Assembly (NCBI GenBank): GCA_028288485.1
Contig: JAQBNO010000172.1
Coordinates: forward strand, 1 to 39,834
Direction: 5' to 3'
Length of the DNA stretch: 39,834 nt
From: Segetibacter sp.
GTDB lineage: Bacteria; Bacteroidota; Bacteroidia; Chitinophagales; Chitinophagaceae
Shown here: positions 1-39,834 of the stretch, one piece after another
Layout: each line of letters starts with the position of its first letter
Position numbering within the stretch: the stretch's first letter is position 1
Notes under the pieces: model-generated
The model's input: the letters and a program-made list of their open reading frames with translations, nothing else
Database searches by the model: none
What the model was told of the DNA's origin: nothing
Program-made: the position numbers and the translations under genes

Positions 1-576
1 GCGGTAAAACTGCAGGAAGCAATCCAAAAAAGACTCGAACAAAAGCACGTCACTATTCGTCCCATCAATGTAAAGGACTTTAAGAACGAGGTGTCTAAGG
101 TAAGAGAGATCTATAATTCGGCGTGGGACAAGAATTTAGGATTTGTTCCGATGACCGAAAAAGAATTTAACTACCTGGCAAAGGATCTTAAGATGATATT
201 GGACCCTGATTTTTGCCTCGTTGCCGAACATGAGGGAAAAATGGTCGGTTTTGCCCTGGCAGTACCCGATATAAACCAGGTACAGATAAAAATAAAAAAA
301 GGAAGACTACTGCCAACTGGCATTTTCAAACTGCTATTTGGCCGTAAGAAAATAAACTATGTTCGCATTATTACTTTAGGTGTAATAGAGGCTTACCGAA
401 AAATGGGAATTGAAGCCTGCTTTTATGCCAGGATTATTAAAACCGGTGCAGAAAAAGGGATTAATGCGGGTGAAGCATCATGGATACTTGAAACCAACGA
501 AATGATGAACAAAGGGCTTCAGAACATTAATGGTAAAGTTTATAAGACTTACCGCATTTATGAAAAAGCAATATGA
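1..576 (+). CDS. GNAT-fold N-acyltransferase, C-terminal part (candidate bacterial ceramide synthase); 5' end outside window
   Basis: The reading frame is open from base 1, so this is the last 191 residues of a longer protein. The GTG at 91 is internal, because coding similarity starts before it. The visible part is a GNAT-like domain. It carries the block IYNSAW followed by PDINQ and then LGVIEAYRKMGIEA, an acyl-CoA-binding-loop-like segment. The same blocks occur in the complete 388-residue protein at 16754-17920 (IYNLAW, PDLNQ, FGIVPKFQGLGIDA), so the two are paralogues. The stop overlaps the start of the SDR gene (ATGA), implying translational coupling. In Caulobacter a GNAT-type acyltransferase (bCerS) and an SDR (CerR) make ceramide. 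The pairing here, upstream of inositol-lipid genes, suggests N-acylation of a sphingoid base. That role is inference; the GNAT fold and paralogy are seen. Confidence 0.72.
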   Translation, partial: AVKLQEAIQKRLEQKHVTIRPINVKDFKNEVSKVREIYNSAWDKNLGFVPMTEKEFNYLAKDLKMILDPDFCLVAEHEGKMVGFALAVPDINQVQIKIKKGRLLPTGIFKLLFGRKKINYVRIITLGVIEAYRKMGIEACFYARIIKTGAEKGINAGEASWILETNEMMNKGLQNINGKVYKTYRIYEKAI

Positions 577-1562
577 AGCAAAAGGTCCTGATTACGGGAG
601 CCAGCGGTTTTGTCGGCTTTCATTTAATTGAAGCAGCACTGGCAAAAGGTTTAGATGTATATGCAGCGGTACGAAAAAGCAGCGATGTAAAACATTTGAT
701 TTCGCACAATGTTAAGTATGTATATCCTGATTTTACCAGTGTTGAAAGCCTGGAAAAAGAGCTGAAAGAAAAGCAATATGATTTTATTATCCACGCCGCC
801 GGAACTACTAAAGCAAAAAACCAGGACGAATACAATAAGGTAAACGCCGGCTATTCTGTTAATCTTGCAAAGGCAGCAGCAAATCATGGATCAGGGCTTC
901 AAAAAATGGTATTTCTCAGCAGCCTTGCCTCTATTGGCCCATCAAAACAATCTAACGAATTAATCAAAGAAAATAAAACGCCCGAGCCTGTTACAGCTTA
1001 TGGAGTAAGCAAATTATTGGCTGAAGAAAAATTAAAAGAGCTGAATCTTCCTTTAATCGTTTTTCGGCCCACAGCAGTATACGGCGCAAGAGAAAAAGAC
1101 ATCTTTATCATACTAAAGACTTTCAGCCAGGGATTTGAACCTTACATTGGAAGAAATGAACAAGAATTAAGCTTTGTTTATGTAAAAGACCTCGCAGCTC
1201 TAACGATTAATAGTTTATTTACTGGTGATACCGCCAATGGTACTTATAATATTACTGATGGTAATTGCTACAGCCGGTACGATATGGCAAACATTACGAA
1301 GAATGTTTTAAGTAAAAAAACATTAAAAGTTCATCTGCCACTGCCGGTAGTAAAGGCTATCGCAGTAGTGCTGGAAAAAGGATATGGAATATTTGATAAA
1401 ATTCCGGCTCTAAATCTTGAAAAGCTAAATGAGCTGAACGCGGTTAACTGGTGCTGTGACATTGAAAAAGCAAGAAAGGAATTGGGCTTCAACCCTGCTT
1501 ATAACCTCCAGCAAGGATTAAAAGAGGCGCTGGAATGGTATAAACTGAATAAATGGATTTAA
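573..1562 (+). CDS. Extended short-chain dehydrogenase/NAD-dependent epimerase family (candidate ceramide reductase CerR)
   Basis: A 329-residue extended SDR. The NAD(P)-binding glycine motif TGASGFVG lies at residues 8-15, the HAAGTT strand at about 74-79, a serine cluster FLSSLAS at 114-120, and the catalytic pair Y143-x3-K147 (YGVSK). FRPTAVYG follows, typical of the epimerase/dehydratase (atypical SDR) group. The start overlaps the upstream stop by ATGA and the stop overlaps the start of the next gene, so it sits inside a tightly coupled operon. Known relatives of this type reduce the 3-oxo group of 3-ketosphinganine or 3-oxo-ceramide in Caulobacter and Bacteroides. Next to a GNAT acyltransferase and inositol-lipid genes, that substrate is the best inference. 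A nucleotide-sugar epimerase is the main alternative. Family certain, substrate moderate. Confidence 0.8.
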   Translation: MKQKVLITGASGFVGFHLIEAALAKGLDVYAAVRKSSDVKHLISHNVKYVYPDFTSVESLEKELKEKQYDFIIHAAGTTKAKNQDEYNKVNAGYSVNLAKAAANHGSGLQKMVFLSSLASIGPSKQSNELIKENKTPEPVTAYGVSKLLAEEKLKELNLPLIVFRPTAVYGAREKDIFIILKTFSQGFEPYIGRNEQELSFVYVKDLAALTINSLFTGDTANGTYNITDGNCYSRYDMANITKNVLSKKTLKVHLPLPVVKAIAVVLEKGYGIFDKIPALNLEKLNELNAVNWCCDIEKARKELGFNPAYNLQQGLKEALEWYKLNKWI

Positions 1563-2017
1563 TGATAAAGCTGCATAAGCTTATAGCGACTGTTTTCGGA
1601 ATTGGCTACATGGGAAAAGGTGGAGGAACTATAGCTGCAGTTGTATGTTGTTTATTATGGATTTTAATTCCTCCCGGTGATAATATTTATTATTGGCAAG
1701 CATCAATAACCATTTTGGTTTGCTGTTTGGGTACGTGGTCAGGAAATGAAGTGGATGCCATTTGGGGCAAAGACAGCAGTAAAGTAGTTATTGATGAGGT
1801 AGCCGGAATGATGATCACCCTGATCTTTTTGCCGGCGACCCTAAAATATGTGCTGACCGGGTTAATCCTGTTCCGGTTTTTTGATATAGCTAAGCCGCTG
1901 TTTATTAGAAAAATGGAAATGTTGCCGAAAGGATGGGGAGTTATGGCCGACGATATTCTTGCTGGTATTTATGCCCACGTGTTGCTGAAAATAATAGTAG
2001 ATTATCATATTTTTTAA
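1553..2017 (+). CDS. pgpA: Phosphatidylglycerophosphatase A family membrane phosphatase (candidate phosphatidylinositol-phosphate phosphatase)
   Basis: A 154-residue PgpA-family protein of normal length. It has the family landmarks: N-terminal GIGYMGKGGGT, the acidic KDSSKVVIDEVAGM block around residues 75-88, LFRFFDIAKP around 105-114, and MADDILAGIYAHV near the C-terminus. Three or four hydrophobic segments place it in the inner membrane. Two starts are possible: ATG 1553, which overlaps the SDR gene by 10 bp, or ATG 1562, which forms a TAATG junction with its stop like the one seen at 7444. PgpA enzymes dephosphorylate phosphatidylglycerophosphate. In Bacteroidota inositol-lipid clusters, a PgpA-like enzyme is thought to dephosphorylate phosphatidylinositol phosphate. 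The candidate synthase of that lipid is encoded at 5550, which favours the second role, but housekeeping PgpA activity is not excluded. Confidence 0.85.
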   Translation: MDLMIKLHKLIATVFGIGYMGKGGGTIAAVVCCLLWILIPPGDNIYYWQASITILVCCLGTWSGNEVDAIWGKDSSKVVIDEVAGMMITLIFLPATLKYVLTGLILFRFFDIAKPLFIRKMEMLPKGWGVMADDILAGIYAHVLLKIIVDYHIF

Positions 2018-2239
2018 AAGCAGGTTGAAAATTACCATTCAGAAGTTGATTGAGCCGCTGGAATTTATTTCGTATCTGGATCAACTAACGATAATTAGTT
2101 TTACCCCGGAATAAGAAGAAACCGTTAATTGCGTTATTACATTATAGCAATATGAAAGGCATTACAAACCATAATTAGTAAAGCAAGCTACTGTTACCGG
2201 CCCATTTGGGGACCAGCAACATTTCTTCTTGCAACTTTC

Positions 2240-2259
2240 GTTGTGTCACTCACTTCTAC
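2240..2259 (-). repeat. Dispersed intergenic repeat, copy A
   Basis: Plus-strand GTTGTGTCACTCACTTCTAC. The reverse complement is close to GTACAAGTGAGTGACACAAC at 31890-31909. Confidence 0.7.
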
Positions 2260-2447
2260 CCTATCTTTTCATGGCGGCCCTGCTTAGGTTCGAGTTCAAA
2301 CACCGGGGATAGTTAAGATTGGTTTTGGGTCGACGGAAATGTGATTTAAATAAGTGGTAAATGATGTGTTTAAGACAAAGGCAGAAGGTAGCCCGAAAGA
2401 GCTTTTATACAATTAACTCGTGTAACCGTTTCATATTATAACCAATA

Positions 2448-2467
2448 GTTAAACGGAGCGTCGCAAC
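2448..2467 (+). repeat. Dispersed intergenic repeat, variant module, copy B
   Basis: GTTAAACGGAGCGTCGCAAC is identical over 20 bases to 16689-16708. In both places a GCTGGCAA motif follows within about 40 bp. Confidence 0.8.
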
Positions 2468-2613
2468 GATGATGCCTGTCCGGACTGAAAGCTGGCAACA
2501 TAAAAGTTTCTATACAGTGAGATGGACCTGAAAATACCGGCGAAACCGTAACTGGTATTCAAAGTAAAAAATGAATTCAAAAGCTTCAACAGAAGGCACA
2601 ATGTAACAGTAAA

Positions 2614-2991
2614 ATGCTCACTTTTTTAAAGGCTAATATATCTTCTTCGATTGCTTCACTTATTGATTATCTCGTAACTATCTTTTTAGTAACTTTTTTT
2701 CAGGTAGATGTTGTTATTGCCAGCACTACCGGAACAATCTGTGGAGGAGTATTAAACTTTTTAATCGGTAGAAACTGGGTTTTTCAGTCAAAAAAAAGGA
2801 AGGTGCATCAGCAGGCAGTACGATATGGAATAGTGTGGGTGGGTAATTTATTCTTGAATACAGGTGGTATGTACCTCTTAACAAAAGTGCTTAAAGTACA
2901 TTTTATTCCTGCGAAAATATCCGTATCGTTACTTGTAGGTTTTGGCTACAACTATACATTGCAGAAAAGATATGTTTTTAAAAATAATTAA
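2614..2991 (+). CDS. GtrA family small membrane protein
   Basis: A 125-residue protein with four predicted membrane segments, the size and layout of the GtrA/DPMS family (PF04138). Landmarks are SSSIASLIDYLVTIFLV at the N-terminus, the GTICGGVLNFLIGRNWVF block (conserved N-F-x2-x-R-x-W-V-F) at about residues 46-63, and the C-terminal YNYTLQKRYVF. GtrA proteins are proposed to move or deliver polyprenyl-linked sugars across the inner membrane. No glycosyltransferase lies beside it; its partners are lipid headgroup enzymes, so a role in flipping a lipid intermediate is possible but unproven. It is the first gene after the 596-bp gap, and its stop is 3 bp before the DUF5686 start, implying co-transcription. 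Confidence 0.88.
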   Translation: MLTFLKANISSSIASLIDYLVTIFLVTFFQVDVVIASTTGTICGGVLNFLIGRNWVFQSKKRKVHQQAVRYGIVWVGNLFLNTGGMYLLTKVLKVHFIPAKISVSLLVGFGYNYTLQKRYVFKNN

Positions 2992-2994
2992 ATA

Positions 2995-5544
2995 ATGAAA
3001 TTGATAACTTGCAGATACACTTTTGTGTTGTTGCTGTTGTTATGTTCATCTATTACATCTTATTCCCAAACTATTGTGAAAGGTGTGATTATGGATGCAA
3101 CAACGAAACAGCCATTACAATCTGCCAGTGTTTATTTTAAAGGAGGCAAAGGTGTAACAAGCGCTGAAGACGGCAGTTATATTTTAATTACCAATAACGC
3201 CAGAATGTCGGTAGTTCAGTTTTCCCATGTGGGTTATAAAACGATTAGTAAAACGGTGGCGCCTAACAGGGAACACGTAGTTGATATAAGCCTGGAGCTG
3301 GCAGACGCAAAGGTTAACGTTGTAGTAAAAACGAATAAAAGAGGAAAATACTCCAATAAAAATAATCCTGCAGTAGAATTAATAAAGCAGGTAATTGAAA
3401 ATAAAAGCAAAAACCGGATTTCCTCCTACGACTACGTTTCGTACGAACAGTATGAAAAAATGGAGCTCCTACTGTCAAAAACCCCGGAAAAACTACTCAA
3501 TAACCCGCTTTTAAAGAATTTTAAATTCATTTTTGAAAACAACGATACCACAAAAATTCAAGGGCGGGCAATGCTGCCTGTTTACCTAGATGAGACCTTA
3601 TCTCGAAAGTATTACCGGAAGAACCCGGAGAAGAACAAAACTTATATTCTGGCTGATAAAAAAGTAAACTTTGGAGAATACCTGGATATTGAAGGAGTAA
3701 GTGCTTACTTAGATCGCTTATACGAAGATGTAGATGTTTACGAAAATAATATTTCATTGCTGCAAAACCAATTTTTGAGCCCTATTTCTGATATGGCTCC
3801 AACTTTTTACAGGTTCTATATTGCCGATACCATAGAGCTGGAAGGAACTAAACTGGTGCGTTTAAACTTTGCTCCCAAAAACTTGAATGACCTGCTTTTC
3901 AAAGGAACCCTTTTTGTTTCCCTCGACGGCCTGTTTTCGGTTCAAAGAGTTATTATGAGCATTAGCAAACACGCCAATCTAAATTTTGTTCGTGAACTTA
4001 AAGTGAACCAGGACTTTGAAAAAGGGCCCGATGGCCGCTATCACTTAATCATGAGTAATACAGTGGTGGAATTTGCACTGACACCGGGTGCAAAGAACGG
4101 TATTGTAGGAGAACGAACTGTATCGATGAAAACGTTTACAATTAATCAGCCTGGCCCTGATAGTGTCTACCAAGGTGAAGCAGTCGTACGTTTAAATGCA
4201 AAAACCAGCGAGTCTGACGAATTCTGGATAAAGAACAGGTCGCCGCAATTATCTGAAGCCGAGGCAAAAGTTTATTCTAATATCGACAGTCTGAAAACGA
4301 TGCGGTCGTTCAAATCTTTTATGAACATGGCTACCTTGTTACTGGCCGGATATAAAAGTTTCGACGCATATGAAGTAGGGCCCCTTAATGCTTTTTACAG
4401 TTTTAATCCCGTTGAGGGTTTGAGAATGAGACTTGGAGGAAGAACAACTCCTAAATTCAGTTCGCGAATTTACCTGGAAAATTATTTTGCGTACGGCTTT
4501 AAAGATGAAAAATGGAAATACTATGCTGCCGCGGCGTATTCATTTAACCGGTCGTCTATCTATGCTTATCCTCTTAATTACCTTAAAGTAAGTTACCAGT
4601 ACGACACTAAAATTCCGGGCCAGGAATTGCAGTTTGTTGTAGAGGACAACTTTTTACTTTCTTTTAAAAGGGGCAAAAACGACAAGTGGTTGTATAATAA
4701 TATTTTGAAAACAGAATATGTAAAAGAATTCGGGAAAGACTTTTCATACAGCCTGGGGTTCAAAAACTGGAAGCAAACGCCTGCAGGTGTCATCACCTAT
4801 GTTAAACCCGACGGTGCAGGTTTGAAAACTATTCCCTATGTTACAACAAGCGAACTTTCGGCAGAGATAACCTGGTCTCCTCATCGCCAGTTTTACCAGG
4901 GTAAAAGGTTTAGAGTTCCTATTCAAAACAAATACCCTGTTTTTAACCTGAGGTATTTAGCAGGTATGAAAGGGCTGGTAAATGGAGAGTATGACTACCA
5001 CAATCTGAACCTGCGGGTGCAAAAAAGGTTTTATTTATCGCAATTGGGTTTTTCAGACGTTGTTCTCGAAGGAACTTATATTTTTGGGGCAATTCCTTAT
5101 CCTTTAATGACAATACACAGGGCTAACCAAACATTTTCTTACCAGTTAAATTCTTACAACCTTATGAATTTTATGGAATTTGTAAGTGATCATTCGGCAG
5201 GCTTAAATATTGATCATAAGTTCAATGGATTTTTCTTTAATAAGATCCCTTTGTTTAAGCATTTAAAGCTGCGGGAAGTAGTTTCAGGAAAAATCCTGTA
5301 CGGAGGAGTAAGAAAGGAAAATAATCCTGAATTTAATTCCTCTACCTTTAAATTCCCGGTAGATATCGAAAATGGTTTACCCACTACCTACACTTTAAAC
5401 AAAACCCCTTATATTGAAGTTAGTGCGGGGATCATGAACATTTTTAAAATGGTAAGGGTAGATTTCGTAAAAAGGCTAACCTATCTCAATCATCCGGAAG
5501 TAACGGAATGGGGAATCAGGACAAGAGTAAAAATGGATTTTTAA
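2995..5544 (+). CDS. DUF5686 outer-membrane protein with carboxypeptidase-regulatory-like N-terminal domain
   Basis: An 849-residue exported protein. Residues 1-25 form a signal peptide ending TSYSQ. Residues about 28-105 are a carboxypeptidase-regulatory-like beta-sandwich (VKGVIMDATTKQPLQSASV, then FSHVGYKT). The remainder fits DUF5686: a periplasmic-looking segment followed by many amphipathic beta strands, ending in RVKMDF with the terminal phenylalanine typical of outer-membrane barrels. The start lies 3 bp after the GtrA stop. The family is common in Bacteroidota and its function is not established. Its position between inositol-lipid genes is consistent with handling lipid or envelope material at the outer membrane, but that is inference from context only. 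Confidence 0.85.
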   Translation: MKLITCRYTFVLLLLLCSSITSYSQTIVKGVIMDATTKQPLQSASVYFKGGKGVTSAEDGSYILITNNARMSVVQFSHVGYKTISKTVAPNREHVVDISLELADAKVNVVVKTNKRGKYSNKNNPAVELIKQVIENKSKNRISSYDYVSYEQYEKMELLLSKTPEKLLNNPLLKNFKFIFENNDTTKIQGRAMLPVYLDETLSRKYYRKNPEKNKTYILADKKVNFGEYLDIEGVSAYLDRLYEDVDVYENNISLLQNQFLSPISDMAPTFYRFYIADTIELEGTKLVRLNFAPKNLNDLLFKGTLFVSLDGLFSVQRVIMSISKHANLNFVRELKVNQDFEKGPDGRYHLIMSNTVVEFALTPGAKNGIVGERTVSMKTFTINQPGPDSVYQGEAVVRLNAKTSESDEFWIKNRSPQLSEAEAKVYSNIDSLKTMRSFKSFMNMATLLLAGYKSFDAYEVGPLNAFYSFNPVEGLRMRLGGRTTPKFSSRIYLENYFAYGFKDEKWKYYAAAAYSFNRSSIYAYPLNYLKVSYQYDTKIPGQELQFVVEDNFLLSFKRGKNDKWLYNNILKTEYVKEFGKDFSYSLGFKNWKQTPAGVITYVKPDGAGLKTIPYVTTSELSAEITWSPHRQFYQGKRFRVPIQNKYPVFNLRYLAGMKGLVNGEYDYHNLNLRVQKRFYLSQLGFSDVVLEGTYIFGAIPYPLMTIHRANQTFSYQLNSYNLMNFMEFVSDHSAGLNIDHKFNGFFFNKIPLFKHLKLREVVSGKILYGGVRKENNPEFNSSTFKFPVDIENGLPTTYTLNKTPYIEVSAGIMNIFKMVRVDFVKRLTYLNHPEVTEWGIRTRVKMDF

Positions 5545-5549
5545 AAATT

Positions 5550-6266
5550 ATGGCAAATCAATTATTAAGAGATAGACTACAGAAACGGATTTATAAAATT
5601 ATTGATCCTTTGGTAAAAGGATTGATAAAAATGGGACTTACACCCAACGCTGTTACTACTATAGGGTTATTGATGAATATTGGAGTTGCGGTTATATTTA
5701 TCATAGGGGCAGAAAGAGGACACAGGGGTGATTTGTCTTATATTGGCTGGGCAGGAGCCTTAGTGCTGTTTGCCGGCTTATTTGACATGCTCGACGGGCA
5801 AGTTGCACGGCTAGGAAATATGAGTTCTACTTTTGGTGCCCTGTTCGATTCAGTCTTAGACCGTTATAGTGAATCCGTGATGTTTTTAGGAATCTGTTAT
5901 TATCTTGTCGGCCACCATTATTTCATTAGTTCAATCTTTGCTTTTATAGCCTTAATTGGTTCTATGATGGTAAGTTACACCCGTGCACGAAGCGAAGGGC
6001 TGGGATTTCAAAATAAGGGCGGGCTGATGCAAAGACCGGAAAGAGTAGTTTTAGTAGGCGTTTCCGCGATAGCATGTGGCCTTACAGCAAATATTATTGG
6101 AGGTGATTATAAATTGTTTATCCCCGGAATTCGCTATCATGTTTTTGAAACCATGTCGATATTTACCATACCCATTACCGGCATGGCCATCTTAACCAAT
6201 ATTACAGCATTTAAAAGGTTATACGACGCAAAAAAAACACTGGATAAAAAGGATAAAAACCTGTAA
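5550..6266 (+). CDS. CDP-alcohol phosphatidyltransferase (candidate phosphatidylinositol-phosphate synthase)
   Basis: A 238-residue integral membrane enzyme. The complete CDP-alcohol phosphotransferase signature is present with exact spacing: D79-x2-D82-G83-x2-A86-R87-x8-G96-x3-D100-x3-D104. These acidic residues bind the divalent metals and CDP. A longer frame reaches back to 5508 inside the DUF5686 gene, but ATG 5550 lies 5 bp after that stop and gives MANQLLRDRLQKRIY, a typical amphipathic N-terminus, so it is preferred. The reaction joins a CDP-activated lipid to an alcohol or alcohol phosphate. In Bacteroidota inositol-lipid clusters this family makes phosphatidylinositol phosphate from CDP-diacylglycerol and inositol phosphate. 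The PgpA-like and AUR1-like neighbours support that. Phosphatidylglycerophosphate synthase is the alternative. Confidence 0.87.
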   Translation: MANQLLRDRLQKRIYKIIDPLVKGLIKMGLTPNAVTTIGLLMNIGVAVIFIIGAERGHRGDLSYIGWAGALVLFAGLFDMLDGQVARLGNMSSTFGALFDSVLDRYSESVMFLGICYYLVGHHYFISSIFAFIALIGSMMVSYTRARSEGLGFQNKGGLMQRPERVVLVGVSAIACGLTANIIGGDYKLFIPGIRYHVFETMSIFTIPITGMAILTNITAFKRLYDAKKTLDKKDKNL

Positions 6267-6803
6267 ATGGGAGGATTAAATTTGCAAAAAACATGGCTAC
6301 TGCTGCTGATCTCGTCGCTCAGCCATACTTTGTTTGCACAGGATAAATATCCGACACCCGCTGGTAATCCGAAGCAGCTGTTTTATTTACAGAGAAACTG
6401 GAACACAAATACCATCGTTTGTGAACTTAATGCAAAAGATGGTATTTTAGACGCTGAAGATCCCGTAAAAGTTTTCTGGATCAGGTACGATGAAAATGGC
6501 CAAAAAGAAGATCTTAGTTTTATCCAGAAGAAGTTTGCATATGGGATGAAAACTACTTTGCTGGAAAAAGACAAGTATGAAATGCGATTTGTTTCGTACA
6601 AAAACTTCCCCATGTATCTGATGAAAGGAAACAATAATAAGTTCAACGTTTATGCAACAATTAATAAAAAAATGGCTATACTACAACGTATCTTTATCAA
6701 GTTGAACGGAGGAACCGTGTGGGCGCCAAAAGTAGAATATTTTGAAGTAAAAGGAATCGATACAGCTACCGGAAAAGAAGTAGTTGAAAGATTGAAAATA
6801 TAG
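6267..6803 (+). CDS. DUF4833 domain secreted protein
   Basis: A 178-residue protein with an N-terminal signal peptide (a hydrophobic stretch ending TLFAQ, about residues 1-25). The mature part fits DUF4833: YPTPAGNPKQLFYLQRNWNTN, then DPVKVFWIRYDENGQKEDLS and IQKKFAYGMKT, ending in a beta-rich region. No catalytic motif is evident. Its ATG directly follows the stop of the phosphatidyltransferase gene with no spacer, so the two are likely translated together. From memory, DUF4833 proteins also occur in the inositol-lipid cluster of Bacteroides. The repeated association with lipid synthases suggests a periplasmic role in this pathway, such as binding or presenting an inositol-lipid intermediate. 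The biochemical function is unknown to me. Confidence 0.78.
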   Translation: MGGLNLQKTWLLLLISSLSHTLFAQDKYPTPAGNPKQLFYLQRNWNTNTIVCELNAKDGILDAEDPVKVFWIRYDENGQKEDLSFIQKKFAYGMKTTLLEKDKYEMRFVSYKNFPMYLMKGNNNKFNVYATINKKMAILQRIFIKLNGGTVWAPKVEYFEVKGIDTATGKEVVERLKI

Positions 6804-6823
6804 TATTTGTAAAAGTGTTTGTT

Positions 6824-7444
6824 ATGAAGAAGAATTATATTTCCAACTCGTCAGAGTCATCAAGAATGTTCAAAAACGACTTTTTAGAAAGTCTTTCTAA
6901 AATTCATTTTGCAGTACCCCTATTTATTTACGTGCCTGTTGTTATCTTTTATACATACCTGGCAATTGTAAATCATGTCAGTTTCCTTGCTTATATTGGC
7001 TATTTTGCCTTTGGAGTGTTGGTTTGGTCTGCCACCGAATATGTTTTGCACCGCTATATATTTCATTATGTTCCAACATCTAAATGGGGATTAAGAATTC
7101 ATTTCATTTTCCACGGGGTTCACCATGATTTTCCAAGGGACTCTAAAAGACTGGTAATGGTGCCTTCGGTGAGTATTCCATTGGCATTTGCGTTTTACTT
7201 TTTGTTTTCGTTATTCCTAAGCGATACCCATCTTTATTCATTTTTCTCTGGTTTTCTTGTTGGCTACCTGGCTTATGACATGACTCATTATGCCATTCAT
7301 CACGCCAATTTTAAAAGTCCCTTCTGGAAAAAAATTAAACAACATCACATGCTTCATCATTATGATGACCCTACAAAAGGTTATGGTGTAAGTTCGGTGT
7401 TGTGGGATAAAATTTTAGACTCAGATTTTCCAAAGAAAAAATAA
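6824..7444 (+). CDS. FA2H/Scs7-type fatty acid hydroxylase (sterol desaturase superfamily)
   Basis: A 206-residue di-iron membrane hydroxylase with three to four membrane segments. The histidine clusters are all present: H76RYIFH81, H93-x3-H97-x2-H100H101, H155-x3-H159H160 and H174H175-x2-H178H179. The surrounding sequence (EYVLHRYIFH, FHGVHHDFPRDSKRL, YDMTHYAIHH, HHMLHHYDDP) is that of the sphingolipid fatty-acid 2-hydroxylases FA2H and Scs7, without their cytochrome b5 domain. ATG 6824 is preferred over the in-frame GTG at 6815. The stop forms a TAATG overlap with the next gene, an AUR1-like synthase. The likely product is a 2-hydroxylated N-acyl chain on ceramide; substrate is inferred, family is clear. 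Confidence 0.88.
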   Translation: MKKNYISNSSESSRMFKNDFLESLSKIHFAVPLFIYVPVVIFYTYLAIVNHVSFLAYIGYFAFGVLVWSATEYVLHRYIFHYVPTSKWGLRIHFIFHGVHHDFPRDSKRLVMVPSVSIPLAFAFYFLFSLFLSDTHLYSFFSGFLVGYLAYDMTHYAIHHANFKSPFWKKIKQHHMLHHYDDPTKGYGVSSVLWDKILDSDFPKKK

Positions 7445-8394
7445 TGTTGCAACCGGCTAAAACGGCATCTACTTATACAGGGTTATTTGCAAAAAAAAAT
7501 CTTCTTTTCACTACTGCCGTATCGTTATCGTACCTGCTGTTGGCTAAAGTATTAATAGGCTTTAAACCTGAGCAGCTATTTTTAGTATTTCTTTTTAATG
7601 CACTGTATTACGCTTCCTTTCCTACGCGAAAGTTTATTACGGGCTTTTCCGTTTATATTGTTTTTTGGATCTTATTCGATTCAATGAAGGCTTTTCCGAA
7701 CTACCTGTATAATACGGTTCATATTGAGAGCCTTTATAATGCCGAAAAATATCTTTTTGGCATCAACACAGGAAACGTTGTCCTTACGCCCAACGAATTC
7801 TGGCAGCGCCATACATATACTTTCTTAGATATTATCAGCGGCATTTTTTACCTATGCTGGGTTCCAGTGCCGTTGATCTTTGCAACCTATTTGTTCTTTA
7901 CCAACCGCCGAAAGCAGTTTATGTATTTTTCTCTTACGTTCCTGTTTGTAAACATTATCGGTTTTATTGGATACTATATTTATCCCGCTGCTCCACCGTG
8001 GTATGTTCAGCAGTATGGCTTCCAGTTCGAGGCACACACACCCGGAAATACCGCGGGCCTTCATCGCTTCGACGCCTTTTTTAACGCAGGAATTTTTCAT
8101 GCACTATATGCTAAAAGTTCAAATGTTTTTGCAGCTATGCCGTCTTTACACTCTGCTTATCCTGTAATTACTTTGTATTATGGTTTAAAAAACCGGCTCG
8201 GATGGGTTAATATTATTTTTGCAATCGTTATGATTGGAATATGGTTTGCAGCTATATATAGTGGTCATCATTATGTACTCGATGTACTGGCGGGCATAGC
8301 CTGTGCATTTATTGGAATCTTCATCTTTAAAAAATTTATTGTTCCAAATAAAAGGTTCCAGGCCCTTTTCATTGACAAGTTCGTCAACAATTAA
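7444..8394 (+). CDS. PAP2-superfamily inositol phosphorylceramide synthase, AUR1-like
   Basis: A 316-residue polytopic membrane protein of the AUR1/inositolphosphotransferase branch of the PAP2 superfamily. Diagnostic blocks are YPAAPPWY at residues 180-187, AAMPSLHSAYP around 230-240 with catalytic H236, and SGHHYVLDVLAG around 273-284 with a GHH-x3-D (H275/H276, D280). These supply the His-His-Asp triad described for yeast Aur1. Residues 110-127 (NVVLTPNEFWQRHTYTF) and 130-140 also look like the bacterial Aur1-type family. The predicted reaction transfers phosphoinositol from phosphatidylinositol to ceramide, at the periplasmic face of the inner membrane. It is the last gene of the + strand locus and is translationally coupled (TAATG) to the hydroxylase. 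A generic PAP2 phosphatase is less likely given the YPxAPPWY motif. Confidence 0.85.
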   Translation: MLQPAKTASTYTGLFAKKNLLFTTAVSLSYLLLAKVLIGFKPEQLFLVFLFNALYYASFPTRKFITGFSVYIVFWILFDSMKAFPNYLYNTVHIESLYNAEKYLFGINTGNVVLTPNEFWQRHTYTFLDIISGIFYLCWVPVPLIFATYLFFTNRRKQFMYFSLTFLFVNIIGFIGYYIYPAAPPWYVQQYGFQFEAHTPGNTAGLHRFDAFFNAGIFHALYAKSSNVFAAMPSLHSAYPVITLYYGLKNRLGWVNIIFAIVMIGIWFAAIYSGHHYVLDVLAGIACAFIGIFIFKKFIVPNKRFQALFIDKFVNN

Positions 8395-8402
8395 CGGCCG
8401 TC

Positions 8403-8438
8403 CCAAATTCTCTCAACAGTTTACGCTGTTGGATTTGG
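8403..8438. terminator. Hairpin after the lipid locus
   Basis: Two nested arms pair: CAACAG (8414-8419) with CTGTTG (8426-8431), and CCAAAT (8403-8408) with ATTTGG (8433-8438), with an asymmetric internal loop. It starts 9 bp after the AUR1-like stop codon. There is no U-tract, so intrinsic termination is uncertain. Confidence 0.35.
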
Positions 8439-8662
8439 TCCGATTCCATAAAGAAAGATGGAAATGTGGTAAATGAGAAAGATATGTGGCAGTAAGGAAA
8501 GTGGTTTTACGATAATGTTTTTCGCTACCATTACCAGTAAAAAGGAGAAGATCGAATTTAATGCCCGGCCTTTGAAATCATCCAACGAATTCCATTTACC
8601 ATTCCTACAGCTACAAGTAGGGCGGTAGTAAATGAACCGAATAGCGAAAATGAAATTGGCAT
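8421..8662 (-). pseudogene. Possible frameshifted small membrane protein remnant
   Basis: On the - strand, ATG 8662 opens MPISFSLFGSFTTALLVAVG and continues to ISKAGH before a stop near 8558. A second frame continues without interruption as ALNSIFSFLLVMVAKNIIV down to the stop at 8421. Joined by one frameshift near 8560, they would make an approximately 80-residue protein with two or three hydrophobic segments. I do not recognise a family and this could be chance, so the call is weak. Confidence 0.2.
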
Positions 8663-8692
8663 AACTAAAACTACAAATCAATACGGTGGCTG

Positions 8693-9691
8693 TTACACTA
8701 AAATTTCTTCAATTTTTCTAAAGCCTTCTTCCGTAGACAGATGCTCCCACAAAATTTGATAAATCGTTTTTGCAATAGGCATTTCAGATCCTACCTTTTC
8801 ATTTGTTTTATAAATACATTTACTGGCATTGTAACCTTCTGCCACCATATTTAATTCTAACTGGGCAGCGGTTACTGAATAACCTTTGCCAAGCATGTTT
8901 CCAAAAGTACGGTTGCGGCTGTATAAACTATAACAGGTTACGAGCAAGTCGCCCAGGTAAACGGAGGAAGTATAATTAACCTGGTTGCAAACATGGTCTC
9001 CTACTACCTTTTTCAAAAAAGCAACCATTTCACTTGCAGCGTTGGCAATATAAACGCTGAGGAAATTGTCGCCATATTCCAGGCCGTGAGCTATGCCGGC
9101 GCCTAACGCATAGACGTTCTTTAACACCGCTGCGTATTGCACCCCGACAACATCATGGTTTACCACTACATTTAAATATTCAGTATGAAAGTGTTCAGCT
9201 ATTTTTGCTGCCATCTCTTCATCGGTACCCGAAAAAGTAAGATACGAAAGCTTTTCAGATGCTACTTCCTCTGCGTGACATGGACCCAAAACAGTAAAAT
9301 AATCCGGTAGTTCAACCCCGAATTTCTCTTGCAAAAAATCATTCAGTAACTGGTTACAAGATGGTAAAATGCCTTTAATGGCTGAAATGACCTTTTTTCC
9401 TTTAAAGATATCTACAGGAAGGTTTTCTAATGCACTTTCAATATAAGCAGAAGGCACTGCTACGAGCAGAACGTCAGACTTTTCGATTACTTCCTCAACA
9501 TGCTCATCAAGGGTAAGTAACTCGGTGTTAAAGTAAGCGGAGCTAAGGTAGTGAGGGTTATGCCTTCTTTGCTGCATGTGCCGGATAGTGCCCGGGTTCC
9601 TTATCCACCAATGTATTGAATTATTATTGTCTGTAAGTATTTTTGCCAGTGCTGTTGCCCAGCTTCCGCTTCCTATAAGTCCAAAATTCAT
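8693..9691 (-). CDS. gpsA: NAD(P)H-dependent glycerol-3-phosphate dehydrogenase
   Basis: A 332-residue GpsA. The N-terminal nucleotide-binding motif is GSGSWATALA (residues 7-16). It is followed by IHWWIRNP, LLVAVPSAYIES and KKVISAIKGILP. The catalytic domain contains VLGPCHAEEVA, VQYAAVLKNVYALGAGIAHGL with the catalytic lysine, and GDLLVTCYSLYSRNRTFG. Length is typical. The enzyme reduces dihydroxyacetone phosphate to sn-glycerol-3-phosphate in the cytoplasm, the entry to glycerophospholipids. It converges with the + strand lipid locus, so it is not in that operon, but it feeds the same membrane-lipid metabolism. ATG 9691 lies about 20 bp downstream of a TATGTTTG promoter element, which supports this start. 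Confidence 0.96.
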   Translation of the reverse strand: MNFGLIGSGSWATALAKILTDNNNSIHWWIRNPGTIRHMQQRRHNPHYLSSAYFNTELLTLDEHVEEVIEKSDVLLVAVPSAYIESALENLPVDIFKGKKVISAIKGILPSCNQLLNDFLQEKFGVELPDYFTVLGPCHAEEVASEKLSYLTFSGTDEEMAAKIAEHFHTEYLNVVVNHDVVGVQYAAVLKNVYALGAGIAHGLEYGDNFLSVYIANAASEMVAFLKKVVGDHVCNQVNYTSSVYLGDLLVTCYSLYSRNRTFGNMLGKGYSVTAAQLELNMVAEGYNASKCIYKTNEKVGSEMPIAKTIYQILWEHLSTEEGFRKIEEILV

Positions 9692-10036
9692 TAACGAGCT
9701 TTAAATGTGAAACAAACATACAAAACAGAGTTCAATTAAATAAAAAGCGGTTTTCAGCTTTGAATTTGCCAGACCATTGCTTGATGCAGATTCAAGAAGA
9801 TAACGTGGACCGGGTACAAGTTCCCGGTGAATTTCTTAATAACCGCTTAAAAAAAGATGCCAAAAGATTTGCGCATGAACGAAATGCCACCCTTCGAAAC
9901 CTCAGTGTAAACTGCCGAGATTAAATCGCGACAATAAAAAATGCATTTTTTGAACCTGGCAAGGATGACCCAAGATTGGGATGCTGCTTTGTCCTCAAAA
10001 ACTAATACGAATGTTTATTTGCAACTAACAGTAATT
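9692..10036. other. 345-bp gap between gpsA and the efflux adaptor
   Basis: It holds the gpsA promoter element. A 46-codon + strand frame at 9784-9924 starts MQIQEDNVDRVQVPGEF and matches no family I recognise. I see no trace of a pump gene that would normally follow the adaptor. Confidence 0.5.
9713..9720 (-). promoter_or_regulatory. Predicted -7 element of gpsA promoter
   Basis: The - strand reads TATGTTTG, a full match to the Bacteroidota -7 consensus TAnnTTTG. It lies about 22 bp upstream of the gpsA ATG, giving a leader of roughly 15 nt. No clear -33 TTTG is visible at the expected distance. Confidence 0.5.
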
Positions 10037-11422
10037 CTATTCCTCCTTTTTATTTTCGAAAAGCTGGTCTTTAGCAACAACTTTTACTTTATCTCCCTCT
10101 TTTAGTGTTTTACTCACCAGGTTATAAGGTCCCGTTACTACTTCATCGCCAAGCTTCAAGCCGCCTAATATTTCTATATAATTAATATCCTGGATGTCTG
10201 TTCTTACCTTAACCTTTTTCACCGTTATTTTATCCGGCTGCAATACAAAAACAACCTCTTCGATGTCGTCATCGCTTGTTGTTGGCGGCGGCGCTTCATA
10301 ATCGCTATTATCCTTATCTTCTTTCTTGTCTTTAGTATTTGAGCTTTTATCGCCGTTTTTATCCCTGGTGGTCACTGAATTAATAGGAACAGCTAACACA
10401 CCGGTATGTCTTTTTGTCTGGATATCCGCACTTGCATTCATACCGGGTCTAAAAGGTGACACTTTAGACTTTGCGGCTTCCAACAGGTCCCGGTAGCTTT
10501 CCGGCAGCAATCTTATATGAACTTCATAATTGGTAACATCAGTATTGCTAGAAACCTGCGAATTAGCAGCAGTTGTATTGCTGCTGGCAATTTTTGTTAC
10601 GATGCCTTTGAATTTTCGATTGGTATAAGCATCTACTTCAACCAGGGCACTATCGTGTAAGTGTACTTTCGGTATGTCATTTTCACCAACATTTACTCTC
10701 ACCTGCATAACGTTCATATCGGCAACCCGTAACATTTCGGTACCTGCCATTTGAGCAGTACCTACTACCCTCTCACCTTTTTTTACCGCAAGCAGGCTCA
10801 CCACCCCGTCCATTGGGGCTACAAGTGTTGCCCGGTTCACATCTTTATTTGCTCTTGCCAACTGCGCCCTTGCACTTTGTACCGACGCTTTTGAGCCACG
10901 GATGCCTTGCACCGCTGCATTATACTGTGCCCGCGCAGTTTTAAATGTCTGGTCTGCCTGTTCAAATTCGGCGCGTGAAATAACCTTGTCGTCTAATAAC
11001 TGCTTTTGTCTTTTAAAAGTAACTTCTGCCTGGTCTAAAGTAGCTTTTAGCGCACCTAATTGTGCAGTAGAATTTAATACCTGCGCCTGCGATTGCACAA
11101 CTCCTGCCGCTGCCTGGTCCCTTTGGCTACTGTAGATGTCTGCATAAATTCGGGCCAGTACTTGTCCTCGGCGAACGCTATCGCCCTCCTGCACATTCAA
11201 TTCCACTATTTCACCACTAATATCGGGGCTTACTTTTACTTCTACTTCCGGGTAAACTTTACCGCTTGCATTTACAGTTTCAATTATCGTTCGTTTACTT
11301 ACCTTTTCAGTAGTTATTTTTATTCCTTCTTCTTTTCCTAGTATACCTTTCTTTTTTAAGACTATCAATATTATCACCACCGCTATCAATCCACCAATTA
11401 TCCAAACCAGCTTTCTATTCAT
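10037..11422 (-). CDS. Efflux periplasmic adaptor subunit (HlyD/MacA-type membrane fusion protein)
   Basis: A 461-residue adaptor. One N-terminal membrane anchor (about residues 5-22) is followed by VSPDISGEIVELNVQEGDSVRRGQVLARI, the first half of the lipoyl/barrel-sandwich domain, then a long alpha-helical hairpin rich in Q, A and K (about 95-195). The second lipoyl half is LVAPMDGVVSLLAVKKGERV. Beta-barrel and membrane-proximal domains follow. A charged low-complexity insert of K, D, S and P (about residues 355-390) precedes the last domain and is unusual. It lies 40 bp downstream of the TolC-family gene, probably in one transcript. Such adaptors link an inner-membrane RND or MacB-type pump to TolC, but no pump gene is adjacent. 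Cargo unknown. Confidence 0.9.
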   Translation of the reverse strand: MNRKLVWIIGGLIAVVIILIVLKKKGILGKEEGIKITTEKVSKRTIIETVNASGKVYPEVEVKVSPDISGEIVELNVQEGDSVRRGQVLARIYADIYSSQRDQAAAGVVQSQAQVLNSTAQLGALKATLDQAEVTFKRQKQLLDDKVISRAEFEQADQTFKTARAQYNAAVQGIRGSKASVQSARAQLARANKDVNRATLVAPMDGVVSLLAVKKGERVVGTAQMAGTEMLRVADMNVMQVRVNVGENDIPKVHLHDSALVEVDAYTNRKFKGIVTKIASSNTTAANSQVSSNTDVTNYEVHIRLLPESYRDLLEAAKSKVSPFRPGMNASADIQTKRHTGVLAVPINSVTTRDKNGDKSSNTKDKKEDKDNSDYEAPPPTTSDDDIEEVVFVLQPDKITVKKVKVRTDIQDINYIEILGGLKLGDEVVTGPYNLVSKTLKEGDKVKVVAKDQLFENKKEE

Positions 11423-11462
11423 ACCTGATAATTTCTGTTGTTGTTTAATGTTTTACGCACGA

Positions 11463-12887
11463 TCAAAGCCTGATGCCCTGTCCCTTGTAAAATTCGAGAA
11501 CCTTCATTTTGAAAACGAAATCATAATGATTGCTTACCTCTTCGATCTGGGCAAGATAAAGGTTATTTTGAGTGATGATATAATCGAGGGTTCCGAGTAA
11601 TCCTATGTCATATCTTCTCTTGGAAATGTCTAAAGCTTTTTGAGAATATTCTACTGTTCGTTGCGATGCCTGGTACTTTTGCAGAGAAGAAAAGGCGTCC
11701 TGGTAGGCATTGTAGATGTTTTGTTTCAGGTTCAGATTTTCCTGCTCACCCTGCAACTGGTAATTGAGCACATTAATTTTTGCTCTTTCCCACTGCGATC
11801 TCGAAGTATAGGCGTTGAAGATGGAAAAATTTAAGCTTAAACCAACGCTTTGTCCGAAGTTGCGGTTTATTTGGCTAAATAAAGGAATTCCAGCAGCGCC
11901 GACGGGTTTGATAGAAGGCGCATAAACAGGATATTTATTGGTACCTACCGTAACAAATGCTCCTGTTGTATCGGGCGGGGAAAAAGCGAATTGAGGATAT
12001 TTTGCATTTACGGCACTTGAATTTAATCCGCCAAATGCCGTTAACGATGGATACATATATCCTCTTGCGGCTTTTACTTCTTTTTGCGCAGCCTCAACCC
12101 TCAACTTATACATTTTCTGCAACGGCTGGGTGTTAAGCGCAATATTATAAACGGTTGCGGGTTGCAAATCCGAAATATTTTCAACCGGTATATTTTCTAT
12201 TTCAGGAGATGCAATGTCGAAAGGAACAGAAAAATCGAAGTTCATAAATGCCTTGAGGTTGATCAGACCTTGTTCAACAAGCGCCCGTGCCTGCAATAGT
12301 GCCGAACTGTCCTTTGCCAGTTGTGCCTCCAGCTGAATCGCATTTAACTCGGGCTGGCTACCTGCATTTACCAGTTTTCTTGTATTAGAAAGCTGATTCT
12401 TCGACAAATTCATTTGTGCTTCACTTATTCTTGCCTGTTCCCGGCGTAACATTACCTGCAAAAAGGCATTGGCCACTGCAAGCGATACATCGTTTCTCGC
12501 CTTATCAATTCCAGCTTCGCCGGCCTGTGCGTACAAATTATTAGCGGCAATCGTATTTTTCCGGGCATGCCAGTTAAAGATGGTATAGCTCGCCTGCACA
12601 TTCATGCTACCCGTTACATAACTGGCGCTTTCAAGCGTTCCGGTGGTCGGGTTTTCTGTTAACCCGCGTTGGTAACCACTACTGATACTTCCACCCAGGT
12701 TTGGATAACGCGTCATATTACTTTGATTGGCATTCACTTTTGAAAGCCGCAGCTGCACATCTGATTGCTTAACAGAGATATTATTTTTGAAAGCATACTC
12801 CACGCATTGCTGCAAACTCCATTTTTCCTGGCCCAACGTTTTCCCCGTAATCAATACTAAAAGAAGAACCAATATTCGTATCCTCAT
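11463..12887 (-). CDS. TolC-family outer membrane efflux protein
   Basis: A 474-residue outer-membrane efflux protein. The signal peptide covers residues 1-19 (ending ITGKTLGQ). EKWSLQQCVEYAFKNNISV follows, the classic start of the TolC repeat, and then two OEP repeats rich in long helices. The repeat ends are marked by NTRKLVNAGSQPELNAIQLEAQ and SKRRYDIGLLGTLDYIITQNN, each with the G-x-x-x-x-L-D/N turn typical of the family. It lies directly upstream of the adaptor gene, so together they form the periplasmic and outer-membrane parts of an export channel. An inner-membrane partner must be encoded elsewhere or has been lost. Confidence 0.93.
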   Translation of the reverse strand: MRIRILVLLLVLITGKTLGQEKWSLQQCVEYAFKNNISVKQSDVQLRLSKVNANQSNMTRYPNLGGSISSGYQRGLTENPTTGTLESASYVTGSMNVQASYTIFNWHARKNTIAANNLYAQAGEAGIDKARNDVSLAVANAFLQVMLRREQARISEAQMNLSKNQLSNTRKLVNAGSQPELNAIQLEAQLAKDSSALLQARALVEQGLINLKAFMNFDFSVPFDIASPEIENIPVENISDLQPATVYNIALNTQPLQKMYKLRVEAAQKEVKAARGYMYPSLTAFGGLNSSAVNAKYPQFAFSPPDTTGAFVTVGTNKYPVYAPSIKPVGAAGIPLFSQINRNFGQSVGLSLNFSIFNAYTSRSQWERAKINVLNYQLQGEQENLNLKQNIYNAYQDAFSSLQKYQASQRTVEYSQKALDISKRRYDIGLLGTLDYIITQNNLYLAQIEEVSNHYDFVFKMKVLEFYKGQGIRL

Positions 12888-13058
12888 AAAACAAAAATAA
12901 AATAATTAGTTACGGGGGAAATAAAATCGAAAAAGTAATAGTGTTTCTATCGCTGATGTAATGTTATTAATTATTCCGTTACGATTTCAACAATTTTTAT
13001 CTTGCCTGGGAACTCTTTTATTTTTTGTGGACCAGCTACTCGCCCTTAATGAGGCTTT

Positions 13059-13088
13059 GCTTGCGACGCTCCGTTCCACTCTTACGCC
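13059..13088 (-). repeat. Dispersed intergenic repeat, combined form, copy C
   Basis: On the - strand it reads GGCGTAAGAGTGGAACGGAG and continues CGTCGCAAGC. It joins a degenerate GTACAAGAGTG half to the ACGGAGCGTCGCAA module seen at 2448 and 16689. Confidence 0.65.
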
Positions 13089-13283
13089 CGATGATTCTTT
13101 AACTTTTTGAAACATATAGTACTGTACTTTCTTATTTAACTTTTGAACTTCCGGGGAAAGCCGGCCGATACCATTAAAAGCGTTTGCAATGTTCGGGCGG
13201 TAACACGTACTGTTTCAAAGTAAAACCGAAAATAACTTTAAAACAAGTGAGGGATTTTATTGCTCAATTTATTGATGCAGTAA

Positions 13284-13299
13284 AAGTGTGCGACGCAAG
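13284..13299 (+). repeat. Dispersed intergenic repeat, copy D
   Basis: AAGTGTGCGACGCAAG matches the core consensus AAGnGnGnGACRCAA. Confidence 0.6.
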
Positions 13300-13403
13300 G
13301 ATGTCTAATAGTAGTCCCTGGAGCCAGGCTCCCAAAAAGTTTCCTAAAAACTTCGTTGAAAAAAAGTGCAGGTAAGAACGCACACCTCTTGTAAAACTTG
13401 CAG

Positions 13404-13847
13404 CTACTCCCTTTCAAATTTCTTTTTAAGATACTCGACAATGGAAGGATCTTCCAGGTCTTCCATATCGCTTAATTCCAGCTCGAGCGCCTTAGTACTT
13501 AATTGAATTTCAATCAACGACATAATGAGTGAAACAATAAAGGCAAGCATTGTTAAACCAAACATAATATGCGCAAAAGTCATATGTTCGAGATAAATGA
13601 AGTACATGCTAAAAATGCAACTCAGAAAACTCACTACGCCAAATGCCTGCATGTTCTTGATAAGCCGTAACCGGTATTTTAAATTCCGGATCTGCCCGTG
13701 AAGCTGCTTCTTTTTATCGCCTTGATTATACTGAATATGTAAATTTCTAACAACACTTGCAACAGCGAGAAAGCGATTGGTATATGCAAGCATCACCAGG
13801 CTGATGGCAGGGAAAAACAGGGCAGGTGTATTTATCGAAATATCCAT
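13404..13847 (-). CDS. DUF2721 family membrane protein
   Basis: A 147-residue protein with the DUF2721 opening block DISINTPALFFPAISLVMLAY, then TNRFLAVASVVRNLH. Three hydrophobic segments are present: about residues 8-25, 67-90 and 95-120. A basic cytoplasmic-looking loop lies between the first two, and the C-terminal tail is acidic. A longer frame begins upstream, at 13907. The family normally starts at this MDIS methionine, and a TATTTTTG -7-like element lies just upstream of 13847, so the shorter form is preferred. The family is widespread and of unknown function. Neighbours give no clue; it is flanked by repeat-rich gaps and looks monocistronic. Confidence 0.85.
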   Translation of the reverse strand: MDISINTPALFFPAISLVMLAYTNRFLAVASVVRNLHIQYNQGDKKKQLHGQIRNLKYRLRLIKNMQAFGVVSFLSCIFSMYFIYLEHMTFAHIMFGLTMLAFIVSLIMSLIEIQLSTKALELELSDMEDLEDPSIVEYLKKKFERE

Positions 13848-13858
13848 CGGGCAATTTA

Positions 13859-13866
13859 CAAAAATA
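13859..13866 (-). promoter_or_regulatory. Possible -7 element of the DUF2721 gene
   Basis: The - strand reads TATTTTTG, fitting TAnnTTTG, with its end 12 bp upstream of ATG 13847. The region is AT-rich, so a chance match is possible. If real it excludes the longer upstream start. Confidence 0.35.
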
Positions 13867-13975
13867 AAAGCCTTTGTCAATTTAGTGATATAGGCTAAGT
13901 ACCACAACTTGTTACTGTTAAACGGATCTTAGTGCAAGACATTGGTTCGTGCCGGCGAGTAACAGTTGCGCTTTT

Positions 13976-14063
13976 GTCATTCCGACGCAGGAGGAATCCT
14001 ACCGGATAGAATGTCATTTTCAATTAACTTTTTTTAGGCCAAAAAATAGCCAGTCGCAATGAC
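13976..14063. repeat. 88-bp MITE/REP-like element with terminal inverted repeats
   Basis: The left end GTCATTCCGAC and the reverse complement of the right end (GTCATTGCGAC) match at 10 of 11 positions. The left end continues GCAGGAGGAATCC, the familiar core of GTCATTsCGA...GGAATC repeats found in many bacterial genomes. It lies just downstream of the TonB-dependent receptor gene. Confidence 0.55.
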
Positions 14064-14069
14064 GATTGC

Positions 14070-16469
14070 TTATTTAAAATCCAACGGGATATTCATTTTG
14101 ACTGTAAAATTCCTTCCCATATTAAATACACCTTGTCTCCCGGTAACATTATTTACATCGGTATATTTCAACCTGCTTAAATGACTCTGATAAGCAACAT
14201 CGGTAATATTATTTAATGCAAGATAAAGGCTGAATAACTTCCGGTTCTTACTGTTGAAATCTGTTCCGGTGCCTATATTAAAAAGCGCATAACCGTTTGT
14301 AGGAGTTTCGGTGTTATAAGCAGTAAAAACGCGATTTTGTTTAGCCGTTGCATCCATTTCAGCTTTAAAATACAAATTTCGAAGTACTGAACCCGCCTTT
14401 TCAAAATTGCCTCTTACTTCGCTTAGCAGGTGTGCAGGAGGCATAGCCGGCAAGTTTTTACTGCCTTCGAAAGAGCGATCGAAAGTTCCGGCAACAAAAG
14501 AGAAAGTATTTTCAATATGAAGCCAGTCTAAAGGGTGTGGGTGAATATCAAAATTCGCTTCAAACCCTGCTAAGGTTGCCCCTGACTGGTTAAATTTAAA
14601 AGCCTGGAATGTTGTTCCATCTTTTTCTATCAGAGAATCGCCTCCGCCGGCCGCAGCCAACCTGTTGTAATAAATATAATTATTGATGTGATTGTAGAAG
14701 GTACTTATTCCAAAACTAATGTGCGGAGTAGCTATTTCGAGACCGGCGTCAAATTGCAAAGAGTTTTCGGTTTTCAAATTATTATTGCCATACTCGTACC
14801 TGTAGGTACCTTCATGAGCTCCATTGCTGCTTAATTCTGCGGCATTTGGTGCCCGGTAGCCCTTTGCAATATTTGCTTTAATAGTAACTGCATCAGATGC
14901 TTCATAAGCTATTCCTGCACTACCACTGATGTTTCCGAAGTTTTTGGTTAATGCATTAAACTTCTGGTCACCTGCTTCCGTCAACCCTTTAATATCCATC
15001 CTCCTTGAGTCGCCCCTTAATCCGCCGCTTACAGTGAGTTTATTGAAGTTTTTTGTTGAATAAACAAAAAGACCGGCGTCGAACAAATTATATTCCGGTA
15101 TCAATTTTTCCTCTGCGAGATTCCGGTTTTGCTGGTACATACCATTTACGCCAACCGTCGTCTTCCAACCCGCATGGTTTGCAATTTGAAGCTGCAGATT
15201 ATAATTTACTGTTCGCAGGTCGAAATACAAATCTGCTATGTTTGGCGCTTCTGCATTTCCGTATTCCTGCCGCTGGTTTCGCTGGAAAGCTACTGTTGCC
15301 ACCAGGCGGTTTCTACCAACCGAAATACTGTTATCGGCTGCTATTTTAAAATGCCGAACGTGTTGGTAAGGGGTAACTAAATCTCTACCTTTTAATTGTT
15401 CACCTGTTGCTATTGCTTGCAAAGGTGATTCAGCGAAGATCAAAAACCTGCCGGTAGCCGAATCTCTCACGCCTTCGGTTAATCCAACCTTTTGATTAAA
15501 GTTGCTGATGATTATATGACTGTAGCCCCACGGCTTATTTATACCAACATAACCACCCCAGTTCTTTTCGTTAAACCTGCTGTTTAAAACCCGGCCATCA
15601 TATTTATTTTTATAGTCACCCGCAGATTTTAATGTGCCATACGCATTCCAGTTAAAACCATTGAGGTGATTACCAGCCAGGTTGCCGCTCAAACCCCGGG
15701 TGTTGTTGTTGCCAGTATAAGTTGCCAGAAGATTACCTTTTACAGTACCAGCTGTAACCGTCGAATTGGTGATAAAATTAATGACCCCTGCAATAGCATC
15801 GCTGCCATACATTAACGATGCCGGGCCTTTTAATACTTCAGCTTTTTGAACACTTAATTCGTCTATTTCTATTCCATGTTCGTCGCCCCATTGCTGCCCT
15901 TCCTGGCGAATGCCATCGTTAATGGTAACAACGCGGTTATATCCTAATCCGCGAATTACGGGTTTTGAAATAGCCGGACCGGTGGTTACAACAGATACTC
16001 CGCCTTTACGAGCCAAAGCGTTTATAAGATTAGTAGAAGCATTTTGAAGTAATTCAGCTCTTTTTACGAGCGATACCGACTGCGGAGAGGTTCTTAGCCG
16101 GGTTGCAGACGAAACACCTGTGACTGTTACTGCTTCCTGTTCAACTGCGCTTGTGTTTAAAGTAAAGTCTTTAGTGGTATTGCCATGAACCACAACAGTT
16201 ATAATCAACGAAGCAAAACCCTGGTAGGTAACCTCCACAAGGTACTTACCCGACCGGATGGGAGACGTTGAATAATTACCGGCAGTATCTGCAATTGCCC
16301 CAATTTTTACGTCATGAACAAAAATGGAAGCCTTTGCAAGTGGGGTGCCTTTTTCGTCTGCAACCTTCCCAGATAATACTCCTTTCGCATTCAGGTTTTG
16401 GGAAGAAGACAGGATTGGAATTAAAAAACCAAGAACACTAAACAAGATTGAAGAGTAAACGTTTCTCAT
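14070..16469 (-). CDS. TonB-dependent receptor, possibly for a metal (ZnuD-like)
   Basis: A 799-residue outer-membrane receptor. The signal peptide covers about residues 1-23. A carboxypeptidase-regulatory-like domain follows (GVLSGKVADEKGTPLAKAS, about 29-110), then the plug (about 120-235, including ALARKGGVSVVTTGPAISKP, IRGLGYNRVVTINDGIRQEG and VEVLKGPASLMYGSDAIAG-like text). The 22-strand barrel ends NFTVKMNIPLDFK. A histidine-bearing loop, DIHPHPLDWLHIE, lies in the C-terminal third. No SusD partner is adjacent, so this is not a glycan-type SusC pair. The promoter has two TGTTGCAAATA boxes resembling a Fur/Zur-type operator. Metal (for example zinc) or siderophore import is therefore plausible; the TonB-receptor call is secure, the substrate is not. 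Confidence 0.92.
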   Translation of the reverse strand: MRNVYSSILFSVLGFLIPILSSSQNLNAKGVLSGKVADEKGTPLAKASIFVHDVKIGAIADTAGNYSTSPIRSGKYLVEVTYQGFASLIITVVVHGNTTKDFTLNTSAVEQEAVTVTGVSSATRLRTSPQSVSLVKRAELLQNASTNLINALARKGGVSVVTTGPAISKPVIRGLGYNRVVTINDGIRQEGQQWGDEHGIEIDELSVQKAEVLKGPASLMYGSDAIAGVINFITNSTVTAGTVKGNLLATYTGNNNTRGLSGNLAGNHLNGFNWNAYGTLKSAGDYKNKYDGRVLNSRFNEKNWGGYVGINKPWGYSHIIISNFNQKVGLTEGVRDSATGRFLIFAESPLQAIATGEQLKGRDLVTPYQHVRHFKIAADNSISVGRNRLVATVAFQRNQRQEYGNAEAPNIADLYFDLRTVNYNLQLQIANHAGWKTTVGVNGMYQQNRNLAEEKLIPEYNLFDAGLFVYSTKNFNKLTVSGGLRGDSRRMDIKGLTEAGDQKFNALTKNFGNISGSAGIAYEASDAVTIKANIAKGYRAPNAAELSSNGAHEGTYRYEYGNNNLKTENSLQFDAGLEIATPHISFGISTFYNHINNYIYYNRLAAAGGGDSLIEKDGTTFQAFKFNQSGATLAGFEANFDIHPHPLDWLHIENTFSFVAGTFDRSFEGSKNLPAMPPAHLLSEVRGNFEKAGSVLRNLYFKAEMDATAKQNRVFTAYNTETPTNGYALFNIGTGTDFNSKNRKLFSLYLALNNITDVAYQSHLSRLKYTDVNNVTGRQGVFNMGRNFTVKMNIPLDFK

Positions 16470-16477
16470 GATTTTTG

Positions 16478-16534
16478 TTACATTGTTGCAAATATAGAGT
16501 ACAGATGCTATTTTTCACAACACTGTTGCAAATA
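16478..16534 (-). promoter_or_regulatory. TonB-receptor promoter with two operator-like boxes
   Basis: Plus-strand TGTTGCAAATA occurs at 16484-16494 and again at 16524-16534, exactly 40 bp apart. On the transcribed (-) strand the first box contains the -7 element TATATTTG (16489-16496). A TTGTG (16516-16520) lies 19 bp upstream as a candidate -33 element, within the arm of the second box. The second box contains a perfect inverted repeat CAACA-g-TGTTG; the first contains an imperfect version, CAACA-a-TGTAA. Boxes overlapping both promoter elements suggest repression by a dimeric regulator such as a Fur/Zur protein. Confidence 0.5.
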
Positions 16535-16688
16535 TGCATTAATTATATTTATTAGGGCAAGATTAATACGTTACGTCCAGCACGCTGGTTACGGGCTGTT
16601 ATTTTACTTCGACCGAACCCGATAAATGTTAAAAGGGGTGAATCAACCATTATTTTAATTTAAAGCAAGCAACAATAGCATTCATACA

Positions 16689-16708
16689 GTTAAACGGAGC
16701 GTCGCAAC
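16689..16708 (+). repeat. Dispersed intergenic repeat, variant module, copy E
   Basis: GTTAAACGGAGCGTCGCAAC, identical to 2448-2467. It lies in the 284-bp gap between the GNAT and TonB-receptor genes. Confidence 0.8.
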
Positions 16709-16753
16709 AACCGGCGAGAAGTGTACTAAGGCTGGCAATAAAAAATCCGGCCT

Positions 16754-17920
16754 TTAAGCTACTACCGGGTGGCGTTCAAACGGACGATCTTTGTCGAAAA
16801 CATACCGGTAAGTTACCATACGCCTGCTTTGTGTACCCCCCAGGGCTTTATAAATTCCCACCATCCTGGGATTCCAATCCCCGGCCCAACCCATTTCTAT
16901 TAGGTCGTAACGTCCTTTTTTCCTAATTAGCAGGGTGCCGGAATAAATCATAAAAGCATCGATTCCCAAACCCTGGAACTTTGGAACGATGCCAAAAGCA
17001 ACACCGTTAATTTTACGGCTGTGCTTTGTTTTTTGAAGCCACAGTAACCATAGTTTTTGCAACAAGCCGAACCTGCCATTGAAATATTTAAAATACTGGT
17101 TTAAATCAGGAATGTTCACCCACATGCCAATAGGATCGCCTTTATAATAAGCAAACCAAACGAGGCTTTCATCCATGACAGGCTTCATCTTGTTAAACAG
17201 TTTCAGCGCTGCTTCGTAACTGATTTCTTTACCCTCGTTGTGTTGCGCCCAGGCCAGGTTATAAATAGTCGAAAAATCTTTAGCATACTTTGGAAGGTTT
17301 CCTTTCTCAACGTGGCGGGCAGAATAATCAGGCTTCGATGCAAACTTTGCATGACGCTCTTTGTATTTGTCGCTCAATGTTCCGTAAACAGCAAGTGTAT
17401 AATAATACTGGTTATAAAAATTCCGGAAACCATATTTTTCGAAAAGGCTTTCGTAATAGCTGGGATTAAATGAGATGCCGTACAATGGCTCTTCGTCGAA
17501 ACCTTCCACCATCAGTCCCCACCACTTGTCCCTTTCTCCAAAATTAACAGGCCCATCCATTGCTTCCATGCTATTTTCAGCAAGCCAAATTTTTGCAGTG
17601 TCAAATAAAAGGTTAGCAGCAGCCTGGTCGTTTATGCAATCAAAAAAACCACAGGAACCAACCGGAAAAGTGTCGCCTTTATTGATGTATTTTGTACTCA
17701 CGTAGGCTGCAATGCGGCCGATGAGGTTCCCGTCACTGTCCTTTAAGATCCACCTTTTTGCGGTACCATACTTAAATGCTTTGTTCTTTGTGGGGTCAAA
17801 CACATCGTTCACTTCGTTATCGATCGGCTGAATGTATTTCGGGTTATGTTTATTCATCAGCACGTTCACCTTAATAAAGTCTTTGGCGGCAGATCTGTCA
17901 GTTACTTCAATGATGAACAT
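16754..17920 (-). CDS. GNAT-fold N-acyltransferase family protein, paralogue of the gene at 1-576
   Basis: A complete 388-residue protein. The N-terminal half contains KYIQPIDNEVNDVFDPTKN, then GRIAAYVS, and DGPVNFGERDKWWGLMVEGF, followed by PLYGISFNPSYYESLFEKYGF. The C-terminal half is a second GNAT-like domain with IYNLAW, GDPIGMWVNIPDLNQ and FGIVPKFQGLGIDAFMIYSG. The C-terminal half matches the visible part of the gene at 1-576 block by block, so they share ancestry. Relatives are often annotated only as hypothetical. If the gene at the window start is a ceramide synthase, this may be a second acyltransferase with a different acyl donor or amine. The gene overlaps the upstream AI-2E permease gene by 14 bp, implying coupled expression. 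Confidence 0.75.
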   Translation of the reverse strand: MFIIEVTDRSAAKDFIKVNVLMNKHNPKYIQPIDNEVNDVFDPTKNKAFKYGTAKRWILKDSDGNLIGRIAAYVSTKYINKGDTFPVGSCGFFDCINDQAAANLLFDTAKIWLAENSMEAMDGPVNFGERDKWWGLMVEGFDEEPLYGISFNPSYYESLFEKYGFRNFYNQYYYTLAVYGTLSDKYKERHAKFASKPDYSARHVEKGNLPKYAKDFSTIYNLAWAQHNEGKEISYEAALKLFNKMKPVMDESLVWFAYYKGDPIGMWVNIPDLNQYFKYFNGRFGLLQKLWLLWLQKTKHSRKINGVAFGIVPKFQGLGIDAFMIYSGTLLIRKKGRYDLIEMGWAGDWNPRMVGIYKALGGTQSRRMVTYRYVFDKDRPFERHPVVA

Positions 17921-19079
17921 ACGGGGGTACCTTTTTCTTTTTTACCTGTTTTCCTAAAAAAGGCAAATTAAAACGAATGGGCATATTTCTTTTCTTTTTT
18001 ATTATTGGCAGTCCGACCTGGTATTCCAAATAATAGATTTTTAGGAGAATAATAAAATATGAAATCAGGACAGGACCGAAAATAAGTCCGGTTAGTCCAA
18101 AATATTTAAGCCCCATAATAACTCCGAGGACAGTAATAATAGGATGTACATCTGCCATTTTTTTTGCCAGTACAAACCGAACTACGTTATCCGTTATACC
18201 TAACACGAGCACACCCCAAACCATGATGAACGCACCCTGCCAGGTGTGGTTAATAACAAACATATAAACAGCAATCGGAATCCAAACAATTGCAGTTCCT
18301 ATTACAGGAATGATGGACGCAAAACCAGTAATAACAGCCCAGAAACCAGCTTCGGGCACGCCTGCAATTAAATAAGCAACGAGGCCTATCAATCCCTGTG
18401 CAACCGCAATTGTTGGAACTCCTATTGCATTGCTAAAAGTTTGCGCTACCAATTCCTTTCCAAATAATTCGATTTTGTTTCGTTTAAAAGGAAGAAAAAA
18501 TACAATTGCTGCCTCCATACGATTGATGGCGATCAACATAAAATACAGGAAGAAATACAGAATGGTAAGGTTGCCGAAAAAGCTGAGACTTTCGTTGAGC
18601 AGTTGTGAAATTGAACTGCTTACATAAATTTTGAGATCATAAATTTTTTGTTCGGAAATTATTGAGAAACCGTAATTGTGTTCAATTTGTGCCCTTACCT
18701 TAAGCAAATTCTTTACGATCATGTCGGGGTTAGCGTGGTAATAGGTTGCCTTTTGGTACAATAAGATGCCTACAATTATCACGGGAACAATTATAATAAT
18801 CAGGGAAAGTATAATTATAAAAATTGCGGCCCTGGATTTCTTCCAACCTCTTTTAATGAGTTTATCCATTCTTTTACGGCTAAGAACATAAAAGACCACG
18901 GCGCCTAAAAATGCAGTAAAAAACTGGGAAAGACTATAATACAAAAGAAGGGCGAAAATGATAATGATGGCGAGAAAAAAATACCGGTTGATCTTATGGT
19001 CTAATTTCTGCGGTTCCAGACCTTTCACCTCGGTTGTAGTTCCAACAACCTTTTTTTCATCTTCATCAAATTTTATCAT
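17907..19079 (-). CDS. AI-2E family transporter
   Basis: A 390-residue polytopic membrane protein of the AI-2E family (PF01594), with about eight hydrophobic segments. Typical features are the paired N-terminal helices with FLGAVVFYVLSRKRMDKL between them, a long soluble segment around residues 110-160, AQTFSNAIGVPTIAVAQGLIG, FASIIPVIGTAIVWIPIAVY, and the terminal domain with VLGVIMGLKYFGLTGLIFGPV. The C-terminal tail is strongly basic. Members act as exporters or ion-coupled transporters; TqsA in E. coli affects AI-2 export, but most members have unknown substrates. The 3' end overlaps the GNAT gene, so the two are likely one operon transcribed from the 19080-19210 gap, divergently from the holin-like gene. 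Confidence 0.92.
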   Translation of the reverse strand: MIKFDEDEKKVVGTTTEVKGLEPQKLDHKINRYFFLAIIIIFALLLYYSLSQFFTAFLGAVVFYVLSRKRMDKLIKRGWKKSRAAIFIIILSLIIIIVPVIIVGILLYQKATYYHANPDMIVKNLLKVRAQIEHNYGFSIISEQKIYDLKIYVSSSISQLLNESLSFFGNLTILYFFLYFMLIAINRMEAAIVFFLPFKRNKIELFGKELVAQTFSNAIGVPTIAVAQGLIGLVAYLIAGVPEAGFWAVITGFASIIPVIGTAIVWIPIAVYMFVINHTWQGAFIMVWGVLVLGITDNVVRFVLAKKMADVHPIITVLGVIMGLKYFGLTGLIFGPVLISYFIILLKIYYLEYQVGLPIIKKKRNMPIRFNLPFLGKQVKKKKVPPYVHH

Positions 19080-19210
19080 TAGTAGTAATATAAAGAGCGG
19101 TTAGCGGATAAACAGGAATCACAAAAAAATTATACCAGAAGAAATAGGGAAATACGATACGGGTTATCTGGTTTAATTCTTGATATGGTGTATTAACAAT
19201 TTGATCTACA

Positions 19211-19570
19211 ATGGAAAAGGAAGGATTTTTTGTACAAACCAAAGAGCTGTTGCAGGAATACGTGGAAGACAGGTTACTATTGATAAAACTGCAATTAACC
19301 GAGAAGGCTGCAAAGGCATCGGCAGTCATATTTATAGCGGTACTAGTTGGCTTTCTGAGCCTGATATTATTTATGATCCTCAGTTTTATTGCCGGCTATT
19401 ATTTATCGAAAGCCGTTGATAGTTATCCTGGTGGTTTCGCGATTTTAGCCGGAATCTACATTCTCCTAATCCTGCTGCTGGTATATCTGGATAAAAGATT
19501 TATTGGTAAAAAAGTTTCGGATACCGTTGTAAAATTCTCGTTTGATAACAAAGAAACTTTTCAACAATGA
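19211..19570 (+). CDS. Holin-X (DUF1469)-like small membrane protein
   Basis: A 119-residue protein. A short amphipathic N-terminus (EYVEDRLLLIKLQLTEKAAK) precedes two strong membrane segments (about residues 37-65 and 73-94) and a charged tail. This matches the phage holin family / holin superfamily III-like proteins (DUF1469). Despite the name, no phage gene is nearby, and chromosomal members are common in Bacteroidota with unknown role. Its stop overlaps the start of the next gene by ATGA, implying a two-gene unit. It is divergent from the AI-2E permease gene. Confidence 0.78.
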   Translation: MEKEGFFVQTKELLQEYVEDRLLLIKLQLTEKAAKASAVIFIAVLVGFLSLILFMILSFIAGYYLSKAVDSYPGGFAILAGIYILLILLLVYLDKRFIGKKVSDTVVKFSFDNKETFQQ

Positions 19571-19914
19571 AATATAAAACCAGGTACGATCTCTCTCATA
19601 TTACTTCGGTAGATGCCCTACGGCGTGAACAGGCGATTGTGAAAGGAAGGATTAAGGATCGTGAAAGTGAACTTCGGTTAAAGATGTATGAGATTCCGGC
19701 AGAACTGGCCGCAGCTGGGGCTAATTCGATGATACCAAAGATCTTCAGGGGCAAAATAACCAATGGAATTTTAAATGGAGGCAAAAAACTGATCAACGGT
19801 TTTTTAGTTCCCCAGGATCAGTCAAATCAAAATCTGCTTACAAACACTATTAAAAGCCGAGGAGTTTTCGACATTCTGAAAAAAGGCTTCAATATCTGGC
19901 GTGGTAGAAAATAG
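19567..19914 (+). CDS. Hypothetical protein paired with the holin-X-like gene
   Basis: A 115-residue basic protein that I cannot assign to a named family. The N-terminus is charged and helical (SVDALRREQAIVKGRIKDRESELRLKMYEIP), followed by a glycine-, isoleucine- and lysine-rich middle (FRGKITNGILNGGKKLINGF) and a basic C-terminus (FNIWRGRK). There is no signal peptide or clear membrane span. It is translationally coupled (ATGA) to the upstream small membrane protein, so it probably works with it at the inner membrane. Confidence 0.7.
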   Translation: MKYKTRYDLSHITSVDALRREQAIVKGRIKDRESELRLKMYEIPAELAAAGANSMIPKIFRGKITNGILNGGKKLINGFLVPQDQSNQNLLTNTIKSRGVFDILKKGFNIWRGRK

Positions 19915-19992
19915 GCCGCGGAAGTTTTTCTTATCTGTTAAAATAAAGTTGGCACAAATCCTTCAAAAGCCAATAATGTATCTTCGCCATCT

Positions 19993-20736
19993 ATGGCCAA
20001 ATATGCGCATGATACCATTGTTCCCTTTAAAGAAAGCGACCTGAGTAAAAAACAGCAGGTAGCTAACATGTTCGATAAAATTGCATTCCGATACGATTTT
20101 TTAAACAGGTTCTTATCTGCAGGTATCGATGTCAGCTGGCGTAAAAAGGCGATCAAACAACTAAAGGAACTGCAGCCACAATATGTTTTAGATGTCGCAA
20201 CAGGTACCGGCGACGTTGCTATTCTCACTCAAAAAATGCTACGTCCGGCTAAAATAACAGGTATTGATATTTCTGACGGAATGCTGGCTATCGGTGAAAA
20301 GAAAATTGAAAAGCTTGGTTTAAAAAATACCATCTCATTAGAAATTGGTGATAGCGAAGATTTAAATTTTGCGGACAATTCTTTCGATGCCATTACAGTG
20401 GCTTTTGGTGTTAGAAATTTTCAGAACCTCGAAAAAGGTTTGGGCGAAATGTTGCGCGTTTTAAAACCGGGGGGCAAACTGGTAGTGCTCGAATTTTCGC
20501 GACCCAAGCAATTACTTTTTAAGGGCGTATACAATTTGTATATGAACACAATTGCTCCAGGGTTCGGTAAATTAATCGCAAAAAACAAAGATGCTTATCA
20601 ATACCTGAACGACTCGGTACAACGGTTCCCGGAGGGACAACAGTTTATTGAGATACTGAATAAAGCAGGTTATAAAGCGACTTATTGTAAAGTGTTGACT
20701 ATGGGGATCTGCTCGATTTATTGCGGAAGCAAATAA
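19993..20736 (+). CDS. ubiE: Demethylmenaquinone methyltransferase (UbiE/MenG)
   Basis: A 247-residue class I methyltransferase. Landmarks are MFDKIAFRYDFLNRFLSAGIDVSWR (N-terminal UbiE signature), the SAM-binding motif VLDVATGTGDVAI, GIDISDGMLAIGEKK, DNSFDAITVAFGVRNFQNL, and LKPGGKLVVLEFSRP. The C-terminal YCKVLTMGICSIYCGSK is also typical. The enzyme C-methylates demethylmenaquinol in the last step of menaquinone synthesis, at the inner-membrane surface. It is followed on the same strand, after 658 bp, by porT; ubiE next to porT is an arrangement I recall from other Bacteroidota. Confidence 0.95.
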   Translation: MAKYAHDTIVPFKESDLSKKQQVANMFDKIAFRYDFLNRFLSAGIDVSWRKKAIKQLKELQPQYVLDVATGTGDVAILTQKMLRPAKITGIDISDGMLAIGEKKIEKLGLKNTISLEIGDSEDLNFADNSFDAITVAFGVRNFQNLEKGLGEMLRVLKPGGKLVVLEFSRPKQLLFKGVYNLYMNTIAPGFGKLIAKNKDAYQYLNDSVQRFPEGQQFIEILNKAGYKATYCKVLTMGICSIYCGSK

Positions 20737-21394
20737 CACTGTCAAATAACCAATAAGAGGTAAACCGGCGAGAACTTTTATTTTTTTACGAGCAGGCAAA
20801 CCTCCATCAATATCGTTGTCGGCACGAACCCCTTTGGTGATCTCACTCACTTAAACTGTAAAACTTTATGCTGCTATTCTTTCAAATACAATCCTTCCGC
20901 TCTTTTTTAATGAATTAATGCTTATTTCTTACAACTGCTTTCTTTCGAATGCAGTACAAACCGTACCAGCGCATACAAGAGCAGTGAGGCTCGAAGAACA
21001 GTTTTGAATTAAAGCAAAAACGAAAATAACAGCGCAACACCAGCGAACTTTTTACCATCCTGCATGTAATAAAAAGGTTTTATTCAAAAATTAAAAGATG
21101 TTCTCTGCAGTCGGCAAAAAGGCTGCCTTCTACTCACCGATCTTTCTATCTGCCGCTGGCAGTAAAGAATTGACTGCCAGCGAAGTAAACTAAACGAAGG
21201 TCTTTTGCTTTTAACTTTAAAACCTTGCAATCAAACAATTGACTAAAATCTCGACGATTACTATTAACACTTTTTTAAAGCACCAATTAGGTCTCTTGCT
21301 AAAACGCAACTATATTGCTGCTTAAATCGTCAAAAAGAAAAATCTATACGCAGAACTGTACCCTATATTCCTGTAAGAATAATAAAATTGTTTC
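20737..21394. other. 658-bp gap between ubiE and porT
   Basis: No gene is supported. It contains a perfect stem-loop at 21154-21182 and degenerate traces of the dispersed repeats, such as AACCGGCGAGAA near 20763 (also beside the copy at 16689) and CTCACTCACTT near 20844. A distant porT promoter may lie in the last 100 bp, where TATATTCC is only a partial -7 match. Confidence 0.55.
21154..21182. repeat. Perfect 10-bp stem-loop between ubiE and porT
   Basis: Arms CGCTGGCAGT (21154-21163) and ACTGCCAGCG (21173-21182) are exactly complementary around a 9-nt loop. No U-tract follows on either strand, so a plain intrinsic terminator is unlikely. Confidence 0.6.
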
Positions 21395-22144
21395 ATGACT
21401 GATTTAAGGGGACTTTCTGGTTACATTTTTTCATTTTGGAAACCTATCGTTTTTTTCTTGATTTGCTGCATTTCGGCAGTTAGCGCCTTCCCTCAATGGA
21501 AAGAAGAGAACCGGCCAAATCACGATAACCTTCCTTATTATTTTGGAATGTCTCTCAGTTATAATACTTCCACGCTCCATCCTTCCAAACATCCTACTTT
21601 TCTTCAAAACGACAGTGTATTGGCTGTGGAGCCGGGAAGCAGCGGAGGAATTTCCTTGGGTTTGGTCGGTACGCTGCAATTGTCGCCGCGGTTTTCTTTA
21701 CGCGCAAACCCTCAACTCATTATCGGCGGTGCCAAATACTTTACCTATAGTTTAAAGTATCCTACACGCGACGAGAGTTTTATTGAGAAAAAAACGCTTC
21801 CTTCCACTATTGTAAGTTTTCCTTTCCAGGTGAAGTTTAACAGCGACCGCATTGGTAACTTCCGCACTTTTATGTTGGCAGGTGTAAAATACGATATGGA
21901 CCTTGCCAGTAACTCGCAAGCCCGCAATGCTGAAGATCTTGTTAAGCTGAGCAAAAGCGATTTTGGTATTGAAGCTGGTATTGGCTTTAATTTTTTCTTC
22001 CGTTTTGTAACCTTTTCGCCCGAAATTAAGATCAGCAATGGTTTAAGTAACATTCATAGCCGCGATGCAAACTTAAAATACAGCAATGTTTTAGATAAGC
22101 TACAGTCGCGGATGATTGTTTTCTCCATAATTCTGGAAGATTAG
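21395..22144 (+). CDS. porT: PorT family outer membrane protein (type IX secretion/gliding)
   Basis: A 249-residue protein. A hydrophobic export signal (about residues 15-32, IVFFLICCISAVSAFPQ) is followed by a small beta-barrel. PorT-like blocks are PYYFGMSLSYNTSTLHP, GGISLGLVGTLQLSPRFSLRANPQL, and the C-terminal part GIEAGIGFNFFFRFVTFSPEIKISNGL ending VFSIILED. PorT was found in Porphyromonas as a protein needed for gingipain secretion and is part of the type IX secretion system. Here it follows ubiE on the same strand. A generic PorT-family barrel cannot be excluded, but the size, sequence style and neighbour support the T9SS member. The same window encodes a PorU2-like sortase that would use this system. 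Confidence 0.83.
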   Translation: MTDLRGLSGYIFSFWKPIVFFLICCISAVSAFPQWKEENRPNHDNLPYYFGMSLSYNTSTLHPSKHPTFLQNDSVLAVEPGSSGGISLGLVGTLQLSPRFSLRANPQLIIGGAKYFTYSLKYPTRDESFIEKKTLPSTIVSFPFQVKFNSDRIGNFRTFMLAGVKYDMDLASNSQARNAEDLVKLSKSDFGIEAGIGFNFFFRFVTFSPEIKISNGLSNIHSRDANLKYSNVLDKLQSRMIVFSIILED

Positions 22145-22221
22145 ATCCCTATAAATTCTTTTTTTCTTTTTGTTTACAAGTACATAAACATCCATCACCA
22201 TCGTTCCCGCTAACGGGACAG

Positions 22222-22241
22222 GTAGTGTGACTAACTTGTAC
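22222..22241 (-). repeat. Dispersed intergenic repeat, copy F
   Basis: The reverse complement of GTAGTGTGACTAACTTGTAC differs at only three positions from GTACAAGTGAGTGACACAAC. Confidence 0.6.
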
Positions 22242-22378
22242 TAATTGTACTGTTTGCATCTTTTATCATCGAGACTGCATGTTTACTCGGGTTTCGTCAC
22301 CATGTTTTTAAAATGTCTCCCTGCAAACAACAACACCGCTCGTGGTTGAGGATCACAAGAATTACTACTGACGAACGA

Positions 22379-22391
22379 ACTGCGACGCAAC
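22379..22391 (+). repeat. Dispersed intergenic repeat, partial copy G
   Basis: ACTGCGACGCAAC matches the right half of the consensus, as at 34286-34298. Confidence 0.5.
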
Positions 22392-22454
22392 AAAAGCCCA
22401 TTTCCGGACAAAAGCCAGGCAACAAAATATCTTATTAATAAAAAAATACATTAT

Positions 22455-22493
22455 CAAAAAAGCAAAAAAGCCGGCAACCATAAGGTAGCCGGC
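22455..22493 (-). terminator. Rho-independent terminator of the Wzi/RemB-like gene
   Basis: On the - strand GCCGGCTACC, loop TTAT, GGTTGCCGGC forms a 10-bp stem with one mismatch. TTTTTTGCTTTTTT follows. It begins about 20 bp after the stop codon at 22513. Confidence 0.88.
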
Positions 22494-22512
22494 TTACATA
22501 GTATTAATTGAC

Positions 22513-24195
22513 TTAAAAATCGAATTCTCTGCGAGCCATATTCATTCTGATACCGAATGAAAATACGGTGGTATTACGATTACCGCCTACTGCCATATTA
22601 TAGGTTCTATGCTGAAGGTTCGCGTCGATAAACATGTTCTCGAATATCTCATAAGATGCAAGCAACGACACGTTCATCGATTTAACCTTATTACCATCAC
22701 CAACGTAATAACCATAATTCTTGCCGCGTGTGTGATAGTTCAGGAAAATATTACTTCCAAAGTTAGTACCGGCAGAATCGAGTCCCTGGTAATAATAGAT
22801 CATCTTGGCTTGCAGGTACAACTTCTTTAAAGGCTGGTATTTTAATATACTTATATATTCCTGGAAGTTTGCACCCAGCGGATGAGCAAGCGGCTGATTA
22901 TAATGAGAATATTCTGTAACAGAGTCAAAATGAGAATAGGTGAAAGGCCTTACACGGTTACTTTCGACTTGTAAATCCAGGTTAGGAATACCAAATGCAT
23001 CAGGATACTTTACCCCAATCTGGTAGCCATATTTATTCGCCCAAAACCCCGTACTTTTAATTAGTTCGCGAAACTGGAACTCATCAAGCACCATCTGTCC
23101 ATATAGCTGTATCTTCTTTTTGATATTTATTTTTCCATTTATACCTAGCGTAGCATTGTCTCCACTTCCAATGTCACTTTCAGCAGGTCGTAAAAACAAA
23201 ACCGGTATCAGGTACTGGAAATCAAAATGGTCTTTTCGTCCGAAAGTAACGGCATCAAAAAAGCCCAGGTTTAACCACTTGGTCGCATTAAAACTCAGGT
23301 AATTACTCCTGAAATATTTGCGCGATAATGTGCGGTTGCCTCCCGATCTTTGACCGTACGGGATCAACTCCATGAACAAATTCTGGTAATTAAATTTCCA
23401 TATGCGGGTATTAATCTTAAAAAACAGGTTATTGCCGGCAAAATCACTTAAGAATAAACTACGGTATCCATCGCCGATGAAATTCCTGTCGTACCCCAGC
23501 TGAAGATCAATATATTTTGAAGCGTTGAAGCTGACGGATCCCCTGTTATCAAAATAATCTACACCGCCGGGTGCTTTGAAACCTTTATAAAAACGAGCAC
23601 CGGGAACTGCGTTATGCGAAGCAATCCATTGCTGAACATATAAAGGATCCCTCTCCTGGTTGTCGGTGATAGATACATCAAATCCAATCTTACGGGCAAT
23701 TAATCCGCGAACAGTTACACCATGGCTATTATAAAACAAGCTCTGCGAATTACCTTTTTCTTTCATCACCTGGTATTGACCCATTGGGTTTACAATCAGG
23801 AAAAAGTCTTTCCCTTTTATTTCAAGAAAATTTCCTTTTGTCTTATAAAACTGGTTGAATATTGTTTTTTTACTGTTATAAGATTCGCGTGGTTTGGACC
23901 ATTCACTATTATTCATTAAATACCTTTCGATATTATACTTGTCAATCTCGGTCAGGTGAAACGAAGAATCTCCTGCTAACTGTAAGCTATCAATTAATTC
24001 AACTTCTTTGGTTGTCAGCCTGCGGTTATAAGGCTTAACAACGGAGTATAAAAGGTTTTCGTTACCGGTCTTAATCTCGAGCCTGTCTAATAATTTGTAA
24101 TCTTTTGTTCCGATCGGTATATAAGAACTTTGAGAAAATGCGGCTATTGGCAATAAGAAAAAAATAAGTATGCGAACGGATTTAATAATTTGCAT
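22513..24195 (-). CDS. Outer membrane barrel, capsule assembly Wzi / gliding RemB-like
   Basis: A 560-residue protein with signal peptide residues 1-21 (ending AAFSQ). A short periplasmic N-terminal region follows, then a large beta-barrel ending MNMARREFDF with the terminal phenylalanine expected for Bam substrates. The stretch LQLGYDRNFIGDGYRSLFLSD and the repeated aromatic strand pattern fit the Wzi capsule-assembly barrel superfamily, whose Bacteroidota members include the gliding-motility-associated protein RemB. Function is inferred only from this resemblance. It is monocistronic, with a strong terminator after it, and is divergent from dihydroorotase with just 30 bp between start codons, so the two promoters must overlap the coding ends. 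Confidence 0.72.
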   Translation of the reverse strand: MQIIKSVRILIFFLLPIAAFSQSSYIPIGTKDYKLLDRLEIKTGNENLLYSVVKPYNRRLTTKEVELIDSLQLAGDSSFHLTEIDKYNIERYLMNNSEWSKPRESYNSKKTIFNQFYKTKGNFLEIKGKDFFLIVNPMGQYQVMKEKGNSQSLFYNSHGVTVRGLIARKIGFDVSITDNQERDPLYVQQWIASHNAVPGARFYKGFKAPGGVDYFDNRGSVSFNASKYIDLQLGYDRNFIGDGYRSLFLSDFAGNNLFFKINTRIWKFNYQNLFMELIPYGQRSGGNRTLSRKYFRSNYLSFNATKWLNLGFFDAVTFGRKDHFDFQYLIPVLFLRPAESDIGSGDNATLGINGKINIKKKIQLYGQMVLDEFQFRELIKSTGFWANKYGYQIGVKYPDAFGIPNLDLQVESNRVRPFTYSHFDSVTEYSHYNQPLAHPLGANFQEYISILKYQPLKKLYLQAKMIYYYQGLDSAGTNFGSNIFLNYHTRGKNYGYYVGDGNKVKSMNVSLLASYEIFENMFIDANLQHRTYNMAVGGNRNTTVFSFGIRMNMARREFDF

Positions 24196-24225
24196 GAAAT
24201 ATTGGTTTTGAAATAATTTTCTGTT

Positions 24226-25563
24226 ATGAATTATTTAATAAAAGATATACAAATTGTTAACGAAGGTAAAACTTTAGCATTTGATGTTTTAATAAAAAAT
24301 GGAATTATCTATAAATTAGGTAGCAACATTTCAGTTAACGAAAAGGTTACCGAAATAAACGGGGAAGGTAAATTTTTATTGCCGGGAGTAATTGACGACC
24401 AGGTACATTTCAGGGAGCCCGGTCTTACCCATAAAGCCACTATCTACTCCGAAGCAAAGGCCGCAGTAGCAGGTGGCGTTACAAGTTTTATGGAAATGCC
24501 AAACACCGTTCCTCCTGTTTTTACGCAAAAACTGCTGGAAGATAAATATGAAATTGCAGCAGCAACTTCATTGGCAAACTATTCATTTTACATGGGAACC
24601 GGGAATGATAACATTGAGCAAGTGTTAAGAACCAATGATAAAAAAAAGGACGTTTGTGGAGTAAAAGTATTCATGGGTTCCTCTACAGGCAACCTGCTGG
24701 TTGATAACCCCCTGGTACTTGAAAAAGTCTTCGGTGGTGTTGAGCTTTTAATAGCAACACATTGCGAAGACGAAGCTACAATTAAAAGAAATTTTGAAAG
24801 ACTGAAGACCGAAAAAGGCACTTTACAACCTTCAGATCATCCCATTATTAGAGATGAAGAAGCATGTTTTGAATCTTCATTCAGAGCTGTTCAACTCGCG
24901 AAGAAGTATGACTCCAGGCTTCATATCTTGCATATCAGCACGGAAAGAGAACTGCAGTTATTCAGTAACATGCTTCCATTACGCGAAAAAAGAATTACGG
25001 CAGAAGTTTGTGTTCATCATTTACACTTTACTGCTGAAGATTATAGCCGCTTAGGAAACCTGATTAAATGCAATCCTGCAATCAAAGCTCCTCATAATAA
25101 AGCTGCGTTATGGCAAGGGTTACTCGACGATCGCCTCGATGTTATTGCTACTGACCATGCACCTCATACCTGGCACGAAAAAAATGAGCCATACGAGAAG
25201 GCGCACGCAGGATTGCCCCTTATTCAGCATTCGCTTTTACTCATGCTCGAATATGTAAAACAAGGTAAATTAACCATCGAAAAAGTAGCAGAAAAAATGA
25301 GCCATGCTGTAGCCGATTGTTTTAAGATAGACAAACGGGGATATATAAGAGAAGGATATTATGCCGATCTTGTTATTGCAGACACCGCCGAAAATACCGA
25401 CGTAAAAAAAGAAAACATCTTATATAAATGCGGCTGGAGCCCGTTGGAAGGCTTTCAATTTCCGGCAACCATAACACATACTTTTGTAAATGGCGCGTTG
25501 GTTTATGGAAATGGCGAGTGGGATGAGTCTATAAAAGGAATGAGAATAAAATTTGATAGATAA
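24226..25563 (+). CDS. pyrC: Dihydroorotase
   Basis: A 445-residue amidohydrolase of class I dihydroorotase size. Metal-site motifs are DDQVHFREPGLTHK (residues 57-70, with H61 and R63), the carbamylated lysine in CGVKVFMGSSTGN (K147), H179 in IATHCED, H233/H236 in LHILHIS, and D310 in VIATDHAPH. The second half of the first motif is standard, but the first histidine of the usual H-x-H is glutamine (Q59). I recall the same DDQVHFREPG in other Bacteroidota dihydroorotases, so this is probably a lineage trait and not damage. The enzyme cyclises carbamoyl-aspartate in pyrimidine synthesis. No other pyr gene is adjacent. Confidence 0.93.
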   Translation: MNYLIKDIQIVNEGKTLAFDVLIKNGIIYKLGSNISVNEKVTEINGEGKFLLPGVIDDQVHFREPGLTHKATIYSEAKAAVAGGVTSFMEMPNTVPPVFTQKLLEDKYEIAAATSLANYSFYMGTGNDNIEQVLRTNDKKKDVCGVKVFMGSSTGNLLVDNPLVLEKVFGGVELLIATHCEDEATIKRNFERLKTEKGTLQPSDHPIIRDEEACFESSFRAVQLAKKYDSRLHILHISTERELQLFSNMLPLREKRITAEVCVHHLHFTAEDYSRLGNLIKCNPAIKAPHNKAALWQGLLDDRLDVIATDHAPHTWHEKNEPYEKAHAGLPLIQHSLLLMLEYVKQGKLTIEKVAEKMSHAVADCFKIDKRGYIREGYYADLVIADTAENTDVKKENILYKCGWSPLEGFQFPATITHTFVNGALVYGNGEWDESIKGMRIKFDR

Positions 25564-25575
25564 GTCGCTGAAACG

Positions 25576-25637
25576 TCAAACGTGAAAAGTCAAACGCAAC
25601 ATTTTCCTGCTTTTAACCTTTGACGTTTCACGTTTGA
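25576..25637. repeat. 19-bp inverted repeat between dihydroorotase and the MutS-like gene
   Basis: Left arm TCAAACGTGAAAAGTCAAA (25576-25594) matches the reverse complement of the right arm (25619-25637) at 18 of 19 positions, with a 24-nt spacer. It starts 13 bp after the dihydroorotase stop. It could form a large hairpin or be a short palindromic element. Confidence 0.7.
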
Positions 25638-25684
25638 TTCCTATAGCAGCAAGAATACACCCACGGCAAACCCGAAACATACAT

Positions 25685-27001
25685 ATGCAAGCAGACAAAA
25701 CCACGGTAAACGATTTATCCATTTTTCATCATGACGAAGAACAGTCTGTTTTTCACCACCTTAATTTTACAACAACAACCGGCGGTAAAGACTGGTTACG
25801 TTTCCTGCTTGCTCACCCGTACACAGATTTAGAAAAAATCCGGGAAACCCAGGAAACTTTAAAGCTGATCATTAGAAACGAAAACAAATGGCCCACCATT
25901 ATAACCAATGGAACTATAATGGTTGTTGGTAAATTTTACGATTCATCTATCGACGAAATTCCCGCTCAGCCCAATTTAATAAACGGCCTTACCTATAAAA
26001 TAACCAAAGGCGCAGATTACTCGCTGATAAAATTTTCAATTACTCATTTCATCAATTTTACAATAGGCCTGCGCCAGATAATCGAAGCATTTGCCGGCGA
26101 GAAAAATCCACCGGTTCTGCAGGTAATGCTCGACCGCATAAAAATGCTCACCGACAAACCGGCAATAAAAAAGATGAGCCACTGGGACAAAAACCAAAAG
26201 CTCAGTATAATTGATAACTTAACTTTTGGTCGTTACCTCCACCGGGAGTTTAAAGAAAAAGCGCTTGAACTGGTAGAAATGTACAGTAAACTCGATGCGT
26301 ATTATAGTATGGCAATGGCTTGCCGCAAATCAGATTTTTGTTTTCCCGAATTTAAAAAGACAAACTCGCCCTACATAGAAACAAAAAATCTTTTTCACCT
26401 GCTTGTTCACACCCCTGTGGCCTATAATGTTACTTTGAACCAGCAAGGAAATTTCCTGTTTCTTACCGGCGCCAACATGGCCGGCAAAAGCACCTTCATT
26501 AAGGCTGTAGGCGTAGCTGTTTACCTTGCGCATGTGGGTATGGGAGTACCTGCAGAAAGTTTTCAACTGAGTTTGTTCGATGGTCTCCTGAGCAACATAC
26601 AGGTCGAAGACAATATATCGCGCGGCGAAAGTTATTTTTTCAATGAAGTACAGCGTATAAAAAAAACCATCGAAAAAATTAACGATGGCAGAAACTGGCT
26701 TATTTTAATAGATGAGCTTTTTAAAGGAACCAACGTGCAGGATGCCATGAAATGCAGTACGACAGTGATTGAAGGGCTACGTAAAATGAAAAATACTTTG
26801 TTTATTCTCTCCACTCACTTATATGAAATAGGTGAAGGGCTACGCCAATATCCAAACATCAAGTTCAATTATTTCGAAACGCGCATCGAAGACGGCCAGT
26901 TAATTTTTAGTTACCAGCTAAAAGAAGGAATCAGTAACGACCGGTTGGGATACCTGATACTAAAAAGAGAAGGTGTGGTGAACTTGCTGGAAAACCTGTA
27001 A
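25685..27001 (+). CDS. MutS-family DNA-binding ATPase (short form lacking the mismatch-recognition domain)
   Basis: A protein of about 438 residues with a MutS core/lever part followed by the ABC-type MutS ATPase domain. The Walker A motif is TGANMAGKSTFIK at about residues 260-272. GVAVYLAHVGMGVPAES, then SRGESYFFNEVQRIKK (signature-like), LILIDELFKGTN (Walker B) and LFILSTHLYE follow, all MutS landmarks. Domain I, which recognises mismatches in true MutS (about 850 residues), is absent. The frame extends back to 25634, but that start lies inside the inverted repeat; ATG 25685 (MQADKTTVNDLS) is preferred. Such short MutS proteins are common in Bacteroidota with no settled role. They may act in recombination or branched-DNA handling rather than classic repair. 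Confidence 0.86.
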   Translation: MQADKTTVNDLSIFHHDEEQSVFHHLNFTTTTGGKDWLRFLLAHPYTDLEKIRETQETLKLIIRNENKWPTIITNGTIMVVGKFYDSSIDEIPAQPNLINGLTYKITKGADYSLIKFSITHFINFTIGLRQIIEAFAGEKNPPVLQVMLDRIKMLTDKPAIKKMSHWDKNQKLSIIDNLTFGRYLHREFKEKALELVEMYSKLDAYYSMAMACRKSDFCFPEFKKTNSPYIETKNLFHLLVHTPVAYNVTLNQQGNFLFLTGANMAGKSTFIKAVGVAVYLAHVGMGVPAESFQLSLFDGLLSNIQVEDNISRGESYFFNEVQRIKKTIEKINDGRNWLILIDELFKGTNVQDAMKCSTTVIEGLRKMKNTLFILSTHLYEIGEGLRQYPNIKFNYFETRIEDGQLIFSYQLKEGISNDRLGYLILKREGVVNLLENL

Positions 27002-27072
27002 TAAAAATCATCCGCTATTATTTTTTATAAAAACATTTTTGGTAGCCAGCGTCTCCTCATTTTTCAACAGCC

Positions 27073-27092
27073 GTTGCCACGCTCGCTTGTAC
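27073..27092 (-). repeat. Dispersed intergenic repeat, copy H
   Basis: The reverse complement is GTACAAGCGAGCGTGGCAAC, fitting GTACAAGnGnGnGnCRCAAC with one change. Confidence 0.65.
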
Positions 27093-27141
27093 TGTAACGC
27101 AATATTCGGCGTGGCTGTTTACCCTCAGCTGGTCGACGGGT

Positions 27142-27154
27142 GGCACTCTTGTAC
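27142..27154 (-). repeat. Dispersed intergenic repeat, half copy I
   Basis: The reverse complement GTACAAGAGTGCC matches the left half of the copy at 34279-34298. Confidence 0.5.
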
Positions 27155-27175
27155 CGCAGAAGATATGCAGCAAAA

Positions 27176-27251
27176 GAACCACAAAGACAGGGAGAACACG
27201 AGTTGCACAAACGCTTGGTGAAATTTCGAGTCCTTTATGTCTCAGTGGTTC
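27176..27251. repeat. 76-bp imperfect inverted repeat (AACCAC...GTGGTT element)
   Basis: Left arm GAACCACAAAGACAGGGAG and the reverse complement of the right arm (GAACCACTGAGACATAAAG) match at 14 of 19 positions. The ends resemble the common AACCACnnAGACAC...GTGTCTnnGTGGTT repeats of environmental bacterial genomes. Confidence 0.5.
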
Positions 27252-27502
27252 ACCTTGCACAAAAAAAATAAAAAGCCATTTAAATAAAACAAATGCAGAA
27301 TTGTGCAACGTTCCCCCGCCAACCATACGCACGGGCAAGGATGTTGCTATAAAAACCTACTGCCGGAACCCGAAAAATCAACGCAAAATCTCATTGAGTT
27401 GAAGGCATCACTTACGAAAAAACAGAAAAGCAGAAATTATCTATAACTTTTGCAGGAACATTTATATTTATCCAAAATATTAAACTGATTTTCGCTTAAC
27501 CT

Positions 27503-27510
27503 TACATTTG
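27503..27510 (+). promoter_or_regulatory. Predicted -7 element for the ABC transporter genes
   Basis: TACATTTG fits TAnnTTTG and ends 19 bp before ATG 27530. No convincing -33 element was found. Confidence 0.45.
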
Positions 27511-27529
27511 ACTAATCTCAAATCTTTTT

Positions 27530-28462
27530 ATGGAACTGCTCGAACTTCGGAACCTTAAAAAATATTATGCTACCCAAAAAGCGGTAGATGACATAAGTTT
27601 TTCAATAGCACAGGGAAGTATTTTTGGTTTGCTCGGCCCCAACGGAGCCGGTAAAACAACGTTACTGAGAATGATCACAGGTATTTTTTATCCTGATTCG
27701 GGCGATATCATTTTCAATAACAAAAAATTTGATCCACTTAACGATACGCTCTTTATTGGTTATATGCCGGAAGAACGAGGACTGTATAAAAAGATGAAAA
27801 TTGGCGAACAGGCTTTATATCTTGCGCGGCTGAAAGGCTTAAGTAAGCATGATGCCATGGAGAAAATCAAATATTGGTTCATGAAGCTTGGTATGGAAAG
27901 CTGGTGGAATAAAAAAGTCGAAGACCTGAGTAAGGGAATGAGCCAGAAACTGCAGTTTGTTACAACCGTATTGCATGAACCAAAACTCGTTATTCTCGAC
28001 GAACCATTTAGCGGTCTTGACCCTGTAAATGCAAACCTGATCAAAGATGAAATTTTTGAACTGGCAAAAAAAGGAAGCACAATAATTTTTAGCACACACC
28101 GTATGGAGCAGGTTGAAGAGATCTGCGATCATATCGTTTTGGTAAACCAGGGCAAAAAAATACTCGACGGTACGGTACCAGACATAAAACAACAGTTTAA
28201 AGAAAACTTGTTCCGCATTACACTTGCCAATGCCCCGGCTATTATAAACAACCCTTCGTTTGAACTGGTGAAGCAGGTAGATAACAAGTTGACCGTTAAA
28301 ATAAACGAAGGCAGTTCGAGCAACGAAGTATTGCAATATTTTATTAATGAGAATGCTTCTATTGAAGCATTTAACGAAATTCTTCCGTCACTGAATGAAG
28401 TGTTTATAAGATTGGTTGAAGGCACAAAGGCAACACGCCAGTTTCAACAGGTAACCGTTTAA
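27530..28462 (+). CDS. ABC exporter ATP-binding protein (NatA-like)
   Basis: A 310-residue ABC ATPase. Walker A is GPNGAGKTT (residues 36-44), the signature is LSKGMSQ (133-139), Walker B plus D-loop is LVILDEPFSGLDP (153-165), and the switch histidine is H190 in FSTHRM. The segment IGYMPEERGLYKKMKIGEQ is characteristic of the NatA/DrrA-type subfamily. The extra C-terminal approximately 80 residues fit its DUF4162-type extension. It lies 34 bp upstream of an ABC-2 permease gene, with which it would form the complete transporter. NatAB exports sodium in Bacillus; in Bacteroidota the substrate is unknown. Confidence 0.93.
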   Translation: MELLELRNLKKYYATQKAVDDISFSIAQGSIFGLLGPNGAGKTTLLRMITGIFYPDSGDIIFNNKKFDPLNDTLFIGYMPEERGLYKKMKIGEQALYLARLKGLSKHDAMEKIKYWFMKLGMESWWNKKVEDLSKGMSQKLQFVTTVLHEPKLVILDEPFSGLDPVNANLIKDEIFELAKKGSTIIFSTHRMEQVEEICDHIVLVNQGKKILDGTVPDIKQQFKENLFRITLANAPAIINNPSFELVKQVDNKLTVKINEGSSSNEVLQYFINENASIEAFNEILPSLNEVFIRLVEGTKATRQFQQVTV

Positions 28463-28496
28463 CTTTTCACGCAGATTACTTTAATTCTCCTACTTC

Positions 28497-29822
28497 ATGA
28501 ATAAAATACTCTTAATTATACAAAGAGAATACCTGACAAGGGTAAAAAACAAAACCTTTATTCTTTCTACTATTCTTACCCCTTTGCTGTTTGCAGGGTT
28601 AATAACAGCGGTTACAATAATATCAGTAAAAAACCTGGATCACGAAAAAATTGCCGTAGTCGATCCCGGTGGCTTATTTAAGGGAAATCTTGAAAATACA
28701 AAAACGATCAGTTTTGAATTTCCGCCGGGAGTTGACAGTAATAACTATTCGGCAAAAGGATATTCTGCCATTTTATATACAGCCGACTCCGGCAACAATA
28801 CTTACAAGCTTATTTCAAAAAAACAATTAGGAATAATAGCCGAGGGTAACCTTGAAGACAAAATAAATGAAACGCTTGAGAACAATTTACTGAAATCAAA
28901 ATACCGCATCGACATCAAAGAACTGGAAGCAGAGCGCAAAAAAGCAGGGAATGCCGAAATTCAACAAACCTACCATGAGGGTACGCAGGTTAAAAAAGGT
29001 AATAGCGGCCTTGCTTACGGAATTGGTTACGGAAGCGGGTTTCTTATTTACATTACCCTGTTGATCTACGGCAACATGGTGATGCGTGGAGTAACGGAAG
29101 AAAAAACAAACCGGATCGCTGAAGTAGTGATTTCATCGGTAAAGCCGTTCCAGTTAATGATCGGTAAAATTGTAGGTATAGGTGCAGTAGGCTTAACGCA
29201 ATTCTTAATGTGGATCATATTGATCGCAGGATTAACAGCCGGAGCAACAGCGTTCCTGCCAAAAGAAACCTTGCAGCAAGCGCAGGAATCGAGCCAGCAG
29301 ATGCCGGGAGCCGGAGGAAACGTGAAAGCTGCTTCAAGTGCTGCTACTGAATTCAATGAAATTAAAAATACCTTAGGGGAAGCAAACTGGGTTTTAATAA
29401 TAGGCTGTTTCCTTTTTTACTTCTTATTCGGCTACCTGTTTTATGCGTCGTTATTTGCTGCAGTTGGAAGTACTGTAAATGAAGATGCAAATGATGCCCA
29501 AAGTCTTTCGATGCCTATTACTATGCCCATTATAGTATCGATAATGATAATGGTAAGCGCAATTACGAATCCCAGCGGGAGCCTTGCTGTGTGGGCAAGT
29601 ATGATTCCTTTCTTCTCTCCTATAGTGATGATGGCACGAATTCCCTTTGGAGTACCGGGAACTGTTCCTTACTGGCAATTATTCTTGAGCATGGCATTGC
29701 TGGTTGGTGGTTTCCTGTTGACAACATGGATCAGCGCAAAAATATACAGGACCGGTATTTTAATGTACGGTAAAAAAGCTACCTGGAAAGAAATGTGGAA
29801 GTGGGCGTTTAGGAAGGCGTGA
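28497..29822 (+). CDS. ABC-2 type permease (NatB-like)
   Basis: A 441-residue membrane protein of the ABC-2 permease type. The N-terminus NKILLIIQREYLTRVKNKTFILSTILTPLLFAG gives the first membrane helix. A long extracytoplasmic segment follows (about residues 45-175), then five or six helices beginning GYGSGFLIYITLLIYGNMVMRGVTEEKTNRIAEVVISSVKP, the hallmark of this family (one long conserved block with the EEKxxRxxEV motif). An insert rich in Q, A and G (about 255-280) is in a loop. It is co-directional with the ATPase gene and followed by a strong hairpin, so the two form a complete exporter operon. Confidence 0.92.
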   Translation: MNKILLIIQREYLTRVKNKTFILSTILTPLLFAGLITAVTIISVKNLDHEKIAVVDPGGLFKGNLENTKTISFEFPPGVDSNNYSAKGYSAILYTADSGNNTYKLISKKQLGIIAEGNLEDKINETLENNLLKSKYRIDIKELEAERKKAGNAEIQQTYHEGTQVKKGNSGLAYGIGYGSGFLIYITLLIYGNMVMRGVTEEKTNRIAEVVISSVKPFQLMIGKIVGIGAVGLTQFLMWIILIAGLTAGATAFLPKETLQQAQESSQQMPGAGGNVKAASSAATEFNEIKNTLGEANWVLIIGCFLFYFLFGYLFYASLFAAVGSTVNEDANDAQSLSMPITMPIIVSIMIMVSAITNPSGSLAVWASMIPFFSPIVMMARIPFGVPGTVPYWQLFLSMALLVGGFLLTTWISAKIYRTGILMYGKKATWKEMWKWAFRKA

Positions 29823-29823
29823 G

Positions 29824-29867
29824 GCAACCCTTGCAACCGGTTGAAAATTACCGGTTACAAGGGTTGC
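29824..29867 (+). terminator. Strong hairpin after the ABC permease gene
   Basis: An 18-bp stem with one mismatched position pairs GCAACCCTTGCAACCGGT (29824-29841) with the arm at 29850-29867 around an 8-nt loop. It begins 1 bp after the permease stop codon. No long U-tract follows, so it may act as a processing or bidirectional barrier for two convergent genes. Confidence 0.6.
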
Positions 29868-29899
29868 AGGTATAAGTTTTCTTTGTTTTGTACCTAAAA

Positions 29900-29921
29900 C
29901 TTGTAACATGTAACTTGTAAC
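29900..29921. repeat. Short direct-repeat tract
   Basis: Three copies of GTAAC lie in phase (two as CTTGTAAC, one as CATGTAAC), between the hairpin and the 3' end of the - strand gene at 29938. The sequence resembles the ACAAGGGTTGC arm of the adjacent hairpin, so it may be part of the same element. Confidence 0.4.
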
Positions 29922-29937
29922 TCCTATCGCGCAACTG

Positions 29938-30348
29938 TTACTGTTTCGACGCCGTCTTTATTTGGAAGGCGCTGCTATCTTTTTTAAATTTAAGGTCTTT
30001 AGTTTTCTTACGCTCTTTTACCATTTCCAGGCTTACTCCCAGCGACATACCTTCCTGCACAGCAATGCTGTCGTGTACTGATTTTTCATACCCCTCCATT
30101 TCAAACATGATTGAATAGTTACCGGGGGTTAAGTTATTTACGCGATACATTCCGGTGGAGTCGGTAAGTGCGAACTTCTGGCCCTGGAAAGAATTTGAGC
30201 TTAAGGTAATAACGGCTTCGTTTAAGGGAGACTTTGTACGCGCATCTTTTACCATGCCGCTAATTATTGCTGGTTTTTTTTGCTGTGAGAAGCCGTTGAA
30301 AAACAAAAAAGCTGCTACACATAAAAGCAATAATTTTTTACATTTCAT
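29938..30348 (-). CDS. Small secreted carboxypeptidase-regulatory-like domain protein
   Basis: A 136-residue exported protein. The signal peptide covers about residues 1-22 (KKLLLLCVAAFLFFNGFSQ). A single carboxypeptidase-regulatory-like/CNA-B-type beta-sandwich follows: ISGMVKDARTKSPLNEAVITL, then LTDSTGMYRVNNLTPGNYSIMFEMEGYEKS. The C-terminal tail is lysine- and glutamate-rich. The domain is the same fold fused to TonB receptors and to the DUF5686 protein elsewhere in this window, but it stands alone here. It has no enzymatic residues; carboxypeptidase activity should not be inferred. Its start lies 6 bp downstream of the stop of the flavoprotein gene at 30355, so they may be one operon. 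Function unknown. Confidence 0.82.
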   Translation of the reverse strand: MKCKKLLLLCVAAFLFFNGFSQQKKPAIISGMVKDARTKSPLNEAVITLSSNSFQGQKFALTDSTGMYRVNNLTPGNYSIMFEMEGYEKSVHDSIAVQEGMSLGVSLEMVKERKKTKDLKFKKDSSAFQIKTASKQ

Positions 30349-30354
30349 CGGTAT

Positions 30355-31302
30355 TTAAATTAAGGGGTGCGACAAAGCTAAACCAAAATCCTGCCATATT
30401 TCATCTACTACTTCTGCTGCCGGTTTAATTGAGTTTATCAACGAACTTACCTGTCCTATTTCAAGTTCACCTTCTTCAAGCTCTCCTTCGAACATCCCTT
30501 TTTTGGCGCGACCCCTGCCGAGGATATGCAATAATTCTTCTTTGGTTGCTCCACGGTCTTCAGCCGCTTTTACTTCTTGGTAAAACCTGTTTCTTAATAA
30601 CCGCACCGGCATCACCTGCTTCAAGCCGAGTATTGTTGCCCCTTCACCTGCACTAATGATTGCCTTTTTAAAGTTAAGGTGAGATGAAGCTTCCGGGGTA
30701 CAAACAAAACGGCTTCCTATTTGCACACCTTCTGCCCCTAATACCATTGACGCAAGCATTTGCCTGCCGGTTGCAATACCGCCTGCAGCTATCACGGGTA
30801 TTGAAACCGCATTTTTCACTGCAGGAATTAACACCATTGACGTCGTTTCTTCCCTCCCGTTATGGCCGCCTGCCTCAAAACCTTCTGCTACTACAGCATT
30901 ACATCCGGCGGCTTCTGCTTTCTTTGCAAAAAGGCTGCTACTGACCACATGAACTACAATTATTCCATTATCTTTTAGTCTCGTTGTCCACAACCCCGGG
31001 TTGCCGGCACTTGTAAAAACAATGGGAACCTTTTCTTCCAAAATTATTTGAATATGCTGTTCAAGATCAGGATAAATAAGCGGAACATTTACACCGAAAG
31101 GCTTGTTGGTCGCCTGCCTGCATTTAGTAATATGTTCACGCAAAATATTGGGGTACATGCTTCCCGACCCTATCAATCCTAAACCTCCGGCATTGCTTAC
31201 TGCACTTGCCAATTTCCAGCCGCTGGCCCAAACCATACCGGCCTGGATAATTGGGTATTCAATCTGAAAAAGGCGGGTAATTCGGTTGGAGAAATCGTTC
31301 AT
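30355..31302 (-). CDS. FMN-dependent nitronate monooxygenase / FabK-like oxidoreductase
   Basis: About 315 residues of a TIM-barrel flavoprotein. Landmarks are YPIIQAGMVWASGWKLASAVSNAGGLGLIGSG at the N-terminus, FGVNVPLIYP, VAEGFEAGGHNG, the phosphate-binding IPVIAAGGIATGRQM and GAEGVQIGSRFVCTPEA. This is the 2-nitropropane dioxygenase/enoyl-ACP reductase II superfamily. The frame is open upstream to 31374, but ATG 31302 (MNDFSNRITRLF) is the family-like start and lies before a normal-looking leader. It could be a nitronate-detoxifying enzyme or a FabK-type enoyl-ACP reductase; sequence alone does not settle it. A decayed antitoxin gene is divergent from it. Confidence 0.88.
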   Translation of the reverse strand: MNDFSNRITRLFQIEYPIIQAGMVWASGWKLASAVSNAGGLGLIGSGSMYPNILREHITKCRQATNKPFGVNVPLIYPDLEQHIQIILEEKVPIVFTSAGNPGLWTTRLKDNGIIVVHVVSSSLFAKKAEAAGCNAVVAEGFEAGGHNGREETTSMVLIPAVKNAVSIPVIAAGGIATGRQMLASMVLGAEGVQIGSRFVCTPEASSHLNFKKAIISAGEGATILGLKQVMPVRLLRNRFYQEVKAAEDRGATKEELLHILGRGRAKKGMFEGELEEGELEIGQVSSLINSIKPAAEVVDEIWQDFGLALSHPLI

Positions 31303-31353
31303 TGCAGGACTTTTGCTCTCAATATAAACTGCTAACTTTAAAATAAAAAAATA

Positions 31354-31574
31354 ATGGAGACACTTATAGAACAAGCTTTAAAACTTCCGGTTGAAGAAAA
31401 GGTAAAACTTTACTATGCACTAAAAGATCTTGATGTTGAAAACAATGATTAAATGAAGATGAACTAACCGCAGAGCAGTGGAAAGAAATTAATAAAAGAA
31501 TAAGTGATCTGGAATCCGGTAAAAGCGAATTGGTTTCTATAGCAGAATTCAAAAAAAATGGAAATAAAAATTAA
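31354..31574 (+). pseudogene. Decayed addiction-module antitoxin (CHP02574-type), frameshifted
   Basis: ATG 31354 opens METLIEQALKLPVEEKVKLYYALKDLD, the helical start of the unstable-antitoxin family (PF09720-like), but a TAA ends it after 32 codons. The sequence continues in another frame as NEDELTAEQWKEINKR, then SGKSELVSIAEF, ending at 31574. A single missing base near 31449 explains this. Its stop overlaps the toxin start by TAATG, the usual coupling in such modules, so it was once a working pair. Confidence 0.8.
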
Positions 31575-31877
31575 TGAATTACCTAGTAATTCTTGTAATA
31601 AGAGTATTAGATGATTTTGCTGGTGCTTTCAAGTATTATGATTCAATATCGACTGTGAAGTTTGAAGTAGAATTTTCTACTGCACTATAAAAAGTAGCTG
31701 ATTCTCCACGGCATTGTTACCAACAATAAAAACTTAAGAAGAATAATTTTAGGAAAGTTTCCATTTATATTCGTTTATAAAATGACTGGGAATAAGGCAA
31801 GTGTTGTTGGGCTATTTCACCAATCGTACAGGCCGTGGGCGTGGAAAGAATTAGATAGACAGGAAAACGCCGAATAG
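31574..31877 (+). pseudogene. Decayed ParE/RelE-type toxin
   Basis: ATG 31574 opens MNYLVILVIRVLDDFAGAFKYYDSI, a ParE-like N-terminus. A TAA interrupts it after TAL; the frame then continues KVADSPRHCYQQ to a second stop, and a frame shift near 31730 resumes as NLRRIILGKFPFIFVYKM, VVGLFHQSYRPWAW, ending RQENAE at 31877. One stop plus one shift therefore break an otherwise complete toxin of about 100 residues. No functional product is expected. Confidence 0.82.
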
Positions 31878-31889
31878 AAATCCCTCGAA

Positions 31890-31909
31890 GTACAAGTGAG
31901 TGACACAAC
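31890..31909 (+). repeat. Dispersed intergenic repeat, copy J
   Basis: GTACAAGTGAGTGACACAAC, 13 bp downstream of the toxin remnant. It serves as a full-length reference copy. Confidence 0.75.
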
Positions 31910-31947
31910 GATGTTGAAGGAAGATATATCTCTCACAACCAAACAAT

Positions 31948-32940
31948 CTACCCGAACTCAATCTCGGTATTATCTCCAATATTCAAACTTCGACTCAATC
32001 CTTTTACAGAGGCATCGCTGCCGATCAGGGAGTTATCGAGAACAACCTCAAAAAGATTGGTGTAAGAACCAATGATACTTTCGCGCACGATTGACTGATT
32101 GATGATTGTATTTGCACCTATTGCCACGTGCGGGCCTATAATAGAATCTTTAATGGTGCAGTTAGGCGCTATACTCACCGGGGGAATAATGATGGTTCCC
32201 TTATACTCGTGATTAACTTTTACATTTCCGCCCGACTTTTTAAGCAAAGTGGCATTGCTCTCCAACAGAGTTTCTTTCTTGCCACAATCGAACCAGTTCT
32301 TCACTTTAAAAGCCTTGAAACTGGCGCCCCGCTGAATCATATAATCCAGCGCATCTGTCAAGCTGTATTCTCCGTTCGTCTTAATATTTTCTGTGAACAG
32401 GTGGTGGAGGCAACCGTACATAAACTCTGTTTCCTTTATCTTGTATAGGCCAACAAGGGCCATGTTACTTTTGGGAATAGCCGGTTTCTCAACAACATGC
32501 TCGATAAAACCGTTTCCATCAATCTCCGCAATTCCGAATTGCCGTGGATCTTCAACTTTTTTAACGCCGAGCATACTATAAGGGCTGTTAAGCACCTCCT
32601 TTACATCGTACTCGCAAATAGTATCGCCAAGTGCTACAAAAACCTCATCGTTGCCAACCAGGTTCTTTGTTAGTTCAATTGCATGGCCTGTTCCCCACCG
32701 TTCAGCTTGCTGCACAAAATGGCAGGTAAGGTGTGGAAAAGCAAACTTCACATAATCCTCGATCTTTTCACCCAGGTAACCAACGATAAATATAAATTCC
32801 TTTATACCGCCTTCGTGTAACTGGTCTACAATAAAACTTAATATTGTTTTTCCGGCAATTGGTATTAAAGCCTTGGGCTGTGTATAGGTATGCGGTCTTA
32901 ATTTAGCCCCGGCTCCAGCTACAGGAATAATTGCTTTCAT
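31948..32940 (-). CDS. Sugar-phosphate nucleotidyltransferase with left-handed helix C-terminus
   Basis: About 330 residues. The NTP-transferase domain begins KAIIPVAGAGAKLRPHTYTQPKALIP (GxGxxLxPxT with the later KxL-I-P) and contains EVFVALGDT with the metal-binding aspartate, FGIAEIDGNGFIEHVVEKP, ALVGLYKI, and NWFDCGKKETLLESN. The C-terminal third has hexapeptide-type repeats (IIPPVSIAPNCTIKDSIIGP, VAIGANTIINQSIV), forming a left-handed beta-helix as in GlmU and some glucose-1-phosphate thymidylyltransferases. ATG 32940 starts the conserved KAIIP block; an upstream extension to 32994 lacks similarity. It activates a sugar-1-phosphate; which sugar is not visible. It is flanked on both sides by decayed toxin-antitoxin modules. 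Confidence 0.87.
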   Translation of the reverse strand: MKAIIPVAGAGAKLRPHTYTQPKALIPIAGKTILSFIVDQLHEGGIKEFIFIVGYLGEKIEDYVKFAFPHLTCHFVQQAERWGTGHAIELTKNLVGNDEVFVALGDTICEYDVKEVLNSPYSMLGVKKVEDPRQFGIAEIDGNGFIEHVVEKPAIPKSNMALVGLYKIKETEFMYGCLHHLFTENIKTNGEYSLTDALDYMIQRGASFKAFKVKNWFDCGKKETLLESNATLLKKSGGNVKVNHEYKGTIIIPPVSIAPNCTIKDSIIGPHVAIGANTIINQSIVRESIIGSYTNLFEVVLDNSLIGSDASVKGLSRSLNIGDNTEIEFG

Positions 32941-33234
32941 GTATAATCCTTTATTTGATGGGCAGCTGCACAAAAAGATGCAGGTCTTCAACAATTAATT
33001 TGAATTACTAACCTGCTTACACTTCATCAAGGGTGTGAAAATAGCATTTTTTCATTTGACAAAACAACAGCAGGAACATTTGTACCATTCTGAACATCAA
33101 CTATTATACCTTTTAAAATAAAATACGGAAGAATTGGAAATCCGGGTTAAGAATATGTATGTAACAGTTATATTATGATCGGAATTTATACAAGTAACCA
33201 GCTTGTTTTATCTTGATAAAAACGGTGCGTAAAT
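32941..33234. other. 294-bp gap before the second decayed toxin-antitoxin module
   Basis: It is AT-rich. It must contain the start region of the nucleotidyltransferase gene, but no clear promoter or gene was recognised. Confidence 0.4.
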
Positions 33235-33418
33235 ATGAAGACCAGGAAGTGTGTATTAAAAAGGATTAAAGCGGTGCTTGGGGCTAATGAAGATGCAGAG
33301 GTCACTATTTCTGTTACTAATAACCCGACTTATCCTGATATACTTAGCCGCTAAAAAAAGATTTGAAAAACTTATCTCCTTTACAATGGAAGAACTGCAG
33401 AGTATCAAGTCAACATAA
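33235..33418 (+). pseudogene. Decayed antitoxin upstream of the YoeB remnant
   Basis: ATG 33235 gives KTRKCVLKRIKAVLGANEDA, then NNPTYPDILSR before a TAA at 33352. In a shifted frame the sequence goes on KRFEKLISFTMEELQSIKST to a stop at 33418, an ending typical of small antitoxins. It lies 3 bp ahead of the toxin remnant. The exact antitoxin family is not recognised. Confidence 0.6.
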
Positions 33419-33421
33419 GCC

Positions 33422-33670
33422 ATGAGGAAAACAACTTTTACTCCAGACGCATTGAGAGATTACAATCAATGGATGCAGCAAGATTTTGAAGTTGTTTAAA
33501 AAATACAATTATTACTGCGTGATACCCCGTTCGAAGGACCTGGAAGGCCAGAACCTTTAAAAGGAGACTATTCCGGATATTGGAGCAGAAGAATAACGCG
33601 AAAAGATCGCCTTATTTACAGAGTTGCTCATGATAATATTGAAATCACAAAATGTGAGGGGCATTATTAA
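33422..33670 (+). pseudogene. Decayed Txe/YoeB-type toxin with internal stop
   Basis: The frame reads RKTTFTPDALRDYNQWMQQD, an ochre stop at codon 26 (33497-33499), then continues in phase: RDTPFEGPGRPEPLKGDYSG, WSRRITRKDRLIYRV, ending CEGHY. This is the YoeB/Txe fold almost complete. The usual three or four residues between the helix and PFEG appear deleted. The terminal His-Tyr pair of the active site remains. The stop could be AAA to TAA by one base change. Confidence 0.85.
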
Positions 33671-33802
33671 AGTCAAGAGACGAAGTCTATTGCATTAATG
33701 CTACAACTGATTTAAAAATTCCGGGGTTGAAAAAAGGTAGCTGTATCTGTGCATGAAGTACCTAATTATATCAATTAGAAGTGGAAGGCGAAAATTTTAG
33801 CA

Positions 33803-34180
33803 CTACGCTTCTACCACCCTTGTTTTACTAAGCGCATCGTGCAAAGGCCTGCCTAAAATTGGAATAAAGAAAGGATAAATAAGTGTAACCCGGATTAAGG
33901 ATCGAACCACTACCTGGTACCATGCTGCCCGTCCTCCAGCCGCATTTCTTACTTTTGAAAGAGATAACCACTTACCGGGTGTACGGTTAAAAATCGTCTC
34001 GAATATGGTGTAGTAGACAAAAATAGTTGCATGGAAAAACATGTAAAAAGGGAAGTATTTATAGTTCCAGAACTTTACATAAAAAGTCCACCATTTGTAA
34101 AAGATAAAGGATAGTATAAATATGAGGATTGTATCTACCAGGAAATTTAAAACACGCGTTCCTACACCTACTTCATTCAT
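33803..34180 (-). CDS. RDD family membrane protein
   Basis: About 125 residues with three hydrophobic segments. The family signature is seen as EVGVGTRVLNFLVDTILIFIL (the R...D of RDD), then FYMFFHATIFVYYTIFETIFNRTPGKWLSLSKV, the conserved TPGK-x5-K turn, and VVVRSLIRVTLIYPF. ATG 34180 (MNEVGVG) is chosen over 34210 because family similarity begins there. Members are small inner-membrane proteins; a few act in sodium-proton exchange, most are unstudied. It sits alone between the decayed YoeB module and the PorU2 gene. Confidence 0.88.
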   Translation of the reverse strand: MNEVGVGTRVLNFLVDTILIFILSFIFYKWWTFYVKFWNYKYFPFYMFFHATIFVYYTIFETIFNRTPGKWLSLSKVRNAAGGRAAWYQVVVRSLIRVTLIYPFFIPILGRPLHDALSKTRVVEA

Positions 34181-34278
34181 GCAACTTATGTTTAAAGAAT
34201 ATGACTTCAAGTTGCAAAAGTACCTTAAATCGAAGAGATTACTTCCAGCAACCTCTTTGGTTGATTAGTGATAACAAT

Positions 34279-34298
34279 GTACAAGAGTGCGACGCAAC
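34279..34298 (+). repeat. Dispersed intergenic repeat, copy K
   Basis: GTACAAGAGTGCGACGCAAC, a full-length copy in the gap between the RDD and PorU2 genes. Confidence 0.75.
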
Positions 34299-34409
34299 AG
34301 GAGCAACCTGGTAGCGCTACTGCCTGGTGCATAAGAATGTTCGTTAACAAAAAAGCGGGGAGACGATAACTGCTTATCCATGCTGAGGCCGACTCAATTA
34401 TTTAGAACC

Positions 34410-37400
34410 TTACCGCATCAAGTACATTTTTCCATACCCTTTATTAAAATACTTGTCGGTGTTTACTTTGTCGCCATTTGTATCGATCGTATTAAACTTT
34501 TCAAGCGATTTACCGTTCTGGTTTGTTATAACGCGGTACAGATAAATGCCATTGCCCAGTTTCTGGCCGTACTGGTCGGTTCCGTCCCATTTGTATTCGG
34601 TAATGTTGCGGCCAATATGAAGCGGCCCTAATTCCATTTTGGTTATTTCCTTTACAATTTTACCCGTTATCGTCATAATCTGGATGCGGAGATTTTGAGG
34701 AACATCGCTCCCCGTTACCGTAAATACGAATGCAGTAGAAGTGGTAAACGGATTAGGATAGTTGAACATGTTAGAGATCATTGGTTTGTTGTACACCTGG
34801 AAGCGTACCCGGTATTCCGTCGTTCCTGCTGTGTTGCCACTCTTGTCTTTTGCCCTCACGATGAGTTCGTAAAAGTCGCCATCACTATCCTGCAGGAAAG
34901 AAGGAGTGAATTCGATAGTAGCTTCGTTTTTACCGGAAGCCAGATCGGCAGGAATAAATTTAAGCGTATCGGTACCAAAGGCATAGCGAACCAACGAGTT
35001 GTTATTTCGGGGATAACGAACGAAAACTGTGGCAAGCGAAGTATCGTCTAAAGCAAGGAACTTTGCCTCATCTTTTAGCTTAACAACGATTTTCGGTTTT
35101 GCTGAAACGATATCGCCATTTAAAATATGCACACCGTCGAAAGTAACATCCATTAAAGGATTGTATGTATCTGCCTTCACATAGAAATTCTTATAAAGGA
35201 AGTTATTGAAGTGGTGCTGCTCGGGCTGGCCATTTTCAGGGTTAATGTCTATAAATAAAGTATTGATACCTTCCAGGGCTTTTGTATCTATCGAGTAACT
35301 GATATTGGTCGTATCGCCCGGCTGCAATATTTTGGTCTTCGTTGCAGGAATGGTGGCAGAAACATTATTCTTGTCGAAAGTAACGACATTTACTTTGATG
35401 CTGTCGGTGAATGCCGCATCGGCGATGTTTTTAAAGGCAACAGAGAAATCAAGATTTTCACCAAGTTCTAAAGTATCCTTCATACGGAAAGACAGGTTGG
35501 GAGCAATAGCGCCCTCAGGAACAGGATCATAGAACAGCCTCCAGTAACGTAACTGGTACGGGGTGAGCGCAGATGAATCGAAATCCTGGTTCTTCATGTA
35601 CAAACGTAGATAGGGATATTGCGAAGCGCTCACACTACTTATATCAAAATCCTGTTGATTAGGTTGCAACCTGTACAAAGTATCTTCGCGACCTGTGGAG
35701 GTTATACCTATAATATGTACTCCATAAACATCTTTTGGTGCAGCTTCAATACTCGAGCCTCTCCACTTCACCTGCTTCCACGCCTTAGCCGGACCGAATT
35801 TAGGCGAAGTAATATAACCAACAGTGGAAGGCAGATCAATAGTGGAATTTATCGTTATCCTGTCAAACAAACCATCACTAAGCTTTGAAACCGGTTGAAA
35901 GGAAGCATTGTTCTTCCTGTAAACGAAAGCCCACGTGCGTGGATAAGTATAAGAATCAAGGTCAGTAAACCCGGCTGCTTTCAGCTTATCGTACAGTGTA
36001 TTGCCGGCACCATATACCAACGCATCATTTTTCCATTCGCCGACAAATGGATTTTCATCGTAGGGGGCATCTAAAATTAGCCTGGTAGTAACATAGTAAC
36101 CTGCAGGAATCCAGTTCATAAAATCCCTCATTCTTCTTCGGCCTGTCGTATCCATATAGGAATACTCAAAATTAAACACCGTGGTTTGTTTACAGGAAGT
36201 ACCACTATTCATAAAACCACCATACAAACCTAAACCGCTTGTTGAAGGTGCGGCCTGGTTATAAAGCGGCTTTAAAGTGATAGGGTCAAAAACATTAAAA
36301 ATAATAGAATGCCCTACACATGCACTGGCAATATTTATAATGCCGTTGATAGCTACGCTAAATTGATTATCTTCTGTACCGCTGGTTTGATATATTGAGT
36401 TTACAGTAGTAAGCTGGTTTGGCTTTGCAGAAAATTTCCAATTGCGTGAAACACTGTCAATATAAATATCTTTTGTTGCAGACTTTTCGTGCTGGTTAAA
36501 ATGAGACTGGTTGTAGCCGGTGTTGGTGCCGTTAATATAAACAAAGGAAGCTGTATTCCAGCGGACAGCGCCGGTTGTGGAGGGAGCTACTCTCCAATAA
36601 TAAACGGTGCTGTCGGTAAAAGTAATTCGCGGCTCAAATTCTATTAAGCCACCTGCAGAACTTGCTGTACGGGTTACTTTAACTGGCGAATTGAATTTTT
36701 CTGTTGTATCCAGTTCCATCAAATACTGCCGGGTTGGAACTAAAGGATTAGCAGTGCTTGCAGCAAGCTTAATGTTGGTACGGTTTACAATAGAAAAATT
36801 GAAAGGATAAACAGGTGTTAGTTCATCCTCGAATATGGTAAAGGTTTTGGACGCCGTATTATTCGATTCACTGATTTCTGCATAGGTATTATCAGTATCA
36901 ATAGTAGCGATGATCCTGTTTTCACCCTTATCTCTTAAGGCAACAATCGGCACTTCTATTGAAATCGAGTCGGTATAACGAACCGACTTAATTTTTTTAT
37001 TAAAGATCACGCTTTCATTCCCATCAGCAGATCTTTGTTTTAGCAGTATAGTTACTGAGTCTCCTGTTGCCTTGCCTATGTTAAAGAACTGTGCTTTTAC
37101 TAAAAACTTTACATCAGCCACCGACACAATATTTGGCACTATTCTTATCTGTGGTTCTTCCACTACAAAATCAGGCTGGGGAAAGCTGTTCATCTTAATT
37201 GCAGGATCTCCATGCAACACTGTTTCCTCTGCATGCAATCGCCCACCAAAGTTATCGACCCCGTAATAAGAGATCATTGAATTTGTCGCCTCGCTTATAT
37301 TATAGGCGATGCTTTTACCATAGCCTGTAACCGAGATCGATCTGTATAAATTGCGGTTGTAATAGTCTAAATAAGTATCAATTCCAAAGTGAGTACTGGC

Positions 37401-39533
37401 AATAAATCCTATTGCCCCCTTATTTTTTGCGAGCACGTATTTTTCAGATAAAGTGCCTAAAACAGATAACCGGGCCGTATCAAAAGAATAAAGGTTTCCG
37501 GCATTACAGCCGCTTACAAGAAACATAGGATATTTTCCGGTATTATTATAGGCCGCGGGATCGTCGAGGTTGTAATCTAAAGAAGAAGCCGAAGAGTGGC
37601 CGAAATAGGTGAGCATGCTTATACCCTTTTGAAACATGTCGCTCATAACACTGTTTACAATAGGCGTAACGGGCCCAGTAGAGGTCTTATTGAAATTAAC
37701 AACGTCGGCACCAAACAAGGTATCTTCAATTATTCTTTCATAACTTCTCATATAAGAAGTCAGGCTTGCGTCGAGACCGATATCGTTGGCACCAACAACA
37801 TGAACAATGTTTTTCATCCAGGCTTTATCATCTATGGATTGGGAGCTACCTGATTGCGCCTGTTCATATTGCTTTACCTTATCTAAATATTCCGCCAGTT
37901 CCTGTGGACTTATAATGGATAAACGGCTGATGAGGGTATTCATAACCGGGTCATGGTTATTGGAGGCAAGTAAAATATCTGATGCGGGATAGCCAAATGT
38001 TGGTATTAAATTCAAACGATCGGCTTGCGGATTGCTCTCATTTTCCCTGTAATCGGCATAGGTTAATCCTTTGCCGACTAAAAAAGCAAATCTTGGAGCG
38101 GTGGAAAATGTGTTCCGTGCAAAACGCAAAAAGTTTTTGACACTTAAGGGATTGTTTTTAATCCCAAACCCAAACTCATCTGTCAACTGGTTAATATCAT
38201 AAACTTTAGCATTGAAACTTCCACCGGCTACGGAACTGCGGTAAATCCTGTATTGTTCCACCTGGTCAGCACCGGCATAACCTACGCGTAGGGAAGGATG
38301 GCTAATGATCATAAAGTCTCCCTGGTTTGCAGCAGAACGATAATCGACAAAATTTCTTCTTTGCATACCCGTAACCGCCTTTGGAAGGGAGGCGTTTTGT
38401 GAAACCAAAACAAGGTTTGCATTGCCGGACGAAGGCTGTACAACAAACCGAATTACACCGGTAGTTGATACCTCGGCCACATAACGGCGAAGATTGGTGA
38501 GATCATATAAAACCGGAACCGATCCGGCAGAATTGAAATTGGTAATTTCAAGATACCTTGATGAAGCAGAAGCAGAAAGGGAGAAAGCAAAAGTCGACTG
38601 GTTTCCGAAATTGAACTGGCGAGGGTAATTTAACTCTAAGAAACTACAAACAATCCTGTCGTTAGGATTAGCGGGCGTAATACTTCGGTTTGTGATCTTA
38701 AATGATGCAGTATTCGATGCAATTACCGACAAAGGAATGGAAGGGTTATAATTAACCCTGGCATCGAACTGGTTAATGATAGTATCAATAACCGAACTAT
38801 TGTTCAGTTCTACCCGGTACCTCCTGTTATTCGAAGAGTTTCCGTTCGGCGAAGTTCCTGCAACCGCCGACCGGAAAAACGCTGCGGGGCCGTTTGCAGC
38901 AACATATAAATCTGCGAAATTAACAGTAACAGGTGTCGAAGGCGAAATATCTCCGGTTGACCACATTTCCCCAACATCATAACTGCTGGAATACACATAT
39001 TCCGTTCCGGCTACGAGTGCGAGACCCCTGTGTATCCTGTCTTTAAAGTATTTACTAATAGAATATATAAAATAAGGTTCGGCAGGTAAAGTATTACCAG
39101 TTACATTATTTGGTACAGTTGAAAAGCGCAGATTATTTCCTGCCGGGTTAACGGTTAAAAAGAAAGCCGCAGTATCTGTTAAAAGGCTTTCCCTGTCAGA
39201 TAAATGATTAGCCGCGATCCTATATAAATTTCTGTCTGTAACTCCGTCATTTCTTTCGCCCCAAAATTCGATATATCCTGACGAAAGTGGCCCGTTAGCA
39301 GCACTTGTGTACAATGGCACCTGTTTTCCATTTCTCCACAACTGGAAGTTTTCAGCCGTTTCATTACCTAACCCGGTTGCAGCTAATTCGCTTCCGTTTA
39401 TCCTGTATAAACCGGTAGAGCCTACTTTAAATTTATAATAGGTCTTATTGAAATCGATCCATTCGTTGTTATATGGCTGGCCAAATACATTTGCGGAAAT
39501 AAAAATAAAAGTCGCCAGTAACCATTTGTTCAT
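34410..39533 (-). CDS. porU2: PorU2-like C25 peptidase of the type IX secretion system (putative sortase)
   Basis: A 1707-residue exported protein. ATG 39533 gives a clean signal peptide (NKWLLATFIFISANVFGQ); a longer frame starts only at a TTG. The catalytic domain is of the gingipain C25 type. H646 in MLTYFGHSSASSLDYN and C676 in FLVSGCNAGNLYSFD form the predicted dyad, 30 residues apart, close to the 33 in RgpB. Several beta-sandwich domains follow. The C-terminal approximately 120 residues contain FNYPNPFTTSTAFVFTV and NGIYLYRVITNQ, a FlgD-like domain. PorU-type proteins trim type IX sorting signals and attach cargo to the cell surface; PorU2 is a longer relative. PorU function itself, or a secreted protease, are alternatives. 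It appears monocistronic. Confidence 0.86.
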   Translation of the reverse strand: MNKWLLATFIFISANVFGQPYNNEWIDFNKTYYKFKVGSTGLYRINGSELAATGLGNETAENFQLWRNGKQVPLYTSAANGPLSSGYIEFWGERNDGVTDRNLYRIAANHLSDRESLLTDTAAFFLTVNPAGNNLRFSTVPNNVTGNTLPAEPYFIYSISKYFKDRIHRGLALVAGTEYVYSSSYDVGEMWSTGDISPSTPVTVNFADLYVAANGPAAFFRSAVAGTSPNGNSSNNRRYRVELNNSSVIDTIINQFDARVNYNPSIPLSVIASNTASFKITNRSITPANPNDRIVCSFLELNYPRQFNFGNQSTFAFSLSASASSRYLEITNFNSAGSVPVLYDLTNLRRYVAEVSTTGVIRFVVQPSSGNANLVLVSQNASLPKAVTGMQRRNFVDYRSAANQGDFMIISHPSLRVGYAGADQVEQYRIYRSSVAGGSFNAKVYDINQLTDEFGFGIKNNPLSVKNFLRFARNTFSTAPRFAFLVGKGLTYADYRENESNPQADRLNLIPTFGYPASDILLASNNHDPVMNTLISRLSIISPQELAEYLDKVKQYEQAQSGSSQSIDDKAWMKNIVHVVGANDIGLDASLTSYMRSYERIIEDTLFGADVVNFNKTSTGPVTPIVNSVMSDMFQKGISMLTYFGHSSASSLDYNLDDPAAYNNTGKYPMFLVSGCNAGNLYSFDTARLSVLGTLSEKYVLAKNKGAIGFIASTHFGIDTYLDYYNRNLYRSISVTGYGKSIAYNISEATNSMISYYGVDNFGGRLHAEETVLHGDPAIKMNSFPQPDFVVEEPQIRIVPNIVSVADVKFLVKAQFFNIGKATGDSVTILLKQRSADGNESVIFNKKIKSVRYTDSISIEVPIVALRDKGENRIIATIDTDNTYAEISESNNTASKTFTIFEDELTPVYPFNFSIVNRTNIKLAASTANPLVPTRQYLMELDTTEKFNSPVKVTRTASSAGGLIEFEPRITFTDSTVYYWRVAPSTTGAVRWNTASFVYINGTNTGYNQSHFNQHEKSATKDIYIDSVSRNWKFSAKPNQLTTVNSIYQTSGTEDNQFSVAINGIINIASACVGHSIIFNVFDPITLKPLYNQAAPSTSGLGLYGGFMNSGTSCKQTTVFNFEYSYMDTTGRRRMRDFMNWIPAGYYVTTRLILDAPYDENPFVGEWKNDALVYGAGNTLYDKLKAAGFTDLDSYTYPRTWAFVYRKNNASFQPVSKLSDGLFDRITINSTIDLPSTVGYITSPKFGPAKAWKQVKWRGSSIEAAPKDVYGVHIIGITSTGREDTLYRLQPNQQDFDISSVSASQYPYLRLYMKNQDFDSSALTPYQLRYWRLFYDPVPEGAIAPNLSFRMKDTLELGENLDFSVAFKNIADAAFTDSIKVNVVTFDKNNVSATIPATKTKILQPGDTTNISYSIDTKALEGINTLFIDINPENGQPEQHHFNNFLYKNFYVKADTYNPLMDVTFDGVHILNGDIVSAKPKIVVKLKDEAKFLALDDTSLATVFVRYPRNNNSLVRYAFGTDTLKFIPADLASGKNEATIEFTPSFLQDSDGDFYELIVRAKDKSGNTAGTTEYRVRFQVYNKPMISNMFNYPNPFTTSTAFVFTVTGSDVPQNLRIQIMTITGKIVKEITKMELGPLHIGRNITEYKWDGTDQYGQKLGNGIYLYRVITNQNGKSLEKFNTIDTNGDKVNTDKYFNKGYGKMYLMR

Positions 39534-39834
39534 AAAAATATTATTGCTGTTATTTTTCAAGGGAGGTTTACCGCCTTTTCAAATAATAAGTCTTTATCTA
39601 ATCTAACGCGAAATTGTAAGTTCTATTGGGATTATTGTCGAAAATACAGAATTAAAAGAAGAATTAACGGGGTTCCGAAGCCTGTTTAAAGATTTGGTTT
39701 AATACACATTAAATGGTATTTATAGTCTTCTTAGAAATGAAAGCGCAGGTATTATTGTGTCGCCAGCAAAAGTTCGTTGTGGGTCTCCGGTTGTGTCACT
39801 CCCTTGTACGCCACAACCTCTTTGAACTTTTTTT
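39534..39834. other. 301-bp gap upstream of the PorU2 gene to the window edge
   Basis: It holds the PorU2 leader and a dispersed-repeat copy at 39790-39809. A short open stretch near 39617-39703 (frame reading EIVSSIGIIVENTELKEEL) lacks a start codon and looks like a fragment at best. No promoter match was convincing. Confidence 0.45.
39790..39809 (-). repeat. Dispersed intergenic repeat, copy L
   Basis: The reverse complement GTACAAGGGAGTGACACAAC differs by one base from copy J at 31890-31909. Confidence 0.75.

Follow-up and report, generated by a model that had tools for sequence, protein, structure and literature searches.

A Segetibacter gene row with an almost complete predicted gene set for hydroxylated inositol phosphorylceramide

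Can one packed row of bacterial genes account for a yeast-like lipid, hydroxylated inositol phosphorylceramide? The question is raised by one end of a 39,834-nt stretch (the window; contig JAQBNO010000172.1) from a soil-dwelling Segetibacter sp. ORF, Pfam and profile calls place on the forward strand of positions 1 to 8394 what appears to be an almost complete gene set for such a lipid (Table 1).

Layout and coupling of the gene row

A sequence-only reading of this DNA had named six gene types: a GNAT, a short-chain dehydrogenase/reductase (SDR), a PgpA phosphatase, a CDP-alcohol transferase, an FA2H-type hydroxylase and an AUR1-type synthase. Pfam found all six on the forward strand where that reading had put them. 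The list was too short, as gtrA and the genes for the DUF5686 and DUF4833 proteins also lie within the row. The tight coupling it described is there: GNAT and SDR overlap by 4 nt, SDR and PgpA overlap, and FA2H and AUR1 overlap by 1 nt. "Nearly without gaps" overstated the case, given the intergenic stretch between the PgpA-like gene and gtrA. This gap contains no relic of myo-inositol-phosphate synthase (MIPS) or another operon protein, as judged by comparison with those proteins, and the window has zero Rfam matches. A block of about 30 nt in the gap, at 2445-2477, recurs before gtrA in three genus-mates. The gene overlaps alone suggest one transcript for the row; a second promoter could sit in the gap.

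Table 1. Features of the gene row, with positions in the window
Feature	Position	Strand	Evidence and remarks
GNAT-type N-acyltransferase (bCerS-like)	1..576	+	C-terminal 191 of ~374 aa; N-terminal part on contig C72
Extended SDR, candidate 3-ketosphinganine/3-keto-ceramide reductase (CerR-like)	573..1562	+	Epimerase-type, E 7.9e-32 (Pfam)
PgpA-family phosphatase, candidate PIP phosphatase (BT_1525-like)	1553..2017	+	PF04608 E 8.7e-38; alternative ATG 1562
Intergenic stretch	2018..2613		596 nt, no ORF of at least 80 aa
GtrA-family membrane protein (BT_1524-like)	2614..2991	+	PF04138 E 9.5e-20
DUF5686 + CarboxypepD_reg domain, 849 aa (BT_1527-like by description)	2995..5544	+	PF18939 E 1e-49
Phosphatidylinositol-phosphate synthase (PIPS)	5550..6266	+	NF052561 400.2 bits vs cut-off 350
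DUF4833 protein, signal-peptide-like start	6267..6803	+	Pfam
FA2H/Scs7-type hydroxylase	6824..7444	+	FA_hydroxylase E 9.9e-18 (Pfam); alternative GTG 6815
AUR1-type inositol phosphorylceramide synthase (PAP2 superfamily)	7444..8394	+	PAP2_3 E 3.6e-23 (Pfam)

Base 1 of the window is a contig edge within the GNAT gene. The other half of this gene is at the end of contig C72, which shares an exact 127-nt overlap with the window start. The sequence-only reading had proposed looking upstream for serine palmitoyltransferase (SPT) and MIPS. The first of these is present: C72 carries an SPT gene upstream of GNAT.

Ceramide genes and the associated hydroxylase

The SPT passes the NF047600 equivalog model (738.9 bits versus a cut-off of 640), and its nearest PDB entries are the solved SPTs 3a2b and 8guh. 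These scores bear on the idea of a sulfonolipid (capnine-type) operon, in which the SPT-like enzyme would use cysteate and the GNAT would N-acylate capnine. Other Bacteroidota do have GNAT relatives beside SPT-like genes below the SPT cut-off, whose sulfonolipid role is a guess. Against this, the present SPT exceeds that cut-off and matches 3a2b at E 7.5e-178 versus 1.7e-71 for the cysteate acyltransferase 28eh. Moreover, the row includes PIPS and AUR1, and we know of no sulfonolipid role for either. On these grounds we reject the sulfonolipid operon as very improbable.

The GNAT assignment by Pfam is marginal (PF00583, 21.9 bits versus a cut-off of 20.7). The protein is, however, the best match in its own genome of a syntenic bCerS reference, the R. 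marmotae (L069) gene at the CC_1154 position. The stretch examined in R. mucosa (L068) had no bCerS-like GNAT. The R. marmotae reference matches the full-length GNAT of genome G006 at 32% over 378 aa (E 2.9e-67), versus E 1.8e-34 for the paralogue GNAT2. The GNAT thus seems to fit bCerS, its putative orthology to CC_1154 running through the R. marmotae stand-in chosen by synteny. Presence alone is little informative, because nearly every genome of the phylum sample has a match to this family (287 of 296 at E 1e-10). A close GNAT is absent from three of the ten genomes with SPT above the cut-off (G013, G285 and G293), and the Bacteroides finegoldii SPT locus has no GNAT or SDR annotated nearby.

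The SDR begins at its Rossmann motif, with no signal peptide visible by eye. It aligns with the R. mucosa CerR candidate, a stand-in for CC_1164, at 22% over 325 aa (E 5.2e-17), and is the best match of that candidate in its own genome (E 6.5e-13 versus 5.6e-7 for the next). A profile comparison gives 73.5 bits, inside the 66-85 range of other SDRs, and does not set the CerR reference apart from them, leaving the SDR a CerR candidate.

For the hydroxylase, Scs7 entries are the only PDB matches up to E 1 (4zr1, E 2e-33). Scs7 has 13 His columns; all 51 operon FA2Hs keep His at 11 of these, and 50 of the 51 do so at one more. In a tree, one branch (90/95) separates the operon FA2Hs from 20 non-operon homologues. 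Nine short operon loci (L010-L018) were left out of this tree; five were regained via longer stretches (L051 and L053-L056), as were two genus-mates via L101 and L105. The most likely site of hydroxylation, from these homologies, is C-2 of the N-acyl chain. The substrate is inferred from homology within a broad family, PF04116, which we take to include Sur2 and desaturases as well. The target might instead be C-4 of the long-chain base, as for Sur2, or another lipid, giving a phytoceramide-type rather than a 2-hydroxy-acyl product. We regard this as unlikely in view of the exclusively Scs7 matches and the retained Scs7 stretch HG-x-HH-x-x-P-x-D-x-x-RLV, a comparison made with Scs7 only and so leaving room for Sur2.

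Inositol-lipid genes and the source of inositol

The PgpA-like phosphatase scores below the cut-off of the PgpA equivalog NF008288 (61.6 versus 226), which is compatible with, and no proof of, a PIP phosphatase. The PIPS matches PDB 6h53 (E 7.9e-23) and the Pfam family CDP-OH_P_transf (1.5e-17), and its translation has the motif DxxDGxxARx8GxxxDxxxD intact, in keeping with the perfect motif spacing named in the sequence-only reading. Among the named loci (the best 80 of 534 confirmed hits), DUF4833 is fused to PIPS in 35 of 79 PIPS frames and missing in either form at 11 of 79 PIPS loci; a PDB search to E 1 gave no relative for it. The DUF5686 protein is predicted to be located in the outer membrane. 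The AUR1-type protein does not reach the cut-off of NF052609, the phosphoinositol dihydroceramide synthase model (347.4 versus 480 bits). Its family profile matches the solved yeast AUR1 9vj3 at E 1.3e-19, and H236, H275/H276 and D280, presumably the His/His/Asp catalytic triad of AUR1-type enzymes, are conserved.

The proposed search for MIPS came back empty: PF07994 and PF01658 have no match in the strain's own assembly. MIPS was likewise not found in G005, G008 and G009; of the four FA2H-bearing genus-mates, three have none. Two further genomes with AUR1 lack it too, Spirosoma arboris (L178) and G304, so the absence is not confined to Segetibacter. Among named species, Segetibacter aerophilus has the operon and a PI-PLC without MIPS, Foetidibacter luteolus carries MIPS, and Pedobacter nutrimenti has MIPS outside its operon. 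Among the best 80 of 534 confirmed hits, 31 of the 35 complete named loci have MIPS. A PI-PLC gene stands beside the operon in the three MIPS-less genus-mates. A PI-PLC of this type was not found in the strain's own genome, and another type, PF00388, had zero matches anywhere, controls included, and is thus uninformative. The lack of both MIPS and the genus-mates' PI-PLC counts against an inositol lipid; with no recognizable MIPS, inositol (phosphate) would have to be imported or salvaged. The sequence-only reading had combined the making of ceramide, its hydroxylation and the transfer of the head group at a single locus. As a sphingolipid locus this stands, with SPT upstream; inositol as the head group is less secure, because MIPS is absent here.

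The missing MIPS genes would also suit a head group other than inositol, with PIPS and the AUR1-type enzyme acting on another polyol phosphate after MIPS loss. We consider this quite improbable, since the PIPS is above the cut-off of the BT_1523 equivalog (NF052561) and is 85% identical to the PIPS of the MIPS-bearing G006.

From the genes, their homologies, their overlaps and their conserved neighborhood, we infer activities and an order of steps. SPT would condense serine with acyl-CoA, the GNAT would add the N-acyl chain and the SDR would reduce the 3-keto group; the FA2H-type enzyme would then hydroxylate the N-acyl chain in an O2-dependent reaction, most likely at C-2. PIPS would join CDP-diacylglycerol and inositol phosphate, the PgpA-like phosphatase would yield PI, and the AUR1-type enzyme would transfer phosphoinositol from PI to ceramide. 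GtrA, DUF5686 and DUF4833 may be helpers, perhaps in transport to the outer membrane. The locus is probably a sphingolipid operon for 2-hydroxy-dihydroceramide phosphoinositol, its most likely product, made in this strain with inositol taken up or salvaged. More tentatively, the Segetibacter lineage may possess a complete operon for this lipid, have cleanly lost inositol synthesis and scavenge inositol (phosphate) from the lipids of other organisms, a task that would fall to the operon-adjacent PI-PLC in three siblings; the head group would be borrowed from the surroundings. In the available text of PMC9246714 and PMC8791184, mutant phenotypes of the Bacteroides homologues fit the assigned roles. 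According to the same portion of PMC9246714, Sphingobacterium makes IPC although the cluster is reported as rare or absent there; IPC is therefore possible without this cluster.

Distribution and comparison with known systems

The arrangement is widespread and common to many related bacteria. The full set of SPT, GNAT, SDR, PgpA, PIPS, FA2H and AUR1 occurs at 35 of the 80 named AUR1 loci, which are the best 80 of 534 confirmed hits and biased towards close relatives; in all 50 of these loci that bear FA2H, it adjoins AUR1. Where coverage extends 9.5 kb or more ahead of AUR1 (70 named loci), FA2H has a ceramide gene nearby in 46 and lacks one in none, and nine have ceramide genes without FA2H. 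In the phylum sample, a close AUR1 is found in 9 of 296 genomes; besides the window, FA2H is at the locus in five of eight (none in L183, L185 and L188). G027 keeps FA2H with SPT-GNAT-SDR, with PIPS, PgpA and AUR1 missing from its 20-kb stretch; in G010 the operon is split between two places of a single contig; and G024 has SPT and MIPS, with GNAT and SDR absent in the stretch.

A literature search of titles and abstract openings, partial in coverage and with subscription journals mostly outside it, found no published account of such an operon. With these genes at one locus in bacteria that can be cultured, the debated sequence of steps in bacterial ceramide synthesis becomes accessible to testing; the loci also tie an Scs7-type hydroxylase to bacterial IPC genes and flag DUF4833 as a PIP synthase partner. 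They widen the range of the Bacteroides inositol-lipid cluster as well, to Bacteroidota genera that the available text of the larger 2022 survey (PMC9246714) does not list.

By sequence, the locus is a cluster of the Bacteroides thetaiotaomicron BT_1522-BT_1526 type plus ceramide genes and a hydroxylase. Going by the accessible parts of PMC9246714 and PMC8791184, both have an AUR1-like synthase, PIPS, GtrA, a PgpA-like phosphatase and a carboxypeptidase-regulatory-like neighbor. The MIPS of BT_1522-BT_1526 has a counterpart in relatives of this strain but not in the strain itself, whose row adds SPT, GNAT, SDR, FA2H and DUF4833 and whose AUR1 is under the BT_1522-type cut-off. The hydroxylase shares its sequence family and histidine boxes with yeast Scs7/FA2H and with myxobacterial FA2H homologues, which are functional according to the consulted part of a review (PMC10002949, for Ring 2009). 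Unlike these, it has no cytochrome b5 domain in a Pfam scan, and its gene is within a sphingolipid operon. With Caulobacter spt/cerR/bcerS the locus has in common SPT, an SDR and a GNAT, the last a homologue of the bCerS reference chosen by synteny. No acyl carrier protein or acyl-ACP synthetase is apparent on inspection of the ORFs. CerR is periplasmic in the portion of PMC11087976 available, whereas the SDR here has, by eye, no export signal. From what is accessible of PMC11324152, cerS never shares an operon with spt and cerR, and a passage of PMC11334938, citing its ref. 38, has spt, bcerS and cerR kept apart in Bacteroidota. In contrast, SPT, GNAT and SDR overlap here, and both statements, as worded there, fail for these genomes provided that the GNAT is bCerS and the SDR is CerR.

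The operon and its upstream half

The operon that opens the window encodes nine proteins: GNAT, SDR, PgpA-like, GtrA, DUF5686, PIP synthase (PIPS), DUF4833, FA2H-type and AUR1-type, and the gene types called in the sequence-only reading were correct for six of them. The window spans contig C73 from end to end, in an assembly of 6.4 Mb and 220 contigs, and at base 1 the contig breaks off within the GNAT gene. At its end, another contig, C72 (L006), has genes for a TetR-like regulator, so called from likeness to its counterpart in genome G006, whose own NCBIfam matches all fall below cut-off; for a serine palmitoyltransferase (SPT); and, over roughly 225 codons from the start, for the operon GNAT. 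On NF047600 (cut-off 640) this SPT reaches 738.9 bits, and its match to the solved SPT 3a2b has E 7.5e-178. Because the final 127 bases of C72 are the initial 127 bases of the window, and the SPT gene shares 4 nt with the GNAT gene, SPT lies directly upstream of GNAT, where the sequence-only reading had proposed to look for it.

A contig scan with AUR1 gave at least 534 confirmed matches, and the best 80 are the named loci counted here, which include Chitinophagaceae, Sphingobacteriaceae and Cytophagales-type families. In these 80, PIPS is present in 79, PgpA in 69, myo-inositol-phosphate synthase (MIPS) in 64, SPT in 53, SDR in 52, GNAT in 51 and FA2H in 50. SPT, GNAT, SDR, PgpA, PIPS, FA2H and AUR1 occur together in 35 of the 80, 31 of them also with MIPS. 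FA2H abuts AUR1 in all 50 FA2H-bearing loci, at spacings of -121 to +32 nt, the negative values being partly a product of longest-start calls. In the 70 of the best 80 whose sequence extends 9.5 kb or more upstream of AUR1, FA2H accompanies a ceramide gene in 46 loci and stands without one in none, ceramide genes lack FA2H in 9, and 15 have neither; the species are related, and the counts are therefore not independent. Across the phylum, 296 genomes of at least 90% completeness were sampled: nine, our own among them, have a close AUR1 relative (E < 1e-90), and five of the other eight carry FA2H at the locus (L181, L182, L184, L186 and L187, not L183, L185 or L188).

The named loci (best 80 of at least 534) have 79 PIPS frames; DUF4833 is fused to PIPS in 35 of them, a fusion confirmed by Pfam in one case (L055), is a separate gene in 33 loci, and is found in neither form in 11. 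Its fusion to, or company with, PIPS ties DUF4833 to PIP or IPC (inositol phosphorylceramide) synthesis. The window's ORF-free gap ahead of gtrA has a counterpart of about 400-500 nt in the four operon-bearing genus-mates. A block of about 30 nt within the window's gap recurs ahead of gtrA in G008, G009 and G005 (92.6-96.9% identity) and is possibly a second promoter or other control site. A further segment of the gap is similar (86% over 36 nt) to two different sites in L049 and may be a dispersed repeat.

Coordinates of the operon, its parts and related features
Feature	Sequence	Positions	Strand
Operon, nine proteins	window	1-8394	+
ORF-free gap	window	2018-2613	
Segment resembling places in L049	window	2224-2268	
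Recurrent block	window	2445-2477	
DUF4833, separate gene	window	6267-6803	
Second GNAT	window	16754-17920	-
DUF4833 fused to PIP synthase	L051	9305-10606	
DUF4833 fused to PIP synthase	L055	8540-9853	
PI-PLC, MIPS-less Segetibacter-like genome	L048	6864-7793	
PI-PLC, MIPS-less Segetibacter-like genome	L049	1676-2602	
PI-PLC, MIPS-less Segetibacter-like genome	L050	15273-16199	
SPT to FA2H row of G027	L054	941-10359	

Ceramide genes and the hydroxylase

For the Caulobacter ceramide synthase bCerS, the sequence compared was a stand-in, a Roseomonas marmotae gene (L069) annotated as dATP pyrophosphohydrolase and chosen by position, after two LptF/LptG genes and before a nucleotidyltransferase; in Caulobacter, according to excerpts of PMC11324152, the neighbors of cerS (CC_1154) are CC_1156 and CC_1155, the second LptF and LptG. 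Aligned with this stand-in, the full-length G006 GNAT gives E 2.9e-67 (32% over 378 aa) and the window's second GNAT E 1.8e-34. Searched against our own genome, the stand-in finds the operon GNAT first (120.5 and 92.1 bits, in two contig pieces) and the second GNAT at 91.9; scored with the operon-GNAT profile, it reaches 245.6 bits and the paralogue 146.8. GNAT-family matches are near-universal (287/296 genomes of the phylum sample). The SPT check ran on 65 of the 296, including all seven with a GNAT of at least 590 bits, and in 7/7 an SPT over cut-off lies immediately beside that GNAT; three others among the 65 (G013, G285, G293) have SPT over cut-off without such a GNAT. Through this stand-in, the identification of the operon GNAT as a bCerS is supported.

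The second GNAT, full-length at 388 aa, adjoins an AI-2E transporter gene, is 22% identical to the operon GNAT over 144 aa, and matches no Pfam family up to E 0.01. Since genomes that lack an SPT over cut-off also have matches of similarly low score, it may be an acyltransferase of Bacteroidota in general. In other Bacteroidota families, SPT-like genes below the SPT cut-off lie directly beside GNAT relatives (G075 C9, G079 C19, G094 C4, G110 C6, G133 C8, G314 C21), possibly as sulfonolipid loci.

For the reductase CerR, too, a stand-in rather than a Caulobacter sequence was compared: an SDR of R. mucosa (L068) whose gene follows that of a fatty acyl-AMP ligase. Its best match in our genome is the window SDR, a candidate CerR (E 6.5e-13; next 5.6e-7), but on the operon-SDR profile it scores 73.5 bits, inside the 66-85 range of other SDRs. 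Because it starts at its Rossmann motif, the window SDR looks cytosolic, whereas Caulobacter CerR is periplasmic according to excerpts of PMC11087976.

A PDB search up to E 1 with the window FA2H found yeast Scs7 structures (E 2e-33) and no others. Thirteen Scs7 His columns are covered by the alignment: 11 hold His in 51/51 operon FA2Hs (that of the window plus those of 50 named loci), one does so in 50/51 and the thirteenth in 0/51. In a 77-row FA2H tree, a branch (support 90/95, 90% of 200 bootstraps) separates 56 operon rows, including that of G027, which has no AUR1 nearby, from 20 homologues, with the yeast row among the latter on a long branch. The 3.6-kb surroundings of the 20 non-operon homologues hold no operon genes except a GNAT2-like gene, akin to the second GNAT type (L030), and a distant SDR (L024). 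G027 carries SPT-GNAT-SDR-MIPS-DUF5686-DUF4833-FA2H in a row; PIPS, PgpA and AUR1 are missing from the 20-kb stretch searched. We infer that FA2H is part of ceramide making rather than head-group transfer, and the G027 row is a natural variant suited to testing its substrate.

Source of inositol

MIPS, which the sequence-only reading had also proposed to look for, is not found in our own genome by PF07994 or PF01658, with controls positive. Of the ten genus genomes compared, our own and G001-G009, FA2H is present in five (our own, G005, G006, G008 and G009); among these, MIPS is in G006 only, inside the operon, and was not found in our own, G005, G008 (88% complete) or G009. G002 and G003 have MIPS and lack FA2H. 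The MIPS gene of G006 and other relatives lies between SDR and PgpA, and at that position the window's SDR and PgpA genes overlap. Pedobacter and Dyadobacter operons (L115, L119, L144, L147, L174) have no MIPS in the operon and a lower-scoring one elsewhere in the genome. The whole-genome check, from which L179 was left out, found no MIPS in AUR1-bearing Spirosoma arboris (L178) and G304 (L185), whose AUR1 loci have PIPS and PgpA and lack SPT, GNAT, SDR and FA2H.

A PI-PLC gene stands convergent behind AUR1 in G005, G008 and G009 (PDB 5fyo, E 4.6e-37; PF16670), with no match in the other seven genus genomes, our own included. Because three of the four MIPS-less FA2H-bearing genus genomes carry it there, our guess is that it serves inositol salvage.

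Comparison with known sphingolipid and inositol-lipid genes

The IPC of Sphingobacterium has a 2-hydroxy form. Excerpts of PMC9246714 record IPC from Sphingobacterium spiritivorum and Myxococcus xanthus and describe inositol-lipid cluster homologues as lacking or very rare in Sphingobacterium; IPC must therefore also be made by some other route. Myxobacteria have functional FA2H homologues (PMC10002949, in excerpt). The portions available of two further papers report that spt, bcerS and cerR are not close together in sphingolipid-producing Bacteroidota (PMC11334938) and that cerS lies always in a different operon (PMC11324152). Among the papers listed in our literature search, none was seen to describe an operon combining ceramide genes, FA2H and the inositol-lipid core.

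The window operon shares PIPS, PgpA-like, GtrA and AUR1-like genes with the BT_1522-1526 cluster of Bacteroides thetaiotaomicron. Excerpts of PMC9246714 and PMC8791184 report that IPC is lost in BT_1522, BT_1523, BT_1525 or BT_1526 mutants and PI in all of these but BT_1522, that a BT_1524 (GtrA) mutant has no or partial effect, and that the BT_1525 deletion was not obtained in one of the two studies. The window DUF5686 fits, by description only, the carboxypeptidase-regulatory-like BT_1527 (PMC9246714, in excerpt). The window PIPS is over its equivalog cut-off; AUR1 reaches 347 bits on NF052609, below the cut-off of 480, while its family profile matches solved yeast AUR1 at E 1.3e-19. Among the matches listed, the named AUR1 relatives closest to that of the window, 74-75% identical, come from Segetibacter aerophilus and a Segetibacter MAG, so the window would derive from a Segetibacter-like member of Chitinophagaceae. 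To the BT_1522-1526-type core are added SPT, GNAT, SDR and the FA2H-type hydroxylase; judged by its genes, the operon would be a form of the known inositol-lipid cluster.
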